A stretch of 64,000 nucleotides of DNA from Caryophanales bacterium (GTDB taxonomy: Bacteria > Bacillota > Bacilli > JARBTR01): the NCBI GenBank assembly GCA_029240105.1, contig JARBTR010000011.1:1-64000 (forward strand). Direction: 5' to 3'. Shown piece after piece: positions 1-64,000 of the stretch. The position numbers were made by a program, and so were the translations under genes. The notes under the pieces were generated by a model. The model worked only from the letters and a program-made list of their open reading frames with translations, did not search any database and had not been told where the DNA came from. Numbering within the stretch: the first letter of the stretch is position 1; every line of letters begins with the position of its first letter.

Positions 1-79
1 CCGGACCTACTGGCGGCGCTGGGTTTGCTTTACCTGCGTTGATCTGTAGCTTTACGATTTTAATAACCTTTTTTGCCAC
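1..79 (-). CDS. rplK: 50S ribosomal protein L11, N-terminal part (truncated by window edge)
   Basis: Reverse strand from GTG at 79: [26 protein letters not shown], the L11 N-terminus; RBS aaggaggtg upstream. Confidence 0.95.
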
Positions 80-214
80 GAGACACACCTCCTTATTCTA
101 CGTGTTGTGGTTAATTGGGCATTGGTTTTTTACCCTCCCACACATGGCTTTTTCTACTTCTATTAAAAGTTAGAAAAAGGTATGTTAAACGCCTTATTAA
201 ATAAGGCAGACTAA

Positions 215-262
215 CCTTTGGAATTTTATCACTTTTTCAATTTAAAATCAATCGTTTTTCTA
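215..262 (-). promoter_or_regulatory. Probable sigma-A promoter for rplK operon
   Basis: Minus-strand TTGATT-17 nt-TAAAAT in the nusG-rplK intergenic region. Confidence 0.55.
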
Positions 263-402
263 ATCGCGCAAAATTTAAATTGATTGAAAGTATCTATCTA
301 CTTACTTTGATGCGGTGCTCTCCAGACCAGGATCTTGTTGAATCCTTGCTTAACAAGGAGCCCTTTTAAAAACAGATGACACTAAGATAGTACCGTTTTC
401 TA

Positions 403-936
403 TTAGATTTTAACTACAGAAGCAAAATCTAATTCCGCTGGAACTTCACGACCTAAAATATCAATAAACAATGTTAATTTGCCTTTCACAGCGTCAACTG
501 ATTGAACTTTAGCAGTGTAATCTGCAAACGGACCATCTAGTACTGTTACTACATCCCCAACTACAAAGTCATGTTCTACTGGAATTGAGTAACCCATCAT
601 TGAAAGGATTTTAGTAGCTTCTTCTGGTAATAATGGATTTGGTTTAGATCCCGAACCAGCTGAACCAACAAAACCCGTAACGTTCGGTGTATTACGAACC
701 ACGTACCATGATTCATCCGTCATGATCATCTCAACCAAAACATAACCTGGGAATATTTTTTTCTTTAGTTGTTTTTTAATCCCTGTTTTCGTTTCTGTTT
801 CATAATCTTCTTCAGCAACGATGATTCTGAAAATATAATCAGACATCCCCATTGTTTCTACTCTTTTTTCTAAGTTTTGTTTTACTCTGTTTTCATAACC
901 AGAATAAGTGTGTACAACATACCATAGTTTTTCCAT
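403..936 (-). CDS. nusG: Transcription termination/antitermination protein NusG
   Basis: MEKLWYVVHTYSGYENRVKQNLEKR...; start moved from the ORF-track start (1017) to the ATG at 936 with RBS aggagg. Confidence 0.96.
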   Translation of the reverse strand: MEKLWYVVHTYSGYENRVKQNLEKRVETMGMSDYIFRIIVAEEDYETETKTGIKKQLKKKIFPGYVLVEMIMTDESWYVVRNTPNVTGFVGSAGSGSKPNPLLPEEATKILSMMGYSIPVEHDFVVGDVVTVLDGPFADYTAKVQSVDAVKGKLTLFIDILGREVPAELDFASVVKI

Positions 937-1072
937 ACTGTATCCTCCTATATAGACATTACCATTATGTATTTTTTTCCAAAATAAAAAACCCTCACAG
1001 AAGGGTTTTGTACTCAAAATTTATAATCAGATAATAGCATTTATCTTAATCTAAATCAACTAATAGATTGGA

Positions 1073-1255
1073 TTATTCAATCACCAGGCGAATCAACTCA
1101 GAGAATCCCAAGTCGATTATTGCAAAAAAGACCATCATAATTACTACAGTTACCATAACGGTAATTGTAGATTTAACTAATTCTTCTCTTTTTGGCCAAC
1201 TTGTTTTTCTCATTTCACGCGCTACACCACGGAAAAAATCAGCAATTCGTTCCAT
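1073..1255 (-). CDS. secE: Preprotein translocase subunit SecE
   Basis: 60 aa single-TM protein between rpmG and nusG; MERIADFFRGVAREMRKTSWPKREELVKST. Confidence 0.95.
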   Translation of the reverse strand: MERIADFFRGVAREMRKTSWPKREELVKSTITVMVTVVIMMVFFAIIDLGFSELIRLVIE

Positions 1256-1284
1256 CTCGAAACCTCCAACTCGTGTAAAATAGG

Positions 1285-1428
1285 CTATATTGTTTGTTTA
1301 TGAATATTATGGGCATTACATGTCTTACAAAACTTTTTGATCTCTAAACGAGTGGTTTTGTCTTTGGTTTCCGGAACATTATAGTTTCTAGAACCACATT
1401 TTTCACATGCCAAAATCATTCTTTTCAT
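1285..1428 (-). CDS. rpmG: 50S ribosomal protein L33
   Basis: Not in ORF track; read by hand: MKRMILACEKCGSRNYNVPETKDKTTRLEIKKFCKTCNAHNIHKQTI (CxxC...CxxC zinc motif). Confidence 0.93.
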   Translation of the reverse strand: MKRMILACEKCGSRNYNVPETKDKTTRLEIKKFCKTCNAHNIHKQTI

Positions 1429-1550
1429 TTGATTACCCTGACTCTCTAACCTTGTTACTGTATCATGCGCGTTTTCTTATGTCAATAAAACCTTTTAAAA
1501 TAACTTACGCACAATTTTCATTCGTATTATTTTAACAACAATGTTTTCTT

Positions 1551-2192
1551 TTATTTTTTATTGAAAATTTTATCAAGCTTTTTCTTAATTCTCTGCACTG
1601 AATTGTCAACCGACTTTAGCGGACAGTCTAAAATATCTGCTATCTCCTGATAGGACTTCTCTTCTATTTTTAGTATTAGTACCTGCTTTTCTAAATCACT
1701 CAACGCCTCATTTACCTTAGCATTGACAATTTCAGACTGTTCTTTCAAAAGAACTATTTCCTCTGGGCTTACACTTTCTATTTCTACTAAAACATCTATT
1801 AGTGTCTTTTCTACCTCTTCCTCTTCCATCATCGGCTTATCCAATGAAACGTAAGTGTTTAATGGGGTATGTTTTTTTCTAGAGGCTGATTTTACTGCAG
1901 TAATAGCATGACGAGTAATGCATACATCAGCAAAATTGATGAATGAACATTTTTTTTCGTCATTATAATCCCGTATTGCTTTGAATAAACCTATCATTCC
2001 CTCTTGAATGACATCTTCTTTTGTAGCTCCTACTAAATAAAATGGCTTCACTTTTTTCCGAACAAACTTTGCATATTTCTGTATTAAGAAATCTTGGGCA
2101 TCGCAGTCCCCAGCCTGAATTAACGTTACTATTTGCTCATCAGATAAGCAGTCATAATCTGTTTTACTTCTGATTTCCACACCTGTAGACAT
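1551..2192 (-). CDS. sigH: RNA polymerase sporulation sigma factor SigH
   Basis: Sigma-70 region 2/4; canonical position upstream of rpmG-secE-nusG. Confidence 0.93.
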   Translation of the reverse strand: MSTGVEIRSKTDYDCLSDEQIVTLIQAGDCDAQDFLIQKYAKFVRKKVKPFYLVGATKEDVIQEGMIGLFKAIRDYNDEKKCSFINFADVCITRHAITAVKSASRKKHTPLNTYVSLDKPMMEEEEVEKTLIDVLVEIESVSPEEIVLLKEQSEIVNAKVNEALSDLEKQVLILKIEEKSYQEIADILDCPLKSVDNSVQRIKKKLDKIFNKK

Positions 2193-2293
2193 TTAGATCC
2201 CCCATTCTTGTTCTATCATTATATTGAAACCATACTAATCAACAAAATAAATTGCTTAAAATATACGAAAAGCACTGCTCTATCTTTTATAGA

Positions 2294-3037
2294 TCACAAA
2301 GGGTTACGTTGACGATAGACTTCGTACATTAATAGACTCGCCGCCACAGATGCGTTCAGAGACGTTACATGTCCTACCATTGGAAGATGAATAAGAAAAT
2401 CACACTTTTCTTTAACGATTCGACTCATACCCTTACCTTCTGATCCAATTACGATTGCTAGTGGTAAAGTACCATCTAATTTTCTGTAATCCTGGCTCTT
2501 TGCCGCATCTGTACCTGCGATCCAAAGACCTTGCTTTTTTAATTGATCTATTGTTTGAGCAAGATTTGTTACTCTAGCAACTGGCACATGTTCAATCGCT
2601 CCAGTTGAAGATTTTGCAACAGTTGTTGTCAAACCTACAGACCGTCGTTTTGGAATAATGACACCATGTACACCAATTGCATCTGATGTTCTTAGTATAG
2701 ATCCTAAGTTATGAGGATCCTCTAATTCATCAAGGATTAGTAGAAATGGAGTTTCATTCCGACCTGCAGCTTTGGCAAGTATATCGTCAACTTCTGCATA
2801 TTGGTACGCTGTCACTTGAGCGACAATGCCTTGATGATTCCCCTGAACCATTTGATCCAATCGTTGCTTAGCAACATTTTGAACAACTATTTTTCGTTCA
2901 TTTGCTAGATTTAAAATTGAGCTAATTTGCCCCTTATTAATTCCTTCTTGAATCCATATTTTATGAATATCTCGGTCTGTTCTTAGTGTTTCCAGAACAG
3001 AATTTCGCCCCATAATTAAGTCGTTATCCATTCTCAT
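2294..3037 (-). CDS. rlmB: 23S rRNA (guanosine-2'-O-)-methyltransferase RlmB
   Basis: SpoU-family motifs ([50 protein letters not shown]); likely start [14 protein letters not shown]. Confidence 0.94.
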
Positions 3038-3443
3038 TTCCTTTTCTACAGAAATTGATTGTTTCATGCACAATTTCTGTTAGCCTTTTTTCTTGTCCAG
3101 TTAAAAATAAATGTCCTATTAGCGCCTCAAATCCAGTTGCATAATTATATGTCGTAACATCCGTATTTTTCGGTATAGTACCTGACTTAGCGTTTCGACC
3201 ACGTTTAACGATAAGGATTTCCTCATCGGATAAAAATTCTGTTTCAACTAGATAGCGAACCGATGCACATTGAGCTTTGGCAGAGACATATTTTGTTGAC
3301 TCGCGGTGTAACTTGTTCGGTTTTACTTGTCCGGTCACCAGAAGGTGATTACGAACAAAAACTTCGTAAACGGCGTCACCCATATATGCAAAAGCAAGAC
3401 TACCCAAACTCTTTTCTTCAACTTTCGGAAGATCAGTCCACAT
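3024..3443 (-). CDS. mrnC: Mini-ribonuclease 3
   Basis: [23 protein letters not shown]; canonical cysS-mrnC-rlmB order. Confidence 0.93.
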
Positions 3444-3539
3444 AGATTATCCTCTTTTTCCCTCAATTATTAACCTGAAAGGTTGACTATGCTAAAAGCA
3501 AAATCTCTCCTAAAACACAGTGGTAGTTTTCTAATCTTC

Positions 3540-4934
3540 TTATGAAAGGCGTTTCCAACGCGTACCTTGTGCTGTATCTTCTAGAACAATATTCATTTCT
3601 TTTAATTGATCGCGAATTTCATCCGAACGCTTAAAATCTCTATTTTTTCTAGCTTCAATTCTTTCTTCAATGAGATTTTCAACTAATTCATCTATATTTT
3701 CTTCTAATTCAAGTTTTAAACCTAAGACATTGAAAAGAGTCTCAAATTCATTAAGGAACTCTTGAACAACTTGCTTCGTTGTATTTTTTTCTAAAAGATA
3801 ATAATTACCTTGTTTAGATAGTTCGAACAAAGCTGAAACCGCATTTGCAGTGTTAAAATCATCATCCATCGCAGTCTCAAATTGAGATCTAATATCTTTT
3901 AATTTTTCTATCCAAACTTGGTCATTTTCCGTTAAATCTGTACTTGCTTCTTGACGGTGCTTTAAATTCTGGTAAGTTGTACGAAGGCGATCTAAAGAAT
4001 TTTTAGCACTTTCCAATAAGTCTAATGAATAATTTATTGGATTACGATAATGAACGGATAGCATTAGGAATCTAAAGACTTGTGGATCAAATTCCTTTAT
4101 CATTTCATGTACCGTTAAAAAATTCCCAAGTGATTTAGACATTTTTTCATTGTCGATATTAAGGAATCCATTATGCATCCAATAACGTGCAAACGGTTTC
4201 CCAGTTAATGCTTCAGATTGGGCAATTTCATTTTCATGGTGTGGAAAAGTTAGGTCTTGTCCACCTGCATGTATATCTATTGTATCCCCTAAATATTTAC
4301 GTGCCATTGCAGAGCATTCAATATGCCAACCAGGACGACCATATCCCCATGGACTTTCCCAATAAATCTCACCAGGCTTAGCTGCTTTCCATAAAGCAAA
4401 ATCCAACGGATCTTCTTTCTTATCTCCAGTTTCAACGCGAGCGCCAACTTTTAGCTCATCCACCGATTGGTGAGAGAGTTTTCCATAACCTGCAAATTTA
4501 CGGGTTCTGTAATAGACATCACCTTCTGACTCATATGCCATACCTTTATTTATAAGTTCTCCAACAAACTCGATAATTAAATCCATATGATCCATCACGC
4601 GTGGGTGGTGTGTAGCTTTTCGGCAACCAAGAGCTGCTGTATCATTAAAGAACGCTTCAATAAATCGTTCAGCGACAGTAGGAACATCTAGTTTTAATTC
4701 GTTTGCAGCATGAATCAATTTATCATCAACATCGGTGAAATTACTTATAAAATTAACCTCATACCCCTTATATTCTAGGTAATTTCTAATTGTATCAAAC
4801 GCAATATACGAACGGCCGTTACCAATATGAATGTAATTGTACACGGTTGGTCCGCATACGTACATTTTTACTTTACCAGGTTCCAGTGGGATAAAATCTT
4901 CTTTTTGCCGAGTAAGTGTATTGTAAATTTTCAT
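3540..4934 (-). CDS. cysS: Cysteinyl-tRNA synthetase
   Basis: HIGN and KMSKS motifs, 464 aa. Confidence 0.97.
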
Positions 4935-4935
4935 T

Positions 4936-5577
4936 TTAGATATCTCCTTTACTTTCTGATAGCATTTCCTTTAATCGCTCAATTTCTTGTTCTAATCTTA
5001 AAAATCTTTCTGCGGTTGGATCTGGCATATTCATATGATCCAAATCTTTCCCGACTCGTTTACCTTCACGCACAACTATTTTCCCTGGGATACCCACTAC
5101 TGTAGAATTTGGTGGAACTTCATTCAATACAACTGCATTTGCACCGATTTTTGAGTTTTCCCCAACTGTAAAAGAGCCAAGTACTTTTGCACCCGATGCT
5201 ATTACCACGTTATCTCCAATTGTTGGATGACGTTTGCCGCATTCCTTTCCAGTTCCTCCAAGTGTAACACCCTGATAAATTGTAACATTATCCCCAATTT
5301 GACATGTTTCTCCTATTACAACACCATTTCCGTGGTCTATAAAAAATTTACGACCAATTTTGGCAGCTGGATGGATTTCAATTTGAGTTATCAGTCTACT
5401 TGTTTGAGAAATAACACGTGCAGTAAAAAGAAACCCCTTTTTATACAAATAATGTCCTATTCGATGAAGCCAAAGAGCATGTAAACCTGAATAGGTTAGC
5501 ATGACTTCAAGAAAATTTCTGGCAGCAGGGTCTTGCTCTAAAACATTTTCAACGTCTTCCTTTAATCGTTTAAACAT
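4936..5577 (-). CDS. cysE: Serine O-acetyltransferase
   Basis: Hexapeptide repeat acyltransferase, [31 protein letters not shown]. Confidence 0.96.
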
Positions 5578-5711
5578 TTAATCACCCTTTTCAATTAAAT
5601 CTAATTTAAGTAGCGTCTACCTTTTCTGTCCATAGCGTAATACAAGTTCTAAATAGAGGACGTCCCCAAAAAAATCATCACTTCGTAACGATAGACACAT
5701 ATAAAACAAAT

Positions 5712-5990
5712 AACGCCCCTGCACCCATAGGGTACAGAGGCGTAGTACGCGGTTCCACTCTGTTTGGAAAACACTTAAAAAGCACTTCCCAACTCAAACT
5801 CCGTAACGTGGAAGGACGCCTTGTTTACTCATTCTCTTCAAATTTTTAACCAAGGGCTCCAAGGTGCATTTCAAAATTCATCCTTTAAACCACTCACACC
5901 AATGTGGTTCTCTCTTTAAAAGTAGAAAGTTTACTTATCCCTGTCATTGCTTTTTTTATAGAATCTTTGTAAAAAACTTTGTGTTACATA
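5712..5990 (-). promoter_or_regulatory. T-box leader (Cys-specific, controls cysE-cysS)
   Basis: Reverse strand contains GAGTGGAACCGCG (T-box antiterminator sequence, 5749-5762), terminator ACGCCTCTGTACCCtatGGGTGCAGGGGCGT, and a putative specifier TGC (Cys) in GAAATGCACC near 5866. Confidence 0.88.
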
Positions 5991-6070
5991 CTATATACTA
6001 TTTTCAAAAAAATGTTAACCCATTAAGAAAGAAACTAAATGAGTCTGCAACCTTTATTTTAAAATTAGTT

Positions 6071-7537
6071 CTAGAATTCTACACTCAAATTTTGTTTTAA
6101 ACGGTTTATTACTTTTTCACGACCTAGCAATTCAATCGATTTCATTAAATCAGGACCATGCACCTGTCCAAAGATTGCTACACGCACTGGCATAAAAAGG
6201 TTTTTTCCCTTTTGACCGGTTGTTGATTGAACACGTTTCATTGCAGATTGAACTTCCTCAGCAACAAAATTTTCTATCGTTTTTACTTCTTCCAGGAATG
6301 CCGCAAGAACAGTTGGAACTGTTTCTCCCGCTAAAACTTCTTTTGCTTCATCGTCAAATTTTAATTCATCTTGAAAGAATAAATTTGATAAATCAACGAT
6401 TTCTGCGCCAAAACTCATATAGTCTTTATAAATTGCTACAAGTTTATGAACCCATTCCGTTTCTTCTGCTGACATTTCAGAAGAAACACGCCCCGCTTGG
6501 ACTAAGTGAGGAAGAACCAACTCAACGACTTTTTCAACATCTGCTTTTTTCATATATTGATTGTTGAGATATGACAATTTTTGACGATCAAACATAGCTG
6601 GTGATGTCGATAATCTAGAAGAATCAAAAATTTCTTCCAATTCTTTCAAAGAAAAGATTTCTTGTTCACCACCTGGGTGCCATCCTAACAAGGCAATGAA
6701 GTTAACCATTGCTTCCGGTAAAAATCCTAAATTTTTATATTGCTCAATAAACTGAATAACAGACTCATCACGTTTACTTAACTTTTTATGGTTTTCATTC
6801 ACAATCAATGTCATATGTCCAAAAGTTGGCGCATCCCAACCAAACACTTCGTAGAGCATCAACTGCTTAGGTGTATTGGTTAAATGTTCCTCCCCACGAA
6901 GAACATGAGTAATTTTCATTAAATGATCATCTATGACAACAGCATAGTTATACGTTGGAATACCATCTTTTTTAACGATTACCCAATCCCCAAAGACGTC
7001 CGATTCGAAACTAACTTGCTTTTTTATCATGTCCGTAAACGTATATGTCTTTCCAGAGGGAACTGCAAAACGGATACTTGGCATACGTCCTTCTGCTTGC
7101 AATGCGTCTTTTTGTTCAGCAGTAAGATGACGACATTTGCCAGAATACGCCGGATTTTCTCCGCGCTCCACTTGACCTTCACGTTCCGCCTCTAATTCTT
7201 CTTCAGTGCAATAACATTTATAAGCATAACCTTTTTCTAGTAACTCATCTGTGTACTTTTGATACATGTCCAGACGTTCCATTTGACGATAAGGTCCAAA
7301 TGGACCACCGATATCTGAACTCTCATCCCAATTGATTCCCAGCCATTTTAAATGTTTAAACTGGCTTTCTTCTCCGCCTTCAACATTTCGTTTTTGGTCA
7401 GTGTCCTCAATACGAATAATAAATTTGCCGCCAGCATTTCTAGCAAACAAATAATTAAACAAAGCAGTTCTTGTGTTCCCAATATGTAAATGCCCGGTTG
7501 GACTCGGCGCGTAACGCACTCGAATTTCATTTGACAT
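6071..7537 (-). CDS. gltX: Glutamyl-tRNA synthetase
   Basis: [26 protein letters not shown] and KLSKRD motifs. Confidence 0.97.
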
Positions 7538-7669
7538 AATAAACCTCCTACAAAATAAATACTTGTAATAGTGTATACTATTCAGTCTTAACTCGCTAGT
7601 CTATACATTAAATTTACCTTTTCATAAAAACAGTTCCTTCACTTTTTTGGAATAGGAACTGTTTAAAGT

Positions 7670-8146
7670 CTATTTCTTCATTAAAAGGACGATAGCCTGT
7701 GCCGCTATACCTTCACCGCGACCTGTAAAACCTAACTTTTCGGTAGTTGTAGCTTTTATATTAACATTCTCTAATTCTGTTTCTAACAAATTCGCAATGA
7801 TTCCGCGCATTTGAGGAATGAAAGGCAACATCTTAGGTCTTTGTGCAATAATTGTACAATCGACATTTCCCAGGAAATATCCCTTTCTTTTTACAATTTC
7901 CCAACAATGCGATAAAAGAAGCTTTGAATCAGCATCCTTATTCGACATATCCGTATCTGGAAAATGTTTACCGATATCCCCTTCGCCAACCGCTCCCAAA
8001 ATTGCATCTGTAATTGCATGTAATAGAACATCTGCGTCAGAATGTCCAAGCAAACCTTTCTCATACGGAATCGAAACACCACCTATAATTAAAGGACGAT
8101 TTTCTACCAATTGATGCACATCAAACCCTTGTCCAACTTTAAACAT
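7670..8146 (-). CDS. ispF: 2-C-methyl-D-erythritol 2,4-cyclodiphosphate synthase
   Basis: [48 protein letters not shown]. Confidence 0.97.
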
Positions 8147-8827
8147 CTAGTTGCTCCTCTTTTTTAATATTGCCTCAGCGAATAGTATATCTTCTTTTGT
8201 AGTTATTTTTATATTTTCATAATTGCCTTCAGTAACAGAAACTGACAAACCTATTTTTTCAACTAAGCTAGAATCATCTGTCCCTAAATATCCGGTTTCA
8301 TCTGCCCAACTATGTGCTTGTTTTAAAACTTCAGTCCTAAAAGCTTGAGGAGTTTGAATTGACCAAAGGTTATCTCTTTCGACAGTTTCTGTTATTGTTA
8401 ACCCATCAGTCTTTTTAATTGTATCCTTAACTCGAACTGCTAAAACCGTACTACCCATCTTACGAGCGCATTCAACAAGTTCTTGAATCTGATTATGATT
8501 TATAAAAGGGCGAGCACCATCATGTACAAGGATTATTTTTGTATCTTTAGAAACTGCCTCTAGTCCATTTCGAACACTGTACTGTCTTTCTGAACCACCA
8601 TTTACATAAGTTATTTTAGACTTTTTATCGGCAAAAATTCGATCACATATACATTTTTCCTCAGGCTTGATAGCTAAAATTACTTTTCGGCAATAAGGAT
8701 CCGAAAGAAAAACCTCAACCGTTCTCTGAATTATTGTTTTTCCATCAAGGTCTATAAACAACTTATTAAATATTTCACCCATTCTTTTCCCGGAACCAGC
8801 AGCAGGAATGATTACTTCATAGTGCAT
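8147..8827 (-). CDS. ispD: 2-C-methyl-D-erythritol 4-phosphate cytidylyltransferase
   Basis: MHYEVIIPAAGSGKRMGE...; overlaps ispF start; start moved to 8827. Confidence 0.95.
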   Translation of the reverse strand: MHYEVIIPAAGSGKRMGEIFNKLFIDLDGKTIIQRTVEVFLSDPYCRKVILAIKPEEKCICDRIFADKKSKITYVNGGSERQYSVRNGLEAVSKDTKIILVHDGARPFINHNQIQELVECARKMGSTVLAVRVKDTIKKTDGLTITETVERDNLWSIQTPQAFRTEVLKQAHSWADETGYLGTDDSSLVEKIGLSVSVTEGNYENIKITTKEDILFAEAILKKRSN

Positions 8828-8952
8828 TTTCTCACCGATTTTCATTAAATAATAGTAAAAAAGGCGAGCACACGATCCATGTAAGATTCGTGAACTCACC
8901 CCGATTATACAATAAAATTTTACATTTTACATTATTGCTACAAACGTAGCTT

Positions 8953-10485
8953 TTATTCCCATTCAATTGTTGAAGGTGGTTTTGAAGTAATATCATAAAC
9001 AATTCGATTAATTCCATTTACTTCGTTAACAATTCTTGTTGAAATTGAAGCAAGTACTTCATAAGGAATTCTGAACCAGTCTGATGTCATTCCATCAACG
9101 CTTTCAACTGCTCTTAAAGCTAGTGTTTCCGAATACGTTCTTTCGTCCCCCATTACTCCCACACTTTTCACACCTGTGAGAACAGCAAAGTACTGCCAAA
9201 TTTCAGTAGAAAGGCCAGCTTTTTTGATTTCTTCTCTCATAATAAAATCTGCTTCTCTCAATACATGAAGTCTTTCTTCGTCAATTTCACCTATAATTCT
9301 TATGGCAAGACCCGGCCCCGGGAAAGGTTGTCTCGATACAATACTTTCAGGTATTTCAAGCTCTCTTCCCACGTTTCTTACTTCATCTTTAAAGAGCTCT
9401 CTAAGTGGTTCAACCAATTTAAACTGAAGATCTTCAGGTAAGCCACCTACATTGTGGTGACTCTTAATTGTTGCTGATGTTGATGTTCCACTTTCAACAA
9501 CGTCTGGATAAATAGTTCCTTGAACAAGAAAGTCAACTCCTTCAAGTTTCCCCGCTTCTTCCTCGAATACTCGAATAAACTCTTCTCCAATAATTTTTCT
9601 TTTTTGTTCAGGATCTGAAATCCCTGAAAGTTTGGACAAAAACCTCTCGCTCGCATCAACCATAATCAAATTCATATCAAATTGTTCTTTAAAAGTCTTG
9701 TAAACTTCCTCTGCTTCACCTTTTCTCAATAAACCATGATCTACAAACACGCAAGTTAGATTTTTTTGAACTGCTCTATGCACAAGAACTGCCGCTACAG
9801 AAGAATCAACTCCACCCGAAAGAGCACAAAGTACTTTCTTATCACCAAGTTCTTGTTTCAACTCTTCTATTTTGCTCTCTGCAAAAGAAGACATGCTCCA
9901 ATCACCCTTAAGATCACAAACATTGAATAAAAAATTCTCAATAATTTTCTGGCCGAACCTAGAGTGCTTAACCTCAGGGTGAAACTGAAGACCGTATATC
10001 CTTAGCGATTCGTTTTCAATTGCAGCATTTGGGCAACTCTCACTTGTTGCAATCGATTTAAACCCTTCAGGCAGTTCAGAAACATGGAATGTATGACTCA
10101 TCCAACAAACACTTTCCATTGGTAATCCTTCAAAAATCGGAGAAGTCTTATCGATTTGAATAGTTGTATTTCCATATTCTCTAGCACTTGCCTGCTCCAC
10201 ATTTCCACCAAGTACATGGGCAATTAGTTGTTGTCCATAACAAATGCCCAGAATCGGAATCCCTAATCCTAGCAATTCTTTTGGAACACTTGGCGCTCCC
10301 TCATCATTTACATTGTTTGGGCCACCTGTAAAAACAATTGCCTTTGGTGCTTTTTCTTTGATCCATGAAACCTCTGTATGCCAAGGAATAATCTCGCAGT
10401 ACACATGACACTCTCTTATTCTTCTAGCAATAAGTTGATTGTACTGACCTCCAAAATCTAAAATTAATACTAATTCTTTATCCAT
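8953..10485 (-). CDS. guaA: GMP synthase (glutamine-hydrolysing)
   Basis: GATase class I (GICYGQQL) + SGGVDSS PP-loop. Confidence 0.98.
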
Positions 10486-10494
10486 TTTTGCTCC

Positions 10495-11994
<1,500 letters not shown>

Positions 11995-12011
11995 TCATAT
12001 GGGTAAATAAA

Positions 12012-12140
12012 AAAAACATACTACTCCCTTGAGTGAGGGCGTAGTATGCAAGAAGGTTGCAAAAAGGCCTCACTCATAGTCGGAGATTTACGGCCTCCTG
12101 TAGATACTCCTGAACCATATTTTCAGGATTATATGAGCAA
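12012..12140 (-). promoter_or_regulatory. Guanine (purine) riboswitch with intrinsic terminator upstream of guaB
   Basis: Reverse strand CTCATATAATCCTGAAAATATGGTTCAGGAGTATCTACAGGAGGCCGTAAATCTCCGACTATGAG (purine aptamer; C in GACTATGAG = guanine type), followed by GCATACTAC...GTAGTATG-TTTTTTT terminator. Confidence 0.96.
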
Positions 12141-12330
12141 GTTATTTAAATATATTTTTACTACTATAGTCGCATCAATTATAAAAGTCAAAGGAATTTT
12201 TTGTAATTTTAAATATTTAAACCTAAATTAAAATTGGAAAAACAGTTGAAAAACACGTAAACAAAAAAGTTAGAAATTGCTTATAAGTTCCTAAGAACAT
12301 CGCTTTATCATTTGCAAGAAAAAAAGCACC

Positions 12331-12378
12331 TATAACAAAAAAGCAGTATCTAAACCATTGTTTAGATACTGCTAAAAG
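12331..12378 (-). terminator. Intrinsic terminator downstream of yacL
   Basis: AGCAGTATCTAAACaatgGTTTAGATACTGCT then TTTTTTG on minus strand. Confidence 0.8.
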
Positions 12379-12403
12379 GGATTTATTGTATTATAGCTAA
12401 AAA

Positions 12404-13498
12404 TTAACTACCTGTTTTTTGTTGCGGTTTTGCAAAAATCATTCTACCCGCAGATGTTTGTAATACAGAAGTCACTGTAACTCGGATGTTTTTTCCTACA
12501 AAATTCTTACCATCATCAACTACAATCATCGTTCCATCATCAAGGTATGCAATTCCTTGATTATGCTCTTTGCCATCTTTGATAACAAGGACTTGCATAT
12601 CTTCCCCAGGTATCACTGCCGGTTTGACTGCATTCGCGAGATCATTGATATTTAACACTTTTACATTCTGGAACTCGCTCACTTTATTTAAGTTGAAATC
12701 GTTTGTTACCAAAATACCGTCTATTTTTTTGGCGAGCCGTATCAATTTTGCATCTACTTCTTGAACTTCAGGAAAATCCCCATCAAACATTTCTACTTTG
12801 ATTGGAATCTCTTTTTGAATTCGATTCAGTATATCCAAACCTCGTCGTCCACGAGCTCTTTTTAAATTGTCAGATGAATCTGCAATATATTGCAATTCTG
12901 ATAGGACAAAATGCGGAATTACAATAGTCCCTTCAAGAAAACCGGTTGAACATATATCCGCGATTCGACCGTCAATAATTACACTTGTATCTAAAATCTT
13001 TTTCTTATTCGCATATAGTTCATCTGCATCGTGTTTTTTACTTTTCTTATTTCCAACGTTGAATAACCCAATGACTTCTTGTCGTTTTTTAATTGCAACA
13101 ACTAACCCAAGGTAGCCTAATACGACCGTTAAAAGCAAAGGTAATACTGTATCTAATATCGGTACTTCTATCGCTGAAAATGGCAAGGTAACTAAAAATG
13201 CAATAATCAAACCTAACAAAAGTCCTAAAGTACCAAACAAGATATCACCAATCGGTGTTTTCACTAACTTTTCTTCAGTCCATTTTATAAAATTTTCTAC
13301 ATAATCGACCATCCAAAAGGTTAGGAAGTAAAACAATAGCGCTCCAATGGTTGCATAAGAGTATGAATTATTAAGTAAAAAATGATGAAATTTTATAAGT
13401 CCAAATAACAAAGGCATTAAAAGTACGCCCAAAGCACCACCAACAATTACAAAGCTTATTTGAATTAATCTTCTTAACATATATCCCCCTCCCTTCAT
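12404..13498 (-). CDS. yacL: PIN/TRAM domain membrane protein (YacL family)
   Basis: Four N-terminal TMs + PIN domain ([23 protein letters not shown]) + TRAM. Confidence 0.93.
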
Positions 13499-13638
13499 TT
13501 TGCATTTCTTTATATAAATCTTATGCTACCAGTTATAGGCAATCGAACTGATTCACATATGGAAATTATAAACCTTTTTATTAATTTTTGCTTAAATAAC
13601 CATTTCATTTATACGATGCAAAATAAAATTAGTTTCTA

Positions 13639-15018
13639 TTAAAAACTATTTAAACAGATTTTTAATGCTTCCTTTACAGTATGGACACCAATCACTTCAA
13701 TCAAACCTGATTTTTTTAATCCTGTTAGATTATTTGCTGGCACTATGATTCGTTTAAAACCAAGTTTCTCTGCTTCTTTAATTCTTGTCTCAATTCTTGA
13801 AACCCGACGAACCTCACCTGTAAGACCAACTTCACCAACAATACAATCTGTTGCTGCAGATGGTTGATCTCTATAACCTGAAGCAATGCTAACAGCTACA
13901 GCTAAATCTATTGCAGGTTCATATAATTTCATTCCACCTGTAACTTTTAAATAGGCATCTTGGTTCTGTAAAAGCAACCCACACCTTTTTTCTAATACAG
14001 CCATTAATAAAGCTACACGATTTTGATCTATTCCAGATGCTGTTCTGCGTGGGTTCGGAAAAATCGAAGGCGCAATCAAAGATTGAATCTCTACTAAAAC
14101 TGGTCTAGTCCCTTCGATTGTTGCAACCACTGTTGAACCAGCAGCATTTTTTGACCGTTCCTCTAGGAAAATTTCAGATGGATTTTCGACCTCGTCTAAA
14201 CCATCTTCTTTCATTTCAAAAATACCCAATTCATTTGTAGATCCAAATCGATTTTTAACCGCTCGGAGAATTCGATATGTGTGATGCCTTTCACCTTCGA
14301 AGTAAAGTACCGTATCTACCATATGTTCAAGAATTCTAGGACCCGCAATAGATCCTTCTTTTGTAACATGACCAACAATAAAAATTGCAATTCCTTTTGT
14401 TTTAGCTATGCGCATTAAATGAGCGGTACATTCACGTACTTGTGTCACACTTCCTGGTGCCGATGGAACTTCTCCATGGAAAACAGTTTGAATTGAGTCA
14501 ACCACAACAAACTTTGGTTCAATTTGATTAATTGCCTCTTCAATTGTTTCCATATCCGTTTCAGAAAAAACATATAAATTATCAGATGTAACACCAAGTC
14601 TAAGTGCACGTAATTTAGTTTGTTTGACAGATTCTTCTCCTGAAATATACAGGATTTTATGATGAGCATTTGCCAATTGAGAGGATACTTGAAGCAATAG
14701 GGTAGATTTACCGATTCCTGGATCTCCACCAATTAATACAAGCGAACCTGGGACTATACCCCCACCCAGTGTCCTATCTAATTCGTTTGAATTAGTTAAC
14801 ACACGTGGTTCATCTTTAGTCTCAATTTTTGTAATAGATATCGGTTTTTGCCTATCACCAACTTGAGAATGTGTGAAAGCACTTCTTTTATTTGGTTTAG
14901 TTATACTTGTCTCTTCCACCATTGTATTCCAATCGTTACATCCTGGGCATTTCCCTACCCATTTAGCGGATTCATACCCACAGCTTCCACAGACAAACTT
15001 GATTGTTTTTTTTGCCAT
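13639..15018 (-). CDS. radA: DNA repair protein RadA (Sms)
   Basis: Zn finger [18 protein letters not shown], Walker [30 protein letters not shown]. Confidence 0.97.
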
Positions 15019-15251
15019 TTCATTCTCCAATTCATTGGTTTTGAATTCATTTACGTTATTTTAAATGTCATCAAAACCTTGTATAGTGATTATACGCCTG
15101 CATTTATAATAGTTCTACCCTCAGCCTCTTTTCTCCTTTATTAGTTTTTATAATTTTTATACAGCAAGCGTCCCCTTCAATGTTAAAATTCTCCTTCTTT
15201 AAAAAATCACAAAGATAGGAGAGTAATGAATGAGCTAAATCAACATACATT

Positions 15252-16196
15252 TCATGACAATACCGAATATTTATTTGAACCCATCCTTGATTTCAACCCT
15301 TGAGCCATGATATTTAGGACAAGTATTGAAAGTGATAGCATAATCATTGGCGACAATGTCATCCACGGACACCGAAATGCTTCCACCCTGTATATACCAA
15401 GCATTGCTGACCATTCATTGATATTCCCTTCATACCTAGATGCACCGGTATCTATATCAACTATATGTTCAGTTCCTCCAATAACAACATTGAAGAATCC
15501 TAAGTGAATGAGTAAGGTAAACGTCTGCACAGCCTGTTGTAAAAATTGCAGCACAAGTATTTCTCGTATATTGACCCAGATATGTTTCCGAAAAATGTAG
15601 AATTTGTTAGCTCCAAGTACGCGAGCACTTTCAATAAATTCCTTTTGCAATATCATTTTAACTTCTTTTGCAATTGTGATTATGAGAGGCGGTATTAGAA
15701 TTAAGGTAATAAGTATATATTCACTATAGACTCCAGATGTATATTGCCAAAGCAACAACGCCCACATTAATTTCGGAACAAAATAATAAAATTGCATAAG
15801 TTTTAGAATGCCATTATAAAACCGCTTTCCTATGACTGCTAAAACACTTCCACAAAGCACCCCAAAAACTAGTTGTATTAGCGTTGCCCCACCTATAATC
15901 ATTAATGTGTACCTTGAGCCCTCGAGCACTTTATATAACATGTTTTCACCACTACGATTCGATCCAAAAGGGAAAACATACTCAGGCGAATAAGGAATCG
16001 AAGCCACCAAATTACCTGCATCATCCTTCATGTATTGAGGCAATTCATTAAAAAAAGTTTTAGAATACTGTGAAACAATAAAACTAGTAACAATTAAACC
16101 AATAAAAAATATAACTCCAAAAATAAAACGTTTCGATTTATATATTCTTTTATTCATACGCTTCTGCCCCCAATACCAAAAAAACAAGATACTCAA
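15252..16196 (-). CDS. ABC transporter permease, OppC/DppC-like
   Basis: BPD_transp_1-like: ESARVLGANKFYIFRKHIWVNIREILVLQ (EAA loop-like), ~6 TMs. Confidence 0.8.
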   Translation of the reverse strand: MSILFFWYWGQKRMNKRIYKSKRFIFGVIFFIGLIVTSFIVSQYSKTFFNELPQYMKDDAGNLVASIPYSPEYVFPFGSNRSGENMLYKVLEGSRYTLMIIGGATLIQLVFGVLCGSVLAVIGKRFYNGILKLMQFYYFVPKLMWALLLWQYTSGVYSEYILITLILIPPLIITIAKEVKMILQKEFIESARVLGANKFYIFRKHIWVNIREILVLQFLQQAVQTFTLLIHLGFFNVVIGGTEHIVDIDTGASRYEGNINEWSAMLGIYRVEAFRCPWMTLSPMIMLSLSILVLNIMAQGLKSRMGSNKYSVLS

Positions 16197-17142
16197 AAAA
16201 TGTGCGTATTAGATAAAACGGTACAAAAAGCATAATCATCCATAAACAGAACAGTTCTGGTTGTGCATTTGTCTTATATATTTCTAAGTAAAATCTCATT
16301 ATTCCACGGATGTTGAATACAGACTCCACTATAAATAAACTGGATACTATAAATATATAAATTAACGAAAACTGGTTTAATAGGCTTTTAAGTATATTTC
16401 TTAATACATGTTTTACGACTATGTAACTTTTGCTAAATCCTCGCGAATAAGCATACTCTACATACATCTGTCCTATCTCTTGCTTGGTAAATAATATAAT
16501 CATTCTAAAGGCCTGAAACATGGGGACAATTGTCATGCAGACAATTGGACCAACCCATGCCTGCTCCGCAAAAGAAACGACTTGAAATGGTCTCCATCCC
16601 GTTTTTTGATAAATCCATATAAAAAACAAGATGAACAAATATATCCACATTAAGTCTGGAATAGACTCTATAAATATAGCAATACCTTCTAGCGCTTTTT
16701 TAAACCATCTCTCCACCAACACATAAACATACGAAAGTAACAGTCCTAGAAATACAGTAGCAACCACTGAGATTAGCAATAGTGTGATGGACGGTTGATA
16801 CATTCCTTGAATATATTCGGGAAATGAATATGTTTTTGCGATATAGCCAAAGTTACCATAGCTTAATTTGATTTGTATATTTGATGGATGAAAAACATTC
16901 TGAATGTATGTAAAAAAGTGTTCTAAACTTGGAGTAGTTTTGGTTATATCAGTCTGCCTAGTTAATGGGTCAAACACAACCGAAGTTGTCTTAGGTCCCA
17001 ACAATAAATAATAAAGAATTTCAGAAATGAAATAAGAAAAAAGAACAATACCTGCAATACATAAAGTAAATTCAAAAAGTCTTTTAAACCAAAAGGAACT
17101 CCATACTCTCTTTAACAGTTGCAAAACAGACACTGTCCTCAC
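16150..17142 (-). CDS. ABC transporter permease, OppB/DppB-like
   Basis: EYAYSRGFSKSYIVVKHVLRNILKSLLNQFS (EAA-like loop), ~6 TMs; overlaps downstream permease. Confidence 0.8.
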   Translation of the reverse strand: MRTVSVLQLLKRVWSSFWFKRLFEFTLCIAGIVLFSYFISEILYYLLLGPKTTSVVFDPLTRQTDITKTTPSLEHFFTYIQNVFHPSNIQIKLSYGNFGYIAKTYSFPEYIQGMYQPSITLLLISVVATVFLGLLLSYVYVLVERWFKKALEGIAIFIESIPDLMWIYLFILFFIWIYQKTGWRPFQVVSFAEQAWVGPIVCMTIVPMFQAFRMIILFTKQEIGQMYVEYAYSRGFSKSYIVVKHVLRNILKSLLNQFSLIYIFIVSSLFIVESVFNIRGIMRFYLEIYKTNAQPELFCLWMIMLFVPFYLIRTFFEYLVFLVLGAEAYE

Positions 17143-17273
17143 CTCAACCTATTTTTATCTACAGAATAATAATCTAGGATAACACTCCTCTATATAATCA
17201 ACAATATGACTTTGCGTCAATCTTTACAATAGAAAGGCTCCTTAACATATGTGTTTAGGAGCCTTTTTCTAAT

Positions 17274-19712
17274 TTAAACAACTTCAATCTCTTGCGGTTT
17301 TACTACAAACAAACCGTTTTCTACATCAATCAAAACAGGTTTTCCTTTTTTGAGATTTCCCTTTAGTAATTCTTCTGATAGAAAATCTTCTACATGTTTT
17401 TGTAACGCTCGTCTTAGTGGTCTTGCACCATATTCTAGATCCGAACCTTCTAATATAACTTTTTCTCTAGCCGCTTCTGATAACTGAATTTGAATATGTT
17501 GTTCGTCCAATCGCTTAATAAGTTGTTGGCTCATTAAATCTACAATTTCTTTCAAATGTTTTTTCTCAAGAGAATGGAAAACAATTAGTTCATCGATCCG
17601 GTTTAAGAATTCAGGACGGAAAGCTTTTTTTAACTCTGATAGCACCTTCTCCTTCATTTGTTTGTAGTCAACTGATGAGTCCTGAACATCAAAGCCAACA
17701 AATTTGTTATTTTTAAGTTGTTCTGCACCCACATTCGAAGTCATGATGACTACAGTATTTCTGAAATCTACACGTCGTCCTTTAGAGTCAGTTAAGATTC
17801 CATCTTCAAGTACTTGTAGCAAAATATTAAACACATCAGGATGCGCTTTTTCAATTTCATCTAAAAGGATAACTGAATATGGTTTACGGCGGACTTTTTC
17901 TGTCAATTGACCACCTTCATCATAACCAACGTACCCTGGAGGCGAACCAACTAATCGAGATGTCGAGTGTTTCTCCATATATTCAGACATATCGACGCGA
18001 ATCATGGCATCCTCATCACCAAACATTGCTTCTGCAAGTGCACGAGCAAGTTCTGTTTTACCAACACCTGTTGGTCCCAAAAATATAAACGAACCAATAG
18101 GACGTTTTGGATCCTTTAATCCGGATCTTGCGCGGCGGATCGCTTTTGAAACGGCAATAACTGATTCTTCTTGGCCAATTACACGCTTGTGTAAAATTTC
18201 TTCCATATTGAGCAACTTTTCAGTCTCAGTTTGAGCCAGTTTTTTAACCGGAACTCCAGTCCAACTCGAAACAACTTCAGCAATATCATCAACTGTTAAC
18301 TGATTATTTTCTTGACCACGGCTTTCTTTCCATTCTTTTTTTGTTACTTCTAATTGATCACGAAGTTTTTGTTCTGCATCTCGTAAAGAAGCTGCTTTTT
18401 CAAATTCTTGACTTTGTACGGATGCATCCTTTTCCTTGCGAACTTCTTCAAGTTTTACCTCTAATTCTTTTAAATTAGGAGGAGTAACATAAGACCGTAA
18501 ATGAACTTTTGAACCCGCTTCGTCAATTAAATCGATTGCCTTATCTGGTAAAAAGCGGTCTGAAATATATCGATCAGATAGCTTTACAGCCTGTTCAATA
18601 ACTTCGTCTGAAATTGAAACACGGTGATGCGCTTCATAGCGATCACGTAGACCTTTTAAAATAAGGATGGACTCCGCAACTGTTGGTTCATTAACTTGAA
18701 TTGGTTGAAAACGACGCTCAAGCGCTGCATCTTTTTCAATGTATTTTCGATATTCATCTAGAGTTGTTGCTCCAATACATTGAATTTCACCACGAGCTAA
18801 AGATGGCTTCAAAATATTGGAGGCATCAATTGCACCTTCCGCACCACCAGCTCCAATTAATGTATGTAGCTCATCAATAAACAAAATGATATTTCCAGCT
18901 TGACGAATTTCATCCATTACTTTTTTTAGACGATCTTCAAACTCACCACGATACTTTGTACCTGCTACAACCGTACCCATATCAAGCGTCATCACTCGTT
19001 TATCTAACAATGTCTCAGGCACATCATTATTAACAATTTGGAGAGCTAACCCTTCTGCAATTGCAGTTTTACCAACTCCAGGTTCACCTATTAAAACAGG
19101 ATTATTTTTTGTGCGTCTTGAAAGAACTTCGATAACTCTTTGAATTTCCTTGTTTCGTCCAATTACAGGATCTAGTGTTCCTTCTCGAGCGATTGCCGTC
19201 AAATCCCTAGCTAAGCTGTCCAGAGTTGGAGTGTTTGCAGCTACTGTTGCATTTGCACTCTGTGGGTTCATAGGTTCATTACCACCAAGCAATTGTAATA
19301 CATGTTGGCGTGCTTTATTTAGGCCAACACCTAAATTATTAAGAACTCGCGCTGCTATTCCTTCTCCTTCGCGAATCAGACCCAGTAAAATATGTTCCGT
19401 CCCAACATATGAATGACCTAATTTACGTGCTTCATCCATTGAAAGTTCAACAACCTTTTTTGCTCTAGGCGTATAGTAAATCATCGTAGCTTCTTCATTA
19501 CCTTGACCTATAAGCGCTTCAACTTCAGTACGGATTTTTTCAGTACTTAGCCCTAAAGAGTCCAATGCCTTTGCAGCAATCCCTTCCCCTTCACGAACAA
19601 GTCCTAAAAGAATATGTTCTGTTCCTATTGCTCCGTGACCATGAAGTACTGCTTCTTCTTGAGCTAGAGCCAATACTTTTTGAGCTTTTTCTGTAAATCT
19701 TCCAAACATCAT
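17274..19712 (-). CDS. clpC: ATP-dependent Clp protease ATP-binding subunit ClpC
   Basis: [21 protein letters not shown]..., two AAA+ modules ([19 protein letters not shown]), UVR domain. Confidence 0.98.
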
Positions 19713-19763
19713 ATGAATAACCACCTTTCTTACGACAAATAATTTTACATTTTATTTCTAATA

Positions 19764-20828
19764 TTAGTGTTTTAATCGCCCACGAATAAGACTTGCCCTG
19801 AAGACATCTCTTTCTTCGGGAGAAAGAGTTTTTCCTGCAAATCTTTGTAAACAACCTGGCTGTATAGCCACTATCAGCTCATTAAAAATATTTCTAGGTA
19901 TGTCTTTTATAACACCTAAATCTATTGCAACACGCACTTGAGATAAACAGAAAGCCGCTTCATTAGAAGTGATTTTTCGAGCATTTTGCAAGGTGCCCAG
20001 TGAACGAAATACGTTATCTTCTAATTGTATTCTAGTATTTTCTAAGGATGCTTCTCGTGTTTGTCTTTCATATAGAAGAATTTGTTGAACAACCCTTTCA
20101 AGATCCTCAATGATAGCTGATTCTGATTTCCCAAGAGTCATCTGATTTGAAATTTGAAATATGTTTCCTGTAGATTGACTTCCCTCTCCATAAACTCCAC
20201 GAACGACTAAACCCATTTTATGAATAAACTGTAAAATTCGCTCCGCCTGCCCCGTTGATACAATGCCTGGTAGATGAAGCATTATGGATGCCCTTAACCC
20301 GGTCCCAACATTTGATGGACAGCTTGTTAAGTAGCCAATTTTTTCATGAAAAGCATATGTGATTTCATTTTCAATCCAATTATCAATATTATTCGCTACT
20401 TCGAGTGCTTCTTTTAGTTGAAGCCCCGGGTAAAGACACTGAATTCGTAAATGGTCTTCCTCGTTAATCATGATACTTACTTCTTCATTAACAGAAATAA
20501 GTGCTGCACCTAGCTCATTTTGATAAGCTAAGTTCGGACTAATTAAATGTTTCTCAACAAGAACCTGTTTTTCTTCAGGCTTCAGACTATCCATTTTGAC
20601 CAACTCAAAATTTCCTATACCACTTAAAGCCTGGTTTGCAAATTTACTTCCGAATTGTTGAATTATTCGATTGTTATCTTCTTTTGTAAAGGCTGTCGGG
20701 AAGGGAACACCATCAATGTTTCTTGCAAAACGAATGCGTGTACTCATGACTATGTCTGAATCTGGTCCTTCTTGCCTCATCCATGGACTAATAATTTGAT
20801 TTAAAAAGTTTTCACTAGACATTTTCAT
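19764..20828 (-). CDS. mcsB: Protein arginine kinase McsB
   Basis: ATP:guanido phosphotransferase motifs (STRIRFARNIDGVPFP, NVGTGLRASIMLHLPG). Confidence 0.96.
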   Translation of the reverse strand: MKMSSENFLNQIISPWMRQEGPDSDIVMSTRIRFARNIDGVPFPTAFTKEDNNRIIQQFGSKFANQALSGIGNFELVKMDSLKPEEKQVLVEKHLISPNLAYQNELGAALISVNEEVSIMINEEDHLRIQCLYPGLQLKEALEVANNIDNWIENEITYAFHEKIGYLTSCPSNVGTGLRASIMLHLPGIVSTGQAERILQFIHKMGLVVRGVYGEGSQSTGNIFQISNQMTLGKSESAIIEDLERVVQQILLYERQTREASLENTRIQLEDNVFRSLGTLQNARKITSNEAAFCLSQVRVAIDLGVIKDIPRNIFNELIVAIQPGCLQRFAGKTLSPEERDVFRASLIRGRLKH

Positions 20829-21387
20829 TTGCCTCCTTCAATCTTTTCTCAAATTCATGGATAACATCTCTTAATTCAGCTGCTTTCTCAAATTTTTCTT
20901 GTTTAATACAGGTTTGGAGTTCATCTTTCAATCTGGCTAATTCTCCAACAACAGAACCTGTTTTAGATGCAATTTCAGCTATGTTTTTATGTTCATCAGT
21001 CTGGTGTTTCAGAACCTTTTCTCTTCGATTTGAATCTTTTCCTTGATGCGTATAATTTCCACCTTGGAAATTTTTTAAAATCCCTGGGAGTTGACTTTCA
21101 AATATTCGGTAGCAATTCTGGCAACCAAATTTACCTGTTTCTTTAAATCCCTGCATTGTTAAGTGACATGTAGGACATTCCAGAACTGTCGGACGCTGGA
21201 TATGTTGATTTTCCCCACCCAATATACCAAAAACAAATTGATGAAATGAAAATGGATCTGTAAAACCATTCAAATGCCCCTGATCTGCAGCGCAATTTTC
21301 ACAGAGTATGAGTTCTTGTTTGGAACCATTAATCGTTTTTTTGATGTGAACAGTTGCTTGGTTTTCTTGACAAAACTGACAAAGCAT
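20815..21387 (-). CDS. mcsA: McsA, activator of McsB
   Basis: CxxC zinc motifs (MLCQFCQE..CENCA, CPTC..CQNC), C-terminal UVR motif. Confidence 0.94.
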   Translation of the reverse strand: MLCQFCQENQATVHIKKTINGSKQELILCENCAADQGHLNGFTDPFSFHQFVFGILGGENQHIQRPTVLECPTCHLTMQGFKETGKFGCQNCYRIFESQLPGILKNFQGGNYTHQGKDSNRREKVLKHQTDEHKNIAEIASKTGSVVGELARLKDELQTCIKQEKFEKAAELRDVIHEFEKRLKEANENV

Positions 21388-21415
21388 TTAGATCACTCCA
21401 TTGTATATTTTTCAA

Positions 21416-21883
21416 TTATTCTGTTACATATTTCAGTGTTTGAATCATTCTTCTTAAAATATCAGATCGTAATTCATCTCGAATTTCAATTTCAAATGAG
21501 AGTAAATCTCTATCCATTACTGACATCATAATTTTCATTTCTCGCTGTGTAATAATCTTCTCTTCATATAGTCGAATAATCAAATCTTCTGCTCTTGCTT
21601 GAGAAATATATTTTCCGACAAGTTTTTCAACTTGCTCTAAAATATCTGAACGATCATGTGCTTGGACCTTCACAATACGAATATACCCACCCCCACCGCG
21701 CTTACTTTCAACGAGGAATCCTTTATCCAAAGTGAAACGAGTATTAATTACGTAATTAACTTGAGAAGGTACACATTGAAACTGTTCCGCAATCTCACTT
21801 CTTCTTAAGTCAAGTTGTTGCAATTCATTAAGTAATAATGCTTCTTTTAAATATTGTTCAATGATATCCGAAATATTTTTCAT
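21416..21883 (-). CDS. ctsR: Class III heat-shock repressor CtsR
   Basis: MKNISDIIEQYLKEALLLN...SEIAEQFQCVPSQVNYVINTRFTLDKGFLVESKRGGGGYIRI. Confidence 0.97.
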   Translation of the reverse strand: MKNISDIIEQYLKEALLLNELQQLDLRRSEIAEQFQCVPSQVNYVINTRFTLDKGFLVESKRGGGGYIRIVKVQAHDRSDILEQVEKLVGKYISQARAEDLIIRLYEEKIITQREMKIMMSVMDRDLLSFEIEIRDELRSDILRRMIQTLKYVTE

Positions 21884-21900
21884 GACTATTCACCCGATTG

Positions 21901-21923
21901 TTTGACTTTGACTATATTTGACC
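21901..21923 (-). promoter_or_regulatory. CtsR operator
   Basis: Reverse strand GGTCAAATATAGTCAAAGTCAAA: heptad GGTCAAA-3nt-AGTCAAA plus a third overlapping AGTCAAA. Confidence 0.85.
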
Positions 21924-22060
21924 TTTATTTTATTCTCTTTTACGAAAAATTTCAAATGATTTTTGATTGATGTGTTCAGTGACTTCCATTTGCGTACATT
22001 AATTCACGAAACAAATATACACATCGTTTTATCAAAAGGTAGTACCTCTAAACCCACAAA

Positions 22061-22108
22061 AATCCTGACAAGACACTTTATAATTAATGTCCACTCAGGA
22101 TTTTTTTA
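22061..22108 (+). terminator. Intrinsic terminator-like hairpin
   Basis: AATCCTGA(c)AAGACA...TGTC(cac)TCAGGATT followed by TTTTTTT; no assignable upstream + gene. Confidence 0.6.
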
Positions 22109-22262
22109 ATCTTATTTTATGCAAACCCAATCTAAATATAGTGATGAAATTGCGTGGTTTATAATTTGCAATTACATATTAACGAAATTTAAGGAAAAAA
22201 TATAAAAGAGCACAATCTGAAGTGAGATTATCTTTTAAATAGTTAAAGGAGAAATATAAAAA

Positions 22263-22433
22263 ATGAACATCGATAACGAATTTGGGATTAGTTTTGTAAA
22301 ACAAGCAATTAAAGTATTTGGGACTGGTGAAAACGCATCCATCATTGAAATCGTTAAAGCAGATAAAATGAAACGCTCGTTCTCAGATCCTGTTGAACCT
22401 GGTTATTGCGATGGGCATGGAATACGCTTCTGA
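22263..22433 (+). CDS. Unannotated 56-aa ORF, possible small peptide gene
   Basis: Not in ORF track; RBS AAAGGAG upstream; MNIDNEFGISFVKQAIKVFGTGENASIIEIVKADKMKRSFSDPVEPGYCDGHGIRF. Confidence 0.4.
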   Translation: MNIDNEFGISFVKQAIKVFGTGENASIIEIVKADKMKRSFSDPVEPGYCDGHGIRF

Positions 22434-22535
22434 ATTGAAAAGTTAACAGAAAGCACGAAACTGAATTTAGAGGGAATGTGAGTCTGTACAATTAATACTG
22501 TAGGCTTGCTTGACCATACCCATCAAAATAAAAAA

Positions 22536-22568
22536 TAGGCGAAGACCCTTCACTGAATCTCCGCCTGT
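22536..22568 (-). terminator. Terminator downstream of orphan atpE
   Basis: Minus strand GGCGGAGATTCAGTGAAGGGTCTTCGCC followed by T-rich run. Confidence 0.65.
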
Positions 22569-22575
22569 TACATAA

Positions 22576-22791
22576 TTACTTATTCATTAATATAAACGAG
22601 ATAACAATCGTGATGATCGGTACTGCTTCAATTGCGGCCATGCCGACAAACATTACAGTTCGTAGAACTGGAGCTGCTTCAGGTTGACGAGCAATACTAT
22701 CCAGTGTTTTTGAAATCATCATCATGTTACAAAATGCTGCACAAATTGCAGCGATACATGCTACTATTCCTGCAATAATAAATCCAGCCAT
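22576..22791 (-). CDS. atpE: ATP synthase c subunit-like protein (orphan, divergent glycine motif)
   Basis: MAGFIIAGIVACIAAICAAFCNMMMISKTLDSIARQPEAAPVLRTVMFVGMAAIEAVPIITIVISFILMNK; RQPE loop and essential Glu conserved. Confidence 0.85.
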   Translation of the reverse strand: MAGFIIAGIVACIAAICAAFCNMMMISKTLDSIARQPEAAPVLRTVMFVGMAAIEAVPIITIVISFILMNK

Positions 22792-22900
22792 GATAAAATA
22801 CCTCCTGGTTTTTTTGTCTTTCTAATAATTTTTATCATTAGTGATACTTTTCGAACTTGTCAGCCAAATCCACATTTTGATATCGTAGTAAAAATGCTTG

Positions 22901-23314
22901 TTATTTTCTTGCCACTCCCTTGATGCTGTATCTTTTAAAAAGAAAAGTTCCATAATCAATTTTAATGACAATATACATTGTAGCTATTCCCAATAACAAA
23001 AAATCGATTGATACTATGCTTGGATTTTTTAGAGCAAAAAAGCTTAAGGCCGCCACAGTCGCAAATCTCTGTAATACACCTAGTGAAGTAAAAGTCCTTT
23101 TATTTGGTGCGAATTTTTTTCTAAATATTTTTGACTTTCTTACCATCCACCAAAGGCTAAAAAGGCTTCCGGCAGTTCCAACTAACAGGCCCGTAAATTG
23201 CTCGTGAAAAGGAGTAACAAACGCAAGAATCGCATAAATAAGTATTAAAAGTATTATGAATTTTGACTGAGTCTTGAACATTTTTTCCAAATCATACATT
23301 TTTCTCACTTCCAT
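22901..23314 (-). CDS. atpI: AtpI-like ATP synthase accessory protein (orphan)
   Basis: Four-TM small protein immediately upstream of atpE; consistent with AtpI topology and size. Confidence 0.6.
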   Translation of the reverse strand: MEVRKMYDLEKMFKTQSKFIILLILIYAILAFVTPFHEQFTGLLVGTAGSLFSLWWMVRKSKIFRKKFAPNKRTFTSLGVLQRFATVAALSFFALKNPSIVSIDFLLLGIATMYIVIKIDYGTFLFKRYSIKGVARK

Positions 23315-23416
23315 CTTCCGACTTAGTGTAAAAATATGTGTATTGGGCTAATATGGTGCGCGTCCAGTACTGGATTTAGTAGGTGTTGGTTTACAAGGTA
23401 CCAACACAAGAAAAAA

Positions 23417-23462
23417 TGCACCCTATAAGATAGACACTTTTAAGTCTCCCTTATGGGGTACA
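23417..23462. repeat. 46-bp near-palindrome resembling abutted inverted repeats
   Basis: TGCACCCTATAAGATAGACacttttaaGTCTCCCTTATGGGGTACA. Confidence 0.6.
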
Positions 23463-23706
23463 TTTATTTATAATGCAAATTTGTTTAAAGGTTAACGGAT
23501 CTCGTAAGTTGAATCACATTTAATTAAAAATCTGAAAAACTAATTTTCTTGTTCCCTACGCTAAATTGTAATTAGTACATAAATTATCTGTACTAATCTG
23601 TGTTCAATAACAACATTGTTACATACGCTAATCATTTATTAATACTTTGCTTATATCGGCAATTCTCTCTTTATGTAAATTAAAACCACCGAAACCCTTC
23701 GCATAA

Positions 23707-23935
23707 TTAACCTTTAGCTACACCAATTATTAATGCTATAAAAAGTATAATTGCCATGAGTATAATCGCTCCAAATAAAAAATAGATATTATTTGTTGAT
23801 TTTGAAATAACTCTTACTGTTGAATTAGGATATAGATCTAAATATTTCTTTTTAATATCGTAAACAGAATCACTTGCTTCAACTCGAGTTATTTTTCTTT
23901 CATCAATACAAACTTCTACTGTATACATTTTCATT
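23707..23935 (-). CDS. Small membrane protein, unknown function
   Basis: MKMYTVEVCIDERKITRVEASDSVYDIKKKYLDLYPNSTVRVISKSTNNIYFLFGAIILMAIILFIALIIGVAKG; one C-terminal TM; likely start inside the longer ORF. Confidence 0.55.
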
Positions 23936-24328
23936 CGACTCACCCTTATTTCCTTAATTTTTGTAACGCTATATTTCAAAACAGATTTAAACAAAATTGA
24001 AAATATGGTTGTACACTTCTTTATTAATTTATAATTCAGGTACACATATAATGACATTTTCTTAAAAATAGTCATCACTTTTTCTATATTTTATTAAATC
24101 TTATATTTAAACAGTGGTTGTTTAACAGTATTTTTCTTATTACAAAAAATTATTTAATTAATATGGCTTAGACTCTAAAAAGCCATAAGGATTAAAATTA
24201 ACTTCAAAAAAAATTAATCAAAATAAAAATCCCCAAACATTTAATACTCTTCAGTACAAATGCTCAGGGAATATTTATTAGGGAAATTTATTTTTGAAAA
24301 ATGTTTTCTCTACAACTCTAAAATTAAC

Positions 24329-25543
24329 TTACTCAGTATACCCTTTAAGAAAAACCTTTAGTTGCTCTGTAACCTGTTGTCTAGAGATAAACCCTATATT
24401 TGGATAATATTCTGCATCATAATAAATACCCGATTTAGCTATAATTCGAATTATCACAGAATTTGAAAATGCATCTCCTACGCTTCCTTGGGAGGGTTCA
24501 GTAGAACCTGTAGTTGCAGGCAAATCAACAACAGGTGTTCTTCCTAAGGAATCTGAAACAATTGGCTTCCCTGATGAGTTAGTTGTTGTGTTTTGGTCTG
24601 AAACTATTGATGAAGAAACACTATTATTGTTATCTGATTCCTTACTCGATGATGAATCTGAAGGAATTTGATCTGGAGCTACAGTTGCAGAACCCTCATT
24701 TATAGGTCTATCTTCAGTCCCCTTTACAGGAGCCTGCTGAGGTTTAGCGCCCATTAACTTGTTAAAGTACAGGTCACTCCCATTTTTAATGACTGAATAT
24801 AGGTCATAAAATTTCTTAATCTCAACTGTATCTGAAATTTCTTTCTTGATATTAACCGTTCCATTGATTTTGGATTGTTCATCATGACTGATGAACTGAA
24901 TTCTTTCAATATCAGAAGATTCATTGATTCCATGAAGTTTAAGATAGTCAGTTGCATCCTCATCTTGATTATTCCAATAACTTTGAAAAGCTATAAATTT
25001 GTAAAATTTATACTCCGAATCAATTTTCACAACAACGATTGCAGTAGATTTTGCTGGAACATACTCAAATACATCACAACCCTTAAGCTCTGAATTGTCA
25101 GTTGAAGAAATGGTTGTAATCTTTTTTCCAATATCTTTCGAATGTATCGTTTTTGAGAATCCAAAAGACTTTATCGTTCCCTCATCAGCAAGGATATAGT
25201 ATTTTTTATCAAATTGAAATTGCGATACCATCATAATAGAATCAGTTGTATTATCCATACTTTCTATCGTATTGGTTTGGTTAAAACTATTTCTGGATTT
25301 ATCACTTTCAGGTTTGCGGATTGCATTTTCATCATTAGAGAAACTCAAATTATAGAATAAAATAGATGAAGAAACTACAATCGTAAGGCCTATAGCAAAT
25401 ACAGGCGTTAATTTTCTAATATTTAAAGTTTCTTTCTTTTGAGATTTAGAAAGGACTTTACCCCAGATCATTTGTTTTTTTATCCTATCTGGTTTAATTT
25501 TGTCTAGCGAACTCTTAATATCCTCATGTTCCATAAAGACCAC
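24329..25543 (-). CDS. Membrane anti-sigma-like protein cotranscribed with ECF sigma factor
   Basis: N-terminal cytosolic region, one TM, Ser/Asn-rich extracellular part; start overlaps the sigma gene stop. Confidence 0.6.
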   Translation of the reverse strand: MVFMEHEDIKSSLDKIKPDRIKKQMIWGKVLSKSQKKETLNIRKLTPVFAIGLTIVVSSSILFYNLSFSNDENAIRKPESDKSRNSFNQTNTIESMDNTTDSIMMVSQFQFDKKYYILADEGTIKSFGFSKTIHSKDIGKKITTISSTDNSELKGCDVFEYVPAKSTAIVVVKIDSEYKFYKFIAFQSYWNNQDEDATDYLKLHGINESSDIERIQFISHDEQSKINGTVNIKKEISDTVEIKKFYDLYSVIKNGSDLYFNKLMGAKPQQAPVKGTEDRPINEGSATVAPDQIPSDSSSSKESDNNNSVSSSIVSDQNTTTNSSGKPIVSDSLGRTPVVDLPATTGSTEPSQGSVGDAFSNSVIIRIIAKSGIYYDAEYYPNIGFISRQQVTEQLKVFLKGYTE

Positions 25544-26021
25544 TCTCCATTTGGATTTTTAATAACTTTCTCCCTGTATGTAAATGTCCATATATAGTTG
25601 ATTCCTTTATATGTAGCAATTTTGCAATTTCCACAGCGGAATATCCTTCATAATAATGAAGATAGATTGCTGTTTTATATCTATCAGGAAGATTCATAAT
25701 CATTTCCATGGTTTCATCTATCTCAAAACCTTGCTCAATGAAAACCTCTTCAGTATCCTTATTTACTTTCATTCTGTTCCACCAATGTCGAAAGTGGTTC
25801 TTACAAAGATTTGAAGCGACTCGAATAAGCCAAGCCTTTTCATGTTCTTCGCTTTCAAATTGTATTCTATCTTTCATTAACTTACAGAATGTATCTGCAA
25901 CCAAGTCATCCGTATCATATTCATTTTTCAAGTACATAAAACAAACACGATAAACAGTTCCTACGTGACGGTTGTAGATTTGTTTAACTTCTTCGTTCGA
26001 TCGTGGCGAAGAATTTTTCAC
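25524..26021 (-). CDS. ECF-type RNA polymerase sigma factor
   Basis: Region 2 (YDTDDLVADTFCKLM), region 4 (LPDRYKTAIYLHYYEGYSAVEIAKLLHIKESTIYGHLHTGRKLL). Confidence 0.9.
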   Translation of the reverse strand: MKNSSPRSNEEVKQIYNRHVGTVYRVCFMYLKNEYDTDDLVADTFCKLMKDRIQFESEEHEKAWLIRVASNLCKNHFRHWWNRMKVNKDTEEVFIEQGFEIDETMEMIMNLPDRYKTAIYLHYYEGYSAVEIAKLLHIKESTIYGHLHTGRKLLKIQMESGLYGT

Positions 26022-26133
26022 TCAAAATCCCCCTTTCATTATTAATACAATCTGGACTAGGAAATCCTTGAGCGTTTAAAAAGTTTTTTTTATTCAAAAT
26101 TCACTATAAACGTTTGTGCTAGAATGTGAAATG

Positions 26134-26174
26134 ATATCAAAAAAAGATCAACCAAATGTTGATCTTTTTTTCTT
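26134..26174. terminator. Bidirectional intrinsic terminator
   Basis: AAAAAAAGATCAACcaaatGTTGATCTTTTTTTC. Confidence 0.8.
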
Positions 26175-26666
26175 TTAATTTGTAATACCTGTATTCGGTT
26201 TAATGCTTGATGAGGAGTTTCCAGTACCCGGTTTGATCTCAATAGTTCCCCCACCTGGTAATTTGAAGGTACCTCCTTCAAATTGAAAAGATTTCCCATT
26301 CATTCCTGGCAGATTTCTTTTGAAGTTTCCTCGCTCACTTCCATCTCTATCTTCAAAATTGAACTTTTCACTTTGACCATCTTGCCACATCATTCCATTA
26401 TGGTATAAATATTTGGCCGGACGATCCTGTCTACTTAGAACATGCATAAGGGCAATAGAGTTTGTAATTCCTACTAGTAACCCCAAGCTACATAACAACA
26501 ATAAAAGCTTTTGTTTATCTTTAACCATTCTTCGGAAAAAGCTTTCCTGTTTCGGGTAGACAACTGGTTGAGATTGAAAGATTGTTGCATCTGGCACTTG
26601 AAAAGAATTGTTTTGATCTTGAAAAATTTTACTGTTAGTTTCTTGTTGTTCATGATTATTTTCCAT
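26175..26666 (-). CDS. Single-TM protein, unknown function
   Basis: 163 aa ORF with RBS; central TM, Gly-rich C-terminus. Confidence 0.5.
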   Translation of the reverse strand: MENNHEQQETNSKIFQDQNNSFQVPDATIFQSQPVVYPKQESFFRRMVKDKQKLLLLLCSLGLLVGITNSIALMHVLSRQDRPAKYLYHNGMMWQDGQSEKFNFEDRDGSERGNFKRNLPGMNGKSFQFEGGTFKLPGGGTIEIKPGTGNSSSSIKPNTGITN

Positions 26667-26877
26667 AATGATACCTCCAATTTTTTATTCTATTATTAAT
26701 AACATTGCTTAATTTTCCCTTAATAAAAAAAGACCAACCAAAAGGTTGATCCAAATTTTGCATAGCAATGACCCTATCCACGAGTCCCTAAATGGAATGC
26801 GATTTAATAATTAGAGTGCATACAAGGACGAGCAGGGTTTCTGAATATAAAATATCAAATGATAATGTAAAACTACG

Positions 26878-26912
26878 AAAAAAGCTAATCCTTTTTTGGA
26901 TTAGCTTTTTTG
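26878..26912 (-). terminator. Terminator downstream of 5S rRNA
   Basis: AAAAAAGCTAATCCttttttGGATTAGCTTTTTT. Confidence 0.85.
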
Positions 26913-26915
26913 TTT

Positions 26916-27033
26916 GCCTGGCAACGTCCTACTCTCACAGGGGCGTGTGCCCCAACTACCATCGGCGCTGAAGAGCTTAACTTCCGTGTTCGGTATGGGA
27001 ACGGGTGTGACCTCTTCGCCATCATCACCAGAC
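26916..27033 (-). rRNA. rrf: 5S ribosomal RNA
   Basis: Reverse strand GTCTGGTGATGATGGCGAAGAGGTCACACCCGTTCCCATACCGAACACGGAAGTTAAGCTCTTCAGCGCCGATGGTAGTTGGGG...GTGAGAGTAGGACGTTGCCAGGC. Confidence 0.97.
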
Positions 27034-27066
27034 TATGTAGATTTAGTTTTCACCAAATCATTTTTG

Positions 27067-27091
27067 AAAAATGGCGCGCCCGAAAGGATTT
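27067..27091 (-). repeat. 25-bp exact copy of the tRNA-Arg 3' end plus flank (tRNA scar)
   Basis: aaaaatggcgcgcccgaaaggattt at 27067-27091 is identical to 27204-27228. Confidence 0.85.
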
Positions 27092-27108
27092 CCCTATGGG
27101 CCGACCAC

Positions 27109-27136
27109 TAAAAATAATCCACCGGATTATTTTCTT
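27109..27136. terminator. Hairpin between 5S and tRNA-Arg
   Basis: AAAATAATCCaccGGATTATTTT, perfect 10-bp arms. Confidence 0.6.
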
Positions 27137-27208
27137 TACGTGGTTTTCAAATCCAAGTTAGCAGCATAAAAAATACTTCCCGCTATTTGGTTTGTGCTTT
27201 ATCAAAAA

Positions 27209-27285
<77 letters not shown>

Positions 27286-27320
27286 GTTTTTAGAACTTTA
27301 ATGGCATAATCTCTCTTATA

Positions 27321-28820
<1,500 letters not shown>

Positions 28821-29020
28821 CTATTAATTTTTATCATTATCTCAGAATTCCTAAAAACAGAAAACTTAAGATAATCAAATACTATATCATATCTAAAACT
28901 ACAAAAAAACCTACTCTCAAGTAGATTTTCTTGAAATATTGTAAATTACCTATCATTTTCATAAGGATTCATTAATTTTAAACATATTTTGTAAATGATC
29001 CTCTGCTTTTTAATAACAAC

Positions 29021-30007
29021 TTACACTTCTTCGACTTCTTCCACAAGACCATATAACAATGCATGCATTTCTGCACGAGTTGTACAATCATTTATTGCAT
29101 TACGAACACGGGCATTACCATGAATTCCTTTTAAATACCAGGCTGCATGCTTCCGCATTTCACGTACACCGATGTTTTCGTTTTTGATTGCTATTAGTCT
29201 ATCTAGATGCAACATACAAACATCCACTTTTTCTTTTGGAGTTGGCTCAAGTATTAATTCACCTGTTTCCAAGTACCGAACAGTTTGATAAATCATCCAT
29301 GGATTCCCTAATGCTGCACGACCAATCATTACTGCATCACAGCCTGTTTCGTCCAGCATTCTTCTTGCATCTTGTGGTGTTTTCACATCTCCATTTCCAA
29401 TTAGCGGAATATTTATGGCTTGTTTTACATCACGAATGATATTCCAATTTGCTACACCTTCATACATTTGAACACGAGTGCGTCCATGCAACGCAATCGC
29501 TTTTGCCCCAGCCGCTTCAATCGCTTTAGCATTTTCAACGGCGAAAATGTGTTCTGAATCCCAACCCATACGTATTTTTGCTGTTACAGGTAGCTGTACC
29601 GATTCTACAACTGCCTTTACAATATCGTAAACTTTTTCTGGGTTTAAAAGTAACCGAGCACCTGCATCTGACTTTGTTATTTTAGGAACGGGGCACCCCA
29701 TATTTATGTCAATTATATCTGCAATCGAATGTTTTTCAACTAATTGTGCAGCTTGTACTAGCGTTTCTTTCTCACCACCAAAAATTTGAAGGCTAAGTGG
29801 CTTTTCGTGCTCATCTATATAGAGCATTTCCATGGTTTTGTCATTACCATATATTAATCCTTTGTCACTAACCATTTCAGCACAAACTAGCCCCGCGCCA
29901 AATTCTTTTACTGTTAAACGAAAAGCTGAATTACAGACGCCAGCCATCGGTGCTAACACTACTTGGTTTTTTATATCGACATTCCCTATTTTGAATGATT
30001 TTGCCAT
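29021..30007 (-). CDS. dusB: tRNA-dihydrouridine synthase
   Basis: VLAPMAGVCNSAFR, DINMGCPVPKITKSDAGARLL. Confidence 0.95.
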   Translation of the reverse strand: MAKSFKIGNVDIKNQVVLAPMAGVCNSAFRLTVKEFGAGLVCAEMVSDKGLIYGNDKTMEMLYIDEHEKPLSLQIFGGEKETLVQAAQLVEKHSIADIIDINMGCPVPKITKSDAGARLLLNPEKVYDIVKAVVESVQLPVTAKIRMGWDSEHIFAVENAKAIEAAGAKAIALHGRTRVQMYEGVANWNIIRDVKQAINIPLIGNGDVKTPQDARRMLDETGCDAVMIGRAALGNPWMIYQTVRYLETGELILEPTPKEKVDVCMLHLDRLIAIKNENIGVREMRKHAAWYLKGIHGNARVRNAINDCTTRAEMHALLYGLVEEVEEV

Positions 30008-30843
30008 TTTCGAACTCCTTCTACATCTGGTGAAACGATTGCCATTTCAGCAACTGTCTGCTCATAATTTGGCAATTTTAAATCTTTGTTTAGTTCTGAA
30101 AGTGGCACCAAAACAAACGCTCGTTCATGCATACGTGGATGTGGTATTTGTAGATTGTTTTGATCTATTCTAACTTGATCATACAATAAGATATCTACAT
30201 CAATCGTCCTTGGGCCCCAGCGAATAAAACGAACTCTTCCCAATTGGTTTTCAATTTTTTGGCAATACTCCAGTAAATTTTGCGGTGATAACGCTGTTTT
30301 TATACCAACAACTATATTTAAAAATGCTGATTGGTCTGTGTACCCAACCGGGTCTGTCTCGTAAATGGAGGATTTCTGAATGACCTCTATATCTCCATTT
30401 CCTTGCAACATATCTAACGCATCTTGCAGATACTGTTCCCGATCGCCCACATTTGTCCCTAATGATACATAAGCTAAATGTTTTAATTGTCTACGATAAA
30501 TTTCAATGGCAACTGTCCCTGTATGTCCAGGTATTGGTGGATTTAACTTCTCGACCTGAATCGAACATTCTTCAATTATTGCGAACGTTTCTAAAAGTTT
30601 CATCGCAATTTTTTCAGCAAGTGTTTCTAAAAGGTGAACAGGCTTTCCTTCGACAATTTCCTTAATTACATTAAAAGCTTCGCCATAGTGCACAGATTTT
30701 GTAAGATCATCACTACGACCAGCTAAAGCAGTATTTAAAAAAAGAGTTGCTTGTACACGAAACTTCTGTCCTAAATTCGTTTCTTCAGGGAATACTCCGT
30801 GATATCCGTAGAACTCCATATTTTTAATACATATTTTATCCAT
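29986..30843 (-). CDS. Bifunctional dihydroneopterin aldolase / HPPK (FolB-FolK fusion)
   Basis: Single ORF: FolB part (MDKICIKNMEFYGYHGVFPEETNLGQKF) joined at EIYRRQLKHLAYVSLGTNVGDRE to FolK (GPRTIDVDILLYD...PHPRMHERAFVLVPL). Confidence 0.93.
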   Translation of the reverse strand: MDKICIKNMEFYGYHGVFPEETNLGQKFRVQATLFLNTALAGRSDDLTKSVHYGEAFNVIKEIVEGKPVHLLETLAEKIAMKLLETFAIIEECSIQVEKLNPPIPGHTGTVAIEIYRRQLKHLAYVSLGTNVGDREQYLQDALDMLQGNGDIEVIQKSSIYETDPVGYTDQSAFLNIVVGIKTALSPQNLLEYCQKIENQLGRVRFIRWGPRTIDVDILLYDQVRIDQNNLQIPHPRMHERAFVLVPLSELNKDLKLPNYEQTVAEMAIVSPDVEGVRKWQNHSK

Positions 30844-30860
30844 AATTATTGATTCCTTTG

Positions 30861-31670
30861 TTAATTTGCTCTTAAAATGGCATCCATAACTTTTGCTGCT
30901 CTTACCATTTCTTTTACATCATGGACACGTACGATCCGACATCCCATTTGAATCCCAAAACAATTGCTGGCAATCGTGCCTTCTAATCGTTCTTCTACCG
31001 GTAAATCAAGTATGTTTCCAATCATTGATTTTCGAGAAGTTCCAAGTAGAACAGGATAACCCAAATTTGTGATATTATCTAAGTTCTTCATTAAGAATAC
31101 GTTTTGTTGAAATGTTTTTGCAAAACCGATACCTGGATCAAGAATGATTTTATTTGAATGCACGCCTGCATTTTTTGCTATCTCTATACTACCTAACAAA
31201 TCAGTTATAACATCTTGTATAAAGTCTTTATAACCCGTCTCTTTTCTATTGTGCATAAGTATAATTGGCGCCTCATATTCCGCAGCAACTTCAGCCATCA
31301 ACGGATCCCACTTTGCACCCCAAACATCATTTATAATATGAGCTCCTGCTCGAAGAGATTGTTTTGCTACTTCTGATTTATACGTATCTATAGATATAGG
31401 AATATCCATTTCCCGGGAAATTTGTTCGATTATTGGTAAAACACGGTTAAGTTCTTCATCCTGTGAAACAAAACCTGACCCAGGACGCGTTGATTCACCG
31501 CCTATATCTAAAATATCCGCACCGTCACGAACCAACCTCTCAGCGTGGTATAAGGCTTGATCAATTTGATTGAATCGGCCGCCATCAGAGAATGAATCAG
31601 GAGTCACATTCATAATACCCATCACATATGTTTTTTTCTCAAAATCAAAATCAAATTTTCCAAACTTCAT
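30861..31670 (-). CDS. folP: Dihydropteroate synthase
   Basis: MGIMNVTPDSFSDGGRF, DILDIGGESTRPG, DPGIGFAKT. Confidence 0.97.
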   Translation of the reverse strand: MKFGKFDFDFEKKTYVMGIMNVTPDSFSDGGRFNQIDQALYHAERLVRDGADILDIGGESTRPGSGFVSQDEELNRVLPIIEQISREMDIPISIDTYKSEVAKQSLRAGAHIINDVWGAKWDPLMAEVAAEYEAPIILMHNRKETGYKDFIQDVITDLLGSIEIAKNAGVHSNKIILDPGIGFAKTFQQNVFLMKNLDNITNLGYPVLLGTSRKSMIGNILDLPVEERLEGTIASNCFGIQMGCRIVRVHDVKEMVRAAKVMDAILRAN

Positions 31671-31868
31671 TTTTTAACTCCTTAAAATATTCTTTTCAAT
31701 CTTACATAAAATTTTTCCGAAAGCAAAGACGAAAATAAATTTTACTATTTTTATTTTTGAATAGACAAAATGATGTTTTTGTTTATAGCAAGTAAGTAGA
31801 ATACAAAAGCAAAGCACATCCTTTTCACATGCCTTTTGAGGCAGAAAAGAATGTGCTTTTATTTTAAA

Positions 31869-32816
31869 TTAATGATTTTTCGGTAATCTGTGTTGACCTT
31901 CTATAAAACGAACTGTTCCAGTTTTAGCACGCATGACAACTGAATGTGTTGTAGCAACGTCCGCTTTGAATTGAACACCTCTTAGTAACTCACCATCAGT
32001 TACACCTGTTGCAGCAAAAATCGCATCGTCTCCCTTTACAAGGTCCTCCATGTAAAGAACTTTTCCGCAATCAATTCCCATGTTTTTGCAACGCTCTAAC
32101 TCATCGTCCGTTTGTGGTAACAGTTTCCCTTGAATTTCTCCACCTAGACATTTTAATGCTACTGCTGCTAAAACACCCTCAGGCGCTCCGCCTGATCCAA
32201 ACAAAATGTCAACACCAGTATGTTCAAACGCTGTATTTATAGCTCCTGCTACATCACCATCATTAATTAATTTAATTCTTGCGCCAGCATCACGGATTTC
32301 TTGAATTAATTTTTGATGTCTTTCCCGATTTAATACTGTCGCTACAACATCTTCGATTTGCTTATTTTTTGCGGTTGCAACTGCTTGAATGTTTTCCAAA
32401 ACTGATTTATTTATATCTACTTTGCCAACACAATCTTTACCAACAGCTATTTTTTCCATGTACATATCTGGAGCATGCAATAAACACCCTTCATCTGCTA
32501 TTGCAACAACAGCAAGTGCATTCCACCCTCCCGAAGCAACGATATTAGTTCCTTCTAGAGGATCTACAGCGATATCCAGCCTTTGTCCATACCCTGTACC
32601 TAGTTTTTCACCTATGTACAGCATTGGAGCTTCATCCATTTCACCTTCACCAATAACAACGACACCTTTCATATCTACAGTGTCAAATACTTCTCGCATT
32701 GCGCTTGTTGCTGCTTCATCTGCTTCGTTTTTCTTTCCTAAACCCATCCATCTTGCTGATTTTTGTGCAGCCGCTTCTGTTACTCGGACAAGCTCCATTG
32801 TTAAAGATCTTTCCAT
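31869..32816 (-). CDS. glpX: Class II fructose-1,6-bisphosphatase
   Basis: [37 protein letters not shown]. Confidence 0.95.
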
Positions 32817-32920
32817 GGCTGAATCTCCCCGCTTTAAATTATGAATTTTTAAATTAAGTTTTTATAAAAAAACTCAGGCTAGAAATCAATATGATTTGTT
32901 GTCTGAGTTTTAAATAACAT

Positions 32921-34207
32921 TTACATACTTTCTAATTCTTCTATTTCTTCAACTGTCATTTTTTCACGCCAAATTCTTGCACCTAGACCGCTTAACTTTT
33001 CAACTAAACAGGTATAGCCTCTATCAATATGTTCTAAACCGGTAATTTCGGTAACGCCTTCAGCCATAAGACCTGCAACAACAAGTGCTGCTCCTGCGCG
33101 AAGATCACTTGCTTTAACCTTTGCACCATGCAATTGTACCGGTCCTGAAATTATTGCCGAACTACTTTCAACTTTAATCGATGCATTCATTCTTCTAAGT
33201 TCATCTATATGTTTAAATCGAGCACTGTAAATGGTATCTGTTACAACAGCCGTTCCATTTGCTCTTGAAAGCAACGATGTAAAAGGTTGTTGTAAATCAG
33301 TCGCAAAACCAGGATATACAAGTGTTTTTATATCCACGGGTTTTAATCCATATGATTTTGGCACAAAAACCTGATCATCACTTGTCTCAATTTCTACACC
33401 CATTTCGCGTAACTTTGCAGTCAGTGATTCCAAGTGTTGAGGGATAACATTATCAATGATAACTCCCTCACCAGCCGCTGCAGCCGCAATAATATATGTT
33501 CCCGCTTCAATTCGATCTGGAATAATTGTGTGACGACAACCGTGCAAGTAAGGAACACCATCAATACGGATGACATCCGTACCAGCCCCTTTAATTATTG
33601 CACCCATGTTTGTAAGCAACGTCGCTACATCAATTATTTCCGGCTCTTTTGCAGCGTTTTCAATTACTGTTCTTCCTTCAGCCAAAACAGCTGCAAGCAT
33701 AATGTTAATAGTCGCTCCAACACTGACAACGTCCAAGTAAATTCGAGCACCCACCAATTTTTCAGCACGAAGATGTATAGCTCCTTGCTCATTTGTTACA
33801 ACAGCACCTAATGCTTCAAATCCTTTTATGTGTTGGTCAATCGGTCGCGGCCCTAAATAACAGCCTCCAGGCAGCCCAATCGTAGCTTGTTTAAATTTCC
33901 CGAGCATTGCACCCATTAAATAATAAGAAGCACGTAATTTTTTTACACGTCCACTTGGTAATGGAGTTGAAACCATATTAGATGGATCAACTGTCATTTC
34001 ACAATCATTTATTGTAACTTTACCACCAATATCTTCAAGTAGCCCCTTTAAAAGTTCTACATCTGATATGTCCGGTAAACATTCAATCGTTACAGGAGAA
34101 TCCGCTAAAATGGTTGCTGGTATAAGTGCAACGGCACTATTCTTAGCACCGCTAATTTTTACAGTTCCCTTTAAGGCTCTTCCGCCTTCAATTAAAAGTT
34201 TTTCCAC
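32921..34207 (-). CDS. murA: UDP-N-acetylglucosamine 1-carboxyvinyltransferase
   Basis: [36 protein letters not shown]; likely GTG start at 34207. Confidence 0.94.
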
Positions 34208-34462
34208 TCTTACGATCCCTTTCAAAGATTTATAAGGAGTAAAATCATCCAAAGCAACAAAATCAAAAAGACTTCTATATCTATTTTGATACGATTCTAT
34301 CAATTGTATGTATTTACCACATAAAATTTTTTTATTTTTTTAATAAAAAGTCATCTTTTCTATTTTCTCATGTTGCACTTTAATTTACAATCTTTTATTC
34401 GGTGATTAAAAAGTAAAAGGCACCCATCTATCCAAGGTGCCATTTTTCTATTAAGAAATACC

Positions 34463-35341
34463 TTATTTCGCTTCTTTGCAAAGTTGCGACAATTCTTCTT
34501 CATCAAATTCATAAAATTCATTACAGAAATGACAATGTGCTTCTGCTTTTCCGTCTTCCTCTATCATACCTAAAATTTCTTCCTTACCTAGACTAACGAT
34601 TGCTCCTGCAATTCGTTCCCTAGAACATTGGCATTTAAATTGGACGGGCATTTTCTCAAGTATTGTATAGTTGCCATCACCAAATAACCACTCGATAATT
34701 TCTTCAGGACTTAGCCCTTGCTCAATTAGTCGAGAAATAGGCGGAAAAGTCGCAAGTGAGTTTTCTAGTTTCGTGATAACCTCTTCACTTGTTCCTGGTA
34801 ATAACTGAACAATAAAACCACCTGCTGCTTTAATCGTATCATCAGGGTTAACCAAAACGCCTAACGCTACCGAAGATGGAGTTTGTTCAGATGCTGCAAA
34901 ATAATAGGTGAAATCTTCTGCTAATTCTCCTGAAATAAGCGGAACTTGACCGGAGAAATTCTCTCTTAAACCTAAATCTTTAATAACAGTAAGTGTTCCA
35001 TCCGTTCCAACAACACTACGGACATCTAATTTTCCTTGTTCGAATGCTTCAACGTCTGCTTTTGGGTTCGTTACATAACCACGAACCTCCCCCTTTGCAT
35101 TTGCATCTACTAGAATTGCACCGATTGGGCCTCCACCATTAATTTTTATATTTGTTTTTATTTCACCCTTTTGCATACATCCCATCATTACACCAGCGGT
35201 CATTACACGACCTAGAGCTGCAGATGAAGTTCGAATCGTTCCCTGCCTCTTCACAGCTTCTTGAATTGTTTCTGTGGAACAAACTGCGTAAGCACGTATT
35301 TGCCCGTTATATGCTAATGCTTTTACTAGATAATCCTTCAT
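34463..35341 (-). CDS. hslO: Redox-regulated chaperone Hsp33
   Basis: C-terminal CxC...CxxC ([10 protein letters not shown]...[13 protein letters not shown]). Confidence 0.96.
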
Positions 35342-35359
35342 TATTTTTAAATTTCCTAT

Positions 35360-36124
35360 CTAACAATTTTTCTTATAAATTAAGTGCAATCCCTTTAAAG
35401 TAAGAAATGAATCAACGTAATCAATACACTTCGCCTCGGATGCAATAAGAGGTGCAAGTCCACCAGTTGCCACTACGGTTGGTTTATCTGAACTTTGTGC
35501 TATCATTCGAGACACAATCCCTTCTACTTGACCAACGTACCCATATAAAATGCCAGATTGCATTGCCGCAACTGTATTTTTCCCAATAACATTCTCAGGC
35601 ATTGCTAGTTCTATATATGGAAGTTTAGCCGCTTTAGTATAGAGTGCCTCAGTGGATATACCAATTCCTGGTGCGATTGCTCCACCATGATAGTTTTTAT
35701 TTTCATCTATATAACAAAATGTTGTAGCTGTTCCGAAATCGATTAGAATTAGCGGGGCCCCATATTCATGTATACCCGAAACCGCATTCACAATTCGATC
35801 CGCTCCAACTTCCCTTGGATTTTCAATCTTAATATTTAAACCTGTTTTAACCCCTGGCCCTACAACAATTGGTTTAATGTTAAAGTATTTTTCGCACATT
35901 CTTTCAATAGAGAACATAATCGGAGGTACTACTGATGAAATAATAATTCCATCAAAATCTTCAAACTTAAGTTCAACATGTTGAAGAAGGTTTTTTATAT
36001 ACATTCCATATTCATCAGCAGAGCGATTTTTGTTTGTTTCCATGCGCCAGTGATGGATTAATTTCTCATTTTTATATACACCCAAAACAATATTGGTATT
36101 CCCTACATCTAATACAAACAACAT
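35360..36124 (-). CDS. coaX: Type III pantothenate kinase
   Basis: [34 protein letters not shown]; start moved to 36124. Confidence 0.95.
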
Positions 36125-36235
36125 TTGGTTGTCACCCTTTATTATTATTCGAATTTCTATTCTATCACAATTGATGTATTTTTTTCTAAGTCCTATACTA
36201 GATTTGAAGTTGAATTTAATCGGAGGTATTTTAGT

Positions 36236-37603
36236 ATGTCTAATTTTGAAAATCATTTAGCAGGTCAGCGATCTTTTTTTGCTAAAACAATTACAAAATC
36301 AGTAACCTTTAGAATAACGCATTTAAAGAAATTAAAAACCACTATTAAAAATAACGAACAGGCAATTTTAAATGCTCTTAAAAAGGATTTAAATAAATCG
36401 GAATTCGAAAGCTATGCAGCAGAAGTTGGGTTTGTTCTTAGTGAGATTGACTACACAATTAAAAACTTACCGAAATGGGTAAAACCCAAAAAAGTAAGAA
36501 CGCCTATTACTCATTTTTATAGTACATCCACGATTCACCCTGAACCCTATGGTGTTGTCTTGATTATGTCTCCTTGGAACTACCCGTTTCAATTAACGAT
36601 GGTACCACTAATTTCAGCTATTGCTGCTGGAAATACTGCTGTTGTTAAACCCTCAAGATTTACGCCAAATGTGTACGAAATTATACAAAGAATTATTTCA
36701 GAAATTTTTAATGAAAACTATGTAAAAGTTATAGCAAGCGATGAAATATCCTCAGAACACCTGCTAGATTACAAATTTGACTATATATTTTTCACAGGTA
36801 GCACTCGTGTGGGTAAAATAGTTATGGGTAAAGCTGCTGAACATTTAACTCCGCTCACATTAGAGCTGGGAGGTAAAAGCCCATGTATTGTGGATCGAAC
36901 TGCGAATTTAAAGTTAGCTGCAAGACAAATCATTTGGGGAAAAACTTTGAATGCTGGTCAAACCTGCGTAGCACCCGATTATATTTTGGTTGATGAGATG
37001 GTAAAGGATTTACTCATAGACTGCATGAAAAAAGAGATTGTGTCGCTTTGGGGTGAAAATCCAAATTCAAATAACGAATATGTTCGTATCATTAACGAAA
37101 AGCATTTTAATCGATTGATTGGGCTGATGAACAATGAGGCGATTGTATTTGGTGGAAAATCAGATAGTTCTAGTCTGCATATCGAACCAACAATCCTTGA
37201 AAATGTCGAACTGAATTCACCGATTATGCAGGAAGAAATTTTTGGTCCAATTCTACCTGTTATTTCATTTAAGGTAATAGATGACGCTTTCCAAATTATC
37301 CTAAATCGTTCAAAACCTTTAGCCTTGTATGGATTTACAACTGATAAAACTATAAAAAAACGAATTATTCAGGAGCTAAGTTTTGGAGGAGGATGCATTA
37401 ACGAAACACTTATGCATTTAGCAACACCTTACATGCCCTTTGGCGGGATAGGCGACAGTGGTTTTGGGTCTTGTCACGGAAAGTTTGGCTTTGATACTTT
37501 TACTCATTATAAAAGTGTCTTACAAAAGTCTAATGCATTTGACATTCCCTTAAGATATGCACCGTATAAGAATAAACTATCTATTTTGAAAAAGCTTTTT
37601 TAA
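36236..37603 (+). CDS. Aldehyde dehydrogenase (class-3/YwdH-like)
   Basis: [31 protein letters not shown]; start moved to [13 protein letters not shown] with RBS CGGAGG. Confidence 0.93.
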
Positions 37604-37743
37604 ATAGAATAAAATTCTAATAAAAACTATTTAATATATTAAATTTTAGGATATATTGCCTTTTTCTTTGTAATTTAGTTAGACTAATTATGTTTCTTTT
37701 TTTGTTTAAACTTTAGCATAACTTTGTTTGATATAATAATAGT

Positions 37744-37757
37744 ATCTCTAAAGAGAT
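37744..37757. promoter_or_regulatory. Inverted repeat upstream of the PlcR-like regulator gene
   Basis: ATCTCTaaAGAGAT just upstream of the start codon. Confidence 0.4.
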
Positions 37758-37764
37758 TTAGTGG

Positions 37765-38643
37765 GTGGTGAACGTAATGGATAGCGTATTCCTAGGAAGA
37801 GAAATTCGAAGGGTACGTAAAGAAATCGGTTTGACTCAATATGAGTTAGCGGACGGGATATGTGGTCAATCTGAAATTAGTAAGATTGAACGGGGGTCTG
37901 TATTCCCTACGATGGAGGTACTGGGCCCTATTTCTGACAGATTAAAAAAACCTATTTCTTATTGGTTTGAAGCTGCAATTAGTGATCAATATTATCATGT
38001 TGAAAAATTAAAAAAGGAAGTTCATCAGTTATTAAACGAGCATCAATATGAAGTAGCTTATTCTATATCAAATATGGAACTTGAAAAAAAGTATCTTTCA
38101 GGCGAGCATAAACAATTTTTTGATTGGGCCCTTGCTATCTCTGGATACAAAATCAACAAAATTTGGTTAACTACATGCATACAAAAAATTGAAGAATTAT
38201 TAAATCAAAAATTCTTTTATATGGACACAAATCAAACCATGTTCATTCGAAATTCATTAGCGAATCTATATAAGGATGCCGGTGAAATTAAAACTGCATT
38301 TACAGAATTTGAAAAAATTCTTTATACCAATAATTATATTAGCAACATAAAATTCTTTATTAGTGTAATGTTTAATTACGCAAATTCCTTACATACTGTT
38401 AAACAATTTGAAAAATCTTTAGAGATTGTTAATCGTGCTCTTAAAATCGCTAAGGAAACTAAGGAACTAGGTAATTTAGGAAATTTGTACTACCTAAAAG
38501 GGGAATGTTTGATCGATTTAAAAAAAGAGCATAATGAGATTTCTGAGTGTTTTGAAAAAGCTTTGTTCTTTTTTAAAGAGTTTGATCGCACTGATTATAT
38601 TGAAATTTTATTAACTTTGTATTCTCAATATATTAGAAAGTAA
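37765..38643 (+). CDS. HTH-XRE + TPR regulator, RNPP family, PlcR-like
   Basis: N-terminal HTH (GREIRRVRKEIGLTQYELADGICGQSEISKIERGSVFPTMEVL) and C-terminal TPR array (LYYLKGECLIDLKKEHNEISECFEKALFFFKEFDRTDYIE). Size and layout match PlcR. Confidence 0.85.
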   Translation: MVNVMDSVFLGREIRRVRKEIGLTQYELADGICGQSEISKIERGSVFPTMEVLGPISDRLKKPISYWFEAAISDQYYHVEKLKKEVHQLLNEHQYEVAYSISNMELEKKYLSGEHKQFFDWALAISGYKINKIWLTTCIQKIEELLNQKFFYMDTNQTMFIRNSLANLYKDAGEIKTAFTEFEKILYTNNYISNIKFFISVMFNYANSLHTVKQFEKSLEIVNRALKIAKETKELGNLGNLYYLKGECLIDLKKEHNEISECFEKALFFFKEFDRTDYIEILLTLYSQYIRK

Positions 38644-38700
38644 TCACCATAGAGGTTAATTTTACCCAATTTGAAATTCCTATAAAACTTAACATAAAAG

Positions 38701-38742
38701 ATAGACCTACATTTCCCCTTTTAGGGTTTCTCCGTAGGTCTA
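38701..38742. terminator. Hairpin between the convergent regulator and small-ORF genes
   Basis: ATAGACCTACatttcCCCTtttAGGGtttctccGTAGGTCTAT. Confidence 0.65.
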
Positions 38743-38768
38743 TTCTTATGAAGACTTATAATTTATAA

Positions 38769-38867
38769 TCATATCTTTTTTAAAGTAAAAATAAATAAGA
38801 ATAAGGCTAGAAAGAAGTATATACAGCTTACCAAACTTATTATTGACATCAATAAATCTACTGACAT
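38769..38867 (-). CDS. 32-aa single-TM micropeptide
   Basis: MSVDLLMSIISLVSCIYFFLALFLFIFTLKKI, preceded by GGAGAGGAG RBS; not in ORF track. Confidence 0.5.
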   Translation of the reverse strand: MSVDLLMSIISLVSCIYFFLALFLFIFTLKKI

Positions 38868-38934
38868 ATATTACTCCTCTCCAGAATTGATATTTAAAAA
38901 TTAAATATCAGTGATTTTTGTTTAGTTAACACGA

Positions 38935-39108
38935 TTAAATTCCAGTTTTGAACGAGTTCCCACCATAAATATCCGGTAGTGTCCCTGCTAATTTTGCTGA
39001 ATAAATATCCGGTAATGTTCCTGCCTTTTCATTATTGGCTAGACTCCCCAATCCCAAACCAGCTACAACTGCTAAAACGATCAATAGTGTAATTATTATT
39101 TTTTTCAT
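38935..39108 (-). CDS. 57-aa secreted peptide precursor with tandem AGTLPDIY repeats (putative PapR/NprX-like pheromone)
   Basis: MKKIIITLLIVLAVVAGLGLGSLANNEKAGTLPDIYSAKLAGTLPDIYGGNSFKTGI; Sec-type signal peptide, two perfect 8-aa repeats, next to PlcR-like regulator; GGGGGA RBS. Confidence 0.75.
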   Translation of the reverse strand: MKKIIITLLIVLAVVAGLGLGSLANNEKAGTLPDIYSAKLAGTLPDIYGGNSFKTGI

Positions 39109-39404
39109 AATTGATATCCCCCATTTTTTATAGAATCAGAATACCAAGATAATATGTCGAAAAAATATTCAATTTTGACTTTTTTGCTATATGGAATAAT
39201 TTTCTAATATAATTTGGGGATTTTTAACTGTAATTGTTGAATAAGCTGCAGATAATTCTCTATTCTTATTATTACTCTACATTCGGGTCAATCCCTTTAT
39301 AAAATAAAAATCTCCACACACTTGTGCAGAGATTTAGACTGGTTGGATTCTTGGCGCAATTTTATTTTTTACAATTTATTATAACAGTATTAAAATATAC
39401 GAAT

Positions 39405-40046
39405 TTATGCGATTACATCAACAATAGAAAATAAGACATTCCATATTTTTGGTGCGATAGTATTAAAAATTGGATCAATTGTAACTTTGCTAAGAGGAGT
39501 TAAAACAATTACAAAAAAGATAAGATTGCTGTATTTTTCATATTGAGATAAAAGTGCCTTATTATTTCTCGACAAACAGTCTTGTATAATATGAAATCCA
39601 TCAAGTGGTGGAATCGGAAACAAGTTAAATAAGAACAACACCACGTTCATCCACGTAAATGTGTCTAGAAAATTAAATATGATATCCGATTGCACATTAA
39701 AACGAATGCAAACACCTGCTACTATAAAGCCTAAAAATGCTAGAATCAAGTTACTTGTTGGGCCTGCTAATGAAGTAAGGATTCCTGCAAGCCTAGGTTT
39801 TTTAAAATAAAAGTAATTAACCGGTACTGGTTTCGCCCAACCAAATCCAAATAATATTAAAAATATAGCTCCTAAAGGATCAACATGGGATATTGGGTTT
39901 AATGTTAAACGTCCTTCCCTTTTAGCAGTTGGATCCCCAAATTTATACGCTACAAAAGCATGCGAAAATTCATGCACTGAAAATGCGATAGCTAGTGTAA
40001 TTAAAATATTCGGTATCTCTTTTAATTCTGGAAATGAAAAATCCAT
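39405..40046 (-). CDS. Site-2 protease family (M50) membrane metalloprotease
   Basis: HEFSHAFVA (HExxH) and NLFPIPPLDGFHI. Confidence 0.9.
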   Translation of the reverse strand: MDFSFPELKEIPNILITLAIAFSVHEFSHAFVAYKFGDPTAKREGRLTLNPISHVDPLGAIFLILFGFGWAKPVPVNYFYFKKPRLAGILTSLAGPTSNLILAFLGFIVAGVCIRFNVQSDIIFNFLDTFTWMNVVLFLFNLFPIPPLDGFHIIQDCLSRNNKALLSQYEKYSNLIFFVIVLTPLSKVTIDPIFNTIAPKIWNVLFSIVDVIA

Positions 40047-40168
40047 TTTACTCCCCCTTATCAACTTATCTAAATGTTTGATACTCAACTAATGCCACTT
40101 GATTTTTTAGTTTATCTATGAAAAAATGATTTCGATTCAACAAATTTATGAAAAGGTGGATATCCATT

Positions 40169-40351
40169 ATGCCATATGTAACTGTAAAAATGTTAGCTGG
40201 AAGAACGGATGAACAGAAAAAAGCACTTATTGAAAAGGTAACAGATGTTGTTTCTGAAACAACTGGTGCACCTGCTGAAAAAATCGTCGTTTTTATAGAT
40301 GAAATGACAAAAGACAATTATGGGTTAGCTGGTAAGCGTTTAATAGACTAA
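40169..40351 (+). CDS. 4-oxalocrotonate tautomerase family protein
   Basis: MPYVTVKMLAGRTDEQKKALIEKVTDVVSETTGAPAEKIVVFIDEM; catalytic Pro-2. Confidence 0.92.
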   Translation: MPYVTVKMLAGRTDEQKKALIEKVTDVVSETTGAPAEKIVVFIDEMTKDNYGLAGKRLID

Positions 40352-40410
40352 CTTCAAATAATAATTGAAAGCACATCCATATAGGATGTGTTTTTTATTG
40401 CAACAGATAT

Positions 40411-41718
40411 CTATTTTAATCCTAGCAATTCTACAATCTCTTTTTTATATGGCTGTTCTTCTGTTAAGGAAATAATCTTGTCTTTTGGATAGTAAAGATA
40501 TTTATAAACACTCTTTTTCCCATTAATTGCAGAAACAATTGTCGAGTGATCAGATAAATCAGCATACTCTCCGTTCTTCAAGAGCAATGTAATTTGCTGT
40601 GTTCCCAATGCGTGTGACTCGTAACCTATATTAGAAGATGTATGTACAGTCAGATAATAATCTGGATCAATACCGACTTTATGGAAAAGAGTTGTCAATC
40701 TTTCCAATTTTTTGAAATCCTCATCCGAATCATGAAATTCAACTGACTTGAAGAGGTGGCGATTCAAAAACCGCTCACACAAATCACTTAAAATGGTATC
40801 TTCTTCTTTCAGCCAAAGTTGAAAATAATATTGTACGATTGATTCATCTAGTTTTATATAATCATCAACACTAACTTTTTTCTTGAAAATCGACTCGAAA
40901 TGCGCTGGCGAAAGTTTAAATTGATAGCCTGTTTCAAAAAGCACTTTAACACGTTGAAAAATTTTTGTTAAAAGAACCTCTGCGCTGTTACTTACTGGAT
41001 GGAAATAGATTTGACGATACATTTGATAACGGCTCATGATATAGTCTTCAACTACGTGCATTCCGCTTGCCTTAACCACCATGCCCTTTTTAGTTGGCCT
41101 AATAACTCGAAGAATTCTTTCTATATCAAACTTTCCATAGCTTACACCTGTATAGTGAGCATCACGAAGTAAATAGTCCATTCTATCCGCATCAATTTGA
41201 CTGGATATTAAGCTTATTACTAGGGGGTTTTTATATGTTTTCTCTATTACGCTAGCAACTTTTTCAGGGAAATCTACTTCCACCTTTTTTAGAACAGCAT
41301 TGACTTCTGTACTGCCTAAAATAATTTTTCTAGTAAACTCCTCATGATCTAAATCAAACACTTTTTCAAATGAATGCGAATATGGACCATGACCCAAATC
41401 ATGTAATAAACCTGCACATAGAGAGAGTAATCGTTCAGACTCATCCCACTCAGATCTCCCAGCGAAAATTTCATCTATAATTCTACGAGTTAGTTCATAA
41501 ACACCTAACGAATGATTAAAGCGACTATGCTCTGCACCATGAAAAGTTGTTGAAGTTGTACCTAGTTGTTTAATTCGACGCAAGCGTTGAAACTCTTTTG
41601 TCTCAATTAAGTCAACAATCACCTGATCTTTAACATGCACATAACCATGAACTGGATCTCTAAAAACTTTTTCCTCTGCTATTTTTGCCAACGCATAACT
41701 CACTGCACTCAACTCCAT
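40411..41718 (-). CDS. HD-domain phosphohydrolase (YwfO-like)
   Basis: HSRFNHSLGVYELTRRI...LLHDLGHGPYSHSFE. Confidence 0.92.
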   Translation of the reverse strand: MELSAVSYALAKIAEEKVFRDPVHGYVHVKDQVIVDLIETKEFQRLRRIKQLGTTSTTFHGAEHSRFNHSLGVYELTRRIIDEIFAGRSEWDESERLLSLCAGLLHDLGHGPYSHSFEKVFDLDHEEFTRKIILGSTEVNAVLKKVEVDFPEKVASVIEKTYKNPLVISLISSQIDADRMDYLLRDAHYTGVSYGKFDIERILRVIRPTKKGMVVKASGMHVVEDYIMSRYQMYRQIYFHPVSNSAEVLLTKIFQRVKVLFETGYQFKLSPAHFESIFKKKVSVDDYIKLDESIVQYYFQLWLKEEDTILSDLCERFLNRHLFKSVEFHDSDEDFKKLERLTTLFHKVGIDPDYYLTVHTSSNIGYESHALGTQQITLLLKNGEYADLSDHSTIVSAINGKKSVYKYLYYPKDKIISLTEEQPYKKEIVELLGLK

Positions 41719-41950
41719 TTTTTGGTTTATCCATTTTGTTCTGCAGTCCTCGATCTGATTCGGGTGCAGAAGTTTTACTGCAATCCTTCCACTCTTTAAA
41801 AGTATCTCTCTAAGAGAAGATGGTCACCCATCTTATGATTAAGAAAGATATGCGAATACAGACGTTGCAGACCGTTAGAGCTAGATTTGCGAACAGGCAA
41901 TCTGACACTTATGTTTTGTCAGTAAACTCTTCAGGTCTCAGTTATAAAAA

Positions 41951-41970
41951 ATCACCTGCTCGCAGGTGAT
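41951..41970 (-). terminator. Terminator downstream of DUF1450 gene
   Basis: ATCACCTGcgagCAGGTGATtttt on minus strand. Confidence 0.8.
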
Positions 41971-41978
41971 CATTAGTT

Positions 41979-42200
41979 TTACATTTTTAGTTTGTTCTTA
42001 ATTTTTTCAATTAACTCATCTTCATTAACAGCAGTTATTGGACGATTATTTACAAATGCATATGATTTTTTTCTTCCAGGACCACAGTAAGATTGACAAC
42101 CAATAATTATTTTTGCATCAGAATCTAGCTTTTTTAATTTTGGAACTAATGTTTTTATGTTTGTTCCTAAGCACTCTTCGCAAATGCGAAATTCATTCAT
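41979..42200 (-). CDS. DUF1450 (YuzB-like) protein
   Basis: [55 protein letters not shown]. Confidence 0.85.
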
Positions 42201-42370
42201 TCTTTAAAACTCCCTATTTCTATATTCTTTGATTATAGGATATTGTAACGTATCAAGCAATAAACTAACGTTTTTTAAAAATATCGAATATACTGAAAAC
42301 TAATGTATATTTTCTTGAAAGCAAGGCCATTCTACAAGTAGATTTGTATTTTTTAATTCAAATGTAGGAG

Positions 42371-43111
42371 ATGAAAAAAATGAAGGTAAGGCAAGATGCA
42401 TGGACAGAAGAAAACGATTTACTTTTAGCTGAAACGGTTCTTCGCCATGTTCGCGAAGGGAGCACGCAGTTAAATGCTTTTGAAGAAGTCGGTGATAAGC
42501 TTGACCGAACTTCAGCTGCATGTGGGTTTAGATGGAACTCAGTTGTGAGACACCAATATGAGCAAGCGCTTGTTATTTCTAGAAAACAACGAAAACAACG
42601 TCAAAGAATGCTAGGGATAGATCAAGGTGGAAAGAAAAAATTACTCTACCAACCACCTACTTTGGCAGATTTCGAGACTATGGAAATTGATTTTGATGAT
42701 GAAAATTCATATGAAGAAGCAGAAGTTGAAGAAAAAAGCAGTCCTACAGAAACAGTAAATGCTTCTATTATAAATCTAGCTACTCAAGCGCAGGCAACTT
42801 CTTCTCTTAATCTAGAAAACGTTATATCCTATTTGTATAAATTCCGAGGCGTTGAAGCAAACCTTGCAGGAGTACGTGCAGAAAATGAGAGACTTCGTTT
42901 TGAAGTTAAAGAGTTAAGCAAAAGAAATCAAGAGTTAGAGTCTAAAATAGCTGGGTTGCAAGGAAAATCGAATTCTATTCAAGAAGACTATGAGACCCTT
43001 ATCAATATAATGAATAAGGCTCGTAAACTTGCTATGATAGAAGAGGAAGAGCGAAACAATACGAAGTTTCGAATGGATCGAAATGGAAACCTTGAGAAGT
43101 TAGCAGAATAG
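42371..43111 (+). CDS. RsfA-family prespore transcription regulator
   Basis: N-terminal Myb/SANT-like MKVRQDAWTEENDLLLAETVLRHVREGSTQLNAFEEVGDKLDRTSAACGFRWN; C-terminal coiled coil. Confidence 0.88.
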   Translation: MKKMKVRQDAWTEENDLLLAETVLRHVREGSTQLNAFEEVGDKLDRTSAACGFRWNSVVRHQYEQALVISRKQRKQRQRMLGIDQGGKKKLLYQPPTLADFETMEIDFDDENSYEEAEVEEKSSPTETVNASIINLATQAQATSSLNLENVISYLYKFRGVEANLAGVRAENERLRFEVKELSKRNQELESKIAGLQGKSNSIQEDYETLINIMNKARKLAMIEEEERNNTKFRMDRNGNLEKLAE

Positions 43112-43196
43112 TTTTATTTTGTATAAGAATAAAATGAAAAGCTGGAGACCTTTCTTTTTGAAAATCTCCAGCTTATTTTCATGAATTCAATTATTT

Positions 43197-44765
43197 TTAA
43201 TCTTCCATAGTTGAAATGTCTCCAACAGGAAGGCCTAATTCCATAGCTTTCAGCACACGTCGCATTATTTTACCACTTCTTGTTTTTGGTATCTTTTCAA
43301 TAAATTCAATCTCTTTTGGATAAGCGTGAGCTGCTTGATGCATTTTTACATAGTACGAGATTTCATTTTTCAATTGTGGTGTTGGAGCATACCCATTTTT
43401 CAATGCTACAAATGCTTTTATAACTTCCCCACGCATGACATCCGGTTTACCAATTACACCTGCTTCCGCAACAGCAGGATGTTCCAGTAATGTGCTTTCA
43501 ACCTCAAATGGGCCAACTCGCTCTCCAGCTGTCATGATGCAATCATCAACACGTCCTTGAAACCAGAAATATCCATCTTCATCTTTATAAGCAGAGTCAC
43601 CAGAAACATACCATTCGTCATTTACGAAATAACTATTGAATTTTTCTTGGCTTTTCCAAATCCCTCTCATCATTGAGGGCCAACCTTTTTTGATTGCCAA
43701 ATTCCCAATTACTCCAGGAGGAAGTTCATTTCCATTGTCATCTAAAATAGTAGCAATAATTCCTGGAATTGGTTTTCCCATAGATCCAGGGCGTATTGTC
43801 ATCGATGGGAAATTACAAATGGTTTGTGAACCTGTTTCCGTCATCCACCAAGTATCATGAATACGTACACCAAAAGAATCCCATCCCCAACGAACAACTT
43901 CTGGATTTAAAGGCTCTCCTACACTTAAGATGTGACGAAGACTTGATAAATTTTTATCTTTATACGCTTCTTCTCCTGTACCTGTTACCCAACCAGGGTC
44001 GGCCGTACACCAGTATATATCTTCTTCATGGAGATCGAGAACCCACTTACCCGTTTGATATTGTTGTATCATCGCATTATGTGCATGCAGTACACCCTTT
44101 GGTTTACCGGTTGATCCAGATGTGTAATGGAGAATGTAGCTGTTATCTGGTTGCACCCATTCAACTTCAAATTCTGTTCCTGCTTGCGCCATTTCTCTTT
44201 TAAAATCTATCGTTATACCTGGTATTCGTTCTCCCTCTTCTGCAACCACAAAAACATATCTCAAATATGGAAGATCCTCAAATGGAATTCGTTTAATCAT
44301 AGATGGTATTGTAACTAATACACTTGCTTCACTATTTTCTAATCTATCACGAACAGCACTTTCCATAAAAGCTTCAAAGAGCGGCCCAACAATCGCTCCT
44401 AATTTGATTGCACCTAAAGCTGCAAAATACAATTCTGGTGACCGTGGCATAAAAAGGAATACGCGATCTCCCTTTTGAACGTTGGCACACTTACGAAACA
44501 TATTCGCCGCTTGATTGGATTTTATTCTTAAATCCTCGTATGTATAGCTTTCTTTACGATTATCTGACTTATAATGCAAAGCAATTTTATCTTTTCTATC
44601 TGATCTTGCATGACGGTCGATGCACTCATGCGCTAAGTTCATTTTTCCTGTTTCTGACCAAGTGAAGTTTTTTTCAACAGATTTCCAATCAAATTTTGCT
44701 ACTTCTTCGTCGTAATTTTTTAAATGGAAATCTCCTTGAACGAACTCTAGAATACCTTTTTTCAT
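43197..44765 (-). CDS. acsA: Acetyl-CoA synthetase
   Basis: YTSGSTGKPKGVLH, SGDSAYKDEDGYFWFQGRVDD, PKTRSGKIMRR. Confidence 0.93.
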   Translation of the reverse strand: MKKGILEFVQGDFHLKNYDEEVAKFDWKSVEKNFTWSETGKMNLAHECIDRHARSDRKDKIALHYKSDNRKESYTYEDLRIKSNQAANMFRKCANVQKGDRVFLFMPRSPELYFAALGAIKLGAIVGPLFEAFMESAVRDRLENSEASVLVTIPSMIKRIPFEDLPYLRYVFVVAEEGERIPGITIDFKREMAQAGTEFEVEWVQPDNSYILHYTSGSTGKPKGVLHAHNAMIQQYQTGKWVLDLHEEDIYWCTADPGWVTGTGEEAYKDKNLSSLRHILSVGEPLNPEVVRWGWDSFGVRIHDTWWMTETGSQTICNFPSMTIRPGSMGKPIPGIIATILDDNGNELPPGVIGNLAIKKGWPSMMRGIWKSQEKFNSYFVNDEWYVSGDSAYKDEDGYFWFQGRVDDCIMTAGERVGPFEVESTLLEHPAVAEAGVIGKPDVMRGEVIKAFVALKNGYAPTPQLKNEISYYVKMHQAAHAYPKEIEFIEKIPKTRSGKIMRRVLKAMELGLPVGDISTMED

Positions 44766-45005
44766 AGTTTCTCTCCCCAACATTTCAACTTTTGATTTGA
44801 AGCCTTTAACTATTACTTGAAAAAAATGACTTTTTTGAAACTTTCAACTATTTTAGCGAACTGAATGGCTCACCACAATACTTTTATTAAAATTTTAAGG
44901 TCAAAATAAGTCCCGATTCAAAAAATCTACACAATTTCCTCAAATAATGCAAAAAAAGTGCCTCCAATTAGGAAACACTTCTTAAATAGTCTTCATATAT
45001 TTTGT

Positions 45006-46001
45006 TTATATTAGTTTAAGTTGTTGCTCTTCAATAGCTTGGCTCGCAGTAATTAAGGACAAGTAATAAACGTCATCTTCATTACAACCACGAGACAAAT
45101 CATTTACTGGTTTATTAAGACCTTGGAGAACTGGTCCTACAGCCTCAAATTTGCCAAATCGTTGCGCAATTTTATAACCTATGTTTCCAGCATCTAAATT
45201 AGGGAAAACAAAAACTGTTGCTTTTCCTTGTAATGGTGAGTTAGGAACTTTTTGTTTTGCAACTTCAGCTACTACTGCTGCATCAAATTGGATTTCTCCG
45301 TCAACCACTAAGTTAGGATCCATTTCTTTTACCATGTTTGTAGCATGCAACACTTTTAGCGATTCTTCTGTAACAGCTGAACCATGTGAAGAAAAACTAA
45401 GCATTGCAACCTTTGGTTCAATACCAAATATTTTTGCTGTTTTTGCACTTTCGAGTGCGATTTCTGCAAGATCTTCACTTGATGGATTTACATTAATTGC
45501 ACAATCACCAAAGATGAAACGATCATTATCTTTAAATATAATAAAAACTCCAGAAGTCTTTTTTACACCAGGTTTTGTTTTGATAATTTGTAGAGCGGGA
45601 CGAACTGTATCTGCAGTTGTATGCACTGCACCACTAACAAGTCCTTGCGCGTGATTTAATTCAACTAACATCGTACCAAAATAGGTTTCATCTTGTAATA
45701 TTTTACGGGCATCCTCATTAGTCACTTTTCCCTTACGCTTTTCGACAAAAATTGGAATCATTTCTTCAATTAAAGGATTCGTTTTTGGATCTAAAATTTC
45801 CACATCGTGAAGATTTACATTTAAGGAATCCGCTTTCAAAAGAATTTGATCTTTGTCACCTAAAAGAAGGGGAGAGATAGCTTTTTCTGAAGAAAGTCGT
45901 CCTGCAGCTTTTATAATTCTTTCATCATAACCTTCAGGGAATACAATTTTAATACCCGTATTTTTGATCTTTGCCTGTAATAATCCAAATAAACTATCCA
46001 T
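45006..46001 (-). CDS. pta: Phosphate acetyltransferase
   Basis: IVFPEGYDERIIKAA, LNHAQGLVSGAVHTTADTVRPALQIIKTKPGV, FPNLDAGNIGYKIAQR. Confidence 0.96.
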   Translation of the reverse strand: MDSLFGLLQAKIKNTGIKIVFPEGYDERIIKAAGRLSSEKAISPLLLGDKDQILLKADSLNVNLHDVEILDPKTNPLIEEMIPIFVEKRKGKVTNEDARKILQDETYFGTMLVELNHAQGLVSGAVHTTADTVRPALQIIKTKPGVKKTSGVFIIFKDNDRFIFGDCAINVNPSSEDLAEIALESAKTAKIFGIEPKVAMLSFSSHGSAVTEESLKVLHATNMVKEMDPNLVVDGEIQFDAAVVAEVAKQKVPNSPLQGKATVFVFPNLDAGNIGYKIAQRFGKFEAVGPVLQGLNKPVNDLSRGCNEDDVYYLSLITASQAIEEQQLKLI

Positions 46002-46546
46002 TTTCTAAAATCTCCTTAACTGAATTTGCAACTATAAATCTTGATAAAACAATTATTTTTATTTCAAAATCCCCTGTTTTTCATTAATTTAATTTTTTGA
46101 ATTACCATTTTTTCCTAAATAAGCACACGCTTTATTTTTTATTATAAAATTATATAGGTTTTATTAAATAAATAAATGATACTAACAAAAGGTAATTTAC
46201 GAAGTATGAAAATAAAATTTTTAAGACAAGAAAACAATTTAGTTCATGATTTCTTAGTGTTAATAAAAACTCTAAATTTATTCAATAGTAGCTTATAAAT
46301 TATTTCTTACTATTCAAGGTAACGTCTGAAAAAATTTCAATTTTTACCATTGCCAGTGGATATTAAAGTTTTTTTTAATTTAAATTTTAATAGGTAAATT
46401 TTTTATTGAAAGTGTGTAAGGCATTTTTTCGCACATAAAAGTTCTACATAAATTATAAATAAATTTTATTTACTGTTTTTTATCACAAATTGGGTGCTTT
46501 TCTCATAAAGTAGTTGAAGAATTCATAAAATTTATCAATATTTGGA

Positions 46547-46981
46547 GTGAAACAAATGGGGGCTGTAGTCAGGTACACAAGCGAAGAAGAAAAACTGCTA
46601 GCTAGACTTTTAAGGGCTGAGGCTGAGGGTGAAGGTACTCTTGGCATGCTATTAGTTGGGAATACAGGTGTTAATCGAGTATTATCCAAATGCCTAGATT
46701 TCAAAAATATTAATACGATAAAAAGAATGATTTATCAAAGTCCAGGTGGCTTTGAAGCAGTTCAAAAAAGTTACTTCTACCAAAAAGCGCGTGATAAGGA
46801 TATTCGGATAGCGAGAAGAGCTCTGCGTGGGGAAAGACACGACCCGGCTAGTTTTTCATTATGGTATTTCAGACCGAGTGGCAGATGTCCAGCAAGATGG
46901 TACGGACAGTGGAATAGTGGTCGATATAAATCTCACTGTTTCTTTATACCGACACGGTCAAATTGCCCAAAAGTTTATTAA
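46547..46981 (+). CDS. cwlJ: Spore cortex-lytic cell wall hydrolase CwlJ
   Basis: LLARLLRAEAEGEGTLGMLLVGNTGVNR...FSLWYFRPSGRCPARWYGQ...KSHCFF; followed by gerQ. Confidence 0.93.
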   Translation: MKQMGAVVRYTSEEEKLLARLLRAEAEGEGTLGMLLVGNTGVNRVLSKCLDFKNINTIKRMIYQSPGGFEAVQKSYFYQKARDKDIRIARRALRGERHDPASFSLWYFRPSGRCPARWYGQWNSGRYKSHCFFIPTRSNCPKVY

Positions 46982-47008
46982 TTAAGCGAATGAAAGGAAG
47001 ATGAAAAG

Positions 47009-47515
47009 ATGCCACAAAACAATCCACAACAATTTGGGGGTCAATTCGGATATCAACAGCCGTATAACCCTTATATGACAGGGGGTTCGCCTTCACAAAA
47101 CATTCCGCCATATTCCCAACAACCATTCCAACAACAAGTCCCATCTCAAGTTACTCCAGTGCCACCATCTTTACCTCAACAACAGTTGCAGATTCCATCA
47201 ATGCCTACTGGTCTTCCACCAGCAGAGCTAGTAATTGAGCAATCTTATATTGAAAATATATTGCGTTTAAACAGAGGAAAATTAGCTACTATATACATGA
47301 CATTTGAAAACAACAGAGAATGGAATGCAAAAATATTTAAGGGGATTGTCGAAGCAGCAGGTCGTGATCATGTAATCATAAGTGACCCAACAACAGGGAT
47401 GCGATATTTGTTACCTTTAATAAACTTAGACTATGTGACATTTGATGAAGAAATTGAATATTCTTATCCACTTCATCAAGTACAACCACCCCTTAGCACA
47501 TTCCCTCCAAGATAA
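47009..47515 (+). CDS. gerQ: Spore coat protein GerQ
   Basis: Gln/Pro-rich N-terminus; SYIENILRLNRGKLATIYMTFENNREWNAKIFKGIVEAAGRDHVIISDPTTGMRYLLPLINLDYVTFDEEIEY. Confidence 0.95.
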   Translation: MPQNNPQQFGGQFGYQQPYNPYMTGGSPSQNIPPYSQQPFQQQVPSQVTPVPPSLPQQQLQIPSMPTGLPPAELVIEQSYIENILRLNRGKLATIYMTFENNREWNAKIFKGIVEAAGRDHVIISDPTTGMRYLLPLINLDYVTFDEEIEYSYPLHQVQPPLSTFPPR

Positions 47516-47517
47516 AA

Positions 47518-47567
47518 AAGTCTAGGTCAGCAATGTTAATTCACATTGCTACCTAGACTTTTTTTAT
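47518..47567 (+). terminator. Terminator downstream of gerQ
   Basis: AAGTCTAGGTcagCAATGttaattCACATTGctACCTAGACTTTTTTT. Confidence 0.85.
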
Positions 47568-47580
47568 TTACATTTTTTTA

Positions 47581-47778
47581 TTAAATAATAAACAGGGAAT
47601 GAAACAATGTCATGAAAACGCCATATAGTGCATTTCTTGTATCGTTAACCAAAGAACTAAAAACAATATTTGATCCTCCAATCATTCCTACAATTGGAAT
47701 AATTGGATAAAACGGCACCTTGTATGATTGTTCAATATGATTATATTTTTTTCGAAGTAGAAAAATCCCTGCCACCAC
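47581..47778 (-). pseudogene. C-terminal fragment of an amino-acid permease (APC family)
   Basis: MVAGIFLLRKKYNHIEQSYKVPFYPIIPIVGMIGGSNIVFSSLVNDTRNALYGVFMTL; resembles the last TM segments of APC permeases with no upstream remainder. Confidence 0.7.
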
Positions 47779-47807
47779 TAAGACTGAAAATATTCAATCC
47801 CCTTATT

Positions 47808-48470
47808 CTACTTAATCTCCCAATCAATTGGTTGTTGCCCAGTTGTTTGTAAAATTTCATTTACTTTCGTAAATGGTTTACTTCCAAAGAAACCGCGATG
47901 CGCTGATAGCGGACTTGGATGAACTGTTTCTATAATGTAATGCTTTTCCATATCAATTAAATTCTTTTTCGCTTTCGCTGATTTCCCCCATAATAGAAAA
48001 ACTATAGGGGTTCGCTTCTTATTAAGCGACTCAATCACGCGATCCGTAAAAATTTCCCATCCCTTATTAAAATGCGATGCTGCTTCACCAGCCCTTACTG
48101 TTAAAGTAGTATTTAGTAAAAGTACACCTTGGTCAGACCACGATTTCAAGTAACCATTGTTTGGGATAGGGCAACCTATATCATTTTTTAATTCTTTATA
48201 AATATTTTTTAAAGACGGCGGGAGTGCAATTCCTGGTTTCACTGAAAAGCTCAGACCATGGGCTTGTCCAGGACCATGATAAGGATCTTGTCCCAAAAGG
48301 ACAACTTTAACTTCTTCATAAGGTGTATAATGCAACGCGGAGAAAATTTCTTCTTCTTGTGGATAAATTGTTTGGCGTTCATATTCTACATTTAAAAATG
48401 TACGGAGGTTTATAAAGTAAGGCTTATTGAACTCTTCAAATAAAATTGCCTGCCAATCATTTTTTAACAT
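47808..48470 (-). CDS. ung: Uracil-DNA glycosylase
   Basis: [52 protein letters not shown]; start moved to [14 protein letters not shown]. Confidence 0.97.
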
Positions 48471-48793
48471 TTGATTGTCCACTTTGATTACCTCCCAAAA
48501 TATATTAAGAGTCATTGTACAATACATTAACCTTAAAAAAAAAGAAAAACTTATATTAAAACCAATTTGTTTATTGGTAATTTTGGAATTTTTTGAAATT
48601 GTACATTGCACAAATCTCTTTTAAAATCCATCTTCTTTACACCATTTTAAAATAAAAATTGTGAAATTAGAAAACAATAACTTGAATATTCTTATTTCTA
48701 TTGAGATTTGTTCTAGTTTTTGATATTTTTTTCACAAGATTATGTAAATTTTTTCTAGTTGAATAGTCTATAGACCTGATGGAGGTATGATTA

Positions 48794-49627
48794 ATGACTT
48801 TAAGAAAAGTAGTAACAATGGCGGGCTCAGATTCAAGTGGTGGCGCTGGCATTCAAGCCGATTTAAAAACCTTTGAAGAATTAGATGTATACGGAATGTG
48901 TGCACTTACTGTAATTGTTTCAATGGATGCAAAAAATAACTGGGCACATGGTATTTTCCCTGTTGAAATTGCTGCTACTGAAGCTGGTATGGATACAGCT
49001 GCTTCAACTGGTTTAGATGCTATGAAAACAGGCATGTTGCCAACGGTAGACATGATTAAATTAGCAGCTCGTAAAATAGATGAATACCAAATCCCGAATG
49101 TGGTTATTGATCCCGTTATGGTTTGCAAAGGGACAGACGAGGTTCTTGTTCCAGAAAATACTGTGGCAATGCGAGAGTTTTTATTACCACGCGCAACAGT
49201 CACTACTCCAAATCTTTTTGAAGCGTGGCAACTTGCCGAGCTTGATGGACCAATCAGAACCTTTGAACAGATGAAAGATGCTGCTCGTAAAATTCATGGC
49301 TTTGGTGCTAAGAACGTTTACATAAAAGGCGGAAGCAAATTAGTAGGACAAAATGCTGCAGTTGACTTATTCTTTGATGGCGAAGAATTCACACTCTTAG
49401 AAACTGAGAAAATTGATACAACCTATACACACGGTGCTGGCTGTACGACTGCTGCTGCAATCACTGCTGGTTTAGCACATGGGTTATCACCTCGTGAAGC
49501 TGCTATTCAAGCAAAATCGTTTGTTGGTGCTGGTATCCGACATGGTTGGAAATTAAATGAATTTGTTGGACCGGTTATGCATAGTGCATACCGCTTACAT
49601 GGACCAGAGAAAGTAACAATAAGATAA
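48794..49627 (+). CDS. pdxK: Pyridoxine kinase / HMP kinase-like
   Basis: MAGSDSSGGAGIQADLKTFEELDVYGMCALT; TYTHGAGCTTAAAITAGLAHG. Confidence 0.9.
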   Translation: MTLRKVVTMAGSDSSGGAGIQADLKTFEELDVYGMCALTVIVSMDAKNNWAHGIFPVEIAATEAGMDTAASTGLDAMKTGMLPTVDMIKLAARKIDEYQIPNVVIDPVMVCKGTDEVLVPENTVAMREFLLPRATVTTPNLFEAWQLAELDGPIRTFEQMKDAARKIHGFGAKNVYIKGGSKLVGQNAAVDLFFDGEEFTLLETEKIDTTYTHGAGCTTAAAITAGLAHGLSPREAAIQAKSFVGAGIRHGWKLNEFVGPVMHSAYRLHGPEKVTIR

Positions 49628-49690
49628 TTTTTTTAATTTTAAAACAAAACACTTTGCAAGATATAAACTCCTTGCAAAGTGTTTTTGATT

Positions 49691-50779
49691 TTACTTTATA
49701 ATTTTTAAAGGTATTGGCGTGTCCTTGGTATGTACCAAAGTACCTTCCCATTCTTTTTTTGAATCGTACTCTTCACAAATCAACAATATACAATCCTCTA
49801 CCTTTGTTGGACCAAAACCTATTTCCAGTTTGCCACCTTCAGTCCACAAGCCTGTTTTCATCCCCTGTTTTCCTGCACTTGTTTGTAAATAGGCGTTTCG
49901 CCCATTTTCCCAATTAAATGGTTTTGGTGAATCTTCAGGCATGCTACCAAAAATTGTTGTTTCAAATGGTGTGAATACAATTTTGTTGAGATTATATTTT
50001 GTTCCTTTGTATTCAAAATGCGCTTTTATGTCAACTTCAGTTGTCAAATTTTTCACTGTTGATAGATCAGGAATCATAACACTGAAATTCCATTCTCCTT
50101 TTAAATAGATATCATTGTCACTTGTTTCTAAATTTTCTATACTAAGTGACAATTGTTTGCCTGCATATTTCTTAGTGTCCCAAATATCTATTATATAAAT
50201 AGCCTGATTTTTCTTTTCATCATAGTAGAAAGAGTTACCCATACCCCCTTCAATCTGTTTCCCATTTATTTCAATTTTCTTATTCTTTTCAGTCGGATAG
50301 AGATCTAAATTGACTCCCTTTAGATTAACAGCATCACTGTTTGCAGAAAGAAGCAAAACAGTTCTATTTCCATCTGAAACGATACCATCTAAGTTAATGG
50401 TCACATTTTGATTGGTTACGCTTTGGTTCACTATCTGTCCTAACCCTAACGAAAGCGCATTTCTAAGACCTTCTTCCTCTTCACGGGTATATTTTTGACT
50501 TAGGTCCTCTGAAGTTTGAGGAGTTTCCACAACTTTTGGAAATGCATTTCTAATATTCTGCATTAAGTTCGCACCTGCTGGTGTAAAAGATACTACGGAA
50601 ATTAACGCTATCACTAAAACCGCAACTCCAGCAATTGTTTGCCAATTCAATTTTCTTTTCGGTTTAACTGAATCTAAACTTGTTGTTAAAGCATTTTTTA
50701 CTACTTCATCCAGCTCATATACAGGAATTTCAATATCCTCGTATTCTTTTTTTAAGTCGGTTAATTTACTTACTTTCAT
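49691..50779 (-). CDS. DUF4179-type membrane anti-sigma-like protein
   Basis: N-terminal cytosolic region, TM (TIAGVAVLVIALISVVSFTPAGANL), extracellular beta-rich domain; overlaps sigma gene. Confidence 0.75.
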   Translation of the reverse strand: MKVSKLTDLKKEYEDIEIPVYELDEVVKNALTTSLDSVKPKRKLNWQTIAGVAVLVIALISVVSFTPAGANLMQNIRNAFPKVVETPQTSEDLSQKYTREEEEGLRNALSLGLGQIVNQSVTNQNVTINLDGIVSDGNRTVLLLSANSDAVNLKGVNLDLYPTEKNKKIEINGKQIEGGMGNSFYYDEKKNQAIYIIDIWDTKKYAGKQLSLSIENLETSDNDIYLKGEWNFSVMIPDLSTVKNLTTEVDIKAHFEYKGTKYNLNKIVFTPFETTIFGSMPEDSPKPFNWENGRNAYLQTSAGKQGMKTGLWTEGGKLEIGFGPTKVEDCILLICEEYDSKKEWEGTLVHTKDTPIPLKIIK

Positions 50780-51278
50780 TTATAAAACCTCCCAACTTTT
50801 CTTCAGTCATTTCGATTTTCAATATAGAAAGCGCTTTGTATAATCTAGATTTAATCGTATTCACATTTTCCTCTAGCACATCTGCGATAGCTTCAATCTT
50901 CATGTCTTCAAAATATCTGAGTACGAGTACAATTCTGAATTTGTCAGGAAGGATCGCCATCAATTTTTCTAAATCAAAATCCTTATACTGATCCTCTCTA
51001 CCTTCTTCCCTAACTATCAATTCATCAGATAGATAAATGACTCTTTTATTCTTTCGTGTAAAATCAACTGCTGTATTCACTACGATTCGATAGAACCAGG
51101 TCTTAAATATTTGCTCATCATGTAACTTAGTTTTATTTTTTATTGCTTTAACTATTGACTCAGAAACGATATCAAGAGCGTCCTCTTTGTTTTGCACATA
51201 GGTATATGCAATACGATAGAATTTTTCTTTGTTTTGCCAGATATATTGTTCGAACTCCAATATGACACCACCATTCAT
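50766..51278 (-). CDS. ECF-type RNA polymerase sigma factor
   Basis: KEDALDIVSESIVKAIKN..., ILPDKFRIVLVLRYFEDMKIEAIADVLEENVNTIKSRLYKALSIL. Confidence 0.9.
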   Translation of the reverse strand: MNGGVILEFEQYIWQNKEKFYRIAYTYVQNKEDALDIVSESIVKAIKNKTKLHDEQIFKTWFYRIVVNTAVDFTRKNKRVIYLSDELIVREEGREDQYKDFDLEKLMAILPDKFRIVLVLRYFEDMKIEAIADVLEENVNTIKSRLYKALSILKIEMTEEKLGGFINESK

Positions 51279-51508
51279 AAATGTAGAGAGTCTTTGCTTC
51301 CCAACTAAGCTTCGCGAAAGCCTTATAAATTATAGACGCATGAGAAGTTCAAAAAGTTTATTTTAAAAGTTTTTACTTCATTAAAAATTTCATTATTACC
51401 TTGTGTACATTACAATTGCGAATTTTTGTATAATAAGCAAAGAGATATGAAACCCTCTTATTAATGATATTTACTTAATGGATATATTTTATGAAGGAGT
51501 AAGAAAAC

Positions 51509-51856
51509 ATGCAAGAAATTGATGTACAAATTGTACAGGAATATATTGATTCAAAGATGAATCAGGAATTATACATACACTTAGAAACAACAAATGGGGC
51601 TTATGCGAGCCATCACGAGAATAAATTTGGATCGGGCGCCTTTATACGAAATACGAAGATTGTATATTCAAACGGGAAAATTACACCTGACCATCCTCAT
51701 CGAGTAGGGCTCGAAATGGAGATTGGATGGATTTATGCAGAAGGTTTGACACATTATCAAATTGATGATCAGGGTCGGCTTTTAATGTGTGGAATTGATT
51801 ATGATGGAAAATTAGCAGTTGCTCTTCAATTGAGCGATACGCCATTTTCTAAATAA
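51509..51856 (+). CDS. YojF-like (DUF1806) protein
   Basis: Small protein directly upstream of bshB2, as in the yojF-yojG pair. Confidence 0.8.
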   Translation: MQEIDVQIVQEYIDSKMNQELYIHLETTNGAYASHHENKFGSGAFIRNTKIVYSNGKITPDHPHRVGLEMEIGWIYAEGLTHYQIDDQGRLLMCGIDYDGKLAVALQLSDTPFSK

Positions 51857-51872
51857 GGGGGCCAAATACAAT

Positions 51873-52538
51873 ATGGAAAAAGAACGAGCTGTTTTAATTA
51901 TATTTCCACATCCTGATGATGAAGCTTTTGGCACTTCAGGTTCAATTATAGATTTTGTTTCACAAGGTGTTCCTGTTACCTATCTTTGCATGACACTAGG
52001 GGAAATGGGAAGAAACTTGGGTAGCCCATTTTTTGCAACCAGAGAAACCTTACCACTTTATAGAAAAAAGGAACTCGATGCTGCGGGTGAAGTACTCGGA
52101 TGTAAAATGATTGCGATGGGATTACGTGATAAAACAATTGAATTTCTTGATTACGACAAAATATCAGCTCAAGTTTTAGACATTATTGATGCTGTTAATC
52201 CTTCACTAATTATTTCACACTATCCTCAGTATGCTGTACATCCTGACCATAATGCTTGTGGAGAAATCGTTGTTAAAACCTTAAAAGAAATGCCTTCTGA
52301 AAAGCGTCCTAAATTATGGTTATCCGCATTTTCTAAGGGATGTGAGGATGAAATCGGGCAACCTGATATAGTACGTGACATCAAAAAACATGCTATGAAG
52401 AAATTAGAAGCATTGCGTGCACATCGCTCTCAAACTGAAGCAATGTCCAAAGGATGGGAGAAGTTAATAGAAAAAAACGATCCTTCGTTAAAGAATCGCT
52501 TTTTGACAGAACGTTTTTGGACATACAAATTTGGATAA
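51873..52538 (+). CDS. bshB2: Bacillithiol biosynthesis deacetylase BshB2
   Basis: PIG-L/LmbE motif IIFPHPDDEAFGTSGSI; HYPQYAVHPDHNACGEI. Confidence 0.92.
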   Translation: MEKERAVLIIFPHPDDEAFGTSGSIIDFVSQGVPVTYLCMTLGEMGRNLGSPFFATRETLPLYRKKELDAAGEVLGCKMIAMGLRDKTIEFLDYDKISAQVLDIIDAVNPSLIISHYPQYAVHPDHNACGEIVVKTLKEMPSEKRPKLWLSAFSKGCEDEIGQPDIVRDIKKHAMKKLEALRAHRSQTEAMSKGWEKLIEKNDPSLKNRFLTERFWTYKFG

Positions 52539-52539
52539 A

Positions 52540-53403
52540 TTATATTATTTTTTTATGGCTTCTCTTACTTTGAGGAGCCATATTTCTATCATATAATAAA
52601 AGCCATACTTTTAGTTGCAAGTAGAAGTATCCTGACATTATGACAACTACACCAATGATTTTAAGTGGTGGTTCCCATAAAAAATGAAGTATATTAGGTC
52701 CAATTTCAGGTCTCATTATAAACCAATAATTCCCCTCAGTTATTAGATCGATGATTGTTACAAAAGGTAATAGTAATAAAAGTGATATCAACATTCTTCT
52801 ATAGGATCGAAACGAGGGTAGAAAGGAATGAACCGCCATCATATAAATCGGTACAAGCGTTACAATGATATGCTTTTCGTAAAAATTAATAAAAGTGATA
52901 TGTGGAAAATCGTATTTAATATCTGCATGTAATAAGGCTAGAAATGCTCCTCCAATCCCCGTAAAAAAAAGAATATCAAATGTAAATTTAGATTTTCGAA
53001 TCAAAGTCCATACAGACAAAAATGCTGATACCGAACATAGAGACAAGGGTAGCGAAGCTCCCCAATTATAGTTACCGTTATATAAATTCCAAACTTGCTC
53101 AGATATTAATCCCATTAATAAAGCTACGGCAGCAGTGTATCTTAACCATTTCTCATAACGAAACTGTTTAAAAAATTCTTTTTTAGAAATGATAAAAGAA
53201 ATTAAAATGACTGTTACCGAAATCATGAGCCAATAATTGAAACCAAAATTTTGATAATTTCCTTCTAATTCCTTAATAAACAAGAGCCGACTCTCCTTCA
53301 CGTTATTCCTTGTTAAAATAAAATACTTTTCTATTATCATTTCCCTTGCAATTTTAAAAATACTCACTACAATAGTAAGTGAGTAATCACTCATTTTTAG
53401 CAA
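52540..53403 (-). CDS. YwaF-like (TIGR02206-type) integral membrane protein
   Basis: Multi-TM, NYNWGASLPLSLCSVSAFLSVW. Confidence 0.75.
   Translation of the reverse strand: MLKMSDYSLTIVVSIFKIAREMIIEKYFILTRNNVKESRLLFIKELEGNYQNFGFNYWLMISVTVILISFIISKKEFFKQFRYEKWLRYTAAVALLMGLISEQVWNLYNGNYNWGASLPLSLCSVSAFLSVWTLIRKSKFTFDILFFTGIGGAFLALLHADIKYDFPHITFINFYEKHIIVTLVPIYMMAVHSFLPSFRSYRRMLISLLLLLPFVTIIDLITEGNYWFIMRPEIGPNILHFLWEPPLKIIGVVVIMSGYFYLQLKVWLLLYDRNMAPQSKRSHKKII
53363..53396. promoter_or_regulatory. Candidate TetR operator(s)
   Basis: Overlapping inverted repeats ACTCACTACaataGTAAGTGAGT and TGAGTaatcACTCA upstream of the ABC-tetR operon. Confidence 0.65.
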
Positions 53404-53433
53404 TAGATAACTATATTAAGGAGTGTATTTAAA

Positions 53434-54153
53434 ATGAATCTCTCTTATGTATCCATCCGAAATATAACTAAGTCATTTGGTGCACAAAAAGTACTAGATG
53501 GAATCAACCTCGATGTTCGACAAGGTGAAATATATGGCTTACTTGGCCCATCAGGCGCTGGAAAAACAACATTGGTAAAAATGTTGACTAATTTAGAAAA
53601 ACAGGATTCTGGTGATATAACCTTTGAAGGAATTAATCTCCCATCATCCAAAGTTATACATAAAATTGGTTATATGTCACAATCTGATGCACTTTATCAA
53701 GAGCTAACAGCGGGGGAGAATCTTGATTTTTTTGCTGCATTATTCGGTATTCCTGCTGCAAAACGTGTTATTCGAATTCATGAAGTAGCTAAGGTTGTTA
53801 ACCTACAAGATCACTTGAAGAAATCCATCCAAAACTATTCCGGTGGGATGAGACGACGTCTATCTTTAGCCGCTTCACTTTTACATGAACCAGATTTACT
53901 TATACTAGATGAACCCACTGTAGGAATCGATCCTGTATTACGTCAACAAATCTGGACACAGTTTAACATTTTAAAAAATCAAGGAAAAACCATCATAGTC
54001 ACAACCCATGTTATGGATGAAGCCGAAAAATGCGATCGTGTTGGACTTTTAAGAGACGGAAAAATAATTGCAGAAGGGTCACCAGAAGAAATCATCAAAG
54101 AAGCTGGGGTTTCTCGTCTTGAAGATGCTTTCTTAGTGTTGGGGGGTAAATAA
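53434..54153 (+). CDS. ABC transporter ATP-binding protein
   Basis: Walker A GPSGAGKTTLV, signature YSGGMRRRLSLA, Walker B LLILDEPTVGID. Confidence 0.95.
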   Translation: MNLSYVSIRNITKSFGAQKVLDGINLDVRQGEIYGLLGPSGAGKTTLVKMLTNLEKQDSGDITFEGINLPSSKVIHKIGYMSQSDALYQELTAGENLDFFAALFGIPAAKRVIRIHEVAKVVNLQDHLKKSIQNYSGGMRRRLSLAASLLHEPDLLILDEPTVGIDPVLRQQIWTQFNILKNQGKTIIVTTHVMDEAEKCDRVGLLRDGKIIAEGSPEEIIKEAGVSRLEDAFLVLGGK

Positions 54154-54154
54154 T

Positions 54155-55183
54155 ATGCGAGTACGCGCTTTAGCAAAAAGGATTATCCAACAGTTTATAC
54201 ACGATAAACGATCTATGGCTCTTATGTTTGTTGCACCCATTTTGATTCTTACACTCCTTTCATTAGTTTTTAATTCGGATCCGCTTGAGCCAAAAATAGG
54301 TTTAGTAAAAATGCCTGATCCTGTAGTGCAAATGTTACAAAAAGATAAAGCTGATATTTCTAAATTCAATAGTGATAACACAGCAAAATTAGCTTTAGAA
54401 GAAGGCACTATTCATGCATACCTTTCTTTTGATAATGGATCAGTGGTTGTTCATCTAGAAGGAAGCGATCCTACCGTAACACAAGCTGTCATGTCTTGGA
54501 TTCAAGAATCTGTAAAGAATAGGATTCAGAGTGCAATTGGTATAAATATCAAAACAGAATTCCAACATGGATCAAAAAGTATGAACTCCTTTGATTCATT
54601 TGGCCCCGTTCTAGTTGGGTTTTTCGCTTTTTTCTTTGTATTCTTACTTGCTGGGGTTTCTTTTTTACGTGAGAGAACGGGTGGAACATTAGAAAGATTG
54701 ATTTGTAGCCCCATGAAATTATGGGAGATCGTTGTTGGATATGTTATTGGATTTGGTTTATTTACATTGATTCAAGCTGCAATTATATCTACTTTTAGTG
54801 TTTACGTTCTAGATTTAATGATGGAAGGGTCATTCTTCTATGTTTTATTAACAACTGTTCTACTTTCTTTTACAGCCTTAACGCTTGGAATATTACTATC
54901 AGCTTTTGCAAATAACGAATTACAAATGATTCAATTCATCCCAATTGTAATAGTTCCTAGTGTGTTTTTCTCTGGAATCTTTAATCTTGAAACAATGTCA
55001 TCGTATATTAGTTGGATAGGAGCTGTAACACCTTTGTTCTATGCAGCTAAAGCAATGCGAGATGTGATGATTCGAGGACTTGGATTAGGTGAAATCAGCA
55101 ACAATTTGCTTGTCCTAGTTGGTTTCTCATTAATTTTCATGACTTTAAATATTTTTGCTTTAAGAAAGTATCGTAAGGGATAA
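54155..55183 (+). CDS. ABC-2 type transporter permease
   Basis: N-terminal TM, large extracytoplasmic loop, five C-terminal TMs. Confidence 0.92.
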   Translation: MRVRALAKRIIQQFIHDKRSMALMFVAPILILTLLSLVFNSDPLEPKIGLVKMPDPVVQMLQKDKADISKFNSDNTAKLALEEGTIHAYLSFDNGSVVVHLEGSDPTVTQAVMSWIQESVKNRIQSAIGINIKTEFQHGSKSMNSFDSFGPVLVGFFAFFFVFLLAGVSFLRERTGGTLERLICSPMKLWEIVVGYVIGFGLFTLIQAAIISTFSVYVLDLMMEGSFFYVLLTTVLLSFTALTLGILLSAFANNELQMIQFIPIVIVPSVFFSGIFNLETMSSYISWIGAVTPLFYAAKAMRDVMIRGLGLGEISNNLLVLVGFSLIFMTLNIFALRKYRKG

Positions 55184-55188
55184 TTAAT

Positions 55189-55815
55189 ATGGAAAATAAA
55201 GAAGTTGGTCAAGAACAATTGACCGAGAAACAGCAGCGTATTGTTGATGCAGCAATTGAAATTTTTGCAGCTAAGGGTTATTCAGGTGCTTCTACGAGCG
55301 AAATTGCAAAAAAAGCAGGCGTTGCTGAAGGTACCATATTTCGGCGTTATAAAACAAAAAAAGAACTACTAATGAGCATCGTTGGCCCCATGATTAGTAA
55401 GGTTATAGCACCAATTATTGTCAAGGATTTTGATAAGGTAATTACAGCCGATTATAAGGATTTCGAATCTTTCTTAAGAGCTATTTTTTCGAATCGATTA
55501 AAGCTTGTAGAAAAAAACCAAATTTTAATAAAAATTGCTATTCAAGAAATTCCTTTTCATCCTGAGCTAAAAGAAAAACTTTTTGAGGTAGTTGGTAAAG
55601 AAGTATTTAAAAGTATTTGCCAAAGAATAGAGGATTTTCAGTTAAAAGGTGAAATTGTTAAAATTCATCCTAAATTGGTTGTTCAACTTATTTTTTCTAG
55701 TTTATTTGGATATGTTGCTTCAAACTTTATTCTTTTTCCAGAACGGAGCGTTCATCAAGATAACGAGCTTGAACATACAATTCAGTTTATTTTAAAGGGG
55801 CTACGCCAATATTAG
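55189..55815 (+). CDS. TetR/AcrR family regulator
   Basis: QRIVDAAIEIFAAKGYSGASTSEIAKKAGVAEGTIFRRYKTKKELL. Confidence 0.95.
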   Translation: MENKEVGQEQLTEKQQRIVDAAIEIFAAKGYSGASTSEIAKKAGVAEGTIFRRYKTKKELLMSIVGPMISKVIAPIIVKDFDKVITADYKDFESFLRAIFSNRLKLVEKNQILIKIAIQEIPFHPELKEKLFEVVGKEVFKSICQRIEDFQLKGEIVKIHPKLVVQLIFSSLFGYVASNFILFPERSVHQDNELEHTIQFILKGLRQY

Positions 55816-55931
55816 AAAAAGATGACTCGGATTTATTTCCGAATCATCTTTTTAATTTCAATCATATTTTCTTTGCTAAGTCTTCTTAATATAAAAATAT
55901 ATAATTTCAAGCCATTAAAAATATATTTTTA

Positions 55932-57500
55932 TCATACTTGCAACTCTAATTTTTTTACTAACTTCTTGGCTTTTTTAAATGTATACATAGCATCATCTGC
56001 CTCTTCAATTAGATCCTTAACATCACGGTAAGTCCTATTATTACTCACACTAATGCCATAACTTATTGAAAATTCATAAGGTTTTTTACTGGAATTACCG
56101 AACCTTTGAAGTTTTATTTCAATTTCTTCTAGTACTCTTCTAGATTCATCAACATCTATATCAGTACCCATTAATAAAATTTCGTCCCCACCATAACGCA
56201 TACATTTAAACTTGTTATCAACACTTTCTAAAACTGTTCTGGCAACTGTATTAATATAAAAATCTCCTTCTAGATGGCCAAAAGTGTCATTCACACTTTT
56301 CAATCCGTCAATATCTATAAAACCAATAGTTAGAGCACGGTTAGAACTTGTTAATTTGTTAAATAAGTATTCAGCATGTTCAATCCCTGAGCGGCGATTT
56401 AACATTTGTGTCACGCTATCAATTGTAGCAGCATGCTTGATAACTGTAATGTCTGAAATAACAATGAAATATTGATATCGATTCTCAACTTTTACTTTTT
56501 TAGCAGATATAAGTATCGTCTTTTTATCAGAAAGTTTCATTTCTAAATTGGAAAAACCTCCATTCTGAACGATTTCATTCAGAAGTTTTACATTCATATT
56601 TTCATTTTCTTCATATCCCTTAAATAAGTCATTAAATTCCGTTTCTGTATCTAAATTAATGTTTAACCACTCTCTAAGTAATTTTACTGCAACATTATTA
56701 TATTTAGTTACTTTTAAAGTAATTGCATCAAAGACCAGGGTTACTGTTGGAACAGTATCAAATAACATAGATAAATATTGTTCATTACGTTCAATTTCAT
56801 TATATGCTGCTGTAATTGTTTTCTGAGTTGGTTTAAATACTAGTCTCCACTCTATTATTAAAACCAAAAGGGCGGCCAATAATATTGCTATTTCTAAAAT
56901 TCTTAGGTTCCTCTGTTTTTCTTCAGCCTCTTTCTCATACTGTGAAACTATTTTATCTGTTTGTTCTAAGAATATGTTTTCATTTTCCTGTATTATTTCT
57001 ACTGAAGTAGAAATCGAATTTCTGTTATAAGGGGAACTTTTAACAAACCATTCTATTTGGGATACAGCTTTTAAGATATTCTGATACGAATGATCAACAT
57101 TGCGATACATGACTTTTAGAGTCTCACTATTGTTTGCTGGCAAATTTAAAGATTCACTTCCATATATCAATCCTTCTTGCTGTATTTTCAGGAGATTCTT
57201 TGCTGAAATAAGTTCATCGAAGTTCTCTTTTACTTCAACATTGGTCTTAGACGTATAAATATTTGAAGCTGTTTTGGCTATTTTTTGGCATAACATCCTT
57301 TGACGTCCAGATATATTTATTCTATTTGCATCTGTTTCCATTCGGAGGATATTAAACTGTATAAGTAATTGACTGATTATTAATAAAACCGCTGTCGAAA
57401 GGAGCGCCTGTTTATATCGTTTAGTTGTTATTCGAAAATAGTTACTCATATCTTGATTGCCCCTATTCATGTAATCTCCCCCAACAACCCAAACTAACAA
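55932..57500 (-). CDS. GGDEF-domain (diguanylate cyclase) protein with PilJ-type sensor
   Basis: Two TMs flanking a GRQRMLCQKIAK sensor region (type IV pili methyl-accepting N-term-like), PAS-like region, RYGGDEIL. Confidence 0.9.
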   Translation of the reverse strand: MLVWVVGGDYMNRGNQDMSNYFRITTKRYKQALLSTAVLLIISQLLIQFNILRMETDANRINISGRQRMLCQKIAKTASNIYTSKTNVEVKENFDELISAKNLLKIQQEGLIYGSESLNLPANNSETLKVMYRNVDHSYQNILKAVSQIEWFVKSSPYNRNSISTSVEIIQENENIFLEQTDKIVSQYEKEAEEKQRNLRILEIAILLAALLVLIIEWRLVFKPTQKTITAAYNEIERNEQYLSMLFDTVPTVTLVFDAITLKVTKYNNVAVKLLREWLNINLDTETEFNDLFKGYEENENMNVKLLNEIVQNGGFSNLEMKLSDKKTILISAKKVKVENRYQYFIVISDITVIKHAATIDSVTQMLNRRSGIEHAEYLFNKLTSSNRALTIGFIDIDGLKSVNDTFGHLEGDFYINTVARTVLESVDNKFKCMRYGGDEILLMGTDIDVDESRRVLEEIEIKLQRFGNSSKKPYEFSISYGISVSNNRTYRDVKDLIEEADDAMYTFKKAKKLVKKLELQV

Positions 57501-57699
57501 TAAATAAAGACCTTGTAAAATTAAAAAGGTGCATAAAAATGATTACAAAATTATTTTACTTTTTTAGACAATTAAAAAGGACACTACCTTTTAGTATCCT
57601 TTTACAATTATAGTTAATTTTGAAAAACTTCAAAACTATTTGCCTGCTCCATCATTTCGTTGATTATATTCATTTATACACATCTTGCATATTACATTT

Positions 57700-58578
57700 T
57701 CACATTCTATTTTCTAACATAAATTTTCGAATTGCGTTTGACCAACCACCTTCATTATTAGTACCTGTTACAAAGTCACATTTCTCTTTTATCATTTGAT
57801 GTGCATTTCCCATAGCAATCGAAATACCCGCTGCTTCAAGCATGGGTAGATCGTTTAGGTAATCCCCAATAGCCATGGTTTGATTTCGTTTACAACCCAA
57901 AAGTTTTGCATACGTTAGTAGTGCATTACCTTTACTCGCTGTAAGTGTGTTTATTTCTATATTATTTGACCAAGAGGTTGTTACGGCTAAATTAAATTCA
58001 TCTTCAATAATATTCTTCACTTTTTCAATTGTGGAATCACTTGAATGCACTCCAAATATTTTGTAATATTCAATATCCCCACGACAAAGAATCTCTTCAT
58101 AATCATCCACTAAAAACAATGCTCCACGATTAATTCTTTCATTTAAAAATGCAATTAATCCTTCCATCGTTCTGTTTGGATGCGTTTCCAACATAACCTT
58201 TAGCATTTCATTAGCATGTTTGGGATTTCTGAAATCCTTAATAAAATTTCCTTTGCTGGTGTAGATTTCCTGATAGAAACCATTACAATCTAACGCATAA
58301 ATAGCTTTTCGTACATCTTCTGTTGACAAACAGTCTTTTGCAATTTCCTTGCCAATTTCGTCTAAAATGACAGCTCCGTTTGCACAGATTATCGGAAGAG
58401 GCAACCCTATTTCTTCTAATAGACTATGTACTTCAAGTGGCGGTCTTCCAGTTGCTATAACCACATGTTTTCCGACACTTTTAACTTCTTTAATTACTTC
58501 AAGATTTTCTTTTGGTAATTCATGATTTGAATCTAATAAAGTTCCATCGACATCTGTTGCTACAATTTGGATATCCAT
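57700..58578 (-). CDS. Cof-type HAD hydrolase
   Basis: VATDVDGTLLDSNHELP, MAIGDYLNDLPMLEAAGISIAMGNA. Confidence 0.92.
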   Translation of the reverse strand: MDIQIVATDVDGTLLDSNHELPKENLEVIKEVKSVGKHVVIATGRPPLEVHSLLEEIGLPLPIICANGAVILDEIGKEIAKDCLSTEDVRKAIYALDCNGFYQEIYTSKGNFIKDFRNPKHANEMLKVMLETHPNRTMEGLIAFLNERINRGALFLVDDYEEILCRGDIEYYKIFGVHSSDSTIEKVKNIIEDEFNLAVTTSWSNNIEINTLTASKGNALLTYAKLLGCKRNQTMAIGDYLNDLPMLEAAGISIAMGNAHQMIKEKCDFVTGTNNEGGWSNAIRKFMLENRM

Positions 58579-58677
58579 TGTAAATTACCTCTTTTAGCTA
58601 ATTTCTACAATTTATTATTCTTACAATTGTTTCAATCTATATTCAATACTATACTTTTATTTGTAGTAAATTAAAAA

Positions 58678-58713
58678 TAAAAAGGCCGCATTCAATGAAT
58701 GCAACCTTTTTGT
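58678..58713 (-). terminator. Terminator retained downstream of csp remnant
   Basis: AAAAAGGcCGCATTCaatGAATGCaaCCTTTTT. Confidence 0.75.
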
Positions 58714-58728
58714 GGTTTTTAATTAAAA

Positions 58729-58809
58729 TTATAATTTAATTACGTTTGCAGCTTGTGGTCCACGATCGCCTTGAGTGATCTCGAACTCAACTTCTTGACC
58801 TTCACAGAC
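58729..58809 (-). pseudogene. 3' remnant of a cold-shock protein gene
   Basis: Reverse strand [26 protein letters not shown]-stop, the conserved CspA/B C-terminus; N-terminal two-thirds absent. Confidence 0.88.
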
Positions 58810-58951
58810 CAAAACGTTTACTGTGTTCAAATCCTTACAGTTGTTATCCTATCACAAATATTTTCCAATTACAAACTTTTTGAATTATTTTTAATATAAA
58901 TTTTTGTGGACACAAAACGGCCATGATACTTACTTTTGCGTTGGTATCACA

Positions 58952-59299
58952 TTAAAATTTAGGTTTTGATTGTTTCCATTTTTCGTGATCTTGATGCGGT
59001 TTCGCAAACCCGTTTTCTTCCAAATTTTTAAGCCATTTTGCCTTGTGTTCCAAGATTCTATTTTTTTGTTCTTCAGTTAAAATTTTAAATTCAACATATT
59101 TGTCTAATATTTTCAATTCAACTGCTTGTTTTTCTTTGTACAACTCTGCTAACTCTGCTTTTTGCTCTGTAGTTAATTGAATTTGTTGCGTTGGAGCTGG
59201 TGTTGGTGCCTTTTTCATTTCAGCATTCACTGTTGATGAAATTGTTAATCCTGACAGAATAAACGTAAGTGCAAAAAGAGATACAAGAATTTTTTTCAT
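58952..59299 (-). CDS. Secreted DUF2680-like (YckD-like) protein
   Basis: Signal peptide MKKILVSLFALTFILSGLTISSTVNA; LTTEQKAELAELYKEK...LTEEQKNRILEH. Confidence 0.75.
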   Translation of the reverse strand: MKKILVSLFALTFILSGLTISSTVNAEMKKAPTPAPTQQIQLTTEQKAELAELYKEKQAVELKILDKYVEFKILTEEQKNRILEHKAKWLKNLEENGFAKPHQDHEKWKQSKPKF

Positions 59300-59382
59300 T
59301 TAAACTTCTCCTTTGTAATTGGGCTTTTTTAGCCATGATAATAAAAAAGACTCCAAAATGTATTGGAATCATTTTTCAAATC

Positions 59383-60591
59383 CTATTTTTTGTTTACAAA
59401 GATTTTTTTATTCGGACTTTTTTTGTTCAAACTTATTTTCTTACCCTTTTGGTACACGCTAACTTCTTTTTCAAATCCCTTGTCTTCTACAATTCTCCCA
59501 TGGTATAAACGAACTTTGGTAATTTCTACTCCAAGGTCATTAGCATATTTTTTCAACTCTCGTTCTTCCCTAGTTGTTACAAATGAAATAACCGTACCTG
59601 AAGCCCCTTGTCTACCTGTTCTACCCGAGCGATGAATATATTGATGGACATCTTGTGGTAAATCATAGTGTATAACATATTTAAGTCCAACAATATCTAA
59701 ACCCCTTGATGCAACATCAGTTGCTAATAGAATTGGAAATTCTTCATTTCTAAAACCTTTAATAGCCGCTTCACGCTCTGCTTTCTTTGAGTCCCCGTGA
59801 ATTATTTCTAAATCTACATTTTTAAACGACAGCTTCTCTGCTAAAACTGTCATGTTACCAATATCTTTAGTAAAAACTAGAGCCCATACTTGACCAGTTT
59901 TTGCCAGTTTTTCAAGTAAAGTTATTTTATCACGGTACTCACACACAAAATAAAGATGCTTAACCTGAGATTGAACTGTTTCCTCTTTTTTAACACGAAC
60001 AACTTCAGGATCATTCATCCACTGTTTGGCTAACCCTTCAAATTGAATAGAAAGTGTTGCAGAAAAAAGAACAATTTGACGATCTCTCTTTGCACTTTTA
60101 AGAATGTAGGCAATTGTATTCATGTGTTCAGGTAATAGAAGTTGATCACCTTCATCAAGTATAATTGTTTTTACCTCATGCATTTTCATTTTCTTTTGTT
60201 TGATAAGTTCTTCAATTCTGCCAGGTGTACCGATAACAATTTGTGGTTTTTTCTTTAGTTTTTCCAACTGTCTTGCTATTGCAACTCCACCTATAAAGGA
60301 TGCTACTTGTATTTTGCCTTCTTTGGCCCATTTTTGTGCCACATCAAATATTTGCATAACCAGTTCTCTTGACGGCGCTAAGATAACTGTTTGAATATTT
60401 GGGTTGTTTGAGTCCATTGAATTTAGTATGGGAAGTAAATAGGCTAAAGTTTTTCCTGTACCAGTTGGAGATTCAGCTATGATATCTTTCCCTGCTTCTA
60501 TCAATGTAAATGTTTTTTCTTGAATGGAAGTTAATTTTGTGAAACCAGTTTTCTCCCATTCATCTTTCAGAAATTTCTTCATTTCTATCAT
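59383..60591 (-). CDS. DEAD/DEAH box RNA helicase (YfmL-like)
   Basis: SPTGTGKTLAYLLPI, ILDEGDQL, SATL, HRSGRTGRQG. Confidence 0.92.
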   Translation of the reverse strand: MIEMKKFLKDEWEKTGFTKLTSIQEKTFTLIEAGKDIIAESPTGTGKTLAYLLPILNSMDSNNPNIQTVILAPSRELVMQIFDVAQKWAKEGKIQVASFIGGVAIARQLEKLKKKPQIVIGTPGRIEELIKQKKMKMHEVKTIILDEGDQLLLPEHMNTIAYILKSAKRDRQIVLFSATLSIQFEGLAKQWMNDPEVVRVKKEETVQSQVKHLYFVCEYRDKITLLEKLAKTGQVWALVFTKDIGNMTVLAEKLSFKNVDLEIIHGDSKKAEREAAIKGFRNEEFPILLATDVASRGLDIVGLKYVIHYDLPQDVHQYIHRSGRTGRQGASGTVISFVTTREERELKKYANDLGVEITKVRLYHGRIVEDKGFEKEVSVYQKGKKISLNKKSPNKKIFVNKK

Positions 60592-60650
60592 GATGTTCCC
60601 TCATTATCTTTTACGGACAATCTAATCCCCTTTAGTGAAGATGGGTTTTG

Positions 60651-60881
60651 TTATCTCTTTTTCATTCTTCTCACGGATGCAGCTGATAAAGTGGCTTGTT
60701 TCTTTTCAACTGGATCATTTTTTATTTGTTTACGTTTATGGTTTCCATATGCTAGAAAAAACGCAATAAATACTATAACAAAAGAAACTATTTTCCCGCC
60801 AATTTTAGGGCCAAAATAATTTAATGAAGCTATTATTACGTATAAATAACCAAGATAGTCTATTGATGTATATTTTTTCAT
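60651..60881 (-). CDS. Small membrane protein, unknown
   Basis: 76 aa, two hydrophobic segments, basic C-terminus; RBS-poor. Confidence 0.5.
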   Translation of the reverse strand: MKKYTSIDYLGYLYVIIASLNYFGPKIGGKIVSFVIVFIAFFLAYGNHKRKQIKNDPVEKKQATLSAASVRRMKKR

Positions 60882-60978
60882 ATTAATCCTGACCTTTTAA
60901 AATTATCTGTTTTGTGTATGAAATTTATTAATACATGTACTATAATAGCATTAAGTACACATTTAAAGGAGCTTTATT

Positions 60979-61152
60979 ATGACTGAAGAAAAAAAGAAAG
61001 TTAGCTTACAAGATCTTGTTCAACAAAAACTAAACGCAAAAAAACAACAACAATCTGGAGTTGGTGTGTCTTCTAAACCTGTTCAAACTCAAGGAATGAG
61101 AAGCCAATTGTCGAAAAAACCATCCAATACTCGCCGTAAAATGGGCGTTTAA
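60979..61152 (+). CDS. 57-aa basic small protein, unknown
   Basis: Not in ORF track; RBS AAAGGAG; MTEEKKKVSLQDLVQQKLNAKKQQQSGVGVSSKPVQTQGMRSQLSKKPSNTRRKMGV. Confidence 0.7.
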   Translation: MTEEKKKVSLQDLVQQKLNAKKQQQSGVGVSSKPVQTQGMRSQLSKKPSNTRRKMGV

Positions 61153-61309
61153 TCCATAACCTTTCAAACTTAAACAAGAACTATCTGCATGCTTATGTAG
61201 ATAGTCTTTTTCATTATACAAACATTATTCAATTTAAATAATATTAATATCGTTTCAAATCTTGTCCTTTTGTGCAAATTAAAAGTAATGATTTTATTGG
61301 AGGACATTT

Positions 61310-62824
61310 ATGACTATTTCACTACCTCAATTTCCAGAATCTTATTGGCACTCTTCGACACGTTTACCTTCATTTCCAAGTTTATCATTTGATGTTGAAA
61401 CTGAAGTATGTATTGTTGGCGGGGGAATTACTGGTATTAGTACAGCTTACTTACTTGCTCAAAAAGGAATAAAAACAGTGTTAATCGAAGCAGATACTCT
61501 TTTCAAAGGTGCTACTGGATTCACTACAGCTAAGATCACAGCACAACACGGTTTAATTTATGATGAGTTTATTCATTTTTTTGGAATAGAGAGTGCAAAA
61601 TGCTACTATGATACACAAACAGAGGCACTTAACTTTATTAGACAGATTGTAGGGGAAAAAAATATTGATTGTGGTTTTACAAATGAAGACGCATTCATGT
61701 ATACAAATTCTGATGCTCAATTAATTGCCTTACAAAATGAGTTCAAGGCTTATCAGGCACTAGGAATTGCTGGTGATTATTTAGAGAAAACAGACCTTCC
61801 TTTTCAGGTAAAAGCAGCAATTAAAATGTCCAATCAGGCACAGTTTCATCCACTTCAATATTTAGTAAGATTAACTCAAGATTTCCTCGATATGGGTGGA
61901 GAGATTTATGAAAAAACCATTGCGATTGATTTAGACACTGATAAACATCCAACTGTTATAACAAAAGAGGGGCCAAAAATTTCATGTAATCATGTTGCAA
62001 TTTGTTCTCACTTCCCTTTTGTAGATAAGTTAGGGTTCTATTTTGCTCGAATGCATGCAGAGAAATCGTATGTTCTAGGTGTTAAAACTAATTTAACCTA
62101 TCCCGGCGGCATGTATAAGAGTGCTGAAGAACCTGCCCGGTCTATTCGTAAGACTTCTTTTAATGGGGATGATCTTCTGCTTATTGGTGGAGAAACTCAT
62201 ATTGTGGGTCGTGGAGAATCAACCATTGGCCATTATGAAGCTTTAATGGATTTTGCTGAAGAAAATTTTGAATCTACAGAAATAAAGTACCGATGGTCTA
62301 CACATGATTTAGTAACTTTAGACAAACTTCCTTTCGTTGGTCCAATCGGGATCGGTAATTCCAATATATTGGTAGCAACAGGCTATCGAAAATGGGGAAT
62401 GACAAATGGGACTGCTGCAGCTCATTTATTACGCGATTATATTGTTGGAAAAGAAAGTTCATATGGCGAACTTGTAAGCCCAGCAAGATTTAATAGCAAC
62501 CCTTCTTTTAAAAACCTCGCGATGAATTTTAAAGATATGGCGACAGAAATGTTAAACGGAAAACTTGAAATGGTTCTAAGGGATCCTGAAGATTTAGCAA
62601 ACGATGAGGGTGATGTTGTTAAAGTTAATGGTAAAAGAGCCGGAGCATACCGTGATACGGATGGCAAATTGCACATAGTTGATACTACGTGTACCCATAT
62701 GGGCTGTGAGCTGAAATGGAATAGTGGAGATCGCTCTTGGGACTGCCCTTGCCATGGGTCTCGGTTCAATACAGATGGCGAGGTACTATCAGGTCCAGCT
62801 AAAAAAGATCTAAAAAAACTTTAA
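61310..62824 (+). CDS. FAD-dependent oxidoreductase with C-terminal Rieske domain (YhfW-like)
   Basis: VCIVGGGITGISTAYLLAQ (Rossmann) and CTHMGCELKWNSGDRSWDCPCHGSRF (Rieske). Confidence 0.95.
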   Translation: MTISLPQFPESYWHSSTRLPSFPSLSFDVETEVCIVGGGITGISTAYLLAQKGIKTVLIEADTLFKGATGFTTAKITAQHGLIYDEFIHFFGIESAKCYYDTQTEALNFIRQIVGEKNIDCGFTNEDAFMYTNSDAQLIALQNEFKAYQALGIAGDYLEKTDLPFQVKAAIKMSNQAQFHPLQYLVRLTQDFLDMGGEIYEKTIAIDLDTDKHPTVITKEGPKISCNHVAICSHFPFVDKLGFYFARMHAEKSYVLGVKTNLTYPGGMYKSAEEPARSIRKTSFNGDDLLLIGGETHIVGRGESTIGHYEALMDFAEENFESTEIKYRWSTHDLVTLDKLPFVGPIGIGNSNILVATGYRKWGMTNGTAAAHLLRDYIVGKESSYGELVSPARFNSNPSFKNLAMNFKDMATEMLNGKLEMVLRDPEDLANDEGDVVKVNGKRAGAYRDTDGKLHIVDTTCTHMGCELKWNSGDRSWDCPCHGSRFNTDGEVLSGPAKKDLKKL

Positions 62825-62853
62825 TAAAAAAGGCTGAAGCAAAATTATTTGCT

Positions 62854-63249
62854 TTAGCCTTTGTTTTTCATATTTACTTCGTTCACTTTTTTAGTTAAGA
62901 GATTTCTTAACTCGGTTTCTGTTAATAGTTTCCCTTTAGTAACTAGGTTTTTACTCTCTTCGCTTAATTCTTCTTTTAAAACTTTCCATGTTTTCGTTCT
63001 ATTTATATAACTAAACCAATGCAGCAATACTATTATCGTTACTACCCCGCCTACAATTAAATAAATCGGACTAATCTCTCTGTTATAATTAACTGTTGCA
63101 AATAAGTAATAGAGAACCAACCCAAACAAAACAAAAGACCACTCAATTGGTTTTTTAGGTTTATTGTATTGCACAAAACTCATGACTTTTCTAGCTTGTT
63201 TTTCCAAAGGGGATAATAAATTTTCATCTAGTACTTGCTTTTTAGACAT
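62854..63249 (-). CDS. Two-TM membrane protein, paralog 1 of tandem array
   Basis: Hairpin of two TMs and a C-terminal LTETELRNLLTKKVNE motif. Confidence 0.6.
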   Translation of the reverse strand: MSKKQVLDENLLSPLEKQARKVMSFVQYNKPKKPIEWSFVLFGLVLYYLFATVNYNREISPIYLIVGGVVTIIVLLHWFSYINRTKTWKVLKEELSEESKNLVTKGKLLTETELRNLLTKKVNEVNMKNKG

Positions 63250-63280
63250 ACCCTATAACCTCTTTTTCTTATTTAGAATC

Positions 63281-63664
63281 TTAATCATTTTTTCCTGTGG
63301 TAACACTCGCATGATACTCATTTACCTTATGCTGGATCTCAATATCTGAAAGATGTCGGTTTTTTTCAATAATCGATTTCAAACCAACTATCACTTCGTT
63401 AAAAAAGGGATTCCAATTCCCCTTTTGTCTAAAATAACCAACCCAAAAGATAATGACTAATATCGTTAGTATAGATAAAACAACCGTGTATATTAAAGGT
63501 AAATTTAAGATTGCATCGTTTTTTAACACCACAAAAATCTGAGATAAAAGTAGTAGAGTAAGGACTATCGGCTTTTTAGGTCTTTCTTTCCACAACTTTA
63601 GTGAAAAATCCTTTACATAACCATCCCAATCTATTGAACTTTTGTTATTAGCTGCTTTATTCAT
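63281..63664 (-). CDS. Two-TM membrane protein, paralog 2 of tandem array
   Basis: Same architecture, LSDIEIQHKVNEYHASVT. Confidence 0.6.
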   Translation of the reverse strand: MNKAANNKSSIDWDGYVKDFSLKLWKERPKKPIVLTLLLLSQIFVVLKNDAILNLPLIYTVVLSILTILVIIFWVGYFRQKGNWNPFFNEVIVGLKSIIEKNRHLSDIEIQHKVNEYHASVTTGKND

Positions 63665-64000
63665 TTATCTCATCCTTAATTGGCGGTTTTCCTTCTTTTG
63701 CTCTAAGACGTGCTGTTCTTTCTGCAGTTATACGAAGTAAGTAATTATTTATTTTAGCTTCTAGTTCATCATCAGATATCTCAACGTTATTTAAAATCAT
63801 TTTTTTTACTTCTACTAATGCTGCAGTATTAAATGACTTTTTCTCTTTCATTTTTGTAAAAAAGTATACCCAAATATAAATCATCCAGATGAGAGACACT
63901 ATTGCCAGTAAAGTTAATCCTATCGGACCATCAACTTTATTATCAATAGAATAATCCAATGCAACTAAACCTATTGGTAACAAGCAACCTGTTGTTGTCA
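63657..64000 (-). CDS. Two-TM membrane protein, paralog 3 (truncated by window edge)
   Basis: ISDDELEAKINNYLLRIT; the frame stays open to the window end (TTTGCLLPIGLV...). Confidence 0.6.
   Translation of the reverse strand, partial: TTTGCLLPIGLVALDYSIDNKVDGPIGLTLLAIVSLIWMIYIWVYFFTKMKEKKSFNTAALVEVKKMILNNVEISDDELEAKINNYLLRITAERTARLRAKEGKPPIKDEINE

Follow-up and report, generated by a model that had tools for sequence, protein, structure and literature searches.

The locus at positions 37777–39108 of the window, as we call the whole stretch of 64,000 nucleotides analyzed here, most probably (roughly 0.85) encodes a PlcR-type peptide quorum-sensing pair whose precursor carries the signal twice. 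The sequence-only reading that preceded this work had proposed that GTLPDIY or AGTLPDIY is the signal of a PlcR/PapR-like module, and this assignment appears well supported by the homology of the regulator to PlcR, the adjacency of the two genes, the leader of the precursor, an LP motif common to other receptor–peptide pairs, and the match between the peptide and the receptor pocket.

The regulator gene (37777–38643, forward strand) codes for 288 aa with an N-terminal HTH and a C-terminal TPR peptide-binding domain. Its open frame also permits a GTG start at 37765, from which the gene had initially been counted. Since the ATG at 37777 (MDSVFLG...) is preceded by a G-rich stretch and agrees with the starts of relatives, it represents the better match; the RNPP-type assignment stood, and the start was corrected. 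Comparison with Pfam returned RNPP_C (2.2e-32) and HTH_3 (1.5e-9), and the B. cereus PlcR structures 2qfc, 3u3w and 4fsc matched the protein with an E value of 1.3e-47. Residues 7–284 aligned with residues 4–282 of PlcR at 34% identity (95 of 278 aligned residues) and, judged by its sequence, the regulator is a full-length PlcR homologue comprising both HTH and TPR domains. In a tree computed without other RRNPP subfamilies (Rap, NprR, Rgg), it fell into the PlcR-proper clan, which held 43 rows including B. cereus PlcR (support 98/95). Two contig searches for close relatives of the regulator yielded nothing useful, a further one with a more diverse alignment gave weak viral matches only, and a single-sequence AlphaFold model reached a pLDDT of 44.

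Convergent to the regulator gene and separated from it by 291 nt lies the candidate pheromone precursor gene (38935–39108, reverse strand), which codes for 57 aa and reads MKKIIITLLIVLAVVAGLGLGSLANNEKAGTLPDIYSAKLAGTLPDIYGGNSFKTGI. The ORF was present as first described, with a Sec-type leader and two exact copies of AGTLPDIY. Judged by composition, the leader (residues 1–24, MKKIIITLLIVLAVVAGLGLGSLA; 39037–39108, reverse strand) begins with K-rich residues, which are followed by a hydrophobic core and a plausible cleavage site for signal peptidase (SLA↓NN), where the enzyme would cut after SLA. The sequence following the leader, AGTLPDIY-SAKL-AGTLPDIY-GGNSFKTGI, has a repeat period of 12 aa and contains the first copy at 39001–39024 and the second, followed by the tail GGNSFKTGI, at 38965–38988 (both reverse strand). 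A GGGGG motif at 39118–39122 on the same strand is the likely ribosome-binding site. Exact repeats of at least 5 aa were found in only two of the 393 window ORFs of 30–100 aa, and 8 aa were reached by the precursor ORF only; no further occurrence of the AGTLPDIY units was found in the organism's own 2.48-Mb genome. The two 24-nt units differed at two positions (GGA/GGG, TTA/CTA), and the spacers beside them were unlike each other. The codon differences had been taken to indicate selection on the peptide. Both were indeed synonymous, but since the peptide would survive two random changes unaltered with a chance of 6%, or of 13% if both were transitions, this pattern alone is weak evidence for selection and only suggestive.

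The leader matched the Pfam family Bacillus_PapR (PF05968) with an E value of 0.24 and 12.2 bits, under the curated cut-off of 27, and its similarity to LPAM_1 was below the cut-off as well. The leader sequence MKKIIITLLIVLAVVA also resembled that of propeptides from the Planococcaceae genus g65 (MKKLSIILLIVLAVAL), a class of sequence that converges easily. A search for precursor homologues in 60 relatives of the class, a set without other genomes of the same order, returned noise only; LysS encoded in the window was up to 79% identical to LysS of other Bacilli. The resemblance to LPAM_1 and the failure to find a homologue of the whole precursor in this set would fit an unrelated secreted peptide, such as a bacteriocin or a protein akin to small lipoproteins, adjacent to the regulator gene by chance. 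This explanation is highly improbable, as the 57-aa ORF carries no lipobox cysteine and as independent lineages likewise show exactly repeated LP-motif peptides next to a PlcR homologue.

Between the regulator and precursor genes, we found a 32-aa hydrophobic ORF (38769–38867, reverse strand; MSVDLLMSIISLVSCIYFFLALFLFIFTLKKI). Both this position and an AGGAG roughly 8 nt upstream of the ATG start, a better ribosome site than that of the precursor, could be explained if this ORF were the true signal gene. Of all alternatives we considered, this is the least probable: the ORF shows neither a cleavable leader with a tail nor an LP motif, matched no family, and its composition looks like that of a small membrane or holin-like peptide. 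The same intergenic region contains a perfect 10-nt inverted repeat (ATAGACCTAC/GTAGGTCTAT, loop of 23 nt; 38701–38743), a possible terminator common to both convergent genes, which was absent from the output of the terminator scan. An Rfam scan gave no match.

At the precursor gene the promoter match was weak, and no PlcR box (TATGNAN4TNCATA) was detected with up to one mismatch in 200 nt or with up to two mismatches in 250 nt. Scanning the organism's own genome returned 10 sites versus 7 in the control, i.e., no enrichment, most of them inside genes. The operator not found near the precursor, the fully diverged spacers and the loss of about 40 aa from one paralogue of the regulator (see below), which would mean that the family decays in this genome, are consistent with a decaying precursor, in which the pheromone was doubled passively and one of the copies, or the system as a whole, is out of use. 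We consider such decay improbable, since both copies specify the same peptide with synonymous differences only and since the reading frame, leader and ribosome site of the precursor are intact.

Relatives of the regulator were sought in 400 genomes of the class and in 261 Planococcaceae genomes and were found in 60 and 39 of them, respectively. The flanks of about 160 regulator genes were searched for small leader-bearing ORFs, with leaders called by a simple composition rule that gives firm copy counts but may miss peptide genes. This yielded 51 receptor–peptide pairs with a clear register (GTLPDIY and 50 others), where the adjacent small ORF ends in or repeats xxLPxx[FYHN]; GTLPDIY fits this LP-centred heptapeptide with an aromatic residue, H or N at its end. 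The PapR-like LP motif recognized earlier is therefore real and common to dozens of other pairs, while the likeness of its PDI core to NprX gained no further support. The proposed search for homologues next to PlcR-like genes revealed no relative of the precursor itself in the genomes covered, but did reveal small LP-motif genes adjoining the regulators of relatives. Three layouts were observed. Convergent genes immediately downstream occurred as chromosomal arrays in Exiguobacterium, whereas L062 (Planococcus, TELPFEN), L065, L179 and an Exiguobacterium plasmid (L075) had one copy at the end of the precursor; divergent upstream genes occurred in many families with endings such as LPYQH, LPPCH and LPFIH; codirectional downstream genes were rare. 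The gene gap was at most 25 nt in most convergent relatives versus 291 nt at the window locus. Perfect PlcR boxes were located 73–81 nt before the start codon of the signal gene in L062, L065 and L179, and a box with one mismatch at −79 in L075.

Convergent tandem arrays of 2–9 identical copies directly after a PlcR-like gene were present in 18 of the 19 sampled Exiguobacterium genomes (L060, L061, L063, L064, L066, L068, L071, L073, L074, L076, L078, L081, L083, L084, L086, L090, L092 and L094), and in the 19th (L070) the locus was cut by a contig end. The peptide sequences varied from one genome to another, for instance KQDLPYEYVVKPLA in seven copies (L063), NNLPTEF in nine copies (L090) and LPPEH repeats (L092). 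L102 represented an imperfect third case of tandem copies with two LPPQH units. We did not find the Exiguobacterium arrays in the literature searched, which covered part of the journals. In the tree, the Exiguobacterium regulators formed a clade of their own (100/100), closer to B. cereus PlcR, and separate from the clade that united the window regulator with two paralogues from contig C12 of the same genome (100/98). Given this separation, the tandem copies probably arose independently here and in Exiguobacterium. Exiguobacterium genomes also contained clusters of 2–6 tandem PlcR-like genes (L079, L080, L087, L089, L097, L104 and others), for which no neighboring peptide gene was detectable by the leader composition rule.

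GTLPDIY is unlike PapR of B. cereus (ADLPFEF) at positions P2 (Thr), P5 (Asp) and P6 (Ile). Glu6 of PapR contacts K89, Q237 and Y275 of PlcR (PMC6568020). According to the alignment, the equivalent residues of the window regulator are H93, N240 and Y278, and the window pair thus departs from the combination of Glu at P6 with a K89/Q237/Y275 receptor. Glu6 was not universal among PlcR-like pairs, either. Across the 51 pairs, Q237 accompanied Glu at P6 in 20 of 23 cases and other P6 residues in 8 of 28 (p = 5e-5, uncorrected for kinship). The divergent propeptides of genus g65 (L167, L173, L174, L176, L177, L178, L180, L182, L183, L184 and L069) end in xDLPx[I/V/T]x and never carry Glu at P6. 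Here, Thr at P6 was paired with K237 in three of three cases and Ile or Val with Q237 in eight of eight (Fisher p = 0.006), and the Thr/Lys pairs occupied two separate places in the tree. This joint change of position 237 and P6 supports the assumption that position 237 is a specificity site and that the LP peptides are true ligands. Histidine at position 89 was considered as a marker of a non-Glu P6 as well; it was mostly confined to one clade and also occurred in two Glu6 pairs, so that it represents a hint only.

The comparison further bears on processing. In single-copy relatives, the seventh residue of the LP heptapeptide is usually also the last of the precursor, from which we infer that the mature C-terminus is Tyr here and that both copies need a cut after this residue. 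The 57-aa precursor would leave the cell by the Sec route and lose its leader to signal peptidase, whereupon extracellular proteases, cutting before the peptide and after Tyr, would release two identical molecules of GTLPDIY or AGTLPDIY per precursor. Re-import would be mediated by an oligopeptide permease; the genome contained five SBP_bac_5 oligopeptide-binding matches, two of them probably belonging to one gene. Finally, the peptide would bind to the TPR groove of the adjoining regulator and alter its action on promoters. Most simply, two copies would provide more signal per precursor. Several observations speak against this reading: no precursor homologue in the genomes searched, no LP-motif peptide found next to the closest relatives of the regulator, neither a PlcR box nor a strong promoter match at the precursor gene, the wide gap between the two genes, and the departures from B. 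cereus PapR at P2, P5 and P6.

The candidate pair shares with PlcR/PapR of the B. cereus group an HTH and TPR receptor of equal length, adjacent genes, and a Sec-leader precursor with an LP-centred signal and aromatic end. In contrast to the single C-terminal copy and codirectional order of B. cereus papR, the window precursor has two internal copies plus a tail and is convergent, carries Ile instead of Glu at P6 opposite a receptor in which two of the three residues that bind Glu are substituted, and lacks a PlcR box within 200–250 nt. PlcRa/PapRa of B. cereus likewise combines a PlcR paralogue with an internal, non-terminal signal (PapRa7, CSIPYEY) that needs C-terminal trimming and with the absence of a PlcR box, whereas papRa lies upstream of plcRa and holds a single copy (PMC3519770). 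The Exiguobacterium arrays are alike in the convergent leader-bearing precursor after a PlcR-like gene, the identical LP copies and the short tail; they differ in having Glu at P6, a repeat period of 14–15 aa in most cases versus 12 aa, a distance between the genes of −8 to 24 nt in the cases measured versus 291 nt, and a separate regulator clade. Several copies of the mature signal per propeptide are also known from repeat-bearing Rap/Phr, NprR and AimR propeptides (PMC11343458, PMC9765709), which belong to other receptor subfamilies; tandem copies of Phr undergo processing and have activity (PMC11343458), and for phage Phr the processing was shown to be the work of extracellular proteases. 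As PlcR-associated propeptides with tandem copies have already been published (PMC9765709), as an internal signal is known from PapRa (PMC3519770), and as convergent order is usual in Exiguobacterium and some Planococcaceae, the novelty initially attributed to the two copies, the internal signal and the gene order was too strong a claim. We tentatively propose, at somewhat less than even odds, that convergent multi-copy PapR-type genes form a recurrent, so far undescribed PlcR-like architecture, genus-wide in Exiguobacterium and of separate origin here, with the pocket re-tuned to an aliphatic residue instead of Glu. The locus adds a PlcR-type pair with a named candidate peptide for an isolated lineage of Bacilli, and the comparison offers a testable code relating peptide position 6 to receptor positions 89 and 237. 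The precursors of Exiguobacterium with 2–9 copies provide a natural series on the effect of pheromone copy number.

Three further RNPP_C proteins are encoded in the organism's own genome: two in tandem on C12 (45% and 38% identical to the window regulator) and a distant one on C9. The signal might serve mainly the two C12 paralogues, or all three regulators might share it, the adjacent regulator being one receptor of several. The common clade with the window regulator would suit this scenario, and no LP-motif peptide was found beside the C12 regulators, the closest relatives of the window regulator. We nevertheless regard it as rather unlikely, because their pockets differ from that of the window regulator (F or R at position 89, M or K at 237) and because a leader-like 50-aa ORF on C12, albeit devoid of an LP motif, could be the signal gene of a C12 regulator. 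This ORF is convergent to the second C12 paralogue and has a strong ribosome site. A perfect palindromic PlcR box (TATGCAATTTTGCATA) at −70 lies between an MFS efflux gene and the ORF, in a region (L057:7314–7536; C12:71313–71535) that is likely its promoter. The other paralogue (L057:5212–5961) lacks its roughly 40 aa between the HTH and TPR domains and is adjoined by the intact copy; it is probably decaying. The C9 regulator (L058:4541–5713), a distant RNPP protein of 327 aa, is accompanied by a divergent leader-bearing 50-aa ORF that contains AEDLPYLDGF, and the two possibly constitute a further signaling pair.
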